Part shown: positions 1 through 64,000 of the stretch, one piece after another | Position numbering within the stretch: position 1 is the stretch's first letter | Layout: every line of letters begins with the position of its first letter | Source: a bacterium | Lineage (GTDB): Bacteria; Armatimonadota; Fimbriimonadia; Fimbriimonadales; Fimbriimonadaceae | Direction of reading: 5' to 3' | Length of the DNA stretch: 64,000 bases | Assembly (NCBI GenBank): GCA_027483535.1 | Contig: JAIXUN010000002.1 | Location: 1,116,001-1,180,000 of the forward strand | Translations under genes and position numbers: made by a program | The notes under the pieces: model-generated | Database searches by the model: none | Told to the model about the DNA's origin: nothing | Seen by the model: only the letters and a program-made list of their open reading frames with translations

Positions 1-869
1 TCTTTGAGCAGCGGAATCCTGAGGCTATCGTCAAGGGCTCCAACTGTCGTTGCCGAGGTGTTTAACTGTTGAATGTTTTGTAGGTCCTTGTTTAACTGCG
101 AGCACCCCTCATAGATCCATTTGCGCACCCGCTCTAGGACGATGCCTGCCCTTGAAGCTAAGGTCGGTTCATCAGCAGTGTAGTAAAGGGGATTGATTCG
201 AAGTTCATTTCCCAACCTTGGTTCCGCAATCGGAAGGGTCCTTGGTGGAGGCCCCATGTTCGGACCCAGGCGAATCTCTTTCGTGATGGCAAACGCAATC
301 TTCTCGTCGTCTTCGGGTCTCCGGCGATCTAAGTTGACATCGACGGTCATTTGCTCTGCACCACGAATTGGCGGTTGAACGGTGATGACCATGCACTTTC
401 TCTGGCTAAAGTGCCCCGATTGTGCCTTCATGGCATCCAATTCAAATTTGTCGGCTCCTGCCCACTCTAATAGTCGACGACACAATTCTGGTGCCAACGG
501 ATCTGGTTGATTGAGAGTTCCTTGCTTGCCCGCGTTGAGCAGTTGTTGCAGGCATTCAAGCCTCACTATCCCAAGAGACTCCAGAAGTCGCTTGGTTAAT
601 ACGAAGGTGAGTTCTTTATCTTCGACGACCAGATTCCCAGGGTTGACGAACGTTTGCGGCTGCGCCGATTCAAGCGGAGTTTTGGGCTGCTTGAGGATCT
701 CCAATGGTTCCGAATCGAAAGGCTTGGGCTCATTTCGACCGCTCGATAGGAGCACCACGGGCTTCGCAGACTTTAGGTTCTGTTGGACAAACCCGCTTTG
801 TTGTCCTGGCAATGATGAAGTTTGAACCAGAGCGGTTGCAACAAGAAAAGGCGCTAGAAGAGAGTTCAT
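1..869 (-). CDS. Secreted hypothetical protein, C-terminus cut by window edge
   Basis: An open frame runs from an ATG at 869 to the left edge with no stop, giving about 289 residues of a protein whose end lies outside the window. The first residues (MNSLLAPFLVATALVQTSS) form a signal-peptide-like stretch, so the product is probably exported. The rest is hydrophilic with no motif I recognise. An ATAAGGA ribosome-binding stretch sits just before the ATG. The plus-strand frames here are antisense to it. The function is unknown; a Gln/Pro-rich region (about residues 20-80) precedes a more ordinary mixed domain. Confidence 0.7.
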   Translation of the reverse strand, partial: MNSLLAPFLVATALVQTSSLPGQQSGFVQQNLKSAKPVVLLSSGRNEPKPFDSEPLEILKQPKTPLESAQPQTFVNPGNLVVEDKELTFVLTKRLLESLGIVRLECLQQLLNAGKQGTLNQPDPLAPELCRRLLEWAGADKFELDAMKAQSGHFSQRKCMVITVQPPIRGAEQMTVDVNLDRRRPEDDEKIAFAITKEIRLGPNMGPPPRTLPIAEPRLGNELRINPLYYTADEPTLASRAGIVLERVRKWIYEGCSQLNKDLQNIQQLNTSATTVGALDDSLRIPLLK

Positions 870-932
870 TCCTTATCCCCAAATCACCAGGTGTTGGTGT
901 AGCGATTGGACGAATGGTAACAAAAATAGTAA

Positions 933-2030
933 CTATCGAGAATCTCTTTTTGCGAGAGTAATTATTTTTGACTGTGGTGCAGGAAGTGCAAACTTATCGA
1001 TCTCATCCATCGACACCCATCGGAAAGCCGTTTCTGACAGTTGAGGGGCCTTTTCAGGGAGATCGACGAGAGAAGCGCTCACCGTTATTCGGTGATAAGT
1101 CACCGCGTGGGTGAACGATCCAAGCGAAACGGGCCAGAGATCGTCTTTGTAATCGACAAGTCCCGGTGGCGCGCCTTCCGGACCGACCCGCAAGAACTGC
1201 CACATCCCCTCCCACCAGCGACCCTTTTCCTCCGGCGACCCACTTCGATAGGTCTCCGAACCGATCTGCTCGATCGCGTAAAGCGGGATCCCGTTCTCCC
1301 AGCGACGAACCACCCAATACTCGTGCTGGAGCTTCACCGTCTGCGTTTTCGGTTTAGGAGTGGGGAACCGAGTTTGCTCCCCGCGAGCATGGGCGACGCA
1401 TTTGGAAACCAGCGGGCAACGATCGCAGTCGGCGCGATCCGGCTTGCAGACCGTCGCCCCTAGCTCCATTAGCGCCTGATTCCAATCGCCCGGACGTTGG
1501 GCAGGAACCAACTTTTCGGCCCACTTCCAAGCGGCGGCGGTAAGTTCCTTGGCGGGTGAGGAGTCTGCGGTGAGGCGCGAGTAGACCCGCTCCACGTTTC
1601 CGTCGACGAGCGGTTCGCTGAGGTTCAGCGCAATGGAAGAGATCGCGCCCGCCGTGTAGCGACCCACTCCCGGCACGTCTCTCCACCCTGCGGCATCGCT
1701 CGGGATTCCATTTTCGGCAACCTGTTTGGCTCCGGCGTGGAGGAGTTTTGCCCGGCGATAGTAGCCAAGGCCCTGCCAAAGCGCGAGCACCTGCTGTTCA
1801 TCGGCAGTTGCCAAAGCTTGAGCGGTGGGGAACGCCGCGAGCCATCGCTCGAAGTAGGGAATGACAGTCGCCACCTGCGTCTGTTGGAGCATGATCTCGC
1901 TCACCCAAATGGCGTACGGGTCCTTGGTTTTGCGCCAAGGAAGGTCGCGCTTGTGCGAGTCGAACCAAGCGAGCAGAAGCCGATGGTAATCGGCCCGGAC
2001 CTCGCTTCTTTCTAGCGCGGGATTGCTCAC
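933..2030 (-). CDS. mutY: A/G-specific adenine glycosylase MutY
   Basis: This base-excision-repair enzyme removes adenine mispaired with 8-oxoguanine. Visible are the catalytic Glu in SEIMLQQTQV (about residue 45), the helix-hairpin-helix DVPGVGRYTAG, the Asp of VDGNVERV, and a C-X6-C-X2-C-X5-C cluster (CKPDRADCDRCPLVSKC) that holds the [4Fe-4S] centre. A NUDIX-like C-terminal domain that reads 8-oxoG follows. The 365-residue length is normal. The frame is open up to 2120, but that would overlap the end of carB by 74 bases. The GTG at 2030 lies 16 bases beyond the carB stop and starts just before the conserved domain, so I prefer it; no strong Shine-Dalgarno decides the matter. The gene is probably cotranscribed with carB. 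Confidence 0.93.
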   Translation of the reverse strand: MSNPALERSEVRADYHRLLLAWFDSHKRDLPWRKTKDPYAIWVSEIMLQQTQVATVIPYFERWLAAFPTAQALATADEQQVLALWQGLGYYRRAKLLHAGAKQVAENGIPSDAAGWRDVPGVGRYTAGAISSIALNLSEPLVDGNVERVYSRLTADSSPAKELTAAAWKWAEKLVPAQRPGDWNQALMELGATVCKPDRADCDRCPLVSKCVAHARGEQTRFPTPKPKTQTVKLQHEYWVVRRWENGIPLYAIEQIGSETYRSGSPEEKGRWWEGMWQFLRVGPEGAPPGLVDYKDDLWPVSLGSFTHAVTYHRITVSASLVDLPEKAPQLSETAFRWVSMDEIDKFALPAPQSKIITLAKRDSR

Positions 2031-2046
2031 GGTGATGATGTCGGGG

Positions 2047-3726
<1,680 letters not shown>

Positions 3727-3780
3727 TCTGAAAATGGAGTCTACCGGGTGAGCAAAGGCGATTCAGATCGCGGAGTGAAA

Positions 3781-3811
3781 AAGCCCCCTGGACTTTGTAT
3801 TCAGGGGGCTT
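3781..3811 (-). terminator. Intrinsic terminator in the carB leader
   Basis: A perfect 10-bp stem (AAGCCCCCTG / CAGGGGGCTT) with an 11-base loop is followed on the minus strand by CTTTTTC. It lies 54 bases before the carB ATG, with no coding gene between it and the structured element upstream. It is therefore either an attenuator of carB or the end of a separate small RNA. Confidence 0.8.
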
Positions 3812-3941
3812 GGGAGTCGGCGAATTACTCGCTTCCGTTTCGCTTAGGCTTTGCCACGTTAGCGCTTCATCGGCACTCCTGGGCCAAACCGCTTCAATAA
3901 GCAAGGTGTAGCTTCGAGCTCATGATTGCAAAACGACTCCC
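3812..3941 (-). promoter_or_regulatory. Structured RNA leader upstream of carB (candidate riboswitch or small RNA)
   Basis: On the minus strand a closing stem GGGAGTCG (3941-3934) pairs with CGACTCCC (3819-3812), enclosing about 114 bases. Inside are a 5-bp stem GCGAA/TTCGC (3843-3839 with 3824-3820) stacked next to the closing stem, a TTGGC/GCCGA hairpin, a GGC-AAA-GCC hairpin and an AGCT-CGA-AGCT hairpin. The 3' arm of the closing stem touches the terminator at 3811. Aptamer-like domain, terminator, then gene is the layout of a transcription-attenuating riboswitch. I could not match it to a known class. A weak -35/-10 pair (TTGAAC at 3972-3967, AATAAT-like sequence near 3949-3942) lies so close that the true start site is unclear. 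Confidence 0.5.
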
Positions 3942-4135
3942 TTAATAATTGCTGGCCTGTCTTCCTGTTCAAGACACCTGAATCGGGATTTTATCGCTCG
4001 TTTTTGGCCCGAATCCCTTAACAATCACCCTTGGTTGACTCTTTCTGCTAAAAACACGGTTTTTTTTCACCCAAAACCCGTCTTCTTTTCGTATCTTTGA
4101 TGCAATTCCGGGATTGCCGGATGTTTTGGACGATC

Positions 4136-5083
4136 ATGTTACGACGCGCGTTTACCCTCATTGAACTACTTGTTGTGATCGCGATCATCGCGATTCTGGC
4201 GGCGATCCTCTTCCCCGTGTTTGCTCAGGCGAAGGATGCAGCCAAGAAGACCCAATCGATCTCCAACCTGAAAAATCTTGGAACGGCGACTCAGATCTAC
4301 CTGGCGGATACCGATGACGTGTACCCGCTGGCTCACGTGCTGGGCGATCCCGTGGGTGGTTACCACTGGAACCGATTCATCCCGGTTCCTGCTCAACAAG
4401 TTCCGGTCACCGACCCAGCGTGGCGCGTGGCGGGCGTCCAATCGTTTTGGTACAACTCGATCCAGCCTTACGTCAAGAACCTCCAAATCATGACTTGCCC
4501 GTCTGGATCAGAGCTCCGCACGACGGGCGCCTACTTCGGTTCTGCAGGTCAGCCTGCCGGTCTAGCTCCGATCACCTACACGATCAACGGCCTGCTTAAC
4601 GAGTACAGCGGCACCGCTATGGAGAGCCCGTCGACGGTTCCGGTTTACTGGCACGGTCACGGTCGACGATCGATCTACGGTGCAGGCTACGCCAGCCCCT
4701 GGTTGGTCTGTAACAACAACGCGGGCGGTTGCCGATACCAGGGAACCCGAGCAGGCTGTTCTGCGGCGACGAACGGTGCAACCGCGGGTTACACCACCAA
4801 CACCAGCCGCCGAGGAATCGGTGTGTTCGCCAACGGAACGGTAATGTCCTTTGCCGATACCTCCACCAAGTTCCGACGCATCGGCGTGGGCCCTCGAAAC
4901 GTGGCTCAGCGAACCGACGCTCGAACGGACCCATTCGCTCGCTACGTCGACAACTTCGCGGCGGGTCGATACTGGGATAGCCAAAGCTGCTACCCGTACT
5001 TGTTCCGACCGGACATCAACGTGCAGAACATCATCGAGGTCCCGACCTACTTTGACGGAGGCGTAGATGCACCTGGCTTGTAA
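4136..5083 (+). CDS. Type II-like pseudopilin (DUF1559/H-X9-DG style prepilin)
   Basis: The product has a prepilin N-terminus: a short basic leader (MLRRA) and then [20 protein letters not shown] with Glu at position 5 of the mature protein. This is followed by [36 protein letters not shown], a signature seen in very many Armatimonadota and Planctomycetota proteins. The roughly 315-residue length fits the DUF1559-like family. These proteins are thought to be processed by prepilin peptidase and exported by the type II system, whose operon lies at 14-25.7 kb. Upstream in-frame starts exist at 4097 (TTG), 4100 and 4121. I chose the ATG at 4136 because it leaves the usual short basic leader. The ligand or role is unknown. 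Confidence 0.8.
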
Positions 5084-5264
5084 GGAACTCGTTTCCAAAG
5101 GTCGATTCGTCGTATTGGCGCTTGCCGTTCTGGCAGGTGGAATCGTGGCGGGCTGCTCGGGTGGCGGTGACGACGGGAAGGTTCAAATGAACACTCCGGC
5201 ACCGACTCCTCAAGATGCTCCGGCGGGTGCAAAGGCTCCCGGCGACTCTCGCGACACGAACTAA
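5067..5264 (+). CDS. Small lipoprotein
   Basis: This 65-residue protein has a basic start, a hydrophobic stretch ([16 protein letters not shown]) and a lipobox ending IVAG-C, then a Gly/Asp/Pro/Ala-rich tail with no fold I can name. It is probably an outer-membrane or periplasm-facing lipoprotein of about 36 mature residues. Its ATG lies inside the last codons of the pseudopilin gene (17-base overlap) and a strong terminator follows, so the two form one operon. A tiny lipoprotein coupled to a pseudopilin suggests an anchoring or assembly role, but that is inference. Confidence 0.7.
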
Positions 5265-5280
5265 CCGCGCACAAACAAGA

Positions 5281-5309
5281 ACGCCCCGACTCGGCAAGGG
5301 TCGGGGCGT
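5281..5309 (+). terminator. Intrinsic terminator after pseudopilin-lipoprotein operon
   Basis: A perfect 10-bp stem ACGCCCCGAC / GTCGGGGCGT with a 9-base loop is followed by TTTTCTTT on the plus strand. It ends the 4136-5264 operon. Confidence 0.9.
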
Positions 5310-5330
5310 TTTTCTTTGTAAGGGTCCCGT

Positions 5331-5678
5331 CTACCGAACGAAGTGGACTTCTACAATCCGTCCGCCCTGAAACAGGAACAAGGCATCCAGAACGGGCTTG
5401 GATTGCGCAATTTCTCGGGCTTTCTCGAAGGTGCTCTTCTGAATCTCTCCCCCAAGGCCGGCCAGCATTCCCATATAGGTCGTGGCGTCGTCTGGAGAAG
5501 GGAAGCATGCCAAGCCGTTCACCGATTGACCGTCTGGCAGAGTTGCGTTATTGGCGGCGTATTTGCCTTCGCCAACGGAGATGAGATAGATCGTCTCCGG
5601 GAACATCCCAAAGGACCCGAGAAGGTCTTCCTCGAGGGAGGTTATCAGCGGGTTATCGATTAACTCTGGGCCTGCCAT
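5331..5678 (-). CDS. Hypothetical protein downstream of carA
   Basis: This is a 115-residue, probably cytoplasmic protein with no signal peptide or membrane segment. It starts 28 bases after the end of carA and reads the same way, so it is likely cotranscribed. The sequence alternates short strands (TIYLISVGEGKYAANNATL, ALFLFQGGRIVEVHFVR) with helices (EEDLLGSFGMF, DDATTYMGMLAGLGG), suggesting a small alpha/beta fold. I do not recognise the family. A GAGTCGGAATGGC context precedes the ATG at 5678. Confidence 0.6.
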   Translation of the reverse strand: MAGPELIDNPLITSLEEDLLGSFGMFPETIYLISVGEGKYAANNATLPDGQSVNGLACFPSPDDATTYMGMLAGLGGEIQKSTFEKAREIAQSKPVLDALFLFQGGRIVEVHFVR

Positions 5679-5705
5679 TCCGACTCCTTTGTGCGGGAAG
5701 CGCGC

Positions 5706-6803
5706 TTACTTGCTAATGGATTCTACAAACCGAGTGAAGTAGGGCCGGCTATCCCAAGGGCCGGGGGCTGCTTCGGGGTGGTACTGAATACTATAGGCGT
5801 CGGCATCGGGAATAGCAATTCCTTCCACGGTGCCATCGTTCACGTTTATTTGAGTGACCTTGGCGGCGGTGCCGTTCAAAGATTCTGGATCGACCGCATA
5901 GCCGTGGTTTTGCGAAGTGATGGTGACCTTCCCGGTCTCGAGGTCCTTCACCGCGTGGTTGCTTCCGCGGTGCCCATATTTAAGCTTGAACGTCTCTCCG
6001 CCAACCGCATGACAGAGAAGCTGATTGCCGAGACAGATGCCAAAGATGGGTCGACGACCAATGAGACCCTTCACCGTCTCGATCACCGGACCAAGACGTC
6101 GCGGATCGCCCGGGCCCGGGCTGAGCAAAATGCCGTCCGGCTTCCAACTCATGATCTCGTCTACGGTTGCCGTTGCGGGCACAACGATAGGGCGACATCC
6201 CGCTTTCCAGAACCTTCGCAGAATGTTGAACTTCAGACCACAGTCCAGAACCACCAAACGAGGTCGGCCGGTCGGGTCTGGTTCGGAAACTGACTCTTTA
6301 CCGCTTGGACCCCACTTGTAAGCCGTCGATGTGGTGACAGAGAAAACAAAATCGGATTCGCCGTAGCCGGGGTGAGAATCCAGCGCGAGTTGACCTTGCT
6401 CCACGCTGTCGCAGATCGCTCCCATGGTGACTCCCGCCGAACGAATTCGCTTGGTGAGCATTCGGGTATCAAGGCCCTGGATGCCGACGATGTTGCGTTC
6501 GTTGAGGAGTTTGTCGACCGACTTGGTGCTTCGCCAGTTGCTCGGCTCATCGCAGGCTTCTTTGACGATCAGGCCGGATGCTTGAATGCGGTCCGACTCG
6601 AAGTCGTCCTCATTAATCCCGTAATTGCCAATGAGCGGGTAGGTGAGGGTCACAATTTGACCCGAATAGGAAGGGTCTGTGAGGATCTCTTGGTAGCCCG
6701 TCATCCCCGTGTTGAAGACGACTTCTCCTACCGAAACGCCGGATGCTCCCAGCGCGGTGCCTTCGATTACTTGTCCATCGCCGAGAACCAGATAGCGTTT
6801 CAA
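5706..6803 (-). CDS. carA: Carbamoyl-phosphate synthase small subunit
   Basis: CarA is the glutamine amidotransferase subunit that hydrolyses glutamine and passes ammonia to CarB for arginine and pyrimidine synthesis. The N-terminal domain shows LGDGQVIEGTALGASG and EVVFNTGMTGYQEILTDPSYSGQIVTLTYPLIGNYG. The class I amidotransferase domain has the catalytic Cys in FGICLGNQLL, the YGHRGSNHAV motif and His/Glu in QYHPEAAPG. The 365-residue length is typical. It lies about 2 kb from the truncated carB and in a separate unit, with the pseudopilin operon between them on the other strand. Confidence 0.97.
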   Translation of the reverse strand: MKRYLVLGDGQVIEGTALGASGVSVGEVVFNTGMTGYQEILTDPSYSGQIVTLTYPLIGNYGINEDDFESDRIQASGLIVKEACDEPSNWRSTKSVDKLLNERNIVGIQGLDTRMLTKRIRSAGVTMGAICDSVEQGQLALDSHPGYGESDFVFSVTTSTAYKWGPSGKESVSEPDPTGRPRLVVLDCGLKFNILRRFWKAGCRPIVVPATATVDEIMSWKPDGILLSPGPGDPRRLGPVIETVKGLIGRRPIFGICLGNQLLCHAVGGETFKLKYGHRGSNHAVKDLETGKVTITSQNHGYAVDPESLNGTAAKVTQINVNDGTVEGIAIPDADAYSIQYHPEAAPGPWDSRPYFTRFVESISK

Positions 6804-6842
6804 TTCAAATGAAAAGGATACCGCTAGAAGAGGTTGGCCTGG

Positions 6843-9527
6843 CTAATCTTTTCCGTTCCATGTGAGCGACTTTGCCACTGATGAGACCACGGGGTCTTGA
6901 TCACGGGCAAGTTCTAGGACCCGCGATCGATAAGCTTCTGGAACACGACCCCTGATGGCGTGCATTGCGGTGATTTTTGCGGCGGGGTCGGTGAGGTTTA
7001 GCCCAGTGGCGGCGAACCGTAGCGCCTCCGGATTCCCAATGGCGCTCAGCAGTTCAATTCCGGTGGTGGCCTCTTGCAGGGAGTTGCTTGAGATCATCCG
7101 TTTCCCAATCTCGATTCCTTTTGCTGGAGCGACCGAGAAGTATCGGCAAGCGATTCGGCGGGTGAGTAGATCGGGCGATTTCAGGAGCGCCTCAAAAGTC
7201 GCCAACGTACCTGTGTCGGTTTGTCTTTGAAGACCTGAGAGAAGGGCTCTTGCCGCCCAGCGGCTCACTGAAACATTCGGCTGGATGGCGAGCGGAGCGA
7301 TGCTTTCGCTGGTCGCGGGCTTTGCAAGGGCGGCCACGGATCGCAAGACGAGCGGGATGTCCAAGTCGTTTGCCTGAAGCTCCGCGAGCGCCTTTGAGAG
7401 CGGTTCCGATTCCTGCTGAGTGACGCTCATGGCGAGCACCCATGCACGCTTGGCTTCTGCGTTGGTAGATTCCGGCAAAGGAGGAAGAGACCCCTGCGTT
7501 TGTCGAACGACGAGCGCAATCACGAGGGCGTCGTCGAGGGTCAGCCGAGTAAGTCGATCAGCATTCCAATACGCGAGGGTGCCTTTGCCGACCGCGATGA
7601 GTCCCCGAGTCGCCCGGGCCGACTGAGCCGAGAAGGGGTCGAGAGCCGTTTCCCAAAGTTCCTCGGTGGAACCTGCCAACGGTGCGGCTTCGGCTGCACC
7701 CGTTTCTGAGGAGCCATCGCCCGTGACCGCCGTGACCGACCCATCCGATGTGCGGACTTCCAAGGCTTCCGAGACTCCCGATCCAAACAGATTCGGCCCG
7801 CCGGGAAGGTGCCAAAGAGTTAAGCCGGGCAGGAATCCGAACGAACTCTCGGGAAAGGGGAAGGTGAGGAGGTTCGAACCCTTGGGATCGAAGAGGATTT
7901 CGGTTGCCGTAGCCGATACCGTCTTGACCACGCTCGGCGAACCAATGTATCGGTCGTCTCCGGCGCGATCAAAGAGGACGGCGTTGCTGGATTCGCCCGC
8001 ACTTACAATCGAGTTACCATCCGGTGCCAGGTACAAATCCGACCCCGCGAGGTCGTGCAGGTAGGCAGATGCTTCCTCGTTCGCGGTGACCAGCGAGTTA
8101 TCCCCGGCCTGATAGGTGTCGTCGCCGCTCTCGTCAAAGATCGAGGCCGCGCCCCCAAACTCGGCGAAAGAGAGAGAGCGGTCGCCCGACTCGTACTTGT
8201 CATCCCCGGCGAGATCCGTAACTAGGCCAATCCCTCCGGCGAAGGGTGCGCCCACCTGACTGACTCCGGAAGAGAATCCGATGGAATCGCTCCGCGTTCT
8301 GCCGCTGGATCCTTTCAAGGACTGCGAAGAACTCCCGAAGTAAGAGTCGTCGCCGCCAGAATTCACAACCCATCCGATGCCCTGGGCAAGTCCCACGCCC
8401 AGACCCCGGAAGGCGCAGCGCATACGATCACTCTCTTTTCCGGCGGAGACAAGACCGATTCCGGCGAGCCCGGTTCCCAAGGTAAGGGCTCGACCCTCGA
8501 TGGAGGTTGCTCGTTCAAATTTTAGAATTCCAACCCCAGCAAGACCGCAGCCGAACGAAACCGACCCGGCTCGAAGGACGTTCTGCGTGCCGTCGAATCG
8601 AGCGATTCCAACGCCCAAAATTCCGGCTCCGATCGTGGCGTCTCCCGCCTCGGCGCGAGTGCCGTTGCCAAAATCGATGAGCACGCCTGCATAACCGATT
8701 CCGGCCCCGTATCGACCCGTGTACCGGTTCGAACCTCCGAAATCGACGCAGAGATGAACGTCCCTTTCGGCGTGAACATCTTCACCCGTGCCGCCTATTC
8801 CCACCTTGATTCCGCCCGAGAGCAGAGTCGTGGGCTTGATCTTTGCCCCGCTTCGCGCCACTTTGCGCAAGATCGGCACTTCGACCTCCACCTTGCCCGC
8901 GAGCGCCACGGCGGCAGACCGAATCTTAGCTAGATCAACTCGGGAGAGCAGGGAAAAGACGCGAGACGCGGAGGAAGGGGCTCGGGTGACAAACTCCACC
9001 TTGAAAGAGGCTTTCCCTAGGCCCAGCATCGGCAACGATTCAATGAGCTCGCGACGCTCTTCTGGGCTTAGTTTGGTGAGCGCCTGCTTGATCTGAGAAT
9101 TGGTCGTGGCGATAGCCTGCACCAGCCGCGAAATCGACCGCGAGGCGTCGGCAGGGATGTCTTTTGGGAAGACCAAATCGGGCGACACGATCCTCTCGGG
9201 CTCGGCGTAGGTTTCGCCAAAGCCTGAGTCGAGCGCCGCCTTAAGGGTTTCGACCAGTCCTAATTCGGCGGTTCGATGAAGTCCAATGAGATTTTCCAGC
9301 GAGTCGAGCGGGCGATCCAGAAGCTTATCGGCAAGGGGGAGCGGGTTGGCAAAGAATCCGGTTCGTTTTGCCACGTTCGCCGTGACATCGGTGAGCCCGG
9401 CGACGCGCAGAGTTCGTTCCCAGCCGGCCCTTTCATCTGGCCGGAGTTGGGCTGGGGATAGGCCGGAAAGCATTAGCAGGCTGACGGACAGCCACGCCGA
9501 ACTCATCGAAAATTTTTGCCTCTTCAT
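6843..9527 (-). CDS. Large secreted beta-solenoid-like repeat protein
   Basis: The ATG at 9527 gives MKRQKF, a hydrophobic stretch (LSVSLLMLSGL) and SPAQ, a good signal peptide. After an alpha-helical N-terminal region (residues 30-240), a Gly-rich repeat section runs from about 245 to 530. It has four or five units of 24-26 residues starting GLAGVGI(L)KF-like, followed by units of about 27 residues carrying AGDDxYxxGD (GDD near 395, 444, 471, GSD near 498, GDD near 526). The C-terminal third is helical and resembles HEAT repeats. The periodicity points to a right-handed solenoid with Asp-rich, possibly calcium-binding turns. The gene sits alone between carA and the ApgM-like gene. Substrate and role are unknown; surface display or secretion is inferred. 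Confidence 0.75.
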   Translation of the reverse strand: MKRQKFSMSSAWLSVSLLMLSGLSPAQLRPDERAGWERTLRVAGLTDVTANVAKRTGFFANPLPLADKLLDRPLDSLENLIGLHRTAELGLVETLKAALDSGFGETYAEPERIVSPDLVFPKDIPADASRSISRLVQAIATTNSQIKQALTKLSPEERRELIESLPMLGLGKASFKVEFVTRAPSSASRVFSLLSRVDLAKIRSAAVALAGKVEVEVPILRKVARSGAKIKPTTLLSGGIKVGIGGTGEDVHAERDVHLCVDFGGSNRYTGRYGAGIGYAGVLIDFGNGTRAEAGDATIGAGILGVGIARFDGTQNVLRAGSVSFGCGLAGVGILKFERATSIEGRALTLGTGLAGIGLVSAGKESDRMRCAFRGLGVGLAQGIGWVVNSGGDDSYFGSSSQSLKGSSGRTRSDSIGFSSGVSQVGAPFAGGIGLVTDLAGDDKYESGDRSLSFAEFGGAASIFDESGDDTYQAGDNSLVTANEEASAYLHDLAGSDLYLAPDGNSIVSAGESSNAVLFDRAGDDRYIGSPSVVKTVSATATEILFDPKGSNLLTFPFPESSFGFLPGLTLWHLPGGPNLFGSGVSEALEVRTSDGSVTAVTGDGSSETGAAEAAPLAGSTEELWETALDPFSAQSARATRGLIAVGKGTLAYWNADRLTRLTLDDALVIALVVRQTQGSLPPLPESTNAEAKRAWVLAMSVTQQESEPLSKALAELQANDLDIPLVLRSVAALAKPATSESIAPLAIQPNVSVSRWAARALLSGLQRQTDTGTLATFEALLKSPDLLTRRIACRYFSVAPAKGIEIGKRMISSNSLQEATTGIELLSAIGNPEALRFAATGLNLTDPAAKITAMHAIRGRVPEAYRSRVLELARDQDPVVSSVAKSLTWNGKD

Positions 9528-9594
9528 CCCATCCATCCTTGGCCATCACCCCATCCCGGGCCATTACCGCCGCGCCGCGCGCAGCAAGATGAAT

Positions 9595-10737
9595 TTATGA
9601 TATCCCTCTAAACGTGGAGAGGACGGTTTGAGATACATCAGAGCGCCTCAGTCTTGGCTCGCCGAGAACTCGCTCATCGAACGGAACGTTCTGCTGAGGG
9701 GTGCCGCCCACCTCTGCCACGAGCGCATAGAGGGAGTCTGACTTTTCGGGTTGCTCCAGACCGGTGGCGACGAAAAGGAAGCTCGGCAACCCGCCCTTCG
9801 ACCGCTCGGTCCGCCAAGCTTCCTCGATAGGTTCGAGGAGGTTTTTCTCGACTTCGCGAGCAAAATAGTCGAGTGCGTCAAAGTCTCCGATTCGGCGAAG
9901 TTCTTTAGCACCCGACAGAACCGTAATCGAATCGCTTTCGGATTGGATTCGAGATCGGAGCGTCTCCCACTTAGTCTGAAGACCGGTGCCGATAGTCGGC
10001 TTGCCATCGACGCGTAAACCCGTGAGGCGAGCGAGGCCTTCTAGCCTTAACGAGTCGGTGAAAATTCGCACCGGGGACCCGTATCGCAAGGCCATTTTCG
10101 GAACTCGCTCGCGAATGCCTGCTCCCCAGGGCCAGAGTAAGTTGATCGGCTGAAGACCCTCATCCAGGCGTCTCCGATTCTCTTCGCACTCGGTGAGCAT
10201 GTTGATGGAGTCGTCGATGAATCGACGCAGATCCTTTTCCGCGTCACCCTCGGGGAGCACGGATATGAGCGGTTTTCCGATAGCGTGGTTCGGACCGTGC
10301 AGCAGGTGATCGCCCCACTTTTCCCAGACTAGACCGTGATCCCAGTCTCTGCCGGGGACCACGGTGAGCAGTTTGGATTTCAGAGAATCGAACGTCGTTA
10401 AAAGCTGCTTTTGCAACGCGGCAGACGGCCGTTCGGTGTCTGGTTCACGTATTTGCCCGTCCACCAGCGACATGACCGAAACGTGGAAATGAGTGGACCG
10501 ATCGGGCGGTTCGGCACCGAACGCGGCCACGGTGAGGGGGCCTTGAGCAAGTCGCACCTCTCGGGGGCTTAATCCCAGCAGGGCCGCCTCGGGTGTTTCG
10601 ACATCGGTGGGGAGGACGCCCCGGAAGATATCGGCGACCTCTGGCAGGCGACGCACGAATCCGGTTCGCTCACGTAAAACGGAGGGCTCAGACTCTGAGC
10701 CAAGGAGACCTTCGAGAATGAGAACGACGTTCCGCAT
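9595..10737 (-). CDS. Divergent ApgM-like (alkaline phosphatase superfamily) protein
   Basis: The 380-residue product resembles the archaeal-type 2,3-bisphosphoglycerate-independent phosphoglycerate mutase: VVLILEGLLG at the start, TPEAALLGLSPREVRLAQGPL near residue 50, and NLLWPWGAGIRERVP near residue 200, which matches the family's LWGxG segment. Key features of active members look altered. The opening VVLIxDG has Glu for the metal-binding Asp, and the usual metal and phosphoserine motifs are not obvious. It may be a structural relative that has lost or changed activity. It ends 58 bases before the solenoid-protein ATG and starts 27 bases after purF, so it may be in the purF transcript. Confidence 0.5.
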   Translation of the reverse strand: MRNVVLILEGLLGSESEPSVLRERTGFVRRLPEVADIFRGVLPTDVETPEAALLGLSPREVRLAQGPLTVAAFGAEPPDRSTHFHVSVMSLVDGQIREPDTERPSAALQKQLLTTFDSLKSKLLTVVPGRDWDHGLVWEKWGDHLLHGPNHAIGKPLISVLPEGDAEKDLRRFIDDSINMLTECEENRRRLDEGLQPINLLWPWGAGIRERVPKMALRYGSPVRIFTDSLRLEGLARLTGLRVDGKPTIGTGLQTKWETLRSRIQSESDSITVLSGAKELRRIGDFDALDYFAREVEKNLLEPIEEAWRTERSKGGLPSFLFVATGLEQPEKSDSLYALVAEVGGTPQQNVPFDERVLGEPRLRRSDVSQTVLSTFRGIS

Positions 10738-10764
10738 TATCTAGACATGATTTTGACCGGGAGG

Positions 10765-12327
10765 TTATTCCGCGTCCAAGAGTGACAGTTGGCCCGACGA
10801 GACCGTTGCCATTTCTCCAATCTTGGGAGGAGCTTCGAAGGCGTTCTTTCGCAATCCTTCTGGGACGGCGATCGGGTACTTGCCCGTGAAACAGGCGTTG
10901 CAGAATCCGGCATCCAAGCCGCGAACGGCTCGCTGGGCGCCTTCCACACTCAGGAATCCGAGGGTGGTTGCGCCGACGTGCTTGCAAAGGGCCTCTACAT
11001 CCATCTTCGCCGATGCGAGTTCTCCCTTGCTGGCCATATCGATGCCATAGAAGCATGGGAACTTGATGGGAGGGGCCGTGATGCGAACGTGGACCTCGGC
11101 GGCACCGGAGTCGAACAACAACTTAACGATCTGCTTGGTGGTGGTGCCCCGAACAATGGAGTCGTCGACAAGAACGACTCGCTTGCCCTTCAGGTGGTCG
11201 ACGAGCGGCGTGAGCTTCATGCGAACACCGAGTTCTCGCATTCTTTGATCGGGCTGGATGAACGTGCGGTGAATGTAGCGACTCTTCATCATTCCTTCCC
11301 GGAAGGGGATGCCCGTTGCCTCGGCGTAACCTAGGGCGGCGGGGATTCCGCTATCTGGCACCGGAACAACGATGTCGGCCTCACACGGGTGTTCGGCGGC
11401 CAGTTGAGCTCCCATCCTTTCGCGGGCTCCGTAAAGCGAGGTGCCCTGCATCATGGAATCGGGTCTTGCGAAGTAGATGAACTCGAACAGACACATCGCT
11501 TCGCCTTCGTTTTTATGGCCCTGGGCGTAGCGAATCCCGGAATCGTCGATGATCACCATCTCGCCGGGGTGCAGTTCTCGTTCGATACTTGCGCCAAGGG
11601 GACCGAATGCGCAGGATTCGCTGGCGACGATGAACCCGTCTCCCAGTCGACCCGTGATGAGAGGTCGAATGCCGTTGGGATCTCGGAAGCCGATGATCAT
11701 TTTCGGCGTGAGAACGGTGACCGAAAACGCACCTTTGCACCGGCGCATCACTTCGGCGACGGCGGCCTCTGGACCTTTATCGAAGTTTCGCACCAAGATT
11801 CGGGCGAGAATTTCACTGTCGGATGTGGAATCGAAGTGCTCCCCTTCGGCCTCCATCTCGGAGCGCAGTTCGGCGGTGTTGATGAGGTTCCCGTTGTGGG
11901 CAACCGCAATCTCGCCGACCAGGCTTTGGCAGTAAATCGGTTGGGCGTTGCGGAGCAGGGAAGCGCCCGTGGTGGAGTAGCGAGTGTGGCCAACCGCCAT
12001 TCGGCCAGGGAGCGTGGCAAGAACTTCGGGGGTGAAGACTTGATTCACCAGGCCCATGTCTTTGTGCATCCGAACCTTTTCGCCGTCGCTTACCGCAATT
12101 CCGGCCGATTCTTGTCCACGATGCTGGAGGGCGAAGAGTCCGAAGAACGCCGAGACGGCAACGTCTTCTTCTGGCGAGTACACGCCGACGACGCCGCACT
12201 CTTCTTTGAGTCGATCCTCAACCTCACCAAGATCGTGAATGATGGTCGTTGGGTCTTCTTCGACTGGGCTTTGACCGATCAAGGGCAAGGGCTGATCCAC
12301 GGTTTCAGAATACCGCTCAACGAGCAC
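10765..12327 (-). CDS. purF: Amidophosphoribosyltransferase PurF
   Basis: PurF makes phosphoribosylamine from PRPP and glutamine, the first committed step of purine synthesis. The catalytic Cys is in EECGVVGVY, the Ntn-hydrolase motif is FALQHRGQESAGI, and the PRPP loop is VVLVDDSIVRGTTT. Cysteines in MCLFEFIYFARPD, FPCFYGID and GFCNACFTG match the four that bind [4Fe-4S] in the Bacillus-type enzyme, so the N-terminus is a cleaved propeptide ahead of the Cys. The frame is open to 12405, but that part overlaps the rpmB terminator. I chose the GTG at 12327, which leaves a 43-residue propeptide, long for the family. The GTG at 12300 is another option. Confidence 0.95.
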   Translation of the reverse strand: MLVERYSETVDQPLPLIGQSPVEEDPTTIIHDLGEVEDRLKEECGVVGVYSPEEDVAVSAFFGLFALQHRGQESAGIAVSDGEKVRMHKDMGLVNQVFTPEVLATLPGRMAVGHTRYSTTGASLLRNAQPIYCQSLVGEIAVAHNGNLINTAELRSEMEAEGEHFDSTSDSEILARILVRNFDKGPEAAVAEVMRRCKGAFSVTVLTPKMIIGFRDPNGIRPLITGRLGDGFIVASESCAFGPLGASIERELHPGEMVIIDDSGIRYAQGHKNEGEAMCLFEFIYFARPDSMMQGTSLYGARERMGAQLAAEHPCEADIVVPVPDSGIPAALGYAEATGIPFREGMMKSRYIHRTFIQPDQRMRELGVRMKLTPLVDHLKGKRVVLVDDSIVRGTTTKQIVKLLFDSGAAEVHVRITAPPIKFPCFYGIDMASKGELASAKMDVEALCKHVGATTLGFLSVEGAQRAVRGLDAGFCNACFTGKYPIAVPEGLRKNAFEAPPKIGEMATVSSGQLSLLDAE

Positions 12328-12375
12328 TCGCTCACGAGGCGTCGGGATCCTGCGACCAGAAATGAAGAAATAAAA

Positions 12376-12406
12376 AGTGGCCTCGACTCTAGTAGTCGAA
12401 ACCACT
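12376..12406 (-). terminator. Intrinsic terminator of rpmB
   Basis: On the minus strand AGTGG..CCACT and, inside it, TCGAC..GTCGA form a stem, followed by TTTTTATTTC. It lies just beyond the rpmB stop (12430) and before purF, which argues for a purF start downstream of it. Confidence 0.7.
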
Positions 12407-12429
12407 CTTAGAAACCTCTAAAGACGTGT

Positions 12430-12702
12430 TTAAACGTTGTAGGACGGCTTCTTCAACCAAGCCTTCGGAATCGGCTTGAGACCGCAAGCGACTGCGGCGA
12501 ACTCTGGGCTCTTGAGAACCGAAGTGGCGATCACGAGCGTGACCTTTCCGTTCGGAGTGTTCACGCGAACAGACTGCAGGTTAGCATGCTGGGTTCGGTT
12601 CTTGTGAGGAGCCTTGTACTTCCAACCTTGCGAGTGTCGGTTGCGAATGAACTTCGCTTTCGTGTTACCCGTCTTACCACTTACCTGACAGACCTTTGCC
12701 AT
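12430..12702 (-). CDS. rpmB: 50S ribosomal protein L28
   Basis: L28 is a small basic protein of the large ribosomal subunit. The ATG at 12702 gives MAKVCQVSGKTGNTKAKFIRN.. with the family's conserved GN.. and SH..K..W..N..HK.R segments, 90 residues in all. The frame is open further upstream to 12789, but that extension runs into the terminator of the RRM gene and has no family similarity. The zinc-type Cys pairs of some L28 proteins are absent, as in the zinc-independent form. Confidence 0.95.
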   Translation of the reverse strand: MAKVCQVSGKTGNTKAKFIRNRHSQGWKYKAPHKNRTQHANLQSVRVNTPNGKVTLVIATSVLKSPEFAAVACGLKPIPKAWLKKPSYNV

Positions 12703-12755
12703 CGCTAAACCTTTTGCCGACGATAATCCGGCGAAATTTAATGATACCCAAAAGG

Positions 12756-12800
12756 AATCGCCCCGTGCAACTTGCGATTGGCAAGCCACACGGGGCGATT
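12756..12800 (-). terminator. Intrinsic terminator of the RRM protein gene
   Basis: A 12-bp perfect stem AATCGCCCCGTG / CACGGGGCGATT with a 21-base loop is followed on the minus strand by CCTTTTGGG. It lies 20 bases past the stop of the RNA-binding protein gene. Confidence 0.8.
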
Positions 12801-12820
12801 CAGATTGTTGACGCTAGAGC

Positions 12821-13183
12821 TTAGTAGCGACCGCTACGTCCGCCGCCGCCCGAACGGCCACCGCCGCCCGATCGACCGCCACCGCCGCCGCCGTAGCCAC
12901 CGCCGCCACCAGAGCGACCGCCGCCACCGCCGCCGCTGAATCCGCCTTCACGGGGAGCCTTCGGTCGTGCTTCGTTTACAGTGAGAGTTCGGCCGCCAAG
13001 CGTTGCGCCGTTCTTAGCTTCGATTGCTGCGTCGAGGTGCTCTTCATCGATATCGATGAAAGCAAAGCCTCGGCCTTCGATGATTCGAGCGTTCGTGCCG
13101 TTATAATCGGCAAACGCATCTACGAGATCGCCCTCTGAGAGCGAGTAGGGGATGTTCCCCACGTATAGAGTTTTTCGGGACAT
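12821..13183 (-). CDS. Single-RRM glycine-rich RNA-binding protein
   Basis: This 120-residue protein has one RNA-recognition motif (RNP2 LYVGNIPYS near residue 5, RNP1 GRGFAFIDI near 42) and a tail made almost entirely of Gly, Arg, Ser and Tyr. That architecture matches the cold-induced Rbp proteins of cyanobacteria and plant glycine-rich RNA-binding proteins, which act as RNA chaperones. The ATG at 13183 begins MSRKTLYVGN; an in-frame start at 13204 would read through the leader hairpins and is less likely. There is no clear Shine-Dalgarno, and the start region lies inside a switch-like leader. The gene has its own promoter and terminator. Confidence 0.92.
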   Translation of the reverse strand: MSRKTLYVGNIPYSLSEGDLVDAFADYNGTNARIIEGRGFAFIDIDEEHLDAAIEAKNGATLGGRTLTVNEARPKAPREGGFSGGGGGGRSGGGGGYGGGGGGRSGGGGRSGGGGRSGRY

Positions 13184-13184
13184 T

Positions 13185-13223
13185 GTTGCAAGTACCTGAT
13201 GCAACCGTTCGAGGCAGGTTGCA
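13185..13223 (-). promoter_or_regulatory. Two mutually exclusive hairpins before the RRM start codon
   Basis: Reading the minus strand, TGCAACC (13223-13217), GGTTGCA (13206-13200) and TGCAAC (13190-13185) follow one another. The middle arm can pair with either neighbour. The second option places the stem one base before the ATG and would block initiation. This is a plausible temperature- or protein-controlled translational switch. Confidence 0.5.
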
Positions 13224-13280
13224 CACGCCTGTTGTCATCGATTCAAAGGCGCGCTGCGTACTTTGCAAGGAGACTCCTTT

Positions 13281-13286
13281 ATTATA
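13281..13286 (-). promoter_or_regulatory. Promoter -10 element for the RRM gene
   Basis: An exact TATAAT stands on the minus strand about 98 bases before the RRM ATG. The matching -35 region falls in the T-run of the upstream terminator and is only T-rich. A start near 13274 gives a leader of about 90 bases, long as in cold-shock genes. Confidence 0.6.
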
Positions 13287-13303
13287 CGTCCGATTCGAAC
13301 AAA

Positions 13304-13335
13304 AAAAGAGAGCCGACCTTGGTCGACTCTCTTTT
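13304..13335 (-). terminator. Intrinsic terminator of the type II secretion operon end
   Basis: A 15-bp stem with one G-U pair and a 2-base loop (AAAAGAGAG..CTCTCTTTT) has T-rich flanks on both strands. It lies 27 bases past the stop of the Spy-like gene. Confidence 0.85.
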
Positions 13336-13362
13336 GAACGTAGATTCAAAGGGAAAGGGGGT

Positions 13363-14031
13363 TCAGTTCGTTTCCTTAAAGGTAAAAGGCTTGCCACCCA
13401 TCGCTGCCAACTTCGACTTCTGATCGCCGGTTAGCATCTTCTGGATCTCGGTGCCAAGCACCTTGTTGTTGCCCTCAACTCGCGCCATGATTTCTTGAGG
13501 AGTCGTGTTTCCGTCTCTCATGCTGCCCCAAAGCGCTCGGTTCGCTTGCTCAAGCTTCTTATTGAGCTCGTCGATCTTCGATATCTGATCGGCGGTCAGT
13601 CCGACCTCTTTCTGGTACTCAGCAATGGTGAGCGCCCGCTCCTTCATGTACTGAACGTGAAGCTCTTTCAGCCGAACCTTTTGCTCGGGAGTCAGAACGT
13701 CCATCGTGAGCTTCTCGCCCTCGGCCATCATCTTTTGACCTTGAGCCATCATCTCCTCTCGGGACATGCCAGAACCCTGGGCGTTTTGCATTTGCGCCCG
13801 GAACTTCTCCATCATCGCCTGCTGGTTCGCCTGGAATTTCGCTTCTTGGTCAGAGCTGATCTTCAGCTCTTCCTTCACGTCCTCGCGGAACAGCAGACCG
13901 GCTTTGGAGTTGCCCATCATGCGCATACCCATGCCTTGGCGACCACCACCGCCTCCACCGAAGCCCTGAGCCATCGAAAGAGCGGATAGAGCTGCAAGCC
14001 CCACGGCGATAATTGTTCGAGTTAGTTTCAT
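13363..14031 (-). CDS. Periplasmic Spy/LTXXQ-like helical protein
   Basis: The 222-residue product has a signal peptide (MKLTRTIIAVGLAALSALSMAQ), a Gly/Met-rich linker, and then a long helical region with three LTxxQ-type segments: LKISSDQEAKF, LTPEQKVRLKEL and LTADQISKIDEL. These mark the Spy/CpxP-like family of periplasmic chaperones and metal sensors. It is the last gene before the terminator and starts 38 bases after the secretin gene, so it may help fold or protect envelope or secreted proteins. That role is inferred. Confidence 0.75.
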   Translation of the reverse strand: MKLTRTIIAVGLAALSALSMAQGFGGGGGGRQGMGMRMMGNSKAGLLFREDVKEELKISSDQEAKFQANQQAMMEKFRAQMQNAQGSGMSREEMMAQGQKMMAEGEKLTMDVLTPEQKVRLKELHVQYMKERALTIAEYQKEVGLTADQISKIDELNKKLEQANRALWGSMRDGNTTPQEIMARVEGNNKVLGTEIQKMLTGDQKSKLAAMGGKPFTFKETN

Positions 14032-14069
14032 CTTTGATTCCCAATCGCGGTTAGTGTAAGGCTAAAGGG

Positions 14070-16550
14070 TTAGCGACCGCCACCTTTCTTGTCGGGTGGA
14101 GGAACGGTTCCTTTCTTGTCATCGCCTTTCTTATCGTCGACCTTTTTGTTCTCGGGCGGAACAATGCTTCCAATCGAGTCTTGGCTTTCTTTACTCAGCT
14201 TTTTGACCTGATCGTCCCGAAGTTTTCGAGCCTCGTCCGGGTTGCGGACAATTCTCGGCGTGAGCAATACGATTAGCTCGGTCTGATTACCCGTCTTGCT
14301 TCGGCTCTTGAACAGGTTGCCCAAGATCGGAATATCTCCTAGCAGCGGCACCTTATTGGTGGTTGTTTGAACCGTATTTCGGATGATTCCACCCAAGATA
14401 ATCGTCTCTCCATCCTTCACGGAAACGATGGTGTCCGCTTCTCGTTGGTTGATGATCGGTGCTTGGAAGTCCGTAAAGCCCTGAAGTTCGTTGGCGGTTT
14501 GGTTCACGTCGAGCGCGACCATTCCGTTGCTGGTAATTCGGGGCGTCACCGTCAAAACAATTCCCACGTCTTCGAACGCGTAGGTGAAGAGCTGTCCACC
14601 GTTGATGTCCTGTCGGGTGTTGGTGATGTACGGAACCCGCTGGCTGATGTTGATCTGCGCCTGAACGTTGTTGGAGGTGAAGATTCGCGGAGTCGACAAA
14701 ACCTTGAACTTGCTATTCGTTTGAATCGCATTGATCAAGCTCGTGAAGTTACCGCCGCTAAGGGTGTAGCGGAATCCGGGAAGAGCACCCGCCGTCGTGC
14801 TGGCCGCATTCAAGCCGAATCCGGTGCTACCGTTTCCAACCGAGTTTTGCTCGCCAAGCGCGTTACCGACTCGCCAACCAAATTCGACACCGAGTCGAGA
14901 GGACTCATCAAGCGATGCCTCGACAATGACCGTCTCAATCATGACCTGGTCAGGAATCTTGTCAAGCTGGTTCAAAACGTTCTTGAGCAGCTCAACGTTG
15001 TCCGGGGTCGTGACGACGATGATCGAGTTCGTGTTGTTGTCCGGAATTGCCGTGATCTGACCCGTGAGGTCCCGAACCGGAACAAGTCGGCCGTCCTGCG
15101 TTCGCGCCGTTTGCTGTTGGGTCTGTCCTTGGCGGTTTTGTTGACCACCGAAGAGCCCTCCAAAACCTCCACCTTGAGCGACCAACACGTTGGTCGCAAG
15201 TTCGCCGAGTCCGTTCTCAGGGTTCTCAAGATCGAGAAGTAGGGAGTTCGGATCGTCGTCCACCTGGGCTCGGTTCTGAGTATTTTGTCGAGGTTGAGCC
15301 TGGGTGTTTCGGTTTTGGGCGGGAGTGTTGAGTCGTCCCGTGCCCGTGTTTCGGAGTCCTTGCCGTTGACCAAAGGCCTGGTTCATCAGGTTAGAAACAT
15401 CCTCGGCGCGAGCATTTTCCAGCGGGAACACGAAGGTGGTGTTCTCGATCGGGATGTTCTGGTCGAGTTCCTTAATCACTTCCTCAGTGATCTTCAAACT
15501 CTCTTCCGTGGCAGTGACAACCAAAGAGTTGGATCGTGCTTCGACCGCAACCGTTCCGAAGGAAGCCTGAGCCGAACCGAATCGCAGCGCCTGTTGGAAC
15601 CGGTCGCCAACGTTGGTGTTCGAGTTGGTGATGCCGCCTCGACCTCGGGGTGCGTTGTTCGTCAGAACGTTTTGGACCACCGGGGCGATGTCTTGAGCCG
15701 ACGCGTAGTTGATCTTGAAGACCTTCGTCTTCTGTGGCTGATCGGTTTCCTTGTCGATCTGCTTCAAAATGTCGGCAACTTGTCGATGCTCGCTATCCGA
15801 TGCATTGATGATCACCGAGTTTGAGAAGTCGTCGGAACTTGCCCGTACGGTCGACGAAGATTGTCCCCCACCGAATCCGGTGAAACCGCCTCCGCCACCG
15901 AATCGGTTGTTCTGGCCGCCACCGAATCGACCACCTTGGCCACCACGGTTGTTTTGACCAAAGCCACCGCCTTGTTGGAAGAACTGCGCGAACGGGTTGC
16001 TTGGCTGCCCGGAAGTTGCGAATACCTCGTTGATCGTTCGAGCGACCTGGGTTGCGTTGGCAAACTTGATTTGGTAGATCTTGAGCACCGGCTTCGGTTG
16101 CTCAAACATTCCCGCCATCATGCTCGGGTCGAAACCGCCACGGCTTCGATCGTCTCGTTGCTGCTTTTGGCGAATGACCAGAAGACCGCCTTCCTTCACC
16201 ATCTCGTACTTCTTTAGATCGAGTGTGGTCTTTAGAATTTGGAACGCCTCGGAAAGAGTGATCGCTCCCGCGCTGGTCAGGGTGATCGGACCGGTTAGGC
16301 TGGGGTCTTTGACAATGGTGATTCCGCTCGTCTTTTGGAACAGCGAAAGAACGGCGTCAATGTTCGCATTGCGGAAATCGAGCTTGATCTTCGTGGTCTT
16401 GTTGAACTTGAAGTCATCCCAAGGCTTATCCGAGGTTTGTCCTCCGCCAAAGTCGAACTGCGCGTAGGCCGAAACGGGGGCGACTAAGACGCCACCGACG
16501 ACCGCCGCCAGTGCGAGCGATTTGAGTGAGAGTGATTGGTTCAATTTCAT
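14070..16550 (-). CDS. gspD: Type II secretion outer-membrane secretin
   Basis: GspD forms the outer-membrane gate of the type II machine. It has a signal peptide (..VSAYAQ), an N0-like domain (LDFRNANIDAVLSLFQKTSGITIV), then N1-N2-N3 modules (TKVFKINYASAQDIAPVVQNVL, FPLENARAEDVSNLMNQAF) and the secretin domain ending VPLLGDIPILGNLF..TELIVLLTPRIV. The two linkers (about residues 185-245 and 395-490) are unusually long and rich in Gly, Gln and Asn. The tail is Lys/Asp/Pro-rich. At 826 residues it is long for the family because of these inserts. It is the last core gene of the operon. Confidence 0.93.
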   Translation of the reverse strand: MKLNQSLSLKSLALAAVVGGVLVAPVSAYAQFDFGGGQTSDKPWDDFKFNKTTKIKLDFRNANIDAVLSLFQKTSGITIVKDPSLTGPITLTSAGAITLSEAFQILKTTLDLKKYEMVKEGGLLVIRQKQQRDDRSRGGFDPSMMAGMFEQPKPVLKIYQIKFANATQVARTINEVFATSGQPSNPFAQFFQQGGGFGQNNRGGQGGRFGGGQNNRFGGGGGFTGFGGGQSSSTVRASSDDFSNSVIINASDSEHRQVADILKQIDKETDQPQKTKVFKINYASAQDIAPVVQNVLTNNAPRGRGGITNSNTNVGDRFQQALRFGSAQASFGTVAVEARSNSLVVTATEESLKITEEVIKELDQNIPIENTTFVFPLENARAEDVSNLMNQAFGQRQGLRNTGTGRLNTPAQNRNTQAQPRQNTQNRAQVDDDPNSLLLDLENPENGLGELATNVLVAQGGGFGGLFGGQQNRQGQTQQQTARTQDGRLVPVRDLTGQITAIPDNNTNSIIVVTTPDNVELLKNVLNQLDKIPDQVMIETVIVEASLDESSRLGVEFGWRVGNALGEQNSVGNGSTGFGLNAASTTAGALPGFRYTLSGGNFTSLINAIQTNSKFKVLSTPRIFTSNNVQAQINISQRVPYITNTRQDINGGQLFTYAFEDVGIVLTVTPRITSNGMVALDVNQTANELQGFTDFQAPIINQREADTIVSVKDGETIILGGIIRNTVQTTTNKVPLLGDIPILGNLFKSRSKTGNQTELIVLLTPRIVRNPDEARKLRDDQVKKLSKESQDSIGSIVPPENKKVDDKKGDDKKGTVPPPDKKGGGR

Positions 16551-16553
16551 GGC

Positions 16554-17306
16554 TTAACCTCGTCGTCCTCGTCGTCCCCGATTAGCGTTCTGCGCATTCG
16601 GGTCCATCATAAATTGTCCGTCAGTTGTCTGATTTTCAGCAAAGACGTTCGTGTTTTGTGTTCGGTTCGCTGCGGGTGCAGGAGCGCCTGCGTCCATACC
16701 CGTGCCAGAAGCGATCGGCCCTCTAAGTGCTCGACCACCGTTCGGTACGACTACGGGAAGCGGCGCTAGGGAACCGCCACCTGCATAGGAGGCAGTTGTC
16801 GGTAGAGAAATGACCTTGGTTGTGCCGCGGCTTTCGATGGTGATCGATTCTTCTCCGATGTCGAAAACGGTTAGGCTGCGCCATTTCTGGTTGAGCCGCA
16901 AGAACTCCGTCGCACCCGTTGCGGTGTTTTCGAGCAGAGCCACTCGTCGCCCGTCAATTTCAGCGTGTCCGGTGTAAATCCAGGTTGCCTCTCCGCCTGC
17001 AAATGCGGCAGGAATTCCGTTCGGCACGTCCGACGTGAACGCGTTTCGCAGGGCAGATTTAGCCACTTCGGGAACAAAGCTGTTCTTTATCGGCGCGGAA
17101 ATCACTTCAAACTTCGCTTTGTAGTCTTCTTCAATAAAGCCGTCTTTGGACTTCTTCGCGACGCTCGATTTGGGGGTCAGCGACCTCTTTTTAGGAGGAG
17201 CCGGTTCCGTTTCGGTTAACTTAAGCCCCACGGCGCCAACAACCACTGCTCCAATTAGAATCGGGACGAGTGATGATTTCTTTTGTGTTGCGTTCTTCTC
17301 TGCCAT
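16554..17306 (-). CDS. GspC/PilP-like inner-membrane pilot protein
   Basis: This 250-residue protein has one N-terminal membrane helix (LVPILIGAVVVGAVGL), a Pro/Lys-rich linker and a small beta domain (WIYTGHAEIDGRRVALLENTATG..FDIGEESITIES). That arrangement is typical of GspC homology regions or PilP, which link the inner-membrane platform to the secretin. The C-terminal tail is disordered and ends GRRGRRG. It lies 3 bases before gspD, as expected for such a partner. The call rests on topology and position more than on sequence identity. Confidence 0.6.
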   Translation of the reverse strand: MAEKNATQKKSSLVPILIGAVVVGAVGLKLTETEPAPPKKRSLTPKSSVAKKSKDGFIEEDYKAKFEVISAPIKNSFVPEVAKSALRNAFTSDVPNGIPAAFAGGEATWIYTGHAEIDGRRVALLENTATGATEFLRLNQKWRSLTVFDIGEESITIESRGTTKVISLPTTASYAGGGSLAPLPVVVPNGGRALRGPIASGTGMDAGAPAPAANRTQNTNVFAENQTTDGQFMMDPNAQNANRGRRGRRG

Positions 17307-17333
17307 TTTTCTGCCGCTAGGTTCAAATTAAAA

Positions 17334-18083
17334 CTATTGTTTTTCGAGTGTCTTTTTCGCCGACTCGACGGACTTCTTGGACCCCAATTCCCCTACGTTG
17401 GCCGATGCCTTGTTAGTTTCTTCGGGAGCCTTCTTCACGCTTTCTACGGGGGTCGATTGGTTCGCTTTGGCTTGTCCTTCCGATTTCGGATCCGCCTTTG
17501 CGCTTTCTTGCCCCTTCACCGAATCTCCGGTTGTTGACTTGGAATCTGCTCCTGGCGTGTAAGGATCGCGGTAAGCCACCAAGCCGATACTCGCCGTCAC
17601 GAAGTCGCTTGTTCCTTCCGCCGAAGCTAGCTGGAACGAGCTAACCGCCAGTTTTGCATCACTCTCTTCGATGGATTGAACGAACTTCACAACGTTCGGA
17701 AAAGACCCGTCAACTGCAATAACGTAAGGGAGCTGTAAAAGGTCGGTTGTTTCAACCGATCTTTGGGGTCGGAAACTAATCAGTTTCACCGAAGCTTTCC
17801 CGGTTGCGGCGCGAACAATGGAGAGAACCTCGCCTGTTATCAAGTCGGGCTTTACGTCCCACTTGGTTTTCGCAAAGACCTGTTCAATGACGGCAATCCG
17901 CTCGTTTGCGGTGTCGATGGCGTTCGATGCTTGGCGAAGCTTCGCCAGTTTCTTGCCTTGAATGCCTTTCGCCGAAGGTGGCTTGACGAAGGCGAGCATC
18001 ACAAGTGCGCCCACAAGCAGGGCGATTCCGCCAACAAAGAGTCCTGATCCAAGCTGGTCTCGGGGGTCCTTAAAGCTGATCAT
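17334..18083 (-). CDS. PilO/GspM-like platform protein
   Basis: The 249-residue product has a single N-terminal membrane helix (LFVGGIALLVGALVMLAFV), a coiled-coil stretch (KLAKLRQASNAIDTANERIAVIEQVF), and a ferredoxin-like periplasmic domain with LPYVIAVDGSFPNVVKFVQSIEESDAKLAVSSFQL, the classic PilO/GspM pattern. A Lys/Ser/Ala-rich tail of about 75 residues follows. Its start overlaps the end of the GspL-like gene by four bases. It would pair with the GspL-like protein in the inner-membrane platform. Confidence 0.75.
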   Translation of the reverse strand: MISFKDPRDQLGSGLFVGGIALLVGALVMLAFVKPPSAKGIQGKKLAKLRQASNAIDTANERIAVIEQVFAKTKWDVKPDLITGEVLSIVRAATGKASVKLISFRPQRSVETTDLLQLPYVIAVDGSFPNVVKFVQSIEESDAKLAVSSFQLASAEGTSDFVTASIGLVAYRDPYTPGADSKSTTGDSVKGQESAKADPKSEGQAKANQSTPVESVKKAPEETNKASANVGELGSKKSVESAKKTLEKQ

Positions 18084-19330
18084 TTCTTTTTGCTCGCATC
18101 GATGACGGGTAGGTTTCCAACGGCGATGGCGGTGACGCTGAACTGAACCACGGGTTCAGACTCGATTTCCGCCGAGTTGGCAAACAGCAGTTTTACGTCT
18201 CGGAATCTCTTTTGTTCGGCTAGGGCCTTAACAAACCTGGCGACCGCTTCGGAATCCGTGGCAGTGCCGCGAACGCTGATCATCTTGCCTCGCTCAAGGA
18301 CAATTCCATTGAGCCAAGCCCCTTCCGGCGTGATTTGGGAAACGATCTTTGCAATGTCGCTGAGCCGCTGTGCGGGTTGGAACGCCCGATTCAGTTTTTC
18401 GGCTTGAGGGTTGAGCTTGTTCACTTCGGCTTCAACCAGCGTCTGAAGTTTCGTCATTCGACTCACTTCGGCGTTTGCCTTCTTCTGGGCTTGCTCAACC
18501 TTTGCGGTCTGGTCGTAAAACTCGTTTACAGCCAAAGCAAGGGTAACGGCGCCCGCTGCAAAAACCAAGAGTCCCATTCTCTGCCGTCGTTGACGTCCGC
18601 GCTCTTCCCGACCTTCACGAACCGCTGCGGGTTCTAGGTCGATCTTAGGGTCGGTAGAAACAGTGGTCGCGAGCGGAGCAATGGTTGTTGTCCCACTGCC
18701 CTCGATAACGCCAGTCGACGCAAAAACGGATGCCGGAGACTCTCCAAACAGCGCCTGGAGTCGGGCGACTTCGGATCCAACGCTGTGGTTCTCCCCCACG
18801 GCTCTCGACATGGTGAGCACGCCGTTCTGGATAACGTCCAGGCCATATCCGCCCGGAAGACGCTCCACCACGATCGCATTGAGCTGATTCCCGGTTGCCT
18901 CTTTAGCGAGAGACGCGGTTGGGGTCATGCAGGCGATCTCAAAGCCAAGCTCCTTCGATGACGCCAGTACGCTGTTCACCACCTCGTTTCGGGTGGCAAA
19001 AACGGTGACCATTCGACCTTCCGCACTGAGCTGATTGGTCCGCTCAAGGTCGTGCGAGAGTTCGGTCGGTGGAACAGGGAACAGGTCGCCGAGCTTTCCG
19101 CGAACGAGCACTGCAGTATCCCCTGCGCTTGCTTCCGGAAGGGCGATCGACCTCACAAAGGTTAACGATCGGCCCAACACCACGTGAATGGTTTTGCCGC
19201 GAAGCAAAGCAGGATCGAGTTCTTCGATGCTCCTTGCGGTGGTTCCCGTTGTTACTCCGGGTGCGAAGAACCTCACCGCGCCGCGATCGATTTCAAGAAT
19301 GCCTTCTATAGTTCGGTTGTTTTTCTTCAA
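18080..19330 (-). CDS. GspL-like (PilM-PilN fusion type) platform protein
   Basis: The N-terminal 240 residues look like the actin-like cytoplasmic domain of GspL/PilM (GILEIDRGAVRFF, HVVLGRSLTFVRSIALP). A membrane helix follows (LLVFAAGAVTLALAVNEF), then a coiled coil and a PilN-like periplasmic domain (LSDIAKIVSQITPEGAWLNGIVLERGKMISVRGTATDSEAVARFVKAL). The TTG at 19330 overlaps the gspK stop as TTGA and has GGAGG close upstream, which fixes the start even though the frame is open to 19372. The product is 416 residues. It would recruit the GspE ATPase to the membrane. Confidence 0.8.
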   Translation of the reverse strand: MKKNNRTIEGILEIDRGAVRFFAPGVTTGTTARSIEELDPALLRGKTIHVVLGRSLTFVRSIALPEASAGDTAVLVRGKLGDLFPVPPTELSHDLERTNQLSAEGRMVTVFATRNEVVNSVLASSKELGFEIACMTPTASLAKEATGNQLNAIVVERLPGGYGLDVIQNGVLTMSRAVGENHSVGSEVARLQALFGESPASVFASTGVIEGSGTTTIAPLATTVSTDPKIDLEPAAVREGREERGRQRRQRMGLLVFAAGAVTLALAVNEFYDQTAKVEQAQKKANAEVSRMTKLQTLVEAEVNKLNPQAEKLNRAFQPAQRLSDIAKIVSQITPEGAWLNGIVLERGKMISVRGTATDSEAVARFVKALAEQKRFRDVKLLFANSAEIESEPVVQFSVTAIAVGNLPVIDASKKK

Positions 19331-20607
19331 TCTCCCTCCTGGAGGATGATCTCGTTGCCGCCTTCGGTCCATCCCCAGCGAGCGGGCATGTCGGAAAAGG
19401 GTGGCTCTTGGACGGAAAGAATGCGCACTTGCCCTCCCTCGATTGAGGCGATGGCGACAAGCCGTACTCTGGCGGAACCCGCGTTCCCCTCGACGCGGAT
19501 TTGAAAGGTGTTGCTTAGGGTTGTAAAGCTGTCTAGGGTCGCCCGAATAAGGGCTTGGTCTGAGGAAACACTCAGAATGTCGCTTAGGAGCGCAAAGCCG
19601 CCTTGGGCTTGTCGGTCAACGATCTGCTGGGCAATTTCCGGAGTGACGTTTGGAATAGCGGAGATTGCATCGAGCGAGGCGGTGTTGATGTTCACCCGAC
19701 CCTCTTGGCGCTCGGTAGCGGAAATCGTTGCCCCGTCGATGATTGCGCGCAAGTTGGTCTGGTTTCCAAGAAGGCCCGGCACTTGCAATACGTCACTGAG
19801 ATTGGTGAACGCTTGGTTCGGACGATTGTTTCGTAGATCGAGAATCTGTTGGGCGATGTTTTGCGGGATAAGCAATCTATTTGCAATTGCCTGGGCAGTC
19901 ACCGCGCCTCCGTTGAGATTGATTCTTGCGTCCCCGCCCGGACCGTTGACGGAACTGAACGCATCGACCGTCAGGATAGAAGCTAACGGAAGATTGAGCT
20001 GAAGGGCAGCGCTGGAAACGGCCTGACCCGCTTGCCCCGAGTTCGCGGAAGGCGGGGGTCCGTAAAGCGTTGCCGGAGTGAAGCCGCGAACCAACAAAAG
20101 CTCATCCAAGCTTTGGAGTCGCCCGAGCCGGGCATTGTAGGGGTTCGTGAGACCGTTGTAGTAGGCGTCTTTTGCGCCCTGCGGTCGTTCGGTTACGGTT
20201 GCCTCTCTCCAATCCAATAGGGAGTCGATCTGCTCGAAACTGAGCCCGAGCGTTTGTAACTGTTCTTCCGTGAGGGCGTTGACGTCGAGGAACCCGCAGT
20301 TATCGACCACTTGGAGTCGGAAGGAAGACTTTGGAAGGCGGAAAATGTCTGAGCCGTTGTTGCCGAGCAGCGCCCATTCATCCTGGTTGGTCATCGTCTC
20401 GGGCGGGGTGTCGATGAGGAGTTGCAACTCGGCCATCGCTCGCTGAATCCCAGCCTCAGCGGCGAGTTTTGCTCGACGCTGTTCGAGTCCGCCAAGATCT
20501 TGTCGGACCGCTCCGCGCTGGTTGGCGGCAGCAATCGCAAGGAGGCTCACGACTGCAACCAGAATCGCGAGCGTAACGACGAAGACAACACCCCTATCCC
20601 TTCTCAT
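19327..20607 (-). CDS. gspK: Type II secretion minor pseudopilin GspK
   Basis: GspK caps the pseudopilus tip. The ATG at 20607 overlaps the gspJ stop as ATGA and gives MRRDRGVVFVVTLAILVAVV, a prepilin-like helix without the Glu at position 5, as is normal for GspK. The SAM-like helical insert typical of the family follows: DVNALTEEQLQTLGLSFEQIDSLLDWR and SLDELLLVRG. Near the C-terminus are repeated helix-hairpin-helix-like units (VNINTASLDAISAIPNVTPEIAQQIVDR), as in ComEA-like domains. The length is 426 residues. Confidence 0.9.
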   Translation of the reverse strand: MRRDRGVVFVVTLAILVAVVSLLAIAAANQRGAVRQDLGGLEQRRAKLAAEAGIQRAMAELQLLIDTPPETMTNQDEWALLGNNGSDIFRLPKSSFRLQVVDNCGFLDVNALTEEQLQTLGLSFEQIDSLLDWREATVTERPQGAKDAYYNGLTNPYNARLGRLQSLDELLLVRGFTPATLYGPPPSANSGQAGQAVSSAALQLNLPLASILTVDAFSSVNGPGGDARINLNGGAVTAQAIANRLLIPQNIAQQILDLRNNRPNQAFTNLSDVLQVPGLLGNQTNLRAIIDGATISATERQEGRVNINTASLDAISAIPNVTPEIAQQIVDRQAQGGFALLSDILSVSSDQALIRATLDSFTTLSNTFQIRVEGNAGSARVRLVAIASIEGGQVRILSVQEPPFSDMPARWGWTEGGNEIILQEGD

Positions 20608-21362
20608 TCGCCCGTTTCTCCTCCGGTGGTGAAAACAGGGTTCAGCGAGGAAACATCGGACGATCTCACCTTCACGGTGAGCACTCGGTCCTGGTCGTCC
20701 TGCTCTCGTCTGTAGGTCACTCGCACGGCTGCTGGGAGCCTGGGTTCTTGCTGAGACTGGGTGTTCCACTCGGTCTGCCAAGTCGAACCATCCCAAAACT
20801 CAAACGAGATCGAAGTGATGTCCGGATCGACCAAAGATTCCGTGCCACCTTGCGTGGGATCGCCATCCGGTGGGGTTTGTAGTCTTACAAACAGGCCCGT
20901 GTCGGTGGGTGCATCCGGGAAGGGAGTGAGCGAGAAGGAGACCTCGGTCATGCCGGTCTCGGGACCGTAGGTCGCGTTCATGGACTCGAAATCGAGGTCT
21001 TGGGCGAGAAGTTCGTACGGAAGCCGGGGTCGCATGGCGGTGAACACCAGGCTCGAACCGTCCGAGTTTAGCGACGCGGTGGTCTCGGTGGAAACCGCTC
21101 CGCCGATGAAATAGCTGTTTGCGTCGGTGTTGACCGTCGAAAGGTAGGCGTTCTCGATCCAAGATCGAAGCCTATTTTCGAACTCAATCCCTCGGCGCCG
21201 AGTATCGCGCGCCGCAGACTGTCTTTGCGGGTAGGAAAGGGCCGCCAAAAACGCGTTGGATGAGCTGACGATGAGCACCGCGAACAAAACCGCAACGATG
21301 ATCATCTCGATAAGCGTGATGCCTCGTGATCGTCGTCTCGTGGATCTTCTCTGACTTGTCAC
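20604..21362 (-). CDS. gspJ: Type II secretion minor pseudopilin GspJ
   Basis: This 252-residue protein opens with a basic leader and SRGITLIEMIIVAVLFAVLIV, the prepilin peptidase site (G before I) with Glu5. The rest is a beta-rich globular domain with PDGDPTQGGTESLVDPDITSISFEFWDGSTWQTEW, which fits GspJ. The GTG start at 21362 overlaps the gspI stop as GTGA. It would assemble with GspI, GspH and GspK at the pseudopilus tip. Confidence 0.85.
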   Translation of the reverse strand: MTSQRRSTRRRSRGITLIEMIIVAVLFAVLIVSSSNAFLAALSYPQRQSAARDTRRRGIEFENRLRSWIENAYLSTVNTDANSYFIGGAVSTETTASLNSDGSSLVFTAMRPRLPYELLAQDLDFESMNATYGPETGMTEVSFSLTPFPDAPTDTGLFVRLQTPPDGDPTQGGTESLVDPDITSISFEFWDGSTWQTEWNTQSQQEPRLPAAVRVTYRREQDDQDRVLTVKVRSSDVSSLNPVFTTGGETGE

Positions 21363-21772
21363 GGGGTGGCTGCTCCCGCGGTTCCGTCCCCTGGAGGAAC
21401 GAACTGCAACGTATTCAGTTCGTATTCGGGATCGTTGGTTCTTCCGCCTACTTTTCGAACGATGAGCCGGATCGCGTTTACGTTCTCCACGCCGCTAGGA
21501 TCAACAATCGTCTCCCATTCGTGCTCGGTATCGCCCTCTTCCGTAAAGTCGCCAGAATCGGAAACGTTGGCGGCTTCGGTCGCCATCAGTTCAGAGAGTT
21601 TGGATTCGGCCAGGCGAGCCATGACCTGCAGCTCTTGCATGCGCGATTCGGTTCGCCCAAGCGAGCCTTGAGCAGTGACAACCGCCGCAATTCCGACGCC
21701 GAGCAGAACCAGCGCGGCAAGCGCCTCTACCAAGGTAAAGCCCTTTCTCAACCGAGGTTTGATGTTCCTCAC
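21359..21772 (-). CDS. gspI: Type II secretion minor pseudopilin GspI
   Basis: The protein has the prepilin signature RKGFTLVEALAALVLLGVGI and the short length (137 residues) of GspI, with the family-like stretch RMQELQVMARLAESKLSELMA. The GTG at 21772 overlaps the gspH stop as GTGA and leaves a short basic leader. The frame is open upstream to 21817, but that would overlap gspH further and gives a longer leader than usual. Confidence 0.85.
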   Translation of the reverse strand: MRNIKPRLRKGFTLVEALAALVLLGVGIAAVVTAQGSLGRTESRMQELQVMARLAESKLSELMATEAANVSDSGDFTEEGDTEHEWETIVDPSGVENVNAIRLIVRKVGGRTNDPEYELNTLQFVPPGDGTAGAATP

Positions 21773-22440
21773 GGAGTCTGCGCCCCTTGTCGCTGTTCTA
21801 AATCGCCTGCGGCCCATCGATCTTGGGCCAGATCAGATTGACCTCTTACGAGTTGGATTCCACCTTGACGATCGATCACGAGAGTCCGATCGACGTCGCT
21901 TTCGCTGAGCTGGATGATCGCTCGTTGAGCCGAACCGTCCGAATAAAACTTGACAACGGTCTCACCCGTAATCGATTCCTCGTCTACCGTCGCCGATTGA
22001 ATCTTGATGCTTGCGGCAAGGGTTTTGGTCACCGTTGCCTGCTCGTCGTCTTCGGGTGTGTTTGCGGCCTCTTGAATGCCCGTTGACGAAAGTCCACTTG
22101 TGGTTGTGGGCGGTAAGGCAGGGAAGCGCTCTTCGTCCACGACTTCCGGTCGAACAATGACGGTCGAGTTGTTTTCGTCGATGACGAGCTCAAAGGTTCT
22201 GCCTGTTTGTCTCGCCTGACCCGAGCCTAATCTCGCCATGGCGATGAGATCCGAAAGACTGCGACGCGACTCCTGCGATTGCTGCATGGAGAGGAGCGAA
22301 GGAACGATGACAGCGGCGAGCATTGCCAGCACGGTCGTCACGACCATCATTTCGATCAACGTGAAGCCCCGGGCGCGCAGATTCCTGCCGCTCGGTTGAG
22401 CAGCAGAAATCGAGGCGCGGGGATTCACGAATTGGTCCAT
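21769..22440 (-). CDS. gspH: Type II secretion minor pseudopilin GspH
   Basis: A 25-residue leader precedes ARGFTLIEMMVVTTVLAMLAAVIVP, a canonical prepilin helix. The globular part has SLSDLIAMARLGSGQARQTGRTFELVIDENNSTVIVRP, like GspH/FimT proteins, and VVKFYSDGSAQ near the end. The length is 223 residues. It lies 22 bases after gspG and leads the run of overlapping minor pseudopilin genes. Confidence 0.85.
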   Translation of the reverse strand: MDQFVNPRASISAAQPSGRNLRARGFTLIEMMVVTTVLAMLAAVIVPSLLSMQQSQESRRSLSDLIAMARLGSGQARQTGRTFELVIDENNSTVIVRPEVVDEERFPALPPTTTSGLSSTGIQEAANTPEDDEQATVTKTLAASIKIQSATVDEESITGETVVKFYSDGSAQRAIIQLSESDVDRTLVIDRQGGIQLVRGQSDLAQDRWAAGDLEQRQGAQTP

Positions 22441-22462
22441 GTGGATCTATGCAGACGCGGGC

Positions 22463-22891
22463 TTACATATCGCCTTCGCCGATGTCGGCAGCGTCGCCTT
22501 CGCCACCCGGAGCACCGTCGGAGCCGTAGGACAAAAGCGAGAACGAGTCTCCTCCGCTTGCACCGGGGAACTCATAGGCGTACTCGTTGTTCCAAGGATC
22601 GGCGGGCAACTCCTTTTGAAGGTACGGTCCCTTCCATCCCTGAACGTCTGCGGGTGCGACTCGGAGAGCAGAGAGCCCTTCCTCGGTCGTCGGATAGCGG
22701 TCGCAGTCGATTCGGAACTGCTGAAGAAGGTTGCTCAGCGTGGCGATGTCAGAGGCAGCCTTGGCTTTCTTCGCTTCGCCCGTTCGGCCCACAACTCGGG
22801 GAACGATAAGCGCGGCGAGAACGGCAAGGATGAGGATCACCACGAGCAATTCGATAAGGGTGAAGCCTAGTTTTCTTTGTTTGCGTTGCAT
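22463..22891 (-). CDS. gspG: Type II secretion major pseudopilin GspG
   Basis: The ATG at 22891 yields [20 protein letters not shown], a textbook prepilin cleavage site. The body is the short GspG fold with DIATLSNLLQQFRIDCDRYPTTEEGLSAL, KGPYLQKELPADPWNNEYAYEFPG and SYGSDGAPGGEGDAADI, including the Asp residues that bind calcium in this family. At 142 residues the length is exact for GspG. A longer open frame continues to 23449, but that part lies antisense-like across gspF and is not real. Confidence 0.96.
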   Translation of the reverse strand: MQRKQRKLGFTLIELLVVILILAVLAALIVPRVVGRTGEAKKAKAASDIATLSNLLQQFRIDCDRYPTTEEGLSALRVAPADVQGWKGPYLQKELPADPWNNEYAYEFPGASGGDSFSLLSYGSDGAPGGEGDAADIGEGDM

Positions 22892-22902
22892 AGTGCTTTT
22901 TC

Positions 22903-24126
22903 CTATTTGACCAATTCTTGTGCTTGGAAAATCGGCAGAACGATGGAGAGAACGACGAATCCGACAAAGCCGCCCATGACGACCAGAATCGTTGGTTCGG
23001 CAATGGAGATGGCTCTTCGAAGAGCGGTATCGACTTCGAAGTCGAGCGAATTCGAGACTCGACCGAGCATTCGGGGGATATCGCCCGTTTCCTCGCCGAT
23101 CGCGACCATGTGGGTCAGAACCGGAGGGAACGCCCCGGTGTCGCGCATGGAATCGGCAATGCCCCGCCCTTCTCGAACCTCTTCTTGAACCTTGAGCGCG
23201 TTCTTCTTGAAGACCAAGTTTCCGGCGGCCGTACCAGCCAGTTGGAGTGCGTCTAGGATGGGAACACCGCCGTAAACGAGCGTTCCTAAAACCCGGGCGA
23301 ATCGCGAGATGGTCGATTTCTGGACGATCGGTCCGGCAATGGGAAGGCGCATCAGCATCGCGTCCCGCATCTCGGCTCCGGCAGGTGTCGCCACCCAAAG
23401 GCGGTAGAGCACGAAAGCTCCAACGATGCCCCCGACGACGATCATCCACTGCTGAGTGAGGAAGTCGGTGGTGGTGAGAAGAATCTGAGTCGTGACCGGA
23501 AGGTCCTTACCAAGGTCCTTGAAGACTCCGGACATGCGCGGCACAACGAAGGTGAGAAGAAAAATGACCACGCCGACCGAAGTCAGCGAGAGGATTCCGG
23601 GATAGATCAGGGCGGAGATCACTTGGCTTTTTCGAGCCACTTCCTTTTCAAGAACCTCGGCAAGCTTTTCAGCGACGTCTCCGAACTGACCGGACTGTTC
23701 ACCCGCTTTCAGCGTGGAGGTAAAGATCTCCGGGAAGAGTTTTGGATATTTCCCGAGAGCGTCGCTAACCTGCGCGCCGCCTTTCACATCTTCCAGAGCA
23801 GCCTCGGCGACCATCGTCAACGACTCGTTCTCCGATTGCTCGGCAACGACTTGTAAGGCGCGGTCGAGCGGAAGACCCGCGAGGGCGAGGTCGGCAAGAC
23901 GCCTTGTGAAAAGGGCTACGTCCGACTTGCTCGGTTTGCCTTTTCGCTTCTTTTCCACTCCGCCCTTTTGGGCGAAAGCGGCATTCCCTTTCTGGGCATG
24001 AATGTCCAGAACGAATCGCCCGTCCGATTCGAGCAGAACCTTCGCGGCTTCAATGGTTGCCGCCTCGGTGACGCCCGAAGTCTTACGACCGCTAGGATCG
24101 AGCAGGGTGTAGGCAAAGGTTGCCAA
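22903..24126 (-). CDS. gspF: Type II secretion inner-membrane platform protein GspF
   Basis: The 407-residue product has two GspF repeat domains (SDVALFTRRLADLALAGLPLDRAL and STISRFARVLGTLVYGGVPILDAL) and three membrane helices (near residues 170-195, 215-240 and 375-400). The conserved LKAGEQSGQFGDVAEKLAEVLEKE and VAIGEETGDIPRML motifs are present. It starts one base after the gspE stop and would form the polytopic base on which the pseudopilus is assembled. Confidence 0.95.
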   Translation of the reverse strand: MATFAYTLLDPSGRKTSGVTEAATIEAAKVLLESDGRFVLDIHAQKGNAAFAQKGGVEKKRKGKPSKSDVALFTRRLADLALAGLPLDRALQVVAEQSENESLTMVAEAALEDVKGGAQVSDALGKYPKLFPEIFTSTLKAGEQSGQFGDVAEKLAEVLEKEVARKSQVISALIYPGILSLTSVGVVIFLLTFVVPRMSGVFKDLGKDLPVTTQILLTTTDFLTQQWMIVVGGIVGAFVLYRLWVATPAGAEMRDAMLMRLPIAGPIVQKSTISRFARVLGTLVYGGVPILDALQLAGTAAGNLVFKKNALKVQEEVREGRGIADSMRDTGAFPPVLTHMVAIGEETGDIPRMLGRVSNSLDFEVDTALRRAISIAEPTILVVMGGFVGFVVLSIVLPIFQAQELVK

Positions 24127-25692
24127 TTAGAATTCCTCCCGCTGAATCACACGCAACACTTCTTGTGCGGTGGTTCGGCCCTCCATCACCGCTCGCTTAC
24201 CATCGCCGAGCAGGGTTCGCATTCCGAATTCGCGAACGGCGTAGCCTTTGAGTTCGTTACTGGAGGCGCGATCGACGACCATCTTCTTGATGTGATCGTC
24301 CACGACGAACAGTTCGTACACGCCCACCCGGCCCTTGAATCCGGAGCCTTGGCACTTCTCGCAACCCTTGCCCCGAAGGAACTTGGTGGTCTTTGCCTCT
24401 TCCTCGCTAAAGCCGATCGCCTGGATGTGCTCCCAGGCGGGTTCGTACTCCACGCGGCAGTTCGAACAGTTTCGTCGAATAAGTCGTTGGGCAACAACAC
24501 CAATCAGGGATGAAGCAACCAAGAACGGTTCAACGCCCATGTCGAGCAATCGAGTGATCGCACCGGGAGCGTCGTTCGTGTGTAGCGTCGAGAACACCAA
24601 GTGACCCGTAAGCGCCGCATGAATGGCGATTTCGGCCGTTTCATGGTCTCGGATTTCACCGACCATCACAACGTCGGGGTCTTGTCGAACGATACTTCTG
24701 AGTCCCGCCGCGAAGGTGAGTCCGATATTGGGTCGGACTTGAATCTGGCCGATGCCGGAGACCTGGTACTCCACCGGATCTTCAACGGTGAGAATGTTGG
24801 TGTGCGGCGACCAGATTTCTTGAAGGGATGCGTAAAGCGTGGTGGATTTACCCGCACCCGTAGGACCGGTTACCAGAACGATTCCGTATGGCTGCGAGAT
24901 GACGCGCCGGTATCGCTCTAAGAGGTCTGGTGCAAGACCTAACTCTTCAAGACCGAGCATCGCGGTGCCTTTGTCGAGGATCCGCATAACCGCCCGTTCG
25001 CCAAAGACGGTCGGGAGAATGGAAACCCGAACGTCGATCTGCCGACCTGCAATGGTGATCTTGATCCGGCCGTCTTGAGGAAGTCGCCGTTCGGCGATAT
25101 TCATTTCGCCCAGAATTTTCAAGCGCGAGATCAAAGCCGCGTGCATGCGCTTCGGTGGCCGAAGCATTTCGCCCAACATACCGTCGATTCGGTAGCGGAC
25201 CTTGACTTCTTTCTCATACGGCTCGATGTGAATGTCCGAGGCACCGTCTCGAACGGCTTGGGCGAACATGAGGTTGACCATCTGGACAACCGCCGTTTCC
25301 GAAGCCATTTTGGTGAGGTCGGCAAGGTCGGTGTTCTCGTTTACATCGGTGGTTTGCTCGGCATCTTGCGAACCGGGCAACTGACTCAGGATCCGCTCTA
25401 GGAAGACTTCTTCAATCTTCTCCCGCAGCATGGCGGGGTCCGCCATCATGGGGACGATGTCCATTTGAAGGAGGACTCCGAGGTCGTCGATAGCGGGCAG
25501 GGAAGAGACCGAACCGATGGCAACAACGAGCGAGTCGCCTTCTCGGCGCAGAGGGAGTACCTGATTCTTCAGGGCGTACTCACCAGGAACCAAGTTCGCC
25601 AACTCCGGATCGGGTTTTGACACCTCCAAATTCACGCTTTCATACAGCGGACTGTTCATTGAGGTGTCGCTATTCGCCGGAATCGAACTCAT
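24127..25692 (-). CDS. gspE: Type II secretion ATPase GspE
   Basis: GspE drives pseudopilus assembly from the cytoplasmic face. Seen are the N-terminal MshEN-like domain (VPGEYALKNQVLPLRREGDSLVVAI), Walker A GPTGAGKSTT, the Asp box, Walker B with VMVGEIRDHETAEIAIHAALTGH, the His box STLHTNDA and the CxxC..CxxC zinc site (CSNC and CEKC). The length is 521 residues. It is first in the operon, and the 385-base gap upstream must hold its promoter. Confidence 0.95.
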   Translation of the reverse strand: MSSIPANSDTSMNSPLYESVNLEVSKPDPELANLVPGEYALKNQVLPLRREGDSLVVAIGSVSSLPAIDDLGVLLQMDIVPMMADPAMLREKIEEVFLERILSQLPGSQDAEQTTDVNENTDLADLTKMASETAVVQMVNLMFAQAVRDGASDIHIEPYEKEVKVRYRIDGMLGEMLRPPKRMHAALISRLKILGEMNIAERRLPQDGRIKITIAGRQIDVRVSILPTVFGERAVMRILDKGTAMLGLEELGLAPDLLERYRRVISQPYGIVLVTGPTGAGKSTTLYASLQEIWSPHTNILTVEDPVEYQVSGIGQIQVRPNIGLTFAAGLRSIVRQDPDVVMVGEIRDHETAEIAIHAALTGHLVFSTLHTNDAPGAITRLLDMGVEPFLVASSLIGVVAQRLIRRNCSNCRVEYEPAWEHIQAIGFSEEEAKTTKFLRGKGCEKCQGSGFKGRVGVYELFVVDDHIKKMVVDRASSNELKGYAVREFGMRTLLGDGKRAVMEGRTTAQEVLRVIQREEF

Positions 25693-26077
25693 GGTTTCCT
25701 TTCAGTCTCTGATCTAACTTGAAAACGATTATCGAGTTGGATCGTCAGGACTAGACGGACAGAGTCGCTTAATGTTCGCTGCGCAATCGCAACTTACGTG
25801 CAGTTGAACGTCTCCGTGCTGGGAGTGCCTGTTCAAACGGCTTGAATGCTTCTTTGCCCCTCAATGAATGTTTACCGCTGAAGTCATTCTCTTCATGCGG
25901 ATTTCATTCAATATCCCCGCGAAAGGTTACGCAAAGGGCTCGCAGGTTGTTCCGTGAAACGTCGGGAGGCGAACCTGTTTTCACGGGGCACGGCGCCTCG
26001 TTGGTTCTTTATCGTTCAATCATGCAGGTCGGCGACGTTTAAGGCTCTGGAACCGGGTTCTGTCGGTCATAATTCGG
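25693..26077. other. Divergent intergenic region between gspE and pyrR
   Basis: No convincing gene is seen in these 385 bases; the short frames on either strand lack family features or good start signals. It should hold the gspE promoter (minus) and the pyrR promoter (plus). A CATAAT at 26068-26073 lies only about 10 bases before the pyrR GTG/ATG, which would make that mRNA almost leaderless. I saw no pyrimidine attenuator or PyrR-binding hairpin. Confidence 0.5.
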
Positions 26078-26611
26078 GTGACCATGGGAGCGGTCATTCT
26101 CGATTCAGGAGACATGCGCAGAACTCTAGGCCGAATGGCGCATGAGATTCTGGAAGATAACCAAGGAGCCAACGATCTTGTCGTTGTTGGCATCATGCGA
26201 AGGGGCTGGCCCATTGCCAAACGCCTTGCGTTTTTGATGACTCAAATTGAGGGGACGACGATTCCCTGCGGCAAACTCGACCCGCGCGCTTTTCGCGACG
26301 ATAAGCCCGCCATCACCGGCGACGATTCGGAGATTCCCTTCGAGCTCAGCGGGAAGCAGGTGATTTTGGTGGACGAGGTGATCTTCACGGGCCGCACTAC
26401 TAGAGCCGCTCTCGACGCTTTGATGCGCCACGGACGACCGTCGCAGGTGAAGCTCGCCGTGCTCGTGGATCGCGGACACCGGGAACTGCCGATTCAACCC
26501 AACTACTGCGGTCGAACCATTCCCACTGAAAAAAGCGATCGCATAATTGTTCGGGTGAACGAATACGATGGAGAGGATGCGGTGGTCCTCACCGCCGGAG
26601 AGGAAGCTTAA
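26078..26611 (+). CDS. pyrR: Bifunctional pyr operon regulator / uracil phosphoribosyltransferase PyrR
   Basis: PyrR senses UMP/UTP and in many bacteria binds pyr leader RNA to cause termination; it also has uracil phosphoribosyltransferase activity. The PRPP loop is VILVDEVIFTGRTTRAAL, with VVVGIMRRGWPIAKRLA and VLVDRGHRELPIQPNYCG also conserved. The length is 177 residues from the GTG at 26078; an ATG at 26084 is equally possible. It leads the pyrR-pyrB-pyrC operon, six bases before pyrB. Because the leader looks very short, classic attenuation of this operon itself is doubtful. Confidence 0.93.
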   Translation: MTMGAVILDSGDMRRTLGRMAHEILEDNQGANDLVVVGIMRRGWPIAKRLAFLMTQIEGTTIPCGKLDPRAFRDDKPAITGDDSEIPFELSGKQVILVDEVIFTGRTTRAALDALMRHGRPSQVKLAVLVDRGHRELPIQPNYCGRTIPTEKSDRIIVRVNEYDGEDAVVLTAGEEA

Positions 26612-26617
26612 GCCAAA

Positions 26618-27532
26618 ATGTCGAGAAACCTTATCGCCATAAGAACCCTTGAGAATGACGAGATCAATCATCTCATCTCGTTGGGGGCGGATTTTAAGAG
26701 TCGAATTCGAGCGGGCGAAGCGGTTCCTCGCCTCGATCGCAAAGTGATCGGGATGCTCTTTTTTGAGAACTCCACTCGGACCCGGGTGAGTTTTGAGCAG
26801 GCGGCGTTCTACCTTGGAATGCGCTCGTCGAATTTTTCGACCTCCTCGTCGAGCATGACGAAGGGTGAAACTCTCAAGGACACGATTTTGACGCTTCGGT
26901 ACGAGCGCCTAGACGGATTGGTCATGCGACACCGAGCATCCGGCGCACCTGTTCTTGCCGCCCGGCACTTCGGAGGTCCGGTTCTCAACGCGGGCGATGG
27001 TCAACACGAACATCCCACTCAGGCGCTTGCGGATGCCCTCACGATCATTGAATCGAAGGGCAAGATTGAAGGGCTCACCGTTGCGATTGTTGGCGACGTG
27101 GAGCACAGTCGAGTTGCTCGGTCCAACGCTTGGTTGCTGGATAAACTCGGCGCCGATGTGCGGTTGGTGGGTCCCAAAACCCTTATCCCGACTCGAACAG
27201 CCCGTCTCCCAGGCACCTTTTACTACGACCTTGAAGAGGGGATCGACCAAGCCGACGTGATCATCACCCTTCGACTCCAGAAGGAGCGAATGAAAGAAGG
27301 GATGGTTAGCTCGGCAGGGGAATACGCCTCGATGTATCAGGTCAACTCCGAATCACTCCGGTTCGCCAAGCGAGATTGCATCGTCATGCACCCGGGACCG
27401 ATCAACCGAGGCATTGAACTCGACGACTACACCGCAGATGGTTCTCACTCCGTGATCCATCACCAAATTGAGAACGGAGTCTTTGTGCGAATGGCTGCCA
27501 TCTACCACTGTTTCGGCGGAGGGGAAGCGTGA
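26618..27532 (+). CDS. pyrB: Aspartate carbamoyltransferase catalytic subunit
   Basis: PyrB joins carbamoyl phosphate and aspartate to make carbamoylaspartate. The carbamoyl-phosphate site FFENSTRTRVSFE (near residue 50), the 80s loop SSSSMTKGETLKDT, and HPTQALADALTI are all present, as are MHPGPINRGIEL and the PALA-site segment VIITLRLQKERM. The length is 304 residues. No regulatory pyrI follows. Its TGA overlaps the pyrC GTG. Confidence 0.97.
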   Translation: MSRNLIAIRTLENDEINHLISLGADFKSRIRAGEAVPRLDRKVIGMLFFENSTRTRVSFEQAAFYLGMRSSNFSTSSSSMTKGETLKDTILTLRYERLDGLVMRHRASGAPVLAARHFGGPVLNAGDGQHEHPTQALADALTIIESKGKIEGLTVAIVGDVEHSRVARSNAWLLDKLGADVRLVGPKTLIPTRTARLPGTFYYDLEEGIDQADVIITLRLQKERMKEGMVSSAGEYASMYQVNSESLRFAKRDCIVMHPGPINRGIELDDYTADGSHSVIHHQIENGVFVRMAAIYHCFGGGEA

Positions 27533-28851
27533 GATCGCTCCTCCGCAACGGTCGAATCCTCGACCCGTCCCAGAATCTCGACATCATTGGATCGGTGCTG
27601 ATTGAAGACGATCAGGTGATCGAAGTCGGCGAAAACGTCGATCAATCGCACCTGGACGAGGTTTACGATTGCACAGGACTTTGGATTTGTCCCGGACTGG
27701 TAGACCCGCACGTCCACCTGCGTGAGCCCGGCGACGAGCACAAAGAGACGATCATCACCGGAACTCAGGCCGCGGCGGCGGGTGGCTACACAACCATCTG
27801 TTGTATGCCCAACACCAACCCACCGCTCGACAACCCCGCGCTGGTCGATTTCATCCTCGACCGAGCGGCGAGTCCGGAAGCGGGCGGCGTGTTCGTGGCC
27901 CCGGTTGGCGCGCTCACCAAGGGCCTGGAAGGCACTGAACTGACCAACCTTTCCGCCATGAAGCGAGCGGGGATCGTTGCCGCGAGTGACGAAGGATTTC
28001 CCATCCAGAACTCCCTCATGATGTCTCGCGCGATGGAGATGTGCAAGCAGCTCGACATCCCGATCATGGCCCACTGCGACGACCTTGGTCTGAGCAAGGG
28101 TGGCACCATGAACGATGGCGCGATGAGTGCCATGCTCGGACTGAAAGGGATCCCGCGCACCGCTGAGGAAATCGCGACGATGCGAAACTGCATCCTGTCG
28201 CTGGATATCGGCTGTCCGACCCACATCATGCGGGTGAGCAGTTGGGGTGCGGTCGAGATGATTCGCTTGGTGAAGTCGCTCGGGGCGCCCGTTACGTGCG
28301 AAGTCACCCCGATGCACTTCGTCTTCACCGAAGACAACATCGGTGAGTTCGACACTCGGTTTAAGATCACGCCTCCTCTGCGAACGAAGATCGACATCGA
28401 GCTACTCGTCCAGGGACTTCAAGACGGCACGATCGACTGCATCGCGAGCGATCACTCTCCGCACGCATCTCACGAAGTGGACGTCCCGTTCGAGGATGCA
28501 CCGTTCGGAGCCGCAACGCTGGAGTGCACCCTTGGGGCTGCCCTCACCTATCTCACTCATCGAGGGGTTCTTTCACCTCTTGAGACAATTCGAAAAATGA
28601 GCACCAATCCGGCCATGATTCTTGGGCTGGATGCTGGGACTTTGCGCCCTGGGGAAACACCTGTGGCTCAAATAACCGTAGTAGACCCGGAGATCGAATG
28701 GACTTTCGACAGGCACAAAACGTTCAGCAAGAGCAAAAACACTCCGTTCCATCGAATGGAGTTCAAGGGCAAATGCATGCTTACTTTCTGCGGCAGCGAG
28801 GTTTATCGAGACGCCCTCTTCAACGAAGAGCGCTACAGCATTCTGGTGTAG
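27529..28851 (+). CDS. pyrC: Dihydroorotase
   Basis: This amidohydrolase closes carbamoylaspartate to dihydroorotate. It is the class I type (440 residues): the metal site is DPHVHLREPG (His-x-His), GGYTTICCMPNTNP follows, further His ligands are in MAHCDDLGLS and EVTPMHFV, and the catalytic Asp is in ASDHSPHA. The usual HCED box reads HCDD. The GTG start overlaps the pyrB stop as GTGA, so translation is coupled. It ends inside the N-terminal part of the next lipoprotein gene. Confidence 0.96.
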   Translation: MRSLLRNGRILDPSQNLDIIGSVLIEDDQVIEVGENVDQSHLDEVYDCTGLWICPGLVDPHVHLREPGDEHKETIITGTQAAAAGGYTTICCMPNTNPPLDNPALVDFILDRAASPEAGGVFVAPVGALTKGLEGTELTNLSAMKRAGIVAASDEGFPIQNSLMMSRAMEMCKQLDIPIMAHCDDLGLSKGGTMNDGAMSAMLGLKGIPRTAEEIATMRNCILSLDIGCPTHIMRVSSWGAVEMIRLVKSLGAPVTCEVTPMHFVFTEDNIGEFDTRFKITPPLRTKIDIELLVQGLQDGTIDCIASDHSPHASHEVDVPFEDAPFGAATLECTLGAALTYLTHRGVLSPLETIRKMSTNPAMILGLDAGTLRPGETPVAQITVVDPEIEWTFDRHKTFSKSKNTPFHRMEFKGKCMLTFCGSEVYRDALFNEERYSILV

Positions 28852-29525
28852 TCCTTCTTGCAGGATTGATGTTCGGGTGCGGCATTTACGCCGACCCGAA
28901 CGATATCAAGACTGCGATAGCCCCGGATCGAGTAGAGATCGCTAGGAATCTCCTGCAATCGACAAGCGAGATTCTTGATTACCAAGTCCAAAAGAAGAAG
29001 CTTTCGGACGAGCAGCGCCTCTCGCTCATTGCGGAAGAGGCAGAGCGGCTCCTTACGTTCGTGGATCAGGATCAAGTGATCCCGGCTGATAAATGGAAGT
29101 ACGCAGAACTGTTGCGTGCAACGGGTCGATTCGAGGCCGCGATTCCTGTCTACGAAGAAGCGGTGAAGAAGGCCCCCAATTGGGATCGTAGAGTCAACGA
29201 CTCGTTACGATTGGCTCAATGCTACGCCAAGGCGGGCAAGGTCAAAGAGGCGATCACACTCGCCCGGACCACGCTAAAAGCCCCTGATACAGACACCGCT
29301 CCCATCCTTCCGGCGACGTTGTACGAACTGGTCCCCTCTGCCGAAGGAAAGGGCATGGATAAAGAGCTTGGGAAACTTCTCGTCGACGCGATTGCCGCTC
29401 ACCGACGGACCAAGGTCGATATGAACACCGACGCCGGAAAGGGTTTTGTGGCGGCAGGTCGATTTCACATCAACCGAGCGCAGCAAAAGGCGATGGTTCT
29501 CCTCGGACAATCGATCCAACTGTAA
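28773..29525 (+). CDS. TPR-like lipoprotein downstream of pyrC
   Basis: From the ATG at 28773 (AAGGG upstream) the product is 250 residues. It has a long Arg-rich n-region, a hydrophobic core GVVLLAGLMFG and a lipobox Cys, so it should be lipid-anchored. The body is helical with tetratricopeptide-like segments (KYAELLRATGRFEAAIPVYEEAVKKAPNW and LAQCYAKAGKVKEAITLARTTLKAP). The start overlaps the last 79 bases of pyrC in another frame. The frame is open to 28698, but that would only add shadow sequence. Its function is unknown; scaffolding or envelope assembly is a guess. Confidence 0.75.
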   Translation: MHAYFLRQRGLSRRPLQRRALQHSGVVLLAGLMFGCGIYADPNDIKTAIAPDRVEIARNLLQSTSEILDYQVQKKKLSDEQRLSLIAEEAERLLTFVDQDQVIPADKWKYAELLRATGRFEAAIPVYEEAVKKAPNWDRRVNDSLRLAQCYAKAGKVKEAITLARTTLKAPDTDTAPILPATLYELVPSAEGKGMDKELGKLLVDAIAAHRRTKVDMNTDAGKGFVAAGRFHINRAQQKAMVLLGQSIQL

Positions 29526-29537
29526 AGAACGAGCCGA

Positions 29538-29568
29538 CGGTGAAGCGAGGCTTAGCCTCGCTTCACCG
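29538..29568. terminator. Strong hairpin between convergent genes
   Basis: A perfect 14-bp stem CGGTGAAGCGAGGC / GCCTCGCTTCACCG with a 3-base loop separates the convergent lipoprotein and GH31 genes. The GH31 stop codon lies in the loop. There is no strong T-run, but it is well placed as a two-way terminator. Confidence 0.65.
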
Positions 29569-31984
29569 AGAACGTCTTTTCGATCGGCGCGATCTTGACG
29601 GATTCCAAAACCCGATTCTCGCCGTCCACCTTTAGCGACTTCACATCCCCGTACAAAACAAACGTGAGGTCGAACTTGCCGAGCGTCTCATTGAGCCACT
29701 CCGAGGCAATCGCTACGTGCCCAGACACGGCTGCCACCGTAAGCTTCACCTTCGACTCTTGACCCTGTTTGTATCCAAAGCCAAGCCCGTCGTCAACGGT
29801 GTACACGTACTCTGACTGCACCGACTTTTCGTCCAAAAAGACGTGAAACTCGACCTGTTTCAGGTCGATATTGCCGTCTGTCGGAACCTCTGTCGCCATC
29901 GGGAGAACCGCTCCGGAACGGATGAAGATAGGCGTGCCTTGGCGCGATCGGAAGGCGGAGAGCTTCTGCTCGCTCACCCAGGTGCCTTGAGAGAGGTCAA
30001 ACCACGGTCGTCGTCCAGGGAGGCGCACAGCTCGTTTCATCTCGGCGGAGACAAACGGAGCTTGGAGGACGGACGGACCGATCAGGAACTGATCGTCGAG
30101 CGTCTCATTCGGCTTGCCGGGAAACTCGTACATCACGGGTCGTAGAATAGGATCTCCCGTCTCCTCGTGCTTGATGAATTCGTTGTACAGATACGGCAGC
30201 AGGGCGTATCGCAGGCGGATGTACTTCCGCAGGATCAGCATTACCGACTTGGGGAAGTAGAACGGCTCTTGGCGTCGACAATCCTTTTTGCTGTGGTTTC
30301 TACAGAACGGGAAGAGGAAGGCCAGCTTCATCCAGTCCAGCATCAGAGCGTCGGAAACATCGTTGCCGAACCCTCCGACATCCATGCCATTGAACGGCTG
30401 TCCACTGATGGAAAGCCCGAGAGCGCATGGAATCGAATTGGCGAGATAGAAGTAGTTGGATAGGTTGTCGCCCGCCCAAATGGCGGCGTACCGAGAAGAA
30501 CCAAAGAAGCCCGACCGGGAAAGGATGAACGGTCGTTCCTCGGGATTCGCCGCAAGGAATCCGTCGAAAGTCGCCATCTGCATCCCCAGCGCGTACTGGT
30601 TTCGATGAGCGAAATGAGGTTCGGTGCCTTCCTTGAAAAGCATGTGTTTGGGTTCGACCGGGCCCGTAGAAGGGTCGTTCATGTCCACCCAACATGCGCC
30701 GAATCCGCTGAGTCGGAAATCCTTTGCGTATTCCTTCCACCACTCGCGCACTCTGCCGAGCGTGAAGTCTGGGAATATGGTTTCGCCGGGCCAAACCAGA
30801 CCCACAAACGGGCGACCTTCGGGCGTGAGACAGAACGCATTCTTAGCGATGCCGTCGTCAAAAACCGCGTAGCCTGGATCTCGCTTCACGCCGGGGTCGA
30901 TGATCGGCACGATACGCCGACCCGATTGCGCCAGCTTCTGAGCGCAGGAGTGAACGCCGTTCGGGAACGCCCCAGGTTTGAGCGTGAAGATCCGGAAGTC
31001 GTCCATGTAGTCCAGGTCCATCCAAAGACCCGAACAGGGAATATCGTTCTCGGTGAAGAGTCTGTCGATCTCCAAAAGATCTGCCTCCCCACGGTAGCCC
31101 CATCGCGACTGCTGATAACCCAGCGACCAAAGCGGCGGCCTTGGAGTTTTGCCCACCAGTGACTGCATCTTTCGAGTCACGTCGGCAAGGGTGGGACCTT
31201 CAATGATCCAAAGATTCGGCTGACCGCCCTCGTTACCCATCAGAAGGAACGGATCGGTTCGTTGCCACTCCACAAACACTCGCGACTCATCAATGCCAGG
31301 GGTCTCAATGAAGGCGGGGTAGGGGTTGTGGAGAAGGAGTCCGAAGAACGATTCGCCCACCTTCACCGCAAGATAGGGCGCCGTGTAATAAGGAGGGTCG
31401 GTGGGGTGCTCTTCCCACTGGCCGAAGTGGAAGTCGCTCCAAACGTCGGTGTTATAAAACTTACTTCGTAGACCGCTGCGCTCCTGACTCTCGAAGTACT
31501 TCTCGCCCATGCCGAAGAACCGAGCGTCTTCCGGGACCTCGAAGGCGAACATCGAAGTCTGCTCGCAAACACCAAACCGACCGATCAGCGCGGAATCCAC
31601 GCCGGATAACGCGAGAGAAAAGTGACCTTCTTCGTGGAAGGAAAGAGGTCCATCGGCGGCGTTCGCTGGGGGAATCAGGTCAAGAAGGCATCCGTTCTCC
31701 AACCTGTCTTCATCAAAAATCTGAAGGTGGCTGATGCCGCCTTCGAAGTGTCGAAGACGCATCTGGAAGGCACGTTTTCCGCACTGAAGGGTTAGCTGGT
31801 CGGCTCTTTCAGCGAACGTCATGTTCGCTCGGTGCGGAAACTTGGTGAAGAACATTCCGTTCCATTGTGGCTTATTCGCAAATCGAACCTCTTGAGTGAA
31901 CTTCAGTGGAGAAAAGAAAAAGGACGTTCGGTCCAACCAAGGAAAACGGCGATTCGGTCCCGCGTTCTTGGGTAACGCCCCCAC
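29552..31984 (-). CDS. Glycoside hydrolase family 31 alpha-glucosidase-like enzyme
   Basis: GH31 enzymes cleave alpha-linked sugars with retention. The beta-sandwich N-terminal part has FFGMGEKYFESQERSG. The barrel has PPLWSLGYQQSRWGYR, CSGLWMDLDYMDDFRIFT, the nucleophile Asp near 434 in WVDMNDPS (most relatives have NEP) and the acid/base Asp near 506 in IWAGDN. The length is 810 residues with no signal peptide, so it acts inside the cell or its true N-terminus is shorter. The GTG at 31984 is the longest start; ATG 31855 (MFFTKF) is an alternative. It could process sugars taken up by systems such as the ABC transporter at 57.7-60.8 kb, but that link is inferred. Confidence 0.9.
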   Translation of the reverse strand: MGALPKNAGPNRRFPWLDRTSFFFSPLKFTQEVRFANKPQWNGMFFTKFPHRANMTFAERADQLTLQCGKRAFQMRLRHFEGGISHLQIFDEDRLENGCLLDLIPPANAADGPLSFHEEGHFSLALSGVDSALIGRFGVCEQTSMFAFEVPEDARFFGMGEKYFESQERSGLRSKFYNTDVWSDFHFGQWEEHPTDPPYYTAPYLAVKVGESFFGLLLHNPYPAFIETPGIDESRVFVEWQRTDPFLLMGNEGGQPNLWIIEGPTLADVTRKMQSLVGKTPRPPLWSLGYQQSRWGYRGEADLLEIDRLFTENDIPCSGLWMDLDYMDDFRIFTLKPGAFPNGVHSCAQKLAQSGRRIVPIIDPGVKRDPGYAVFDDGIAKNAFCLTPEGRPFVGLVWPGETIFPDFTLGRVREWWKEYAKDFRLSGFGACWVDMNDPSTGPVEPKHMLFKEGTEPHFAHRNQYALGMQMATFDGFLAANPEERPFILSRSGFFGSSRYAAIWAGDNLSNYFYLANSIPCALGLSISGQPFNGMDVGGFGNDVSDALMLDWMKLAFLFPFCRNHSKKDCRRQEPFYFPKSVMLILRKYIRLRYALLPYLYNEFIKHEETGDPILRPVMYEFPGKPNETLDDQFLIGPSVLQAPFVSAEMKRAVRLPGRRPWFDLSQGTWVSEQKLSAFRSRQGTPIFIRSGAVLPMATEVPTDGNIDLKQVEFHVFLDEKSVQSEYVYTVDDGLGFGYKQGQESKVKLTVAAVSGHVAIASEWLNETLGKFDLTFVLYGDVKSLKVDGENRVLESVKIAPIEKTFSVKRG

Positions 31985-32023
31985 TTCTTGGGTAAGAATG
32001 AGAGCAGTTCAGAGAGAAGGGAA

Positions 32024-33256
32024 ATGATTAGCCGCCTTTGCATCGCTCTTCTTCTTCTTTTTGGATGGTCAGCGCGTGGTTTTGCACAAAACAGCGCCGA
32101 CTCTCAGGCTGGGCTGGGTGATGCGAGCCGGCTAAGCGTCGCACCGATTCCTTTTGACCCTTGGCGAATGACCGAGCGGACTGAAGACTCGGAAGAGTTC
32201 CTCGCAAAGTTTCCATCGGCTTACCGATCCGGCGTGGCGATCAACGATACGGTCATCCTCCGGGTCATCCTTCCTCGGACGGTCGCCAGACCCGTGCCCG
32301 TCGTTCTGATCCTTCACTACTGGGGAGCGAAAGACCTGCTTGTCGAGCGTTCTCTTGCAGCCCAGTTAGTGGCAAAGGGGGTTGGCGCCGCGATTCTTAC
32401 GTTGCCCTATCACCTCGAGCGCACGCCAGCTGGACTTTCAAGCGGAGAACTCGCCATTCAGCCCGAACCCGCCAAGTTGATCGCCACGTCCGAGCAATCG
32501 GTCATGGATGTGCGCCGAGCGGTCGACTTTTTACAGGCTCGAAAAGAGATCGATCCGAACCGCATCGGTATCAGCGGCGTGAGCCTCGGTGCGATCGTGA
32601 GTTCGTTATCGTTTGCGGTGGAGAATCGAATCAAGAAGGGGGCCTTCTTGCTGGGTGGAACCGACCTGGCGGGCATATTGTGGAGATCCAGCCGAACCGT
32701 GCCTCAACGCGATGTCATGCGCCGAAGAGGGATCACCGAGGAAGCTTTGCGAGAGGCTCTGAAGCCAATCGAGCCGGAGACTTATCTCAACCCGATCAGT
32801 GACTCAAGACGGGCATTTGTTGTTTACGGGTTGTACGATCCGGTGGTGCCGCCGGGTAACTCGAAGCGGCTCATCGACCGTCTCAACGATCCGGCGGTTC
32901 TTGCGCTGGACACCGGCCACTACGGAGGCTTCTTGGTGCAAAGAAGACTCTTTCGGGAGGTTGCGAACTTCTTTGATTTAGAGTTGCGGGATCGCCGTTA
33001 CGAGCCCCCGAAGAAGCTGTTGGCTCCCACTACCCGCGTAGGACTTTCCGCCACCGGTCTAGATGGTGTGGAGGTGGTGCTCGGCATCGATATCATCAAG
33101 TTCGATAAAGAGGGAAGACACACGATTTCCTTCCTGCTTTCGCCCCGGTCGCCGAGCATTTTCTGGGGGGTGGAAGTGAGTAAAGGATTGTCTGTGGGAT
33201 TGCAGGCCACCCCGAGCCGGACCGCTCCGGGGTTGTTTTGGAGCACCGTTCTGTGA
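32024..33256 (+). CDS. Secreted alpha/beta-hydrolase (esterase-like)
   Basis: The ATG at 32024, preceded by GAAGGGAA, starts a signal peptide (MISRLCIALLLLFGWSARGFAQ). The mature protein is an alpha/beta hydrolase: nucleophile Ser in GISGVSLGA (GxSxG), Asp in YGLYDPVVPPG and His in LDTGHYGG. The oxyanion region is probably ILHYWGAKD. The fold resembles acetyl-xylan or dipeptidyl-peptidase-type esterases, but the substrate cannot be told. The length is 410 residues. It overlaps the GNAT gene by four bases (GTGA). Confidence 0.85.
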   Translation: MISRLCIALLLLFGWSARGFAQNSADSQAGLGDASRLSVAPIPFDPWRMTERTEDSEEFLAKFPSAYRSGVAINDTVILRVILPRTVARPVPVVLILHYWGAKDLLVERSLAAQLVAKGVGAAILTLPYHLERTPAGLSSGELAIQPEPAKLIATSEQSVMDVRRAVDFLQARKEIDPNRIGISGVSLGAIVSSLSFAVENRIKKGAFLLGGTDLAGILWRSSRTVPQRDVMRRRGITEEALREALKPIEPETYLNPISDSRRAFVVYGLYDPVVPPGNSKRLIDRLNDPAVLALDTGHYGGFLVQRRLFREVANFFDLELRDRRYEPPKKLLAPTTRVGLSATGLDGVEVVLGIDIIKFDKEGRHTISFLLSPRSPSIFWGVEVSKGLSVGLQATPSRTAPGLFWSTVL

Positions 33257-34014
33257 GTCTGGATCGGCTAGAAGCAGGCGTAACGAACATGATCGAGGCG
33301 TATCTCGAACTCGGTCTGCAAGCACGAGGTGCCAAGCGAACGGTCGGTGACGGATTGGTCATGTGCTGCTCGGAAGATAGGCACCCATCGAGCAATTTCT
33401 TCTTTGCTTGTAGAACCAACGGCAACGGGGTGCTTCGAGCCGAGGAGGCTGGCCGGCGGTCTGGGGTGGCTTCTGGATTTATTCTCCCCTCCGATGATTT
33501 TGCGGCCGATCTCGAAGTTTTTCAGCGGGCGGGTTTTGCCTCGACCAACGACCTCATGATCATGGCGGCCAATCGTCAGGATGTCCTGAACAAGTTGCCG
33601 TCGCCTGAAAGCGACACTTCACTCGAGACAGTGGAGGGACTCCGGTTTCGGCAAGAGTGGGTTCTTCACCTTGCCGGGCAGTTTTTCTCGGGAGCGGACC
33701 GAGGGTTTTTGGAAGGGCTCGCCCGAGTCACTGCGGCCGCGCCGAACGCAAAGCTCTACCGATTCGAGAAAGCCGGGCGAATCCTAGGAGGCGGAATGAC
33801 CTTCCCGACCCCCGGCAACCTGGGGCTATACAACATCGCGATCAACCTAAGAGATCGCGGCATGGGTCATGGCCAGCACCTTGTGCGAGCCTTGATCGGG
33901 ACCAACGGGAGCCCAAGCCTCACGCTTCAATGCAACCCCGGTTTGGTGGGGTGGTACGAGCAGATGGGTTTTGAGGTCCTTGGCGCGGTGCGAGTGCTTC
34001 GCTACGTGGGCTAG
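33253..34014 (+). CDS. GNAT-family N-acetyltransferase
   Basis: The 253-residue product has a C-terminal GNAT core with the acetyl-CoA loop NLRDRGMGHGQHLVRAL (R/QxxGxG/A type), then LQCNPGLVGWYEQMGFEVLGAV, a typical strand-helix end of the domain. The N-terminal half may be a second, degenerate GNAT domain (FILPSDDFAADLEVFQRAGF). The GTG at 33253 overlaps the hydrolase stop, implying coupling; a TTG at 33238 is the longer option. The substrate is unknown. Confidence 0.8.
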   Translation: MSLDRLEAGVTNMIEAYLELGLQARGAKRTVGDGLVMCCSEDRHPSSNFFFACRTNGNGVLRAEEAGRRSGVASGFILPSDDFAADLEVFQRAGFASTNDLMIMAANRQDVLNKLPSPESDTSLETVEGLRFRQEWVLHLAGQFFSGADRGFLEGLARVTAAAPNAKLYRFEKAGRILGGGMTFPTPGNLGLYNIAINLRDRGMGHGQHLVRALIGTNGSPSLTLQCNPGLVGWYEQMGFEVLGAVRVLRYVG

Positions 34015-34034
34015 CTCCTCGACCGCATAAAAGC

Positions 34035-35048
34035 TTAGTGCTGTCGAGAGAGCACGTAATCGCCAACCGCTTCCAGCATGTCTCGCGCAAGCGTCACCGG
34101 TAACGATCGCAACGAATCCTTTGCCGCTTCCGCGTGGTGAATCGCTCGGTTCATGCTTTGATCGAACGCGCCGCGAGTCTCCATCCAGTCGCAGATCATG
34201 CGAATCTCGTCATCGTTCACCGTGCCTCCAAACCGCCTTCGGGCAATTTGGGATTCGGCCGGGGAAAGCTTCTCTCGCAAGAAGATGAGTGGGAGGGTGG
34301 CTTGGCCCTCGCGGAAGTCTGTCGCGATGGGTTTGCCCGTCTTGGCTTTGTCGCCTCGGTAGTCCAGCAAGTCGTCGACGATTTGGAAAGCAAGGCCAAT
34401 GTGGTTGCCGTACTCGGAAAGCGCTTCCACCTGCTCCTTGGTTCCACCCGCCGCCATGGCGCCGATCTGGCAGCAGCACCGAATAAATCCGGCGGTCTTC
34501 TTTTGCAGAATGCCGAAGTGCGCGTCGGTGTCTAGATCGAAGTCGCCCCGAACCTCGAGTTCTTCGACTTCACCCTCCGCCATTTCCGCAACCGCGTTCG
34601 CTACGACTCTGATGACAGGAATGTCCTCGTCGTCGGCAAGGATAGACATCGCTCGGGCCAGAAGGACGTCACCAGAAAGGATGCTCGCCGTGTTGCCAAA
34701 CTCTACCGATGCTGTGGGTCGACCCCGGCGCGTTGCCGCGTTGTCGATGACGTCGTCATGGATGAGTGTCGCCATGTGGATCATCTCCATGCACGCGCCC
34801 AACTTTCGCAAGCGATCGACATCCACGTCGTCGCGGATGGTCTTCGCCGAAAGCGAGACAAATGCCGGGCGAAGCCGCTTGCCACCCGCGGTGAGGGTGT
34901 GCTGAATCACGCGATCCACGGTTTCAGAGCGGCTCGAAGAGGCGTCTCGAATGACCGATTCGATTTCGTTGACCTCATCAGAGACTCGCGACAGCAGTTC
35001 GGCTCGGGCGCGGGGATCGGCTAGTAGATTCAGTGTTTCCGGTGTCAT
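34035..35048 (-). CDS. Trans-polyprenyl diphosphate synthase
   Basis: This enzyme extends isoprenoid chains, here probably the menaquinone side chain since menG/ubiE is the coupled upstream gene. The first Asp-rich motif LIHDDVID and the second FQIVDDLLDYRGD are intact, as are GGKRLRPAF and ATDFREGQATLPLI. The ATG at 35048 overlaps the ubiE stop as ATGA and gives 337 residues. The upstream extension to 35201 is antisense to nothing but merely reads through ubiE in another frame. Product chain length cannot be read from the sequence with confidence. Confidence 0.92.
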   Translation of the reverse strand: MTPETLNLLADPRARAELLSRVSDEVNEIESVIRDASSSRSETVDRVIQHTLTAGGKRLRPAFVSLSAKTIRDDVDVDRLRKLGACMEMIHMATLIHDDVIDNAATRRGRPTASVEFGNTASILSGDVLLARAMSILADDEDIPVIRVVANAVAEMAEGEVEELEVRGDFDLDTDAHFGILQKKTAGFIRCCCQIGAMAAGGTKEQVEALSEYGNHIGLAFQIVDDLLDYRGDKAKTGKPIATDFREGQATLPLIFLREKLSPAESQIARRRFGGTVNDDEIRMICDWMETRGAFDQSMNRAIHHAEAAKDSLRSLPVTLARDMLEAVGDYVLSRQH

Positions 35049-35815
35049 GGCTTTGTGCCCCAGTGGATGCAGATGTTTCCGAACATCAAGTCCCTGAAGG
35101 TGCAGTCGGTAAATCCTGCCTTTTTCATCGAAGCGATGAGGTCCTCGCGAGAGGCAAATCGCTCGGTGCTTTCTGGCAAGTAGGTGTACGCCGTCGGACA
35201 CCCGAATAACTTTCCGAGAAGGGGTGAAAAAGTATTAAAGAAGAATTTGGAGATCGCCCGTGTCATTGGATTTCGGGGCTTGGCCATATCGATCGAGGCA
35301 AATCTGCCCCCGGGCCTAAGCACACGGAAGATTTCTGCGTGGGCCACGTCGATGTCGGGAACGTTTCGCAGACCCCAACCCACCGTCGCCGCATCGAACT
35401 TGCTCGATTGTAGGGGCAGAGAAAGCGCATCTCCAAGGTTGATGCCGGGAATTCGTTTGGCATCGGCTTGTTCCAACATTGGAAGGCAGAAATCGACGCC
35501 TACTACCGTCCCGCTGGATCCGACCGTCCTTCGAATCTCGGTCATAAAGTCGCCCGACCCGCAGCAGATGTCTGCCACCGTCCCTCCGCTGGAAAGGCGC
35601 AAACCGGTGACGGCAATGCCGCGCCACCTTCGGTGAAGATTCAGGCTGAGTAGACCGTTGAGGCGATCGTAGGTAGGAGCAATTTCGGCGAACATAGACT
35701 GTACCGAAGCTCTTTTTTGAGCGCCGGAAGTCTCCCATATAGCGACCGTCGAACCATCCTGCGCAACTGCGGCGGCAGGTAGAGTTTCTTTATGATCGGT
35801 GCTTGCGGGTGCCAT
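35045..35815 (-). CDS. menG: Demethylmenaquinone methyltransferase
   Basis: MenG (UbiE family) adds the final methyl group in menaquinone synthesis. The SAM motif is ADICCGSGDF, and the family blocks FAEIAPTYDRLNGLLSLNLHRRWR, VGWGLRNVPD, VLRPGGRFASIDMAKP and LPESTERF are clear. At 256 residues it has a roughly 25-residue N-terminal extension beyond the usual start. It is coupled to the polyprenyl synthase gene. With mqnC at 43.4 kb it points to futalosine-type menaquinone rather than ubiquinone. Confidence 0.93.
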   Translation of the reverse strand: MAPASTDHKETLPAAAVAQDGSTVAIWETSGAQKRASVQSMFAEIAPTYDRLNGLLSLNLHRRWRGIAVTGLRLSSGGTVADICCGSGDFMTEIRRTVGSSGTVVGVDFCLPMLEQADAKRIPGINLGDALSLPLQSSKFDAATVGWGLRNVPDIDVAHAEIFRVLRPGGRFASIDMAKPRNPMTRAISKFFFNTFSPLLGKLFGCPTAYTYLPESTERFASREDLIASMKKAGFTDCTFRDLMFGNICIHWGTKP

Positions 35816-35968
35816 CTCCCTGTCTCGGTTATACCGTGCTACGTTCTCGAAATGACAGAAATTTCAAAATTCATTGAAATCTCGCAAGGCGCGGTTTGAT
35901 CCTGCACGATCGTTGCGCAAACACCGATATTCGGTATGGGGAGAGCATCATGAGGGATTACTGGGCAA

Positions 35969-36751
35969 ATGAAGGGCCAATATCACGCATACATTTTCGA
36001 TCTGGACGGAACTCTCTACCGTGGAGAGGATCCGATTCCGGGCGCGTCGGATTACGTTCGAAAGATCGTGAATCGCGGAGCGCGAGTCTTTTACGCCACC
36101 AATAACTCCAGTAAGACCCGTGAGCAGGTTGCGCAGAAGCTGAAAGGAATGGGTTTCCCCGCCGAAACCAACGATGTTCTCAGTTCTGGTTACACCACGG
36201 CTCGGCACCTTTCTAAGAAGGGGCAGGCAAGCGTGTTTGTGGTGGGCGAACCGGGGCTGGTTCAAACCCTGCGCGAACACGGACTGAAAGTGGTGAATGC
36301 GGACGACGCGGGTCGAGTTTCGCCCACCGCCCTCTCTGCGGAATACCTCGTGGTCGGACTTTGCAAAACCGCCCTGTCTTACGATCTGTTGGACGCGGCG
36401 ATGCAAGTTGGCCTGAAAGGAGCCGAGTTCCTTGCCACCAATGCCGATATGACCTTTCCTCTGGAAGCCGGGAAGCTATCGCCCGGTGCGGGGTCGATTG
36501 TGGAACTCTTGAAGGCGTGCATCGGTCGAGAGCCCATTGTGGTGGGCAAGCCGAACCCGCGTATGATTTTGGACGCGCTCTGGGAGCACAAGATCAGCGC
36601 GCAGAACACGCTCGTGGTCGGTGATCGAATGGATACGGACGTTGTCGCGGGCAAAAAAGCGGGTTGCGACACTGCGTTGGTGCTGAGCGGCGTCACCCCA
36701 AAGCCCCCCGCCGACGTAATTAGTTTTGGTTCGGTGGTGGAACTGCCATAA
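35969..36751 (+). CDS. HAD-superfamily phosphatase, NagD-like (IIA)
   Basis: The 260-residue protein has all HAD motifs: FDLDGTLYRGEDPIPGA (nucleophile Asp), YATNNSSKTREQ, the Lys in VVGKPNP and GDRMDTDVVAGKKAG. The C2-type cap and length place it with NagD/PGP-like phosphatases of subfamily IIA, acting on small phosphate esters such as nucleotides or phosphoglycolate. It is followed nine bases later by a second HAD gene, so the two are probably cotranscribed. Confidence 0.9.
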   Translation: MKGQYHAYIFDLDGTLYRGEDPIPGASDYVRKIVNRGARVFYATNNSSKTREQVAQKLKGMGFPAETNDVLSSGYTTARHLSKKGQASVFVVGEPGLVQTLREHGLKVVNADDAGRVSPTALSAEYLVVGLCKTALSYDLLDAAMQVGLKGAEFLATNADMTFPLEAGKLSPGAGSIVELLKACIGREPIVVGKPNPRMILDALWEHKISAQNTLVVGDRMDTDVVAGKKAGCDTALVLSGVTPKPPADVISFGSVVELP

Positions 36752-36759
36752 TCAGCGCC

Positions 36760-37539
36760 ATGCCCGAATCCAACAATCCGTTTGCCGAGGTCAAGGCCGT
36801 CTTCTTCGATCTAGACGATACGCTTTGCGGCTATTGGAACGCTTCTAAAAAGGGACTTCGGGAGACCTTTGACGCAAACTCTGTTCCGGGCAAAACCACC
36901 GATGAGATGGTGAAGCACTGGGCGGTTGCCTTCCGCAAGTTCAGCCCCACGCTCAAAAAGACGGGCTACTACGCTCAGTACCTGGTTTCGGGCGAGGTCA
37001 CTCGCACGCAGCAAATGCGCCTCACTCTGGCCGAGGCCGGGATTGAAGACGAGTCGCTGGCGGTGGCGCTCAGCGAGGCGTACATGCGGCGTCGAGACGC
37101 CAATCTGGCTTTGTTTGAAGAGTCGCTTCCCGTTTTGGAGGCGCTAAAGGGAACCTACCCAATGGGGCTCATCACCAACGGTCCGGCCGATATCCAGCGG
37201 CAAGAGGTGGGGACTTTGAAGCTGGCGTCTTACTTCAATCCGGTCCTAATCGAAGGTGAACTCGGTTTCGGCAAGCCCGTGCCGGAAGTTTTTCGACGCG
37301 CCGAAGCGGCGGTGGGTTTTGAGCCGCACCAGATTTTGATGGTGGGGAATAGCCTTCATCACGACATCTTTGGGGCGATGGACGCGGGCTGGCGAACCGC
37401 TTGGGTTCGACGAGATAGCGATGTTCCGCCGAGCGCGGAGGGCGATGCCGTTCCGGAACCCATCCCGACCGAGGGTCCGCTGCCGGACATGATCATCGAG
37501 TCGCTGGACGAGTTGCTGCCGTTGCTGTTGCCTGGCTAG
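36760..37539 (+). CDS. HAD-superfamily hydrolase, YjjG/haloacid dehalogenase type
   Basis: The motifs AVFFDLDDTLCGYWNAS, MGLITNGPADIQRQEV, FGKPVPEVFRRA and MVGNSLHHDIFGAMDAGWRTAWVRR identify a HAD hydrolase with a C1 helical cap, of the YjjG/Gph kind. The length is 259 residues. Relatives dephosphorylate nucleotides or sugar phosphates; the substrate here is unknown. It forms a two-gene unit with the NagD-like gene just upstream. Confidence 0.88.
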   Translation: MPESNNPFAEVKAVFFDLDDTLCGYWNASKKGLRETFDANSVPGKTTDEMVKHWAVAFRKFSPTLKKTGYYAQYLVSGEVTRTQQMRLTLAEAGIEDESLAVALSEAYMRRRDANLALFEESLPVLEALKGTYPMGLITNGPADIQRQEVGTLKLASYFNPVLIEGELGFGKPVPEVFRRAEAAVGFEPHQILMVGNSLHHDIFGAMDAGWRTAWVRRDSDVPPSAEGDAVPEPIPTEGPLPDMIIESLDELLPLLLPG

Positions 37540-37581
37540 GTGCTGAGTCAAGACCCCAGAGAGGTGGAAGGGTTTTGTAAG

Positions 37582-38196
37582 ATGCATTCCCCCTTTACCG
37601 AATTTAAATACTCACAGACATCTATTAATCTTCCGGCAGCTTCGAAACTTTTGCTTGAGGCCGTAGGTCGACACGATGATCCGCTGAGCAAGTGCGTCTC
37701 GAAAACGATTGCGAAGACGACGTCTCCGACAATTCTTGTTCGTCCTCTCGGTCTCCTAAAAGCCCAGCCTAACCTCGATTGGTCCTGGAGTTCCAACGCC
37801 GTTGATCCGGTCGACTTAGCGCGCCTGAACGACAACGTTGATCGGATGGCGCAGGAGTTTTGGGCCATGGCAGATGCCGCTTGCGCCAAAGCGGGCGCAC
37901 GTTGGATATGGCTGGAAGAACGAGCTAACAGCCTAACGGACTTCGCATCCATCTACACTTCCGTGCCTGGTGGATTCATGTTGGAAAATCGATGCTATGC
38001 CTGGTCCGAGCAGTTCACGACAGCTCCCGGCCCTCACTGGCTGGACGCTCACTCCACCAAAAGAGCGTGGTTCGCGGCGGTTCGGGGGCTACGTGAACCG
38101 TTCGATTGGCTCGTACTTGAAGACCTTGAAGTTTGCATCGTTGTAGCTACCGCAATGGACGATGAAGGCTATGTCGTCCAGTTTCTTGTCGAGTGA
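37582..38196 (+). CDS. Hypothetical protein
   Basis: The 204-residue, Trp-rich, probably cytoplasmic protein has no family I recognise. GGAAGGG stands before the ATG at 37582, which I prefer over the in-frame start at 37540. It opens a patch (to about 41 kb) of short unrecognised plus-strand genes with looser packing than their neighbours. The C-terminal LEDLEVCIVVATAMDDEGYVVQFLVE looks like a beta-rich end. Confidence 0.6.
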   Translation: MHSPFTEFKYSQTSINLPAASKLLLEAVGRHDDPLSKCVSKTIAKTTSPTILVRPLGLLKAQPNLDWSWSSNAVDPVDLARLNDNVDRMAQEFWAMADAACAKAGARWIWLEERANSLTDFASIYTSVPGGFMLENRCYAWSEQFTTAPGPHWLDAHSTKRAWFAAVRGLREPFDWLVLEDLEVCIVVATAMDDEGYVVQFLVE

Positions 38197-38269
38197 TTTC
38201 CCTAAAGGAGTAACAGCGATGACGGCGCCAGGCAACCTGGCAACGTTGTTCTAAGTAGGTACGAAGAGC

Positions 38270-38599
38270 ATGTTCGGTGACTCTGACATCCAAATTGCTG
38301 CTCTTGTCGTGTTCGTTGGAACCATTACGTCCATTCCAAGCATTATTGAAGCCGGGCATCGGATCAACACGAGAATGTGGGAGAACACGTTTTCTTCTTC
38401 CGATTTCAATATCGAGCCGGAAGAGAAGATTGACTATGTTGCCCGCGGCAACACAACCCGAGCAATCATGTTCGGCGTTGCTGCCGCGATCCCCACATGG
38501 CACCGCATCATTGAGCCGTACAATGCACTCGCCGCGATGTTCGTCGCACCGACCGTCGGCTACCTGAGTTGGCGAGTCTTCCGCGCGATCCGGTGGTGA
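38270..38599 (+). CDS. Small membrane protein, intact copy of a duplicated family
   Basis: This 109-residue protein has a hydrophobic N-terminal helix (IAALVVFVGTITSIPSII), then EAGHRINTRMW, a polar middle, IDYVARGNTTRAIMFGVAAAIPTWHRI, and a second hydrophobic region (LAAMFVAPTVGYLSWRVF). No family is recognised. A second copy about 1.4 kb downstream is split and carries a stop codon (39643-40356), so this is the likely working gene. It lies in the accessory patch. Confidence 0.65.
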   Translation: MFGDSDIQIAALVVFVGTITSIPSIIEAGHRINTRMWENTFSSSDFNIEPEEKIDYVARGNTTRAIMFGVAAAIPTWHRIIEPYNALAAMFVAPTVGYLSWRVFRAIRW

Positions 38600-38698
38600 G
38601 CACTTGAAACTACACGAAGTTGGGACTCTAACGGGTGCTGGAGTCTGGATTGCAAAAGTCTTGTCGGACAATGAATCCTTGATTAGGTTGAAATCTGC

Positions 38699-39049
38699 AT
38701 GACGACGGTTCAGGGTTTACAGATTGTAGGAGCTCTTGCGGTTTGTGATTTCGCGTGGGGTTTCCTCACCTTTATCTTGCTGGTTCGAAGAAACCGTAAG
38801 GGAAGCGGATTCTCCCCGCTTCCTCCAATGCTCTTCCCGGCTTATTGGATTCCGTGCTTCAAGCCGAAGTCGAGTTTAGTCTTTCATCAAGAGGGCTATG
38901 GCGTTCTCCGTATTCTCGAATCGTCAGTCACTTTCCTATGTCTTGCGGCATTGTCGATCGCTGTCGCGGGTGTCGTACCTGGATGGTTATCAATGCGAGT
39001 AACCGCTGGGGATGCCGATGAAAACGGACAGAACGAAGCTGAATCATGA
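38699..39049 (+). CDS. Hypothetical membrane protein
   Basis: The 116-residue product has two predicted membrane helices (IVGALAVCDFAWGFLTFILLV near residues 9-29 and FLCLAALSIAVAGVVPGWL near 79-97), joined by a Pro/Gly-rich segment. A hydrophilic acidic tail follows. No homology is recognised. It stands alone with a 99-base gap upstream. Confidence 0.5.
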   Translation: MTTVQGLQIVGALAVCDFAWGFLTFILLVRRNRKGSGFSPLPPMLFPAYWIPCFKPKSSLVFHQEGYGVLRILESSVTFLCLAALSIAVAGVVPGWLSMRVTAGDADENGQNEAES

Positions 39050-39086
39050 TCTATGTATTTTTTGCCGAAGACGCTGAGCGGAATCA

Positions 39087-39527
39087 ATGATCGAACCAAT
39101 GACTAACGATGCCGAAGCAAAGATTCTTGATATAGGTCGAAGCATTAGTCGCGAGCTAGGCTTGGTCCAGGGCTCTCATTCTGTTTCGGCAACGGCCGTA
39201 TCTATGTTCTATCGTAATGACCAAGTAGGGTTGCACATTGGATGGGAAGATCGTGAGCAGTCGCTAAACATTGCAATCATAAAAGGTGCTTCAACGTCCG
39301 CCTGGCACTTGGAGCAGGTAGATGTGGTGCCGCTGAGCTCGCTCAAAGATCACTTTCCTGTGTCAAGTTTGCAAAAGGAGATCTTAGCTGAGCTCAATCG
39401 GCGATTAACCTTAGCTGAAGGTGCAGCGTGGCTTGCAGCAAATAGGGATGGAGTCCCTGCGGTATTGCGTATCGGTCTCAGTTCATCTTCCGAAAATGTG
39501 GCGAAACGAGATGAAACTCTTAGCTAG
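39087..39527 (+). CDS. Hypothetical soluble protein
   Basis: The 146-residue protein has no signal or membrane segment and no recognised family. The sequence alternates strands and helices (VSATAVSMFYRNDQVGLHIGW, LQKEILAELNRRL), suggesting a compact alpha/beta domain. It is part of the accessory patch. A start three codons later (MTNDAE, 39099) is possible. Confidence 0.5.
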   Translation: MIEPMTNDAEAKILDIGRSISRELGLVQGSHSVSATAVSMFYRNDQVGLHIGWEDREQSLNIAIIKGASTSAWHLEQVDVVPLSSLKDHFPVSSLQKEILAELNRRLTLAEGAAWLAANRDGVPAVLRIGLSSSSENVAKRDETLS

Positions 39528-39642
39528 TTCTTCATTCGATAGCTTCAAAACCGTTGCTTAACCACCCAGAGTTTTTGGGAAATTTGTAAAGCATTTGCCG
39601 CAACAGACGGCATTGCTCTCGAATCTGGCTAAACTCTGGATA

Positions 39643-40356
39643 ATGACGCTACTGCGTGGTGATGAAGACATGTTCATCGCAGGCATGGTGGTCGTTCTTG
39701 GAATCGTTACTACGATTCCAACCGTTATGGAAACCGGGCATCGGATCAACACGAAAATGTGGCAGACCAACGGGACGTCGTAAGCGAGACGAACATGAAA
39801 GAGGACTATGGCCGTATTTGCGCGCAATAACCGCATCGGATCAGCGATTGCTCGCAAGAACGTAATTGGAGCGGTAATTATCGTTCTTCTGGCGTGGTGG
39901 TTGATCGAGCTCATCTATCCAACCGGGGGACAGCTTAGATGGTTAGAGGTGGAAAATACAACCAGCCGGACTTTGACTATAGAAGTTGATGGAGTCCGAT
40001 ATAGGCAACCACTGTTGCCACGATCCAAAGTGACTCTCAGCGAGAAGGTATTTCGTGGGCATTCTTTCTTTTGCCGCTTCTTTGATGAGGATGGCAAGTT
40101 GTTCCGGGAGGTGTATCTGGTTGGTGATGAATTGAGGAAGATTGATGATCACAACAAGCTAAACGTCAAACTTTAATGCCATCAGATCGACTATGTCACG
40201 CGAGGGAACTTTTCGAGAGCGATCGCGTTCGGCGTGGCTGCCGCGATCCCCACATGGCACCACATCATTGAGCCGTAAAACGTGCTCGCCTCGATGGCGA
40301 TCGCACCGACCGTTGGCTACCTGAGTTACCGAGGTTTCAGCGCGTTTCGGTGGTGA
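39643..40356 (+). pseudogene. Broken second copy of the 38270-38599 membrane-protein gene
   Basis: The first part (39643-39783) encodes GDEDMFIAGMVVVLGIVTTIPT, then METGHRINTKMW, matching the N-terminal half of the 38270 product, and ends at a TAA. The second part (40183-40356) encodes IDYVTRGNFSRAIAFGVAAAIPTWHHIIEP, a TAA at 40276, then NVLASMAIAPTVGYLSYRGF, matching the C-terminal half. The two halves are about 400 bases apart with the 39808-40176 gene between them. Nucleotide similarity to the intact copy is high (for example GCTGCCGCGATCCCCACATG is shared), so the duplication is not ancient. Confidence 0.8.
39808..40176 (+). CDS. Hypothetical single-pass membrane protein inside the broken copy
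   Basis: The 122-residue product has an N-terminal basic stretch, one membrane helix (VIGAVIIVLLAWWLIELIY) and an outer domain rich in beta strands (LEVENTTSRTLTIEVDGVRYRQPLL), with a charged tail. No family is recognised. It lies exactly between the two halves of the decayed membrane-protein copy, ending seven bases before the second half, so it came in by insertion or rearrangement. Confidence 0.55.
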   Translation: MAVFARNNRIGSAIARKNVIGAVIIVLLAWWLIELIYPTGGQLRWLEVENTTSRTLTIEVDGVRYRQPLLPRSKVTLSEKVFRGHSFFCRFFDEDGKLFREVYLVGDELRKIDDHNKLNVKL

Positions 40357-40462
40357 GAATATAACATTAAGGATGATTGGCACTGCTGGTATTTCGGGAT
40401 TTAGATCGGCATACTCCCCTGAACGGGTTGTCATAAGAGTCCTGTTCAACTAAATGTAAATC

Positions 40463-40993
40463 GTGAAGACTTTTGCTATTTTCCCAATGCATGAAGGGAT
40501 CGTCCTTTCGTGTCCACACACGTCGTTGCCGACTTGGGATTCATACGAGCAGCAAAGTGTGATTGCAGATCCAAAATGTTTCATCCAGCTCAATCGTCAG
40601 TCTTCTAGACAATCACTCGTCGATTCTCATTCAGAGTGGTTTGAAGAGGGCGAGAGTAGTCAGCGGCGACTAGTTCTTCGAGAGACACTCCAATTCGGAG
40701 ATGTAGAGTTAGCGTATGGGACCCTCTGGTTCAAAGATGATAAAGTTACATTGTTTGAGGCATACGCTCAAAACGGGCGTAGCGCTGAAAAGCAACTTGG
40801 CGAGCAGATTCGCAAGCATAAAGAATTGGTCGAGTCCGCTCCAAGCATGTTAGAAACAGTTCTTGGCAAACTCGGCTTAAAGGCGTTGCCCATAAGAAAG
40901 TGGAAGATTGAAAATTTCGAATTGAAGGTTTGTGCCGGTCCCGATCCCGTCGACCTTGTTCTTATCGTGACCTGGCGGCACCAAGAGCGCTAG
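40463..40993 (+). CDS. Hypothetical protein
   Basis: The 176-residue soluble protein starts at a GTG (40463); an ATG at 40487 is an alternative. It is mixed alpha/beta with a long helical middle (EKQLGEQIRKHKELVESAPSMLETVLGKLG) and no recognised family. It closes the accessory patch; 239 bases without a visible feature follow before the next gene. Confidence 0.5.
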   Translation: MKTFAIFPMHEGIVLSCPHTSLPTWDSYEQQSVIADPKCFIQLNRQSSRQSLVDSHSEWFEEGESSQRRLVLRETLQFGDVELAYGTLWFKDDKVTLFEAYAQNGRSAEKQLGEQIRKHKELVESAPSMLETVLGKLGLKALPIRKWKIENFELKVCAGPDPVDLVLIVTWRHQER

Positions 40994-41232
40994 GGTTGTT
41001 CCACCACAGTCGCTAGGTTAGAGGGCTGGCTCCCCGCAGGTTGTTTTTGTTTACTCAAAGGCCTGTTGTTTCCAGATTCTGGAATTAGCCAGCAGCTTGC
41101 AGTTCCATAAGAGCCGGGGGGGCGTTGTGGGCAAGGGTCAGTTTTCAAGAGCTCATTTGGCGTTCAGGGCCCGATACCCCATTCGACAAGCCCGATACCT
41201 GCAGAAATACAGGTTTGAACCGAATCTAAAGT

Positions 41233-43371
41233 GTGCCGTCAGGGTTTGATTCGTCGTCGTCAACGTCTCCGCTAAAGACCGGAGAGGGACCCGTTTTGCT
41301 CCAGATAGTGGAAGGGGGGAGTTCTACCGCTCCAAAACCGACCCCGCATCTGGACCGATGGGCCCCTTGGGCGATTTTCGCCGCATCGTTCGCCCTACTC
41401 GCAATGAACACCGCGCCGGGAGTCTCGTTCCACGACAGCGGCGAGTTCTCGCTTGCGATCCAATCGGCAGGAATTCCGCACCCTCCCGGAGCACCCACCT
41501 GGGTAGTGGCGGGATTGATCCTGAAAAGCCTGCTCCCCGCCCTCACGGGCGCGAAGGTGGCAAACCTGCTGAGCGCGCTCATGGGCGCGGTGGCGATGGC
41601 GCTCTCTTACAAACTTGTCCTCCGACTCGCGTCTAACGACTCAGAACAAGTGGACCAGAAAGGGAAGTACGCGGTTGCGGCGCTCGCTCCGCTGACCCTG
41701 CTCGGAGTCGGCGCGTTCTTAGAGCAATCTTTCGCCGCCGAGCAGTACACACTCTTGCTCGCGATCCTGTTTGGAATCGTTCACCTTTCGCTAGACGCGG
41801 TCGATCCTGATTCCTCCAGCAAAGCAAAGTGGAAGCCGTACTTGGGCATTGGGCTGCTGTGGGGACTCGCGGTGGGCAACCACCCAAGCCAGGTGACCCT
41901 TGGACTCCTAGCTCTGTACGTAGTCTTCGCGGGTGGAAAGCACTTTGCCTGGTGGAAGGGGATGCTTTGCGGATTGGCCGGACTCATCGGCGGACTCTCG
42001 GTGTTCGCGTACCTGCCGCTACGATCGGCTCAGAATCCGGTTCTAGACTGGGGCAACCCAGAAACCGTGGACCGCATGATGTGGTCTTTGCAGCGAAAGC
42101 AGTGGAAAGGGCGATCGATCTCCGAGGCTCCGGTGGGCATGGTGAAGGCGTGGTTTGAAAGCTACGATCTTCTGGGTCAGGTGGGATTGGTCGGCCTTGC
42201 GGTCGGCGCAGTGGGCCTGTTCTTGGTCGCCAAGAACAAAAAGCCGTTGGCTTGGATTATTGGTCTGGCGGTGATTCCGTACAGTGCGGTTTTGCTGGTC
42301 GGACACCTTTCTCAAGAACTCATGGACCTGCCGTACATAAAGTATTACGGCGTGATCGACTGGCACCTGCCTCTGTACGCAGCCTTCGCCATCGGCGTGG
42401 GAATGGTGGGCGTTGCGCTCCTGAAGAATAAGGAAAAGCCTCTTTGGCCGCTTATCGGCATGTTGGCGGTTCTTGGGTTGGTGCGCGCGGGTCAGCAGAT
42501 GGGCGAGCAGTCTTTGAAGGAATTCTCGTTCCCGGCGACCTTCGCCAAGATGCACTTTGACGCCGCTCCCAAGGACGCGATCATGGTGAACGCGAGCGAC
42601 AACGGATCGCAGATTCCCGCCTACCTTCGATACGGCGAAAACGTGCGACCAGATGTTTACTTCGCGTTCGGAATGCCCCAACAGGCGTTCACGCAGCCGG
42701 GTCAGCAGTGGTCTGCGCAAACGAAGTTGGCGTACGTGAAGGGCGCTCTGCGCGACCCGAATCAGCAGCCGTTGAACCTTGCGACTCTCTCCGACGAGGA
42801 CATTCTAAGAAGGCCGTTCATTGGCGAATACAACAGCGGAGCGCCGCAAACGTCGGCGAACCTGCTGCCGAGCGGCATTCTGTTTGAATACAAAGATCGA
42901 CCCACGACGGCGGAAGAGATTCGAGCCGCCGAGGCCGCGAACCGCGTGGCTCATCCCGAGGTTTTGGAAGCCCCCAAAGGAAAGCAGCATCGACTGGTGA
43001 AAGAAGCGATGGCGGCGGTTCATTTGCGCCGAGCGATGTTCTTCTATCACCGAAAGGTCTTGGATCTGGCGGTGGATTCGGCAAAGCTCGCTTTGGAATG
43101 GCACCCGGATCACGCTCCGGCTTGGTTTACCCTCGGCAGCATCTTGGACGAGATGAAGAAGTACGATCTTGCCGAACAAGCGTATTTGGACGCCATTCAG
43201 CGCATGCCCGATCTGCCCGGACCTCGGCAAAACTTGGCCTACCTTTACGGTCTGGCAAAGAACTTCGACCGTGCGGAAGAGCTGGCGCAAGAGGAGATGC
43301 GGCTCACTCGGGGTTCTAAAAACACCAAGGCGCTCATCGATGTTTTGGCTCAAATGAAGGCGAAAGGGTAG
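41233..43371 (+). CDS. DUF2723 polytopic membrane protein with TPR tail
   Basis: The 712-residue protein has about ten membrane helices after a Ser/Pro-rich N-terminus, then a periplasmic or soluble C-terminal part. The segment NTAPGVSFHDSGEF..IPHPPGAP matches DUF2723, a glycosyltransferase-C-like family related to the TMEM260 protein O-mannosyltransferase. The last 120 residues form TPR repeats (AWFTLGSILDEMKKYDLAEQAYLDAIQRMPDLPGPRQNLAYLYGLAKN). It probably transfers a lipid-linked sugar in the envelope. It starts at a GTG and has no close partner genes. Confidence 0.85.
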   Translation: MPSGFDSSSSTSPLKTGEGPVLLQIVEGGSSTAPKPTPHLDRWAPWAIFAASFALLAMNTAPGVSFHDSGEFSLAIQSAGIPHPPGAPTWVVAGLILKSLLPALTGAKVANLLSALMGAVAMALSYKLVLRLASNDSEQVDQKGKYAVAALAPLTLLGVGAFLEQSFAAEQYTLLLAILFGIVHLSLDAVDPDSSSKAKWKPYLGIGLLWGLAVGNHPSQVTLGLLALYVVFAGGKHFAWWKGMLCGLAGLIGGLSVFAYLPLRSAQNPVLDWGNPETVDRMMWSLQRKQWKGRSISEAPVGMVKAWFESYDLLGQVGLVGLAVGAVGLFLVAKNKKPLAWIIGLAVIPYSAVLLVGHLSQELMDLPYIKYYGVIDWHLPLYAAFAIGVGMVGVALLKNKEKPLWPLIGMLAVLGLVRAGQQMGEQSLKEFSFPATFAKMHFDAAPKDAIMVNASDNGSQIPAYLRYGENVRPDVYFAFGMPQQAFTQPGQQWSAQTKLAYVKGALRDPNQQPLNLATLSDEDILRRPFIGEYNSGAPQTSANLLPSGILFEYKDRPTTAEEIRAAEAANRVAHPEVLEAPKGKQHRLVKEAMAAVHLRRAMFFYHRKVLDLAVDSAKLALEWHPDHAPAWFTLGSILDEMKKYDLAEQAYLDAIQRMPDLPGPRQNLAYLYGLAKNFDRAEELAQEEMRLTRGSKNTKALIDVLAQMKAKG

Positions 43372-43449
43372 GGTAGACCCACAGTTTGAGTCGTCAACTT
43401 TCAGGAATGAGTGAAAGTTAGACCACTTACGGCGTAGAATAGGGGAGTT

Positions 43450-44565
43450 ATGAGCGTGACCGCTGATCCCCTGACCCCTACTCGATTTGCGCCGACGCGC
43501 ACCTTCGAGGAGATTGCAGACGCGGTCTACGCCGGAGAGCGAATTTCGACCGCCGATGCGCGGGTGCTTTTCGATCACCCAAACCTGCTGGAATTGGGCG
43601 CGCTTGCCGATTTTCGACGTCAACAGCGCAGCGACCCCGACACGGTGACCTACATCATCGGTCGAATTCTGAACTACACCAACGTGTGCTGGGTGCGGTG
43701 CAAGTTCTGCGCGTTCTACCGAACGCCGGGGCACGACGAGGGCTATCTGCACTCGGACGAGGCGATTCTAGACAAGGTTCGAGATACCGTAGAGAAGGGC
43801 GGCGTCGAGATTCTGTTCCAAGGCGGGCTCAACCCCAAGCTCAAGATCGAGTACTACGAGTCGATCTTCTCCAAGATCAAAGAGCAGTTTCCGGACGTGA
43901 TTCTGCACGCGCTGAGTCCGGCGGAGATCATCTACATCGCGCACATTTCCAAGATCACTTTGGAAGAGGCGTTGAAGCGGCTGAAGGCGGCGGGCTTGCA
44001 CTCCATTCCGGGCGCAGGCGGAGAAATCTTGGTCGACCGGGTTCGCAAGATCATCGCGCCGTACAAAGACACCACCGATGAGTGGCTGGCTTGCATGCGA
44101 GCGGCCTCCGCTCTGGGCATCCGGTCCACCGCATCCATGATGTTCGGTCACGTGGAAACCATCGACGACCGGATCGAGCACCTCGGTCGCATTCGCGATC
44201 TGCAAGACGAGAGCGCGCCGTTCCGAGCGTTCATCACCTGGAACTTCCAGCCGGAAGAGACGCAGTTGGAGATTCCGGTAAAGGCTTCCGGTGCCGACTA
44301 TCTGCGAACCGTCGCCGTCTCCAGAATCTTCCTGGATAACTTCGACAACCTGCAGGTTTCGATTCTCACGCAGGGTCCCAAGATCGCTCAGATGGCGCTC
44401 AAGTATGGCGCCAACGACTTCGGATCGGTGATGATCGAGGAGAACGTTGTTTCTGCGGCGGGGAACAAGTTCATCCTCAGCGCGGAAGAGTTCGAGCGGA
44501 TCATCAAGGCGGCGGGCTTTACGCCTAAGCGCCGCAACACTCGGTACGAGCTTCTGGAAGGCTAA
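43450..44565 (+). CDS. mqnC: Cyclic dehypoxanthinyl futalosine synthase MqnC
   Basis: This radical-SAM enzyme forms the cyclic intermediate of the futalosine route to menaquinone. The [4Fe-4S] motif is CWVRCKFC (CX3CX2C) preceded by NYTNV, and the family blocks LFQGGLNPKL, HSIPGAGGEILVDRVR, STASMMFGH and MIEENVVSAAG are conserved. The length is 371 residues. AGGGGAG precedes the ATG, and TAGAAT (43435-43440) may be its -10. No other mqn genes are in the window. Confidence 0.94.
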   Translation: MSVTADPLTPTRFAPTRTFEEIADAVYAGERISTADARVLFDHPNLLELGALADFRRQQRSDPDTVTYIIGRILNYTNVCWVRCKFCAFYRTPGHDEGYLHSDEAILDKVRDTVEKGGVEILFQGGLNPKLKIEYYESIFSKIKEQFPDVILHALSPAEIIYIAHISKITLEEALKRLKAAGLHSIPGAGGEILVDRVRKIIAPYKDTTDEWLACMRAASALGIRSTASMMFGHVETIDDRIEHLGRIRDLQDESAPFRAFITWNFQPEETQLEIPVKASGADYLRTVAVSRIFLDNFDNLQVSILTQGPKIAQMALKYGANDFGSVMIEENVVSAAGNKFILSAEEFERIIKAAGFTPKRRNTRYELLEG

Positions 44566-44587
44566 GGGGGTTTCTCCCCTTAGCCTT
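44558..44587. terminator. Bidirectional terminator between mqnC and pyrF
   Basis: A perfect 12-bp stem AAGGCTAAGGGG / CCCCTTAGCCTT with a 6-base loop, T-rich on the plus strand after the stem, sits between convergent mqnC and pyrF. The mqnC stop codon lies within the first arm. Confidence 0.85.
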
Positions 44588-44599
44588 TTCAAGACAAGG

Positions 44600-45301
44600 T
44601 TATTCGCCTACCGAGTCGAGTCGATCGAGAACCGCTTCCAGATCGCTTGCGGCGGTGAGGGCTCGGCCAATGACCAGATAGTCCGCGCCATCTTCCAGAG
44701 CCTGCTTCGGCTCACCAACTCGGCGCTGATCGTGAGTGGCGCCGCCAGGAAGTCGAATGCCGGGAGTGGCGATGATGCCGTTCGTTCCAAGGACGTCTCG
44801 AATGTCTTTGATCTCCTCTGCCGAACAGATCACGCCGTCTAGACCGTGATCGATTCCCATTCGCGACAGGTAGAGCATGTGATCCTTCAGGCTGCGATCG
44901 ACGCCGAGATCTCCTTGAAGCGTGTGCTCGTCTAGCGAGGTGAGAACCGAAACGCCCATCAGAAGCGGTCGTTTTTCTTCAGAAACGTTTTTGGCTTCCT
45001 CAATCGCGGCGGTGAGCATCGCGGGTCCGCCCGAAATATGGAGCGTCATCATCCACACATCGTGCTTGGCGGCTTCCCGAACGGCGAGGGCAACGCTGTT
45101 GGGAATATCGTGAAACTTGAGGTCTAGGAAAATGCGCTGAGCGCCTGCTTCGCGGAGCTTATCGAGCACGCCCAGGCCGTGGGGAAGGGTTAGTCCGTGA
45201 CCAACCTTGAACGCGGCAACACGCGGGCTCAAGCGCTGAACGGTGGTAATCGCTTCATTGAGATCGCCGGTGTCTAAGGCGCAGATCACGTTTCGCAACA
45301 T
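44600..45301 (-). CDS. pyrF: Orotidine 5'-phosphate decarboxylase
   Basis: PyrF converts OMP to UMP, the last step of pyrimidine synthesis. The catalytic block FLDLKFHDIPNSV, the opening NVICALDTGD, TLHISGG, GVSVLTSL and the phosphate-binding GADYLVIGRALT are present. The length is 233 residues, normal for the short bacterial type. It stands alone, convergent with mqnC and separated from the pyrRBC operon by about 16 kb. Confidence 0.96.
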   Translation of the reverse strand: MLRNVICALDTGDLNEAITTVQRLSPRVAAFKVGHGLTLPHGLGVLDKLREAGAQRIFLDLKFHDIPNSVALAVREAAKHDVWMMTLHISGGPAMLTAAIEEAKNVSEEKRPLLMGVSVLTSLDEHTLQGDLGVDRSLKDHMLYLSRMGIDHGLDGVICSAEEIKDIRDVLGTNGIIATPGIRLPGGATHDQRRVGEPKQALEDGADYLVIGRALTAASDLEAVLDRLDSVGE

Positions 45302-45381
45302 GATCTCAGTTTAGTCGGTTACTCGCGCCCATAACAGGGTTCGAGAGGTTATCGCGGGACAAGAACGAGCTGAGAACAGGC

Positions 45382-45888
45382 CTAGCCTTCTTTCTCCAAA
45401 ACCACGCTTGCTTCCGACTGAATCATTCGGCTAAGGGCGGCGGCGCGTTTCGGATCCAAAACGGCCAAAAGCTGGGTGACCTTCTCGCTGTCCATGACGG
45501 TGAGCACCTTCGCCAGTTCGGGATCTTTCCAGGTTTCCACCACCGCTTTCAGCTTTTCGGCAGGCATCTCTGCCCAAATCTCGGCGAGCTTCTCTCGACC
45601 CAAGTCGGGGTCGATCTTCGGCTCTTTCTTGGTGGGCGTGATCGGCACCACGGCAGGCGGCTTGGGTTTTGCCTTCTTCACCACCTTTTTGGCGTCTTTC
45701 GGGTCTTCCTTCTTCGCAACGGTCGGGGCTTTCGGCTTTTTACCCAGGAGCTTGGCAAGCGCCGGAATATTCAACTTGTCGGTGTAAACCAGGCCTACGA
45801 CCGCACCCGCCGATCCTAACAAGAGAAACAGCACCAAGAACACCACTATCAAAATGGTTTTCTTTTTGTTCTTGGGTTTCTTTGCCAT
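45382..45888 (-). CDS. MotE/MgtE-N-like flagellar accessory protein
   Basis: This 168-residue protein has a basic start, one membrane helix (ILIVVFLVLFLLLGSAGAVVGLV), a Lys/Pro-rich linker and a C-terminal helical domain (LAEIWAEMPAEKLKAVVETW, LAVLDPKRAAALSRMIQ) like the N-domain of MgtE. That arrangement matches MotE, the stator chaperone found in flagellar operons. It is the last gene of the flagellar run, after fliJ and the transglycosylase. The call is based on architecture and context. Confidence 0.7.
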   Translation of the reverse strand: MAKKPKNKKKTILIVVFLVLFLLLGSAGAVVGLVYTDKLNIPALAKLLGKKPKAPTVAKKEDPKDAKKVVKKAKPKPPAVVPITPTKKEPKIDPDLGREKLAEIWAEMPAEKLKAVVETWKDPELAKVLTVMDSEKVTQLLAVLDPKRAAALSRMIQSEASVVLEKEG

Positions 45889-45911
45889 TGGTTGAACCTA
45901 AAACTTATCTT

Positions 45912-46580
45912 TTAACGCAGATCCTGGGCACCAAGTGCGCCAGAAAGCGGACCCTGCGCGGCCAGTCTCGCCTTGATCTTTTGCACGTACTCTTTAGTTT
46001 CGGCAAGATCTGGAATTCCTCCAGCCCTATCCACCCTTCCGGGTCCTGCGTTGTATGCCGCCAGAGCCAGATCGACGTTGCCGTACTTGGTGAGCATCTT
46101 CTTCAGATAGCCCGCTCCGCCCTTTAGATTCTGCATGGGGTCGAACGGGTTGGTGACGCCAAGCTCCATCGCGGTTTCGGGCATCAACTGCATGAGGCCC
46201 ATCGCGCCCGCTTTGGAGATCGCCATCGGATCGAAGCCCGATTCTTGCTCTACCACGGCTTCCAATAGTTTGGGGTCGAGCCCGTTTTCTTGGGCGATCT
46301 GCGGAATGAGGCTTCGAATCTTGAGCGCGGCTGCCGGACTGTGGACGTTCTCCGAGAACGGATCCATCGGCACGAATCCTTGCCCCGCCGCTCCACCAAT
46401 TTCGCCTTTCAGCGGCGAAGGTTGGGAGCCTGTCGCACCCGTAGCACCATTTGCTTTGTCTAAACTCGCCTGAAACGCGCCCGCCTCTGGCAAGCCTGCG
46501 CGGGCTCGAATCTCTGCAATACGCGCCGAGATTCCGGCCGGACCGCGGAGTTGGAAACTGAAATCGTCAATGGATGCCAT
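45912..46580 (-). CDS. Lytic transglycosylase (SLT domain), flagellum-associated
   Basis: The C-terminal two thirds is a soluble-lytic-transglycosylase domain: IAQENGLDPKLLEAVVEQESGFDPMAISKAGAMGLMQLMP with the catalytic Glu in EQESGF, then NLKGGAGYLKKML and LALAAYNAGPGRVDR. It cuts peptidoglycan, here probably to let the flagellar rod pass, replacing the muramidase of FlgJ. The 222-residue protein has no clear signal peptide, so it may leave through the flagellar export apparatus. It lies between fliJ and the MotE-like gene. Confidence 0.88.
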   Translation of the reverse strand: MASIDDFSFQLRGPAGISARIAEIRARAGLPEAGAFQASLDKANGATGATGSQPSPLKGEIGGAAGQGFVPMDPFSENVHSPAAALKIRSLIPQIAQENGLDPKLLEAVVEQESGFDPMAISKAGAMGLMQLMPETAMELGVTNPFDPMQNLKGGAGYLKKMLTKYGNVDLALAAYNAGPGRVDRAGGIPDLAETKEYVQKIKARLAAQGPLSGALGAQDLR

Positions 46581-46608
46581 GGTGTTAGGTTAGGGAAGCG
46601 GTCGTTGA

Positions 46609-47028
46609 TTAGGAGGCGTAGCGCAGGGTGGCCCATTCGTCTAGCTCGGCCTGTTCTCGTTTCTCCATGAGTTGTCGATGCTCAAGCTCGGCTTTCTCGC
46701 GCAGCTTGCGCAGAATCTCGGCGTCTTTCTTCCGCTCCACCCACTCTTCCAAAGCCTTCGCTTCTTCTTGTTGGACAATCGAAAGGGCAGCGGTGTAGCC
46801 TCGCTTTTCGTCGGTGTACCTAGAGGCAAGGTCTTCGGCGGATTGTCTCTCGATGAGGGTTGCCCAGGGCTGTTCTAGAACTTCCAGACGCTTGCGGTCC
46901 AGATTGGAAATCTCGGTTTCAATCTCGATGCGCTCGATCTGCTTGGCGCGGTAGGCGTCCTTTGCCCACGCCTCTTCCATCTCTCGGTAGTCGAGAACGG
47001 TTTGGAGTCGGAATTTAAACTTAGCCAT
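46609..47028 (-). CDS. fliJ: Flagellar export chaperone FliJ
   Basis: FliJ is the coiled-coil stalk that couples the FliI ATPase to the export gate. The 139-residue product starts MAKFKFRLQTVLDYREMEE, the typical FliJ opening, and is almost wholly helical and charged. In most bacteria it directly follows fliI; here 4.5 kb of foreign-looking sequence separates the two. About 12 codons of its start and the DNA upstream are duplicated at 48.4 kb. Confidence 0.85.
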   Translation of the reverse strand: MAKFKFRLQTVLDYREMEEAWAKDAYRAKQIERIEIETEISNLDRKRLEVLEQPWATLIERQSAEDLASRYTDEKRGYTAALSIVQQEEAKALEEWVERKKDAEILRKLREKAELEHRQLMEKREQAELDEWATLRYAS

Positions 47029-47150
47029 GAGTGATCGTTTCTCCTTGCCCGCCGCTCAAACGATTGTCTGGCGGGCTGAGAAGAATCTGGGGGCGCATTC
47101 CCTAAAGAACATTGTCAGGTTTTTCTCAGATTTCTTTAGGGGTGCTTTTT
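46993..47150 (+). repeat. Direct repeat copy A: fliJ head and upstream region
   Basis: This segment of about 158 bases covers the first dozen codons of fliJ and the DNA before it, and recurs as copy B at 48370-48526 with roughly four in five bases equal. Shared blocks include GAGTGATCGTTTCTCCTTGC and CTGGGGGCGCATTCCCT. It can form CCCTAAAGAA / TTCTTTAGGG (10 bp), a stem kept with one mismatch in copy B, and GCCCGCC / GGCGGGC. Confidence 0.85.
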
Positions 47151-47364
47151 GCCCTTCACGATCGTGGGCGGTCGGGTTGGAAGGCTCTGCCCAAAAAACA
47201 CGCGCTACTTTTGGATTCAGTGGAGGGGTGCAGATCACCGCCGACGTTCGCGCACCCAGACGATGATCTGATGGCAGAGTTCTCTGCGGAAGATACGTGA
47301 TTTGCAGGCAGGGAGAGCCGGAACCGTAGACATCAGCAAGATCCCTACCTTAGAATCAGCGGTT

Positions 47365-48165
47365 GTGAAAGTGGTTCATTCCCAGACATTGTCCCGTGTC
47401 TTGCTTGCCGCGGCAGTCATCCTCGTTCCTCTAGGTGCCGAAGCACAGGTGATTCTTGGGGCAACTTCGGTCAACTTCATTACGGAGTACGCGAGCATGA
47501 CCAATTACACGTTTGTGGGTCCGAGGCAGAAGTCTGCTCCGATTCCCGGCGAGGCAAATACATCAGGACAGTTTGGTCCTGATTCATCTGGTTATGTAGC
47601 TGGGTCCTGGGCAGCAAGGTCTTTTGTAAGGGCGATTAATTCTGGGAATGCTTTGAGACTTCTTGAGCTTGCGGCAAGCTCGAGGACCCTTAAGGATGGT
47701 GGCAATCAGAACCTTCATCAAATATCAGCCGCTGGAAGAGTAAGCATAGACATTGATGTAGCTGCTCCAACCCTGGTAACCCAGGATTCAGGGATCAGCA
47801 ATTACTATGAGATCACGGGAACCTCGGGCACGCAGATCGTGAGGTCTTGGGCACACACCAGAGTTACCGACCTTCAAACGAACACAGTTCTTAACGAGCT
47901 AGTCAGGGAAGAAACTGTTCAAACAGCGGGGAAGTTAGATGTTTATCAGAATCACGATCTGACCTACGTGCTCTATCCGGGTCAATATCGAATATCGCTT
48001 CAGGCCATGTCCTATTCGTTTGGTGCATCCGGATTTATCGGCCGGGATGCAAGTACTGGAGCTTACAGCAGGCTATATTTCTCGCCCGTACCCGAGCCGA
48101 CGTCGGTTTCAGCTATGGTCCTGGGTCTCGGCATCTTTTTGAAGCGGCGGAAGAAGAACTCTTAA
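47365..48165 (+). CDS. PEP-CTERM sorting-domain protein
   Basis: The product (266 residues from the GTG at 47365) has a signal peptide (VVHSQTLSRVLLAAAVILVPLGAEA), a beta-rich body without a recognised domain, and a C-terminal sorting tag: VPEPTSVSAMVLGLGIFLKRRKK (PEP motif, hydrophobic helix, basic end). Such tags are cut by exosortase and mark surface or extracellular proteins. No exosortase gene is in the window. The TTG at 47302 gives a longer but unlikely start. The gene sits between repeat copies A and B, opposite to the flagellar operon. The codon make-up is less GC-rich than that of the flanking fli genes. Confidence 0.8.
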   Translation: MKVVHSQTLSRVLLAAAVILVPLGAEAQVILGATSVNFITEYASMTNYTFVGPRQKSAPIPGEANTSGQFGPDSSGYVAGSWAARSFVRAINSGNALRLLELAASSRTLKDGGNQNLHQISAAGRVSIDIDVAAPTLVTQDSGISNYYEITGTSGTQIVRSWAHTRVTDLQTNTVLNELVREETVQTAGKLDVYQNHDLTYVLYPGQYRISLQAMSYSFGASGFIGRDASTGAYSRLYFSPVPEPTSVSAMVLGLGIFLKRRKKNS

Positions 48166-48202
48166 CGCTGGCTAAGGAAGCAACTAAGTGCCCGGTCCCG
48201 CT

Positions 48203-48246
48203 CCAGGAAATCTCTCTCTCGCAGAATAGGGAGAGAGAATTCCTGG
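48203..48246 (+). terminator. Long hairpin after the PEP-CTERM gene
   Basis: CCAGGAA-A-TCTCTCTC pairs with GAGAGAGA-A-TTCCTGG: 15 base pairs with one A-A mismatch and a 12-base loop, 38 bases past the stop. There is no T-run, so it may act as an mRNA stabiliser or a factor-dependent end instead of an intrinsic terminator. Confidence 0.5.
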
Positions 48247-48369
48247 TCGTGGAGTTTCCGAAATCTGTATTGGGGTCGAAGATTCGTTTGCGGACTCCGT
48301 GCCTGGAAGGCCCTATCCGAGGTCGCAAACAGTCCTCCTCAGCCAAGTCCCTATTCTGGTGCGGGGGGC

Positions 48370-48526
48370 GAGAACGGTTTGAAGTCGGAATTTAGACTCA
48401 GCCGCGAGTGATCGTTTCTCCTTGCCCGCTTGCTAGTCGGTTGTCTGGCGGGACGAGACGATCCTGGGGGCGCATTCCCTCAAGAATGTTGTCCGGCTTT
48501 TGTCAGAGTTCTTTAGGGGCAGATTT
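48370..48526 (+). repeat. Direct repeat copy B: decayed fliJ head region
   Basis: This is the second copy of the 46993-47150 segment. The fliJ start codon position reads GCG here on the minus strand, and the coding similarity stops after about 12 codons, so this is a non-coding remnant. With copy A it brackets the PEP-CTERM gene; recombination between the two would remove 1.4 kb. Confidence 0.85.
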
Positions 48527-48756
48527 CTCGCGTGACTCCCCAGCCAAGCTGTTTTTTGCTAAGTTCCCCTCACACCCTAAGAATGGTTGCTTTCAGCGGT
48601 TTCAGAGACTCGAGTATGACGGTGAGTCAAAAATGCGGACATAGGAGGAGAACTGCGTTTTCGCAAAATGATTACGTGAATGTCACTCTTGCAAAGGAAA
48701 AACAATAAAAATTAGTAAGTAAGTATAGTATTGAATGTTAAGGACTTGTGAGGATC

Positions 48757-49827
48757 ATGGGCGAGACTGCCATCAAGTACAGGCTGACAAGACTGAGTGA
48801 AGTCCGTCCGGAGTGGGGCAGCAACTCTGGCTACATGCCCGAGGCACCTGCGGAACCCAGGCCGAGCGCGCCGCTCTGGATCACCAAGAAACCCACTGGG
48901 TTGGAGATCCTCTTTGGCGAAGTCGGGTACGAGGACGCACCGGGAGGGAAGGGAACGGTCTGGAAAACCTATTACGAAATGGTTGCCATCAAGAACGATG
49001 TCATTGCCCATGCGTTCCTCAAAGATGTTCGTGACGCAAATTTCAAGGATGCGACACTGCAAGGCTTTGGGCTGTTTCAGGGTGAGGGCGACATCGCTGC
49101 AGCGAACCGCCTGCGTGTGCCGACTATTGATGGAACCATGGGGCGGCCGCTCGTCAAGGCGGCATTAGTCGATTCGACCTTTGTTCCGCCAAATGGTTTC
49201 CGACTTGTCCACTCCAAACCTAATCTTGTCTACAGAAATTTTGCAAAAGATCTAGTAGTGTCGAAAGATTCCCTTGAAAATTATCCTGTTGAGATTGAGG
49301 TGTCTTTGAACGCTAAAGGTGAACCCAAGGTTATCTCCTGGAGCACCAAGTGGAAGACATACGTCGATCAGGATCTAATCCGGATTGAAGTAGCGGGGTA
49401 CGCCCAGACTGCAATCGGGAAAGCTCCCACCAAGATGACTTTTTCAGAGACCTTTGGAAAATTGAAGCGAGTCGAGGAGTTTAATCTCGTTTCCACCAAA
49501 ACAGAAATGCCCCTATCGTTCTGGAACCTTGTGGCAGGTAAGCAGGTAAGGGATTACAGACTAAGCGGACTGGCTCGCGGCGAAGATGCGTTCTTTAAGA
49601 AGTCGGTCCCTCCGGTTGCCTACACTTGGGAAGGCAAGCCGCTTTCTCTCGCCGAGCTGAAGAAAAGCGAGACCGTTAAGGTGGTGAGACCAGCCTTAGA
49701 GATAGGAATGGTTCCGAGAGGATCGGTGCAGCCGTTTAACCTTGCGGTCATCGTGGTTTCTGCTGTTGCCCTAGTGGGTCTTGTCGTTTGGATTGCCGTG
49801 GGCAGTAGGAACCGCAAAGCCGTTTGA
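48757..49827 (+). CDS. Tail-anchored hypothetical protein, paralog 1
   Basis: This 356-residue protein has no N-terminal signal, a large soluble domain, and a single C-terminal membrane helix (LAVIVVSAVALVGLVVWIAV) ending in a basic tail (RNRKAV). Notable segments are YEDAPGGKGTVWKTYYEMVAIK and KQVRDYRLSGLARG, shared with the next gene. No family is recognised. I chose the ATG at 48757 because its upstream AAGGAC aligns with the GAGGAC before the paralog's ATG; GTG 48748 is possible. Topology predicts a cytoplasmic domain fixed to the membrane from the C-terminus. Confidence 0.7.
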   Translation: MGETAIKYRLTRLSEVRPEWGSNSGYMPEAPAEPRPSAPLWITKKPTGLEILFGEVGYEDAPGGKGTVWKTYYEMVAIKNDVIAHAFLKDVRDANFKDATLQGFGLFQGEGDIAAANRLRVPTIDGTMGRPLVKAALVDSTFVPPNGFRLVHSKPNLVYRNFAKDLVVSKDSLENYPVEIEVSLNAKGEPKVISWSTKWKTYVDQDLIRIEVAGYAQTAIGKAPTKMTFSETFGKLKRVEEFNLVSTKTEMPLSFWNLVAGKQVRDYRLSGLARGEDAFFKKSVPPVAYTWEGKPLSLAELKKSETVKVVRPALEIGMVPRGSVQPFNLAVIVVSAVALVGLVVWIAVGSRNRKAV

Positions 49828-49934
49828 GGTTGGGAAGAACACCCCTGAGAGCCAAAGCCATGAGACCAAGCAGTGAAAAAGATTATCGAAAAGGGAACTG
49901 CCAACTAGAGCTAAATAGTGAGGACCTGTAATTA

Positions 49935-51014
49935 ATGAGTGAACAAAACCCTAATGCAGTCAAGTTTTCCGTGAAGCACATTTCTGAAATTCTTCCGGAT
50001 GCGAACGGCTCCTCCCTGCATATTCCAAAACCTCCCATGGAAGCAATGCCCAACACTTCGATTTGGATATCCAAATCGTCCGATGGGCTAGAGTTCCTTT
50101 ACGGGATTCTGGGCTTTGAGGATGCACCTGGAGGAAAGGGAACCGTCTGGAAAACGTACCATGAAATGGTCGCAATAAAGGAGGACATCATTGCCCACAC
50201 CTATCTTGAGAAGGTGAACGGCGACAGCTTCAAGTCTGCCTCTTTCCCGGCATTTGCGATCTACAAAGGAGAGGGCTCTACCCAGGAATCGAATAGGCTC
50301 GATCTGCCGACTACATCGGGTTCGCTTGTCCGACCTTTCGTTAAGTCTGTTTTGACAGAAGCGACCTTTGTTCCGCCAAAGGGTTTTGAAAAAGTCCAAT
50401 CGAATCCAATCTTGATCTATCGGAACTTCAACAAAAAACGGGTGGTTTCCAAGGAGAGTCTCGAACCATATCCAATTGAGATATCGGTGAAACTGAATGA
50501 AGACGGTGAGCCCTCAGTAATCGAATGGAGCACAAAAATGAAGGTCTATAAGGACGAAAATGTCGTCCGCCTCGAGATTGATGGGTACACCGAAACAGTG
50601 ATCGGAAGGGTTCCGGCCAAGGTACTCTTCTCAGACACATTTGGGAAGTCTAAGCGTATAGAGGCGATAGAATTAGCGTCTAGTGATACCGAAATGCCTG
50701 TGTCTTTCTGGAAGTTGGCAGAGGGCAAGCAGGTTAGGGATTACCGGCTAAGTGGGCTGGCCCGTGGAGAAAATGCGTTTTTCAAGAAGTCGGTCCCTCC
50801 GGTTGCCTATGCTTGGGAAGGCAAGCCCCTTTCTCTCGGCGAGCTGAAGAAGAGGGAACCCGTGAAGGTGGTGAGTTCACCCTTTGTAAAGGGAGTTGTC
50901 CCTGGAGGATCGGCTCAGCTGACTAATCTGGCCGTAATCGTAGTGTCTGCCGTGGCCGTCGTGGGTCTTTTCGTTTGGATTGCCATGGGAATCATGAAGC
51001 GCAAAGCTGCCTAA
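49935..51014 (+). CDS. Tail-anchored hypothetical protein, paralog 2
   Basis: This 359-residue protein is a tandem paralog of the preceding gene with more than half of residues alike over its whole length. Near the C-terminus DNA identity is very high (KKSVPPVAYAWEGKPLSLGELKK against the near-identical segment upstream). It also ends in one membrane helix (LAVIVVSAVAVVGLFVWIAMG) and a basic tail (KRKAA). The 107-base gap between the two carries no clear terminator, so one transcript is likely. Its function is unknown. Confidence 0.7.
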   Translation: MSEQNPNAVKFSVKHISEILPDANGSSLHIPKPPMEAMPNTSIWISKSSDGLEFLYGILGFEDAPGGKGTVWKTYHEMVAIKEDIIAHTYLEKVNGDSFKSASFPAFAIYKGEGSTQESNRLDLPTTSGSLVRPFVKSVLTEATFVPPKGFEKVQSNPILIYRNFNKKRVVSKESLEPYPIEISVKLNEDGEPSVIEWSTKMKVYKDENVVRLEIDGYTETVIGRVPAKVLFSDTFGKSKRIEAIELASSDTEMPVSFWKLAEGKQVRDYRLSGLARGENAFFKKSVPPVAYAWEGKPLSLGELKKREPVKVVSSPFVKGVVPGGSAQLTNLAVIVVSAVAVVGLFVWIAMGIMKRKAA

Positions 51015-51110
51015 GGCGAGGGAACAATCCGCCGGTGCGATTGGGGCTTGATGAGAAAGCTCTGTTAGTTGTCTATGCCTGCATGAAGAACACTTCAATT
51101 TTGGGCTCAC

Positions 51111-51569
51111 ATGAAGTGCTTTGCCTGTTACAGAGTGGTAGGGCATCAGATGATCCAGGCTGAAGATTCACCGGCAGTGATTCAGGCGCTCGTCGGTTTT
51201 CTGCTTTTTGCGCCCGGTGTGTACCTCGCTCCTTGGAAAGGGCGCGGAAAGATTCTCGCCCTAATCTTTCATTGGGCGCACCGAAGTTGGATAGTTTGGC
51301 GGACTTTAGAAGAATCGGAGCGTTGGAGACGAGGCAATCCCACTCACTTGCTTCGTGATTGGCTGACCGATGCGAACGGCGTTCTCATCGAGTTCTGGGT
51401 TCCGTTTCTGTTGCAGGCCGTTGTAGGCGCGGCGTTGATCGCGATCGCTCGAAAAGAAGGAACGTTGAGAATTGAGAGGCGGAATGTTTGGCCGTGGCTG
51501 ATTCCCGACGCCGTCCTGCTCGCAAGCCTGGCGTATCTGTCGTTCGTGATAGCGCGAGTGCATCCCTAA
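51111..51569 (+). CDS. Hypothetical membrane protein convergent with fliI
   Basis: The 152-residue product has three likely membrane helices (AVIQALVGFLLFAPGVYLA, FWVPFLLQAVVGAALIAIA and IPDAVLLASLAYLSFVIA) with a basic, Trp-rich loop between the first two. ATG 51150 (MIQAED) is an alternative start. Its stop overlaps the fliI stop by four bases on the other strand. It closes the 4.5-kb insert. No family is recognised. Confidence 0.6.
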   Translation: MKCFACYRVVGHQMIQAEDSPAVIQALVGFLLFAPGVYLAPWKGRGKILALIFHWAHRSWIVWRTLEESERWRRGNPTHLLRDWLTDANGVLIEFWVPFLLQAVVGAALIAIARKEGTLRIERRNVWPWLIPDAVLLASLAYLSFVIARVHP

Positions 51570-52900
51570 ACCGACGCGATTTCCCGAAGCGCCATCTGCG
51601 TCACGTCGATCGGTGTTCCTTCATCTTTCGCCTGACGCAAGAACATGTTCATCGGATCGCGCAGCTTAATCGCCAAGTCGCTCGTCTCGTTCGACCCCTG
51701 CTTGTAAGCGCCGATAGACACCAGGTCTTCGACATCCGCATACGCTGCCATGAGCTCGCGGAAGCGGTTGGCAGAGGCCATTTGCTCTCCATCGACAACA
51801 AACGGCATGGTTCGACTCAGGCTCTGCTGAATGTCGATCGGAGGGTAGTGCCCCTTCGAGGTCAGTCGGCGGTTGAGCACGACGTGGCCATCCAGAATCG
51901 ATCGCGCGGCGTCGGCGATGGGCTCGTTGGTGTCGTCACCGTCTACAAGAACGGTGTACAGCGCGGTGATCGCGCCTCGTGGACCCATGCCCGCGCGCTC
52001 CATCAGGCGGGGAAGCAATGCAAAAACGCTTGGGGTGTAACCCTTCGTGCTGGGCGGCTCTCCGATAGCCAGGCCGACTTCTCGTTGGGCCATGGCGAAT
52101 CGAGTGACCGAGTCCATCATCAGTAGCACCGATTTGCCTTGATCCCGAAAACCCTCCGCAATCGCGGTCGCAGTAAGAGCGGCTTTGATCCGCACGAGGG
52201 CAGGTTGCTCGCCCGTGGCGCAAACAATCACGCTGCGAGCCAAGCCTTCCGGACCGAGGTCGTTCTCAATGAACTCGCGAACCTCACGACCCCGTTCTCC
52301 CACCAGGCAAATCACGTTCACTTCCGCAGTGCAGTTCCGGGCGATCATGCCGAGCAGGGTGCTTTTGCCCACGCCCGATCCGGCGAAAATGCCCATCCGT
52401 TGCCCCTCACCTAAAGTGAGCAGACCGTCGATCGCACGTACACCCGTCTCTAGCGGGCGAGAGATCATTTGTCTTTCGAGCGCGCCGGGAGGACTGGCTT
52501 GAATCGGAGCGTAAAAATCGGCTTCGATGGCGCCCTTGCCGTCCATCGGATTGCCCAATCCGTCCAAAACTCGGCCGAGCATTTTGTTCGAGACAGGAAC
52601 TTTCATGCAGCCTCCGCTGGACTTGACAAGGTCTCCGGCTCGAACACCTTCCAGATCGCCAAGGGGCATCAGCAGGGTCTTTTCACCCTTGAATCCCACC
52701 ACCTCGGCGGCGACTCGGCTGGTGACGTCGGAAGAGTTGACGGATTCGATGAAGCAGAGGTCGCCAATGCGGCAGTTCGGACCATCCGACTCGATCACGA
52801 GTCCAACAACCTTGGAGACCCGACCGTACACGTTGATCAGGTCGGTCATGTCCAGCGCCTGGGTCAGACGCTTAAACTTGGGTTCGGGGATGGCGATCAT
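51566..52900 (-). CDS. fliI: Flagellar export ATPase FliI
   Basis: FliI is the beta-F1-like ATPase of the flagellar type III export apparatus. The Walker A is GIFAGSGVGKSTLLGMIARNC, Walker B is SVLLMMDSVTRFAMAQREVG, and VVCATGEQPALVR-like and GEPPSTKGYTPSVFALLPRLMERAG blocks are conserved. The length is 444 residues. The ATG overlaps the fliH stop as ATGA. fliJ should follow but lies 4.5 kb further on. Confidence 0.96.
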   Translation of the reverse strand: MIAIPEPKFKRLTQALDMTDLINVYGRVSKVVGLVIESDGPNCRIGDLCFIESVNSSDVTSRVAAEVVGFKGEKTLLMPLGDLEGVRAGDLVKSSGGCMKVPVSNKMLGRVLDGLGNPMDGKGAIEADFYAPIQASPPGALERQMISRPLETGVRAIDGLLTLGEGQRMGIFAGSGVGKSTLLGMIARNCTAEVNVICLVGERGREVREFIENDLGPEGLARSVIVCATGEQPALVRIKAALTATAIAEGFRDQGKSVLLMMDSVTRFAMAQREVGLAIGEPPSTKGYTPSVFALLPRLMERAGMGPRGAITALYTVLVDGDDTNEPIADAARSILDGHVVLNRRLTSKGHYPPIDIQQSLSRTMPFVVDGEQMASANRFRELMAAYADVEDLVSIGAYKQGSNETSDLAIKLRDPMNMFLRQAKDEGTPIDVTQMALREIASV

Positions 52901-53589
52901 GCGGTCTCCCGAAAGTTGGCTTCCAGCGAATTCTCAAACACCTGCAGCCGAGCGTCCACAATGCCCGCCTCGGTTTCGATGATGCACCCGGAGGCGACGG
53001 TGGGGTCGGGAACGATCTCGCAGTCTCGAAGGTTGCTGCCCGCTTCAAACAAAATGTCGCGATGCTCCAAGAAGTACGCCGAGTCGGAGGGGTTCACTCG
53101 AATGCGTGCGTGGTTGGCGTGGGTGATCTCGCGCAAGGCGTCCTTCACGATCGCCTTCACTGATTCTCGCGATTGCGAGAGTTCGGCGCGGAGGACTCGC
53201 TTCACGGCGTCGATGCTCAGGTCGGTAAGAGCTTCCTCAGATCGGACAAACCATTGTTTGATCGCAACATCCAGCTCGTCTCGAATCTGCTGGACCTCGT
53301 TCGCGAACACCATGGATTCGCCGCGAACTTGATCTTGCATCTCCTCTTGAGCCTGCGAGAGTCCATCCATGTATCCAGCGCGGCGACCTTCGGCTTTACC
53401 CAGGGTCACGCCCGCTTCGTAGCCTTCCTTAAAGCCTGCGTGGTACGCCTCCTCGCGGATGCGCTCCAGCATGTCTTCTAGACGCTCGCTCGATAGGTCC
53501 CGAGAGACCAAAGCGCCTTCGGGAATGGTGCTCAGTACTGATTCAAACGAGGTGACAGCGGCGGAGTTCCAGACGACCTGCTTATACAA
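52897..53589 (-). CDS. fliH: Flagellar assembly protein FliH
   Basis: FliH binds and restrains FliI at the export gate. The product has a long helical middle with Gly-rich repeats (AYHAGFKEGYEAGVTLGKAEGRRAGYMDG) as in the GxxxG region of FliH, and an atpE-like C-terminal domain (ILFEAGSNLRDCEIVPDPTVASGCIIETEAGIVDARL). The TTG at 53589 overlaps the fliG stop and has AGGAGG six bases upstream, which fixes the start and gives 230 residues. Confidence 0.9.
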   Translation of the reverse strand: MYKQVVWNSAAVTSFESVLSTIPEGALVSRDLSSERLEDMLERIREEAYHAGFKEGYEAGVTLGKAEGRRAGYMDGLSQAQEEMQDQVRGESMVFANEVQQIRDELDVAIKQWFVRSEEALTDLSIDAVKRVLRAELSQSRESVKAIVKDALREITHANHARIRVNPSDSAYFLEHRDILFEAGSNLRDCEIVPDPTVASGCIIETEAGIVDARLQVFENSLEANFRETA

Positions 53590-54598
53590 GGACGTCCTCC
53601 TCTCCGGCTCGACCAACCACGATCTCGCCCGTTTCTTCTAGCCTTCGAATAGCGGCAACCACCTTCTGCTGGGCTTCTTCCACCACGCGCAGTCGAACCG
53701 GTCCCATGAATTCCATGTCTTCTTTGAGCATGGCAACCGCCCGCTCGGACATGTTCTTGAAGATCTTGACTTGAACCTCCGGTCCAACTCCCTTGAGAGC
53801 CGTGCCGAGTTCCTTGACGTCCACTTCTCGAAGGATGGCCTGAATGGCTCGGTCGTCTAGCTGGACGATGTCTTCGAACACGAACATCATGTTCTTGATG
53901 GTATCGGCCAATTCCGGTTCGTTCTCGCCAAGAGATTCCATGATGAGACGCTCGGTGGAGCGGTCGACCCGGTTCAGAAGGTCCACAAGGGCTTTGGGAC
54001 CACCCGCGCTGGTGAGCTCTTGCGAGAGAACGCTGGAAACCTTCTTCTCAAGCGTCTGCTCGACTCGGCGAATAACTTCGGGCGGAGTTTGCTCCATCAT
54101 GGCGATCCGCGCCGCAACGTCGGCTCGAAGTTCGCTCGGCAGCTTGCTCAAAATGAGCGCCGCGCTGTTGACGGGCATGTAAGACAAGATAAGCGCGATG
54201 GTCTGCGGGTGCTCGTCTTGAATGAAGCTCAGCACCTGAGAAGGATCTGCCTTCTTGAGGAATTCGAAGGGAACCACCTGCATGGCCGCAACGATCTTCT
54301 TAACGATCTCATCGGCCTTGCCAAGTCCAAACGCAGATTCAAGAACCTTCTTCGCGTGGTCGATACCGCCTTCCGCAATGAAGTCTTGCGCCACGGCGAG
54401 TTCATAGAACTCCATGATCGTGGCTTCGCGTTGCTCGGGCGATACCCGATCCAGGCGAGCGACTTCGAGAGTCAGGAGTTCGATCTGGTCGTCTTGGAGG
54501 TGGCGAATGACGTTACCGGCAGTTTCGGGACCAACAACCATCATGATGACGGCGGCTTTCTGACGGTTGGTTAGCTGTTCTTCTCGAGTCTTTTTCAT
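53582..54598 (-). CDS. fliG: Flagellar motor switch protein FliG
   Basis: FliG is the rotor part that meets the stator. The 338-residue product shows the FliG_N start LTNRQKAAVIMMVVGPETAGNVIRHL, the EHPQTIALILSYM motif of the middle domain, and the charged C-terminal helix region VFEDIVQLDDRAIQAILREVDVKELGTALKG that contacts MotA. It overlaps fliF by four bases (ATGA) and its stop overlaps the fliH start. Confidence 0.97.
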   Translation of the reverse strand: MKKTREEQLTNRQKAAVIMMVVGPETAGNVIRHLQDDQIELLTLEVARLDRVSPEQREATIMEFYELAVAQDFIAEGGIDHAKKVLESAFGLGKADEIVKKIVAAMQVVPFEFLKKADPSQVLSFIQDEHPQTIALILSYMPVNSAALILSKLPSELRADVAARIAMMEQTPPEVIRRVEQTLEKKVSSVLSQELTSAGGPKALVDLLNRVDRSTERLIMESLGENEPELADTIKNMMFVFEDIVQLDDRAIQAILREVDVKELGTALKGVGPEVQVKIFKNMSERAVAMLKEDMEFMGPVRLRVVEEAQQKVVAAIRRLEETGEIVVGRAGEEDVLV

Positions 54599-56400
54599 CG
54601 TCGTTCCTCCGCCAACCAGCTCTTCACCAGCATGGCAACGGCCTCAGGTCGTTCTTTGCCCATTTGCTTGATCTGCTCAAGAGGAATGGAGGTGCGTTCT
54701 TTAATCTTTGCAATGCGTACGCGCTCTTCGTTGTCCTCAAACTCAACGCCTTCTTTCTTGAGGACTTCCTCTACACCAATCTGTTCCAGAGAGGCGGTGA
54801 GGTCGTCGCTAGCAGTCCCGCTAGAGTTCGACCGATTGAGGGCTTGTGCGAGGCCTGGGTTCTGGGTTTCTTGCGTTGCGGCAAGCACCTGAGAAAGCTG
54901 TTCTTCAGGCATCGGCGCTAGTTGGCCACTTGGAAGTCGAACCATGATGCCTTCCGGAGTTACTACAGCGGGCAAACCAACGGCGTGGCTCTTGGCGTAC
55001 TTGCTCACCTGTTTGGCGACCATGAATCCAATGGCTACCAGGGCTAGCACGGGCAGTAGGGAAATGATCTGCTGGTTTCGAGCGGCAGACTCGGCGTCCT
55101 TTTGCGCTTTCTCCGCCACCAGCTTGCTGGAGTTGTCGAAGATGATTGGAGTGACCCGAGCGCTGAAGAGATTCGCATCCTCGCCGACCTTCGTCGCGAA
55201 CTCGTTTCGAACGAAGTCGGTGACCGACCGAACGTGTTCGGTCTCCTCGTCGGTAACGGGGTCGCTCAGCGTCTTTCGGAACCTAGAGACGTCGGCGGCG
55301 ACGTTGATCACCATGCTCTTGATGGCGCCGGTCGCTTTCTTGGTGTCTTTGGTGGTCTCTTTGATTCCTGGCTCAATGCGGCTGACTTCATTGACGTATT
55401 CGCCCTTTGCGCCATTCCCAGTGGGGGCTGCGGCGGCGGCAGGAGCTTGAAGGTTCGCGTCGGCTCCGGCAGCGGCGGTTCCCTGAGCGGCGCCGTTCTC
55501 GAGTGGCATCTTCTCGACCGCTTTCTGAATCTCAATCGATCCTTTCTTCACGGGAAGGTAGCTGCGCTCACTCACTCGGGAGGTTTCCTCGTCGAGGTCG
55601 ACTTCGGCTCGAACCGTGACCAGGGTGGCACCTGCGCCAAACATCGTGTCCAAAACGCTTTGCAGTCGTCGCTCTTCGCCCTTGGCGATTTGGCGCTCGA
55701 GATCAAGCTTGTGCTCGGCGATGTTCTCCGAACCTTCCATTTCTCGACCGTTGAAGATGGCCTCCATCTTCTCGTTGAGGACCACCACGTTTGCGATGCT
55801 CAGACCGTCAACCGCGTTCGCAACCAAAAGCGCGATTCCCTTCGATTGATCTTTGGAGAGAGGAGTGTCGTTCTCGGTGGCGATGTTGATGCTCGCAGTG
55901 GCTTGTCGGCGCTGCTCACCAAACGGAGAGGGGTCGCCGAGGGTGATGTGGACCCTTGCGGAACGGATGCCCGCCATCGTCTCAATAGAGGTGGCGAGTT
56001 CGCCTTGCAAAATCGTTTTCAGTCGCTCTCGCTCAACGGCGGGGGTGGTGTAAAGCGACATTTGTCCGAGTTCTGCGTTGCCCGGGTGGCTGGATTTTGG
56101 CAACTTGCCCGCCAGAGCGAGCTTCATGCGAACTTCGGGGAGTTTGTCAGCGGGGACGAGCACCTGACCGGGTTGGTCGTACTTCACGGGCACGCCCATC
56201 GTTTGGACTTCGCTCACGATATTGGCTTGGTCCGATTGCGACAGCCCACCGTAGAGCATTTGATACTTCGGTTGCGACGCAACCGAAACAATGCCGAACA
56301 GCAGCACGATCGCAAAGAGGGCCCCTCCAATGGTGCCGAATCTCTGCGCATTGGTGGCGTTTTCCCACCAAGTCCTCAATTTAAGTACAAGTCCACCCAT
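54595..56400 (-). CDS. fliF: Flagellar MS-ring protein FliF
   Basis: FliF forms the MS ring in the inner membrane. There are two membrane helices (about residues 22-42 and 455-475), the ring-building motif PKYQMLYGGLSQSDQANIVSEV, KLALAGKLPKSSHPGNAELGQMSLYTTPAVERERL and RVHITLGDPSPFGEQRRQATASI. The 601 residues include an Ala-rich linker near 310. The cytoplasmic tail ends with a FliG-binding segment. Confidence 0.97.
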   Translation of the reverse strand: MGGLVLKLRTWWENATNAQRFGTIGGALFAIVLLFGIVSVASQPKYQMLYGGLSQSDQANIVSEVQTMGVPVKYDQPGQVLVPADKLPEVRMKLALAGKLPKSSHPGNAELGQMSLYTTPAVERERLKTILQGELATSIETMAGIRSARVHITLGDPSPFGEQRRQATASINIATENDTPLSKDQSKGIALLVANAVDGLSIANVVVLNEKMEAIFNGREMEGSENIAEHKLDLERQIAKGEERRLQSVLDTMFGAGATLVTVRAEVDLDEETSRVSERSYLPVKKGSIEIQKAVEKMPLENGAAQGTAAAGADANLQAPAAAAAPTGNGAKGEYVNEVSRIEPGIKETTKDTKKATGAIKSMVINVAADVSRFRKTLSDPVTDEETEHVRSVTDFVRNEFATKVGEDANLFSARVTPIIFDNSSKLVAEKAQKDAESAARNQQIISLLPVLALVAIGFMVAKQVSKYAKSHAVGLPAVVTPEGIMVRLPSGQLAPMPEEQLSQVLAATQETQNPGLAQALNRSNSSGTASDDLTASLEQIGVEEVLKKEGVEFEDNEERVRIAKIKERTSIPLEQIKQMGKERPEAVAMLVKSWLAEERR

Positions 56401-56433
56401 GGCGTCATCCGCTTAGGTGGGAGTCCCGATTCG

Positions 56434-56745
56434 CTAGACCTGCATTCGATTGATTTCTTGATAAGCCTCAAGAATCTTGTTTCGAACGGCCATGGTGAGT
56501 TGCATCGATGTGCTTGCCTTTTCCATGGCGATCATTACGTCGTGGACTTCCACCGGTCGTCGACCCGTCATCAGATCGGTTTGCAAGTCTCGAGCTTTGC
56601 CCTGAGACTCGTTCACCTCACTGAGGACGTCCATCAACATTTGAGCGAAATCGTTTCCGCCCTTGTCCCCCGCCGAGCGAGTCGCGCTCGAAAGCTTGCC
56701 ATCATTGAGGGCCTGCTGGATTCCGGGGTTGGTGGTAATCCTCAT
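56434..56745 (-). CDS. fliE: Flagellar hook-basal body protein FliE
   Basis: FliE links the MS ring to the rod. The 103-residue product has the typical end VEVHDVMIAMEKASTSMQLTMAVRNKILEAYQEINRMQV and a helical body with FAQMLMDVLSEVNESQ. It lies 33 bases before fliF and 36 bases after flgC. Confidence 0.95.
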   Translation of the reverse strand: MRITTNPGIQQALNDGKLSSATRSAGDKGGNDFAQMLMDVLSEVNESQGKARDLQTDLMTGRRPVEVHDVMIAMEKASTSMQLTMAVRNKILEAYQEINRMQV

Positions 56746-56781
56746 CTACTTTGTTAGGTTTCGGCTACTTCTGAAGGAACT

Positions 56782-57186
56782 TTAGATGCGCCCGATGTTT
56801 AGCGCAGATTTCATCATCGACTTCGCCGTGTTAAACGCGGCGATGTTCGCTTCGTAGGCTCGACCCGCACCGATCATGTCCACCATTTCCATAATGGGAT
56901 CCACGTTGCTGAATCGAACGACACCCGTGATGGGGTCGTGGTTCGGGTGCGACCAGTCCACTTTCTGCTGAAATTCGCGCTGACGATCCTCAAGAATGCC
57001 CGCGATTTTCACACCGCCTTCAGTGGCGTTCAGAACAACTCCGCGGCGGCGATAGGGGTCTTTCCCGATCTCGGCGACCGTGTTGGCGTTCGAAATGTTT
57101 CCGGAGATGACGTCCATGCGGAAGCGCTCGGCAACAAGGCCCGAAGTCGCGGTGCGCATCGCGTTAGAAAGAGAGTTGATTCTCAT
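56782..57186 (-). CDS. flgC: Flagellar rod protein FlgC
   Basis: FlgC is a proximal rod component. The 134-residue protein has the rod/hook N-terminal motif SGLVAERFRMDVISGNISNANTVA and the C-terminal motif NVDPIMEMVDMIGAGRAYEANIAAFNTAKSMMKSALNIG. It lies eight bases after flgB. Confidence 0.96.
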   Translation of the reverse strand: MRINSLSNAMRTATSGLVAERFRMDVISGNISNANTVAEIGKDPYRRRGVVLNATEGGVKIAGILEDRQREFQQKVDWSHPNHDPITGVVRFSNVDPIMEMVDMIGAGRAYEANIAAFNTAKSMMKSALNIGRI

Positions 57187-57194
57187 CTAGTGGT

Positions 57195-57572
57195 TTATCG
57201 ACCCTCCCGAATCGCGTTCTTGAGTCCTTGGAAGTACTTCCCGGTCATATCCGTCAGCAGGTCGTATCTCTGCTCGGTCTCCGTAATGGAGAGAACCTCG
57301 AATTCCAAGTCCACGTTGTTTCTGTCTGATCGGAGGCTGGAAGCGTTGCCTACCGATCCACCGCCTCTAGCAAGCTGCGAGCGATCGACCCCGTTTTGAC
57401 GGGCGATCTCGTCCTGCAGGGCGATGTTGAAGTCCATATCCTTCCGCTTGTAGTTCGGCGTGTTCACGTTCGCCAGGTTCTCCATCAGCATGGATTGGCG
57501 TTGCGTGGCGCGGTCCATCGATCGATCCAGTCGATTGATGTGCGATCCAAATAGGTTGTCCAGATAGGGCAC
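57195..57572 (-). CDS. flgB: Flagellar rod protein FlgB
   Basis: FlgB is the innermost rod protein. The GTG at 57572, with AGGAG ten bases before it, gives 125 residues opening PYLDNLFGSHINRLDRSMDRATQR, then MLMENLANVNTPNYKRKDMDFN, which fit FlgB well. The longer frame to 57623 adds residues without similarity. It is the first gene of the flagellar operon, so a promoter should lie in the 57573-57703 gap; I could not identify one with confidence. Confidence 0.93.
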   Translation of the reverse strand: MPYLDNLFGSHINRLDRSMDRATQRQSMLMENLANVNTPNYKRKDMDFNIALQDEIARQNGVDRSQLARGGGSVGNASSLRSDRNNVDLEFEVLSITETEQRYDLLTDMTGKYFQGLKNAIREGR

Positions 57573-57703
57573 TGTTCCGATCTCCTGCCGAAAGGTGGGA
57601 TTTTTAAGTCCACTTCGGCTCACTTGGGTTGTCGGAAGGAGTTCTACAGAAATTCAGGGGGAAGCCGGAGATTTTGCTGGGAAGCTGCTTTGGCGGGTCG
57701 TGG

Positions 57704-58534
57704 TCACCTGCCGCCGAGTCCGCTGAGCGAGATTCCCTTTAGGAAGTACCGCTGGGCAAAGAAGAACAGCAACACCGTGGGCAGAATGTGCACCAGCGAG
57801 GCCGCCATCACCTGTTCAAAGTTGGTTCCAAACGTGTCTTGGAACATGCGCAGACCGATGCTGACGGTGTACTTCTCGGGCGAGTTCAAGTAGATCAGCG
57901 GACCCTCGAAGGAGTCCCAGTGACCCAAGAAAGAGAAGAGAGCCACGGACGCGATAGCGGGTCCAGAAAGGGGAAGAAGCACTCGCCACCAGATGGAGAG
58001 GTAACTGGCTCCGTCCAACATCGCCGCCTCGTCTAGCTCGCGGGGGATGGTGAGGAAGAACTGTCGAAGTAAGAAGATGTTGAAAGCCCCACCGCCAAAA
58101 AAGGCGGGGATGATCAACGGCGAGAACGTGTCGATAGCGCGCAACTCTCGCCAGATGAGGAACACCGGAATTTGTGTGACCTGGCCGGGCAGCATCATGG
58201 TGCTGAGCATCGCCATGAAGACCCAGTCTCGACCCTTGAACCGGAACCTGGAGAACCCGTAAGCGACCAGTGAGCCCGTGATCACTTGAGCAACGGTGCA
58301 CACAATGGTGATGAGGATGGTGTTCCAAACAAAGGTCGGGAAGGGAAGGGCAGTCCAAGCCTTCGCGAAGTTTGAGAAGTCCGGGTTGAGCGGAATGAGG
58401 CGACCCGGGTCTTGCGCGTACTCTTTCGCCGATTTCAGCGCGGTGGAAATGGTCCACAGGAATGGGATCGAGAACAGAGTCGCCCCGAACCCAAGGATCA
58501 CGTACACGAACACTCGTCCGAGGGTGTTCTTCAT
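57704..58534 (-). CDS. Sugar ABC transporter permease (MalG type)
   Basis: This 276-residue inner-membrane protein has six predicted helices and the EAA loop that docks the ATPase: FFLTIPRELDEAAMLDGASYLSIWWRVLLPLSGPAI. The start at 58534 overlaps the preceding permease stop as ATGA. It ends the ABC operon. No ATP-binding subunit is encoded here, so a shared MsmX-like ATPase elsewhere probably serves it. Confidence 0.93.
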   Translation of the reverse strand: MKNTLGRVFVYVILGFGATLFSIPFLWTISTALKSAKEYAQDPGRLIPLNPDFSNFAKAWTALPFPTFVWNTILITIVCTVAQVITGSLVAYGFSRFRFKGRDWVFMAMLSTMMLPGQVTQIPVFLIWRELRAIDTFSPLIIPAFFGGGAFNIFLLRQFFLTIPRELDEAAMLDGASYLSIWWRVLLPLSGPAIASVALFSFLGHWDSFEGPLIYLNSPEKYTVSIGLRMFQDTFGTNFEQVMAASLVHILPTVLLFFFAQRYFLKGISLSGLGGR

Positions 58535-59469
58535 GCGCCAGAGCCTCCCCGGTCGGTGGACCCTTCGTAGTGCACCCACTTCTTAGAGAGGCGAAACTGG
58601 ATCAGGGTGAAGACCAGCAGGATCGCGAAGAGAATCCAGGCAAGGGCGCTCGCTTTGCCGAGCTTGAAGTACTCAAAGGCGTTTCGGAACAAATAGAGCG
58701 AATAGAACAGCGAGGCGTTGTTGGGTCCGCCCGCGGTCATGATGTAGGCGCTCGTGAATATCTGGAAGGCTCCGATGAGACCCAGTACCACGTTGAACAG
58801 AATCACGGGTGAGAGGGAAGGGATGGTGATGTGCCGAAACTTGGCAAGCGATCCCGCTCCGTCTAGAGTGGCGGCCTCATAGTAGGACTCTGGAATCCCC
58901 TGCAGTCCGGCCAGGAAGATCACCATTCTCTGACCGCCAATGCCCCATAGCGACATCAGAACGAACGCACTCAGCGTGTACCGTTCGTCCTGGAGCCATT
59001 CGATATTGGGGAGGCCGAACCAAGCTAACGCCTGGTTGAGAATGCCGTTGTCGGCATTGAAAACCCACTGCCATAGGAGCGCGCTTGCCACCGCCGGAAC
59101 CAGCGAGGGGAGATAGAAAAGGGTTCGGAAAAGTCTTTGCCCTCGGACGGGTTGATTGAGCAACAACGCAATGAGAAGAGACCCCGCGACTCCCAGAGGA
59201 ACCGTGATGAGCACGTAAAGGGCGGTGTTCGTAAGCGATTTCCAGAACAGAGGGTCTTCCGTGAGGATGCGCCGATAGTTCTCGGCGCCGACAAATTTGA
59301 TCGTCGCGAGGTCGTACTTCGTGAAGGAAAGCAGGAACGATGCGATCATCGGTCCGAGGGTGAAGACCACAAATCCAATGATCCAAGGGGACACCAAAAC
59401 CCAGCCCCAGACCGCCTCGTGCTTCGCAAGCGATTTGATCTTTTTGGGCTCTTGCCCTTGCCTTACCAT
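58531..59469 (-). CDS. Sugar ABC transporter permease (MalF/UgpA type)
   Basis: The 312-residue permease starts with a cytoplasmic stretch, then VLVSPWIIGFVVFTLGPMIASFLLSFTKYDL, and has the EAA loop GIPESYYEAATLDGAGSLAKFRHITIPSLSPVI. The family match is to MalF/UgpA permeases without the long N-terminal extension. Its start overlaps the end of the binding-protein gene by seven bases. It pairs with the MalG-type permease next to it. Confidence 0.93.
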   Translation of the reverse strand: MVRQGQEPKKIKSLAKHEAVWGWVLVSPWIIGFVVFTLGPMIASFLLSFTKYDLATIKFVGAENYRRILTEDPLFWKSLTNTALYVLITVPLGVAGSLLIALLLNQPVRGQRLFRTLFYLPSLVPAVASALLWQWVFNADNGILNQALAWFGLPNIEWLQDERYTLSAFVLMSLWGIGGQRMVIFLAGLQGIPESYYEAATLDGAGSLAKFRHITIPSLSPVILFNVVLGLIGAFQIFTSAYIMTAGGPNNASLFYSLYLFRNAFEYFKLGKASALAWILFAILLVFTLIQFRLSKKWVHYEGSTDRGGSGA

Positions 59470-60791
59470 CCCGGCTCCTCGCTCAGAACTTTGTCGACCG
59501 CCGCTTTGGCCCGCTTGGCGACCACTTCCGCGTTGCGTTCCCTACCCGCCCACAAATTGTCGAGTTCGGTGTTCATCGCCTGACTCCACTCGCCCCATCT
59601 TTCGTTAATGGGAAGGGGCTTCGCGGTTCGAACGGCGTCTACGAAGATGCGAATCTGAGAAGGCGGCTTGGAACCATCTAAGAAGGCCGGGTCTTTGGTA
59701 AGCGCCACCCGCGTGGGATAACAACGGCGATTATCGATGTAAAGGAGTCGCTCAATCTCTGGTCCGGTAATGAACTTGATGAACTTCCAGGCTTCTTCGG
59801 GATGCTCCGTATCCTTCGGTGAGACCAACTGATTGCCCTTAGCAGCGGAGAAGTCTCCTTTGGGACCCCGAGGATACGGCACGACGTCCCATTCAAAAGA
59901 GTCGATCACCGTTCGGTAGCGGGGAGTCATACCCATCCACATGAACTCCATTCCCAGCTTCCCACCCTCGAACGTGAACGCCGAGTTTGCCGACTGAGAC
60001 GGAGTGGGGGCGCACTTGTGGACGTATCGCAAGTCGGCGACAAACTGCAGCCCCTGGATCGCTTCCGGGGAGTCAATCACACATTTCGTGATCGCAGGAT
60101 CAACAAGATCGCCACCGAATCCCCACACAAACGGAAACCAGAGCGGGTGGGCCGGAACAATGGTGCCGAATTGGGTGAACTTGCCCGCCTTGTCCTTTTT
60201 GGTGAGTGCCTTAGCGCTCTCGACAAAGGCATCGTAGGTCCATTCACCGCGCTTCCAAAGAATGAAGGGGTCGGTGAGCCCCGCCTTTTGGAACATCGTC
60301 TTGTTGTAGTAAATGACGGGTGCTCCAAAGAGCACATTCGCGCCATAGAACTTGCCGTCGATGATCCCCTCTTCGTACGCGAGTTGGTTAAAGTCTTCGC
60401 GTTTGAACTCCGGGTCGGTTGCAGCTTTTTCGGTGTAGTCGTAGAAGTACTTCTTCTTGGCAAGGTGCGCGAACTGGTAATGATCGACCCGCAGAACGTC
60501 GGGAGCCGTTCGGCTGGCGAGCATCACGACCATTTTGTTGCCGTACGCCGAGCCTGGGACGCGAAGAAACTTCACGCGGATATTGGGATTCTTTTTCTCG
60601 AAGAGTCGGCAAAGTTCCTCTTCTAGGGCGAGCTGCTCTGGGTTGCCCCACGCCATGTACCGAATCTCGATGATCTTGCCGGACGAGACGCTCGAGGTTT
60701 GCGAGCAGCCGGAATTCAAGAGAATCGTCGTCGTCGCGACCGTCAACCCAAGAGCCCGCCAAGAACGGTGGTTTTTCGAGGATCTTGTCAT
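59463..60791 (-). CDS. Sugar ABC transporter substrate-binding lipoprotein
   Basis: The ATG at 60791 begins a signal peptide (SWRALGLTVATTTILLNSG) with a lipobox Cys, so the protein is lipid-anchored in the periplasm. The mature part is a class of extracellular solute-binding protein family 1: EIRYMAWGNPEQLALEEELCRLFEKKNPNIRVKF, PDVLRVDHYQFAHLA, AWKFIKFITGPEIE. The length is 442 residues. The longer frame to 60908 has no signal and is unlikely. The sugar bound is unknown; oligosaccharides or glycerol phosphate are typical for the family. It leads the three-gene operon. Confidence 0.92.
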   Translation of the reverse strand: MTRSSKNHRSWRALGLTVATTTILLNSGCSQTSSVSSGKIIEIRYMAWGNPEQLALEEELCRLFEKKNPNIRVKFLRVPGSAYGNKMVVMLASRTAPDVLRVDHYQFAHLAKKKYFYDYTEKAATDPEFKREDFNQLAYEEGIIDGKFYGANVLFGAPVIYYNKTMFQKAGLTDPFILWKRGEWTYDAFVESAKALTKKDKAGKFTQFGTIVPAHPLWFPFVWGFGGDLVDPAITKCVIDSPEAIQGLQFVADLRYVHKCAPTPSQSANSAFTFEGGKLGMEFMWMGMTPRYRTVIDSFEWDVVPYPRGPKGDFSAAKGNQLVSPKDTEHPEEAWKFIKFITGPEIERLLYIDNRRCYPTRVALTKDPAFLDGSKPPSQIRIFVDAVRTAKPLPINERWGEWSQAMNTELDNLWAGRERNAEVVAKRAKAAVDKVLSEEPGW

Positions 60792-60928
60792 AGCGAACAA
60801 TGCGCAGCGCTGCGCCGGGCGGTTGGAAATCGAGGTTGCTTGGGACAGTCTATAGACCTTGAGCGCACTGGGCAACAAATCAATGCCACTCCCTTTCAGA
60901 AAGAACAAAATGGGCTACACTTGTCTAC

Positions 60929-61846
60929 ATGAACCGGGTAGCCCTGCTCGGAAATGCAGGGGTGACATGGCGCGAACGGGTGAAAAGCCTGGCGAAATCC
61001 GGTTTGTTCCTAAACCTCGATCCGGGTAACGCGGATTTCACTCACCCCGGCAAAGTTGGTCTCTACCGAGGCGGACGAGTTGTCTTTGAGAGGTTCACCG
61101 GGTCCACCGACCCGACGCGGACTCCCCATCTTCTCATGTGGGCGCTCGGCGAGGCACTGGTGCGATTCCCCGACGAGCCAATCGTCGCTCTCTTCCCGGT
61201 TTATCGCCCTAGCCCGATCTCTTGGCAGACCACTCTGGCGGCGATGCAAATGTTTCGGCCAGAGCTGATCGAGGTATCGCATGGAACGGGGGTGAACCTG
61301 AACGCCTTCCCGATTGGACCAACCGTTGTGGAAGCCGAAAAAGCATTCCCGCCGATGGTGCGCGCCGCTCAGAGAAAGGCGCACTGGATGGCCCTTCTGG
61401 AGCGTTGCCAAAAGCATCGTCTGAACGTTTTCGAGACGCCCATCGAAGGGGCCCGGCTGGGCTCTGGGCAAAGAATCGACCCCGACGAGTGTAAGCGAGT
61501 GGGACTCGACGATGCCTACGTAGAGGCGATCGGCTCGTCACTTTTCATTGTTTCGGAGCACGAGTATGAGGAGGCTCAGATTTCCCGAGCCCTCGACCTA
61601 ACCCATACGGCCAAGCCGTTTTTTGCTCATCCTGACGACTACGTGGGCCTGGTCTGTTCCTTCGTTCGGCAAAGCGGGGAAGAGTTTGGCTATGGTCGAA
61701 TCGCCAAGATCGACTTCGAAACGGGGGATGCTGAGATTCTCAACACCGCCGAAGTGGATGCGCCCGTTCGAATCCTTCGGCTCGGGTCGATCCGTATCGA
61801 TACTAAAGGAAACGAGTATGAGGAAGCTCGGCCCTGGTCGGTTTAA
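60929..61846 (+). CDS. Clp1/Grc3-like protein with degenerate P-loop
   Basis: The 305-residue protein resembles Clp1/Grc3-type polynucleotide kinases. After a Walker-A-like start, LFLNLDPGNADFTHPGKVGLYRGG matches the family's DxDPGQ..F..PG block. The C-terminal IDFETGDAEILNTAEVDAPVRILRLGSIRIDTKGNEYEE resembles their C-terminal domain. The expected P-loop (GxxxxGKST) reads GNAGVTWRER, lacking the Lys and Ser/Thr. So it may bind a nucleotide differently or be a non-catalytic relative. It has its own promoter region shared with the divergent ABC operon and is followed 27 bases later by the phosphatase gene. This call is an inference from short motifs. Confidence 0.45.
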   Translation: MNRVALLGNAGVTWRERVKSLAKSGLFLNLDPGNADFTHPGKVGLYRGGRVVFERFTGSTDPTRTPHLLMWALGEALVRFPDEPIVALFPVYRPSPISWQTTLAAMQMFRPELIEVSHGTGVNLNAFPIGPTVVEAEKAFPPMVRAAQRKAHWMALLERCQKHRLNVFETPIEGARLGSGQRIDPDECKRVGLDDAYVEAIGSSLFIVSEHEYEEAQISRALDLTHTAKPFFAHPDDYVGLVCSFVRQSGEEFGYGRIAKIDFETGDAEILNTAEVDAPVRILRLGSIRIDTKGNEYEEARPWSV

Positions 61847-61873
61847 CACCCCGTTGATCCATCGGCGCCCATA

Positions 61874-62536
61874 ATGAATCTCATGCGTATCTGGCTCGTT
61901 CGGCATGGACAAACCGCCTGGAACAAAGCCCACCGAGCCCAGGGGCACACCGATATCCCTCTCGACGAGGTTGGCAAGCAGCAGGCACTCTTGGTCGGTC
62001 GGGCAATGGCGGAACTTCCAATCGAACGGGTGGTTTCTTCTGATCTCTCCCGGGCACTCGACACCGGGAAGCAGATTGCCGACGCGGCAAACATCTCCCT
62101 CTCCGTCGATGACCGACTCCGAGAACGAAGCTTCGGCGAATGGGAAGGGGAAGATTTTCCAACCATCGCCGAGCGATTCCCGAAAATGGCCGACGAGCAA
62201 GGCGTGAGTCGAAATCATGTGAGACCTCCCGGCGGTGAATCTTTCGCCGATGTCTATGCTCGGCTTCAGGAGTTCACGGAGGAGTTGATCTCGCGCAATG
62301 AGAACACTGTGATCGCCACTCACGGGGGCACCTGCTCGGTGCTGCTCTCGATTCTCTTAGGCGGCGGGCTCGAACTTTCCAACTCCTTCCGATTCTCGAA
62401 TGCGGCAATCACCGAGGTCGAGACGCACTGGAACGGAAAGTTTCGCTTGTTGACCTATAACGATGTGGCTCATCTGAAAGCCTCTGGACCGGACTTGCCC
62501 GTTCTCACCGGAACCGCCGATGGAAGCGCTCGTTAA
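61874..62536 (+). CDS. Histidine phosphatase family protein
   Basis: The 220-residue product is a phosphoglycerate-mutase-like phosphatase: catalytic LVRHGQTAWN (RHG), SSDLSRALDTGKQIA, LRERSFGEWEGE and the second His in VIATHGGTCSVLL. Relatives include alpha-ribazole phosphatase, cofactor-dependent PGM and broad phosphatases; the substrate cannot be assigned. The start could also be the ATG at 61883 (MRIWLV). It overlaps lnt by 17 bases. Confidence 0.92.
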   Translation: MNLMRIWLVRHGQTAWNKAHRAQGHTDIPLDEVGKQQALLVGRAMAELPIERVVSSDLSRALDTGKQIADAANISLSVDDRLRERSFGEWEGEDFPTIAERFPKMADEQGVSRNHVRPPGGESFADVYARLQEFTEELISRNENTVIATHGGTCSVLLSILLGGGLELSNSFRFSNAAITEVETHWNGKFRLLTYNDVAHLKASGPDLPVLTGTADGSAR

Positions 62537-63899
62537 GCAACTGGAAAAGGTTTCCTCGGTCCTTGCCGATAGGCGAGTGGTGATCGCGGCGATCCTTCTG
62601 ATGCTCGCCTCTTTCACGCGAATCGAGTTCGCTTTGTACACCGCTTGGGTAGTCCCGTTCGCCTACGTGATCCTTTTCCGCCCGCTTTTGGAATCTGAGG
62701 AAAAGCGGAAGCGTTTCCCAAGGGTCGCTTTCTGGTGGTTGTTTGGGACGACGTTTTGCCACACCACCTGGCTCGGTCAGTTTGTGGGCAAATGGGTGGG
62801 GATGGAGCTGCTGGGCATGCTCGCCGTCGCCTTTATTGCATTCGTCTACGGTGGGTGGGCTTGGGTGGCGGCTAAGTTCAGCGTCAAGGCGGTGGAGAAG
62901 GGTTGGGACTGGCTGGTGCCGATACTCTTCACGCTGCAAGAGGTTGGTCGGACCTACTTTCCGACCATCAATTTCCCTTGGACCTTCGCCTCGGATCCCC
63001 TCATTGTTTATCCACTTGTGGTTCAACACGCGGCTTGGGTGGGAGCTTTTGGCGTCTCGCTTGGCATCTATGCGTTCGGGATGGGTCTTGCCAATCCTCG
63101 TCGACCCCAAGCGTTGGGATTGCTCGGTGTCCCAGTTGTGTTTTTGGTGATCTCGATCGCAACTTATCTGCTGCCCCTTCCGCCAAAGGTCGGGATGAAA
63201 GTCGCGGCTGGGCAGCTTGGTCTGGACTCGGCATTCACCGAACCGGGAGTGTTTGATCTGACCCTTCCGGTGAAGGTGCGCGAACTCCAAGCCAAAGCAG
63301 AAGATGCGCAAGCCGATGTGCTGCTGATGCCGGAGGGGATGATCGACATTGGCGAGATGCCCCCGAACCCGAACTTTCCGATCAAAACGGATTACGCCAC
63401 GATCTTTGGAGGTCGCCGAGGTTTCAAGCCTCGATACCAGTCGGCATTCATTTTCGATGGGTCCCGATGGCAGGTGTACGACAAAGTGCGTCTGGTCGCC
63501 TTTGGAGAATTTGTCCCGTTCCGAGACGTACTCCCTTATCCGAAAGGGTTCTCTCTGCCATCTGGCGACCTGTCTCCAAATCCGGTGCAGGCCCAGGTTC
63601 GACTCAATGGCTCCGTCTTTGGACCGATGATCTGCTTTGAGACGCTTTTCCCCGACATCGCTCTTCGACACCGATTGGCGGGGGCGAAGTGGTTTGCGGT
63701 GATGTCCGTAGACGACTGGTACGCCGGAACGGCAGGGGTCGATTGGCTCGCCGCTTCTTGCCGGTGGCGAGCGATCGAGAATCGGTTGCCTGTTGTGCGA
63801 GCAACGCCCCTCGGAAAGACTTGCCATATCAACGCTCGGGGCGAGATTTTCGCCGAGCTGCCCGTACGAGGAACCGACGTTCTCGTCGTGGACCTCTAG
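62520..63899 (+). CDS. lnt: Apolipoprotein N-acyltransferase
   Basis: Lnt N-acylates lipoproteins in the inner membrane, consistent with the several lipoproteins in this window. There are five or six membrane helices in the first 210 residues, then a nitrilase-like domain with the triad Glu in LLMPEGMID, Lys in YDKVRLVAFGEFVP and Cys in GPMICFETLFPDI. The SVDDWYAGT..WLAASCRWRAIENRLPVVRATPLGKT stretch is family-like. At 459 residues it is slightly shorter than the Gram-negative norm of about 510. Confidence 0.93.
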   Translation: MEALVKQLEKVSSVLADRRVVIAAILLMLASFTRIEFALYTAWVVPFAYVILFRPLLESEEKRKRFPRVAFWWLFGTTFCHTTWLGQFVGKWVGMELLGMLAVAFIAFVYGGWAWVAAKFSVKAVEKGWDWLVPILFTLQEVGRTYFPTINFPWTFASDPLIVYPLVVQHAAWVGAFGVSLGIYAFGMGLANPRRPQALGLLGVPVVFLVISIATYLLPLPPKVGMKVAAGQLGLDSAFTEPGVFDLTLPVKVRELQAKAEDAQADVLLMPEGMIDIGEMPPNPNFPIKTDYATIFGGRRGFKPRYQSAFIFDGSRWQVYDKVRLVAFGEFVPFRDVLPYPKGFSLPSGDLSPNPVQAQVRLNGSVFGPMICFETLFPDIALRHRLAGAKWFAVMSVDDWYAGTAGVDWLAASCRWRAIENRLPVVRATPLGKTCHINARGEIFAELPVRGTDVLVVDL

Positions 63900-64000
63900 G
63901 TAGGCATGGGGTTAGAACTGACCGAATTGGTGAGGAGTCTGAGAAGGGTATTTCTCCTCAAAGGGCCCTTAGAACCTACATCCTAGGTTCAAACCGCACG
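63900..64000. other. Region after lnt with short hairpins
   Basis: A GAGGAG..CTCCTC stem, the palindrome AAGGGCCCTT (63961-63970) and a GAACCTA / TAGGTTC stem (63972-63990) follow lnt. They may be a factor-dependent end of transcription. The last bases look slightly tRNA-like but cannot be judged before the window ends. Confidence 0.35.

Follow-up and report, generated by a model that had tools for sequence, protein, structure and literature searches.

The window analysed here, a 64,000-nucleotide stretch of DNA from an Armatimonadota genome of 3.77 Mb (G000), carries a pair of tandem genes that sit in a 4.5 kb opposite-strand insert between fliJ and fliI of a flagellar cluster. The insert and its borders contain the following features:

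46609..47028, minus strand: fliJ-like gene, insert border (tblastn to relatives)
47302..48165, plus strand: PEP-CTERM protein, neighbour of the pair in the insert (TIGR02595, 24.7 bits, cut-off 16; 47302 is the frame start, and the true start is probably further in)
48757..49827, plus strand: paralog 1 (P0001), ORF of 356 aa, whose longest frame begins with GTG at 48748
48931..48972, plus strand: block EDAPGGKGTVWKTY in paralog 1, common to both paralogs (pairwise alignment)
49738..49800, plus strand: C-terminal membrane helix of paralog 1 (hydropathy), followed by the basic tail GSRNRKAV
49935..51014, plus strand: paralog 2 (P0002), ORF of 359 aa, with an in-frame stop immediately 5' of its ATG
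50925..50987, plus strand: C-terminal membrane helix of paralog 2 (hydropathy), followed by the basic tail GIMKRKAA
51111..51569, plus strand: putative membrane ORF of 152 aa, insert neighbour with no family match
51566..52900, minus strand: fliI, the other insert border (comparison with relatives)

The fliI and fliJ genes are adjacent in two relatives (G016 and G017), and the sequence beyond fliI varies among the remaining relatives that were compared. A direct repeat of 158 nt, 82% identical between its copies (46985-47142 and 48362-48519), spans the fliJ start and the sequence upstream of it and flanks the PEP-CTERM gene; these two copies are the only ones in the genome, and the repeat may mark how the insert formed. 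An exosortase gene is present elsewhere in the genome. The pair resembles the substrates of PEP-CTERM/exosortase systems in its C-terminal helix and basic tail, and a true PEP-CTERM gene adjoins it, but it differs from them in having no sorting motif, no NCBIfam or Pfam match and no signal peptide.

Sequence features and divergence of the two paralogs

The original prediction described tandem paralogs that have conserved blocks and a C-terminal membrane helix ending in a basic tail but lack a signal peptide, and on each of these points it was borne out. The two proteins are 58% identical over 356 columns of their pairwise alignment and share the blocks EDAPGGKGTVWKTY and KQVRDYRLSGLARGE, the former preceded by Y in one paralog and by F in the other and kept within the pair only, not across the wider family introduced below. 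Cysteine is absent from both. The best 19-residue mean hydropathy of the C-terminal helix is 2.9 in paralog 1 and 2.8 in paralog 2, and three basic residues follow it in each (tails ..SRNRKAV and ..MKRKAA). Both N-termini are hydrophilic, and none of the three forward frames that precede each gene contains a hydrophobic candidate for a signal peptide, so that a missed one was rejected; a match to a known enzyme, the other outcome that the original prediction had set against itself, was likewise looked for and not found. Each paralog thus has the lone helix at its extreme C-terminus, without a signal peptide, by which tail-anchored proteins are recognized. Since dN is low (0.30) while dS is saturating (1.81; dN/dS ~0.17), both paralogs have long been kept under selection, and they are genuine coding genes under purifying selection.

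The divergence between the paralogs is uneven. The claim of a nearly identical C-terminal part holds for residues 264-306, which are 93% identical in amino acids and 87% in nucleotides, but not for what follows, with identity down to 48% over residues 307-331 and at 76% in the membrane helix. The synonymous difference pS is ~0.78 (saturated) before codon ~260 and 0.42-0.55 beyond it, and codons at conserved residues are identical in 52/128 cases before that point and in 44/71 after it (Fisher p = 0.005). Given this drop in pS, and given that the longest run identical between the paralogs measures 26 nt, the last ~95 codons possibly represent an old, eroded, local conversion tract or a local constraint, and the suggestion that gene conversion is ongoing finds no support.

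The size of the pair is not exceptional either, because tail-anchored proteins of 300-600 aa have already been reported: in one Streptomyces, Craney et al. (2011) listed 20 high-confidence tail-anchored proteins, some of them of 317-576 aa (PMC3087755), which weakens the earlier statement that bacteria seldom have tail-anchored proteins so large. The pair is like those proteins in its single C-terminal helix, short tail and want of an N-terminal signal, and differs from them in coming from an otherwise signal-bearing family and in having a basic tail that argues for the opposite topology.

A phylum-wide family with a LolA-type fold

Neither paralog has a match in Pfam, NCBIfam, PHROGs, PADLOC or, by sequence, the PDB, apart from a single SecE match in PADLOC that falls on the membrane helix and lies under the cut-off. 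Single-sequence searches for the pair in 100 related genomes returned no homolog, and a search of wider genome contigs with paralog 2 gave no match. A phage or plasmid origin was rejected, there being no significant match in viral contigs or in the records of phages and plasmids. When both paralogs were combined into a profile and searched against 291 Armatimonadota genomes, this produced weak matches only, most of which were rejected as chance (antisense frames, a ribosomal protein, FabH, HutH); one of them, in G075 (locus L032), has the pair's order of motif and then helix.

A search with this G075 protein led to a diverse family, aligned as A2 with a seed of 22 members, from which a family HMM was built without the window pair. 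This HMM scores paralog 1 at 37.1 bits and paralog 2 at 28.3 bits, as against a best score of 8.8 bits in 20,000 shuffled controls that keep the hydrophobic tail, and it delimits the following homologous parts:

49273..49665, plus strand: family-homologous part of paralog 1, aa 173-303, comprising the second half of the LolA-fold sheet and the motif GKQVRDYRL..VAYTWEGKPLSLAELK (HMM)
50475..50855, plus strand: family-homologous part of paralog 2, aa 181-307, the same region as aa 173-303 of paralog 1 (HMM)

Alignment of the pair with the family by hhalign gives a probability of 95% and an E value of 3.6e-8 over 122 columns that do not include the membrane helix. Searched against the 291 genomes, the A2 profile finds the family in 37, at up to 5 copies per genome that are often in tandem, and recovers the window pair as the only family member in its own genome (E 5e-9). 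The family signature, GxxVxDxRL...VxYxWxGxLPxxxEL followed by a helix and a basic tail, is present in the pair, with motif order and spacing kept up to the helix; the N-terminal ~170 residues of the pair align poorly with the family, and homology is confined to the C-terminal half. On this sequence evidence we assign the pair to an Armatimonadota family of LolA-fold, C-anchored proteins, as divergent members. The profile search that had been proposed thus placed the pair, and the label of an unknown family holds insofar as no database family matches, while the pair is not isolated and forms a divergent branch of a phylum-wide family. Scanned against Pfam, the A2 members have no covering family, and one member gives a sub-threshold LolA_like hint; the family itself has no prior description in the databases and papers searched, whereas the LolA-superfamily fold is already known. 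Two members depart from the usual gene form: that of G032 (L107:989-1900) stops right after YxWTG, without the C-terminal helix, and is possibly a secreted form, and that of G045 (L106:5379-6349) is split into two frames, a signal peptide with the first part and the remainder, by a frameshift or a sequencing error.

Structure prediction, also proposed at the outset, was unusable for the pair itself (AlphaFold pLDDT 34.5) and succeeded for the G075 family member, for which AlphaFold2 with the alignment of 22 sequences returned a model of pLDDT 86.6 and pTM 0.80. Compared with the PDB, this model gives VIA Z scores of 14.6 for DUF1329 (4z48; 208 residues aligned, 3.3 A), 14.4 for LolA3, 13.8 for a LolA superfamily protein and 13.7 for LolB, the LolA-type matches running from 14.6 down to ~10 and spanning model residues 20-326; RseB appears in the list at 7.9 and 7.4, and Foldseek yields an E value of 2.6e-7. 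As judged from this model, the family has the predicted fold of the LolA/LolB superfamily, which also includes DUF1329, LprG and the N-domain of RseB, and for the window pair we infer a LolA-type fold by homology over the C-terminal half. The likeness lies in a helix and a large curved antiparallel sheet (Z 10-14.6), at an identity of only 7-11%. Unlike the superfamily, whose members are soluble or lipid-anchored, the family is anchored by a C-terminal helix, has a conserved DYRL/YxWxG segment after the sheet and clusters with a cysteine-rich protein, and the window pair has no signal peptide. Identity with LolA proper, the soluble periplasmic carrier that works with LolCDE and LolB, was rejected, as the pair is membrane-anchored and signal-less and no Lol genes were recognized in the insert.

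Signal peptides and gene neighbourhoods of the family

A signal peptide, together with the C-terminal helix and basic tail, is found in 22/22 seed members of A2, and a signal peptide is also found in the family members of G007, G002, G011 and G008 (the pair's genus). It is absent from the window pair and from the G003 member (L101), which is still accompanied by a secreted cysteine-rich partner; the family tree is weak and does not separate one from two losses of the signal peptide (G000, G003).

Around other family members, genes recur in the order ECF sigma factor, DUF1573-like protein, cysteine-rich secreted protein, LolA-fold protein, O-antigen-ligase-like protein and pseudopilin (SIG-D1573-CYS-FAM-OAL-PIL), as exemplified by L119 (G075), L114 (G091), L115 (G189) and L175 (G007), the O-antigen-ligase-like gene encoding a Wzy_C protein and the pseudopilin being of the DUF1559 type. 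In G075, O-antigen-ligase and peptidoglycan transglycosylase domains occur in a single open frame (L119:8625-10796). The cysteine-rich protein (alignment A3; the DUF1573-like protein is A4) is small and secreted, with ~10 cysteines of which seven columns are invariant and two nearly so, and the members scanned have no match in Pfam or NCBIfam. Its gene lies directly upstream of 23/47 family genes or fragments, an adjacency that is circular in the profile's own seeds, and the genomes that encode it all fall within the 37 family genomes (16/16, hypergeometric 1.6e-16), which is partly so by construction, the profile having been seeded from family neighbours. VKOR genes stand beside the clusters in G007, G011, G174 and G038, and a MauE gene in G008, which fits an oxidative folding of the cysteine-rich product that these neighbours would suggest. 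Several family clusters are in this respect like the known systems in which MauE or VKOR assists the maturation of disulfide-rich secreted proteins, in that their cysteine-rich and LolA-fold genes have one for MauE or VKOR as a neighbour; the differences are that the window pair has no such neighbours and that the cysteine-rich protein of the family is of a new type. The literature searched contained no description of such a module. Profile matches to the cysteine-rich and DUF1573-like partners were looked for in the pair's genome, and neither was found. As it has neither the signal peptide nor the partner genes, the pair is, judging by its sequence, a signal-less variant and an orphan offshoot of the family and not a typical member.

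Topology and possible role of the pair

The family would consist of a LolA-fold domain fixed to the inner membrane via the C-terminal helix. In the relatives, the signal peptide would put this LolA-like half-barrel in the periplasm, where its most likely task is to bind a client through a lipid or another hydrophobic part; the client is probably the small disulfide-rich secreted protein encoded just upstream, which would be chaperoned or displayed, the two genes presumably being expressed under the ECF sigma factor together with the pseudopilin and O-antigen-ligase-like genes. The pair would have lost the signal peptide and both partner genes, undergone tandem duplication and come to lie in the flagellar-cluster insert, and most likely it has been retained as a protein that is tethered to the membrane and binds hydrophobic ligands, with a changed role and probably facing the cytoplasm. 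We infer the ligand, client, topology and function of pair and family alike, the client and ligand from guilt by association, and a LolA fold is by itself no proof of lipid binding. To this explanation as a whole, divergent LolA-fold family members that are orphaned, have lost the signal and probably face the cytoplasm, we give even credence, and it is the best that we have.

Its main rival, which we consider rather unlikely, concerns topology: the pair may keep a periplasmic domain, with the basic tail inside, and reach this N-out state without a classical signal, for example through YidC/SecYEG N-tail translocation or a partner. The three basic residues after the helix are what this topology leads one to expect, are shared with the signal-bearing relatives and conflict with a cytoplasmic domain; outward-facing tail-anchored proteins have been reported in Streptomyces (PMC3087755), and the signal-less G003 member retains its secreted partner. 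Against this, such a route would call for moving ~325 hydrophilic residues through the membrane unaided by a signal, and the hydrophilic N-terminus has no apparent Tat motif. We favour the cytoplasm-facing, tail-anchored state.

An improbable alternative is that the family resembles RseB/MucB, acting as a periplasmic LolA-like sensor that tunes the adjacent ECF sigma factor, with the window pair as a detached copy. RseB is indeed among the structural matches and ECF sigma genes occur in several clusters, but LolA, LolB and DUF1329 match far better, the model has one LolA-type domain and a helix where RseB/MucB has two domains, the cytoplasmic tail of ~5-12 residues is too short for holding a sigma factor, no zinc-finger anti-sigma protein was recognized among the neighbours scanned, and neither a sigma nor an anti-sigma gene lies beside the pair. 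Slightly less probable still is that the pair forms a lineage-specific tail-anchored family with no kinship to the LolA-fold proteins and that DYRL and YxWxG are shared by convergence: the unalignable N-terminal half and the zero single-sequence matches among 100 relatives would agree with it, but a profile score of 37 bits, against a shuffled maximum of 8.8, comes from a match outside the membrane helix, and conserved motif order and spacing run up to that helix. That the copies are functionless, decaying relics, as the missing signal peptide, partners and remaining cluster might suggest, is the least probable reading, with both frames intact and dN/dS ~0.17 (dS saturated).

The formerly orphan pair now has its place in a family whose fold is predicted, and in a poorly studied phylum a gene module comes to light that recurs and is apparently undescribed. 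More tentatively, with somewhat less than even confidence, we propose that a LolA-type domain for hydrophobic ligands, once periplasmic, may have come to lie on the cytoplasmic side of the membrane when the signal peptide was lost and the helix retained, so that the result would be a tail-anchored protein that handles lipids, and that the relatives may define a new export or surface module comprising the sigma factor, the DUF1573-like protein, the ten-cysteine secreted protein, the anchored LolA-fold protein and the pseudopilin. The pair offers a natural example of a membrane-anchored protein that has lost its signal peptide, and the cytoplasmic re-use of a periplasmic LolA-type domain that it suggests is directly testable.
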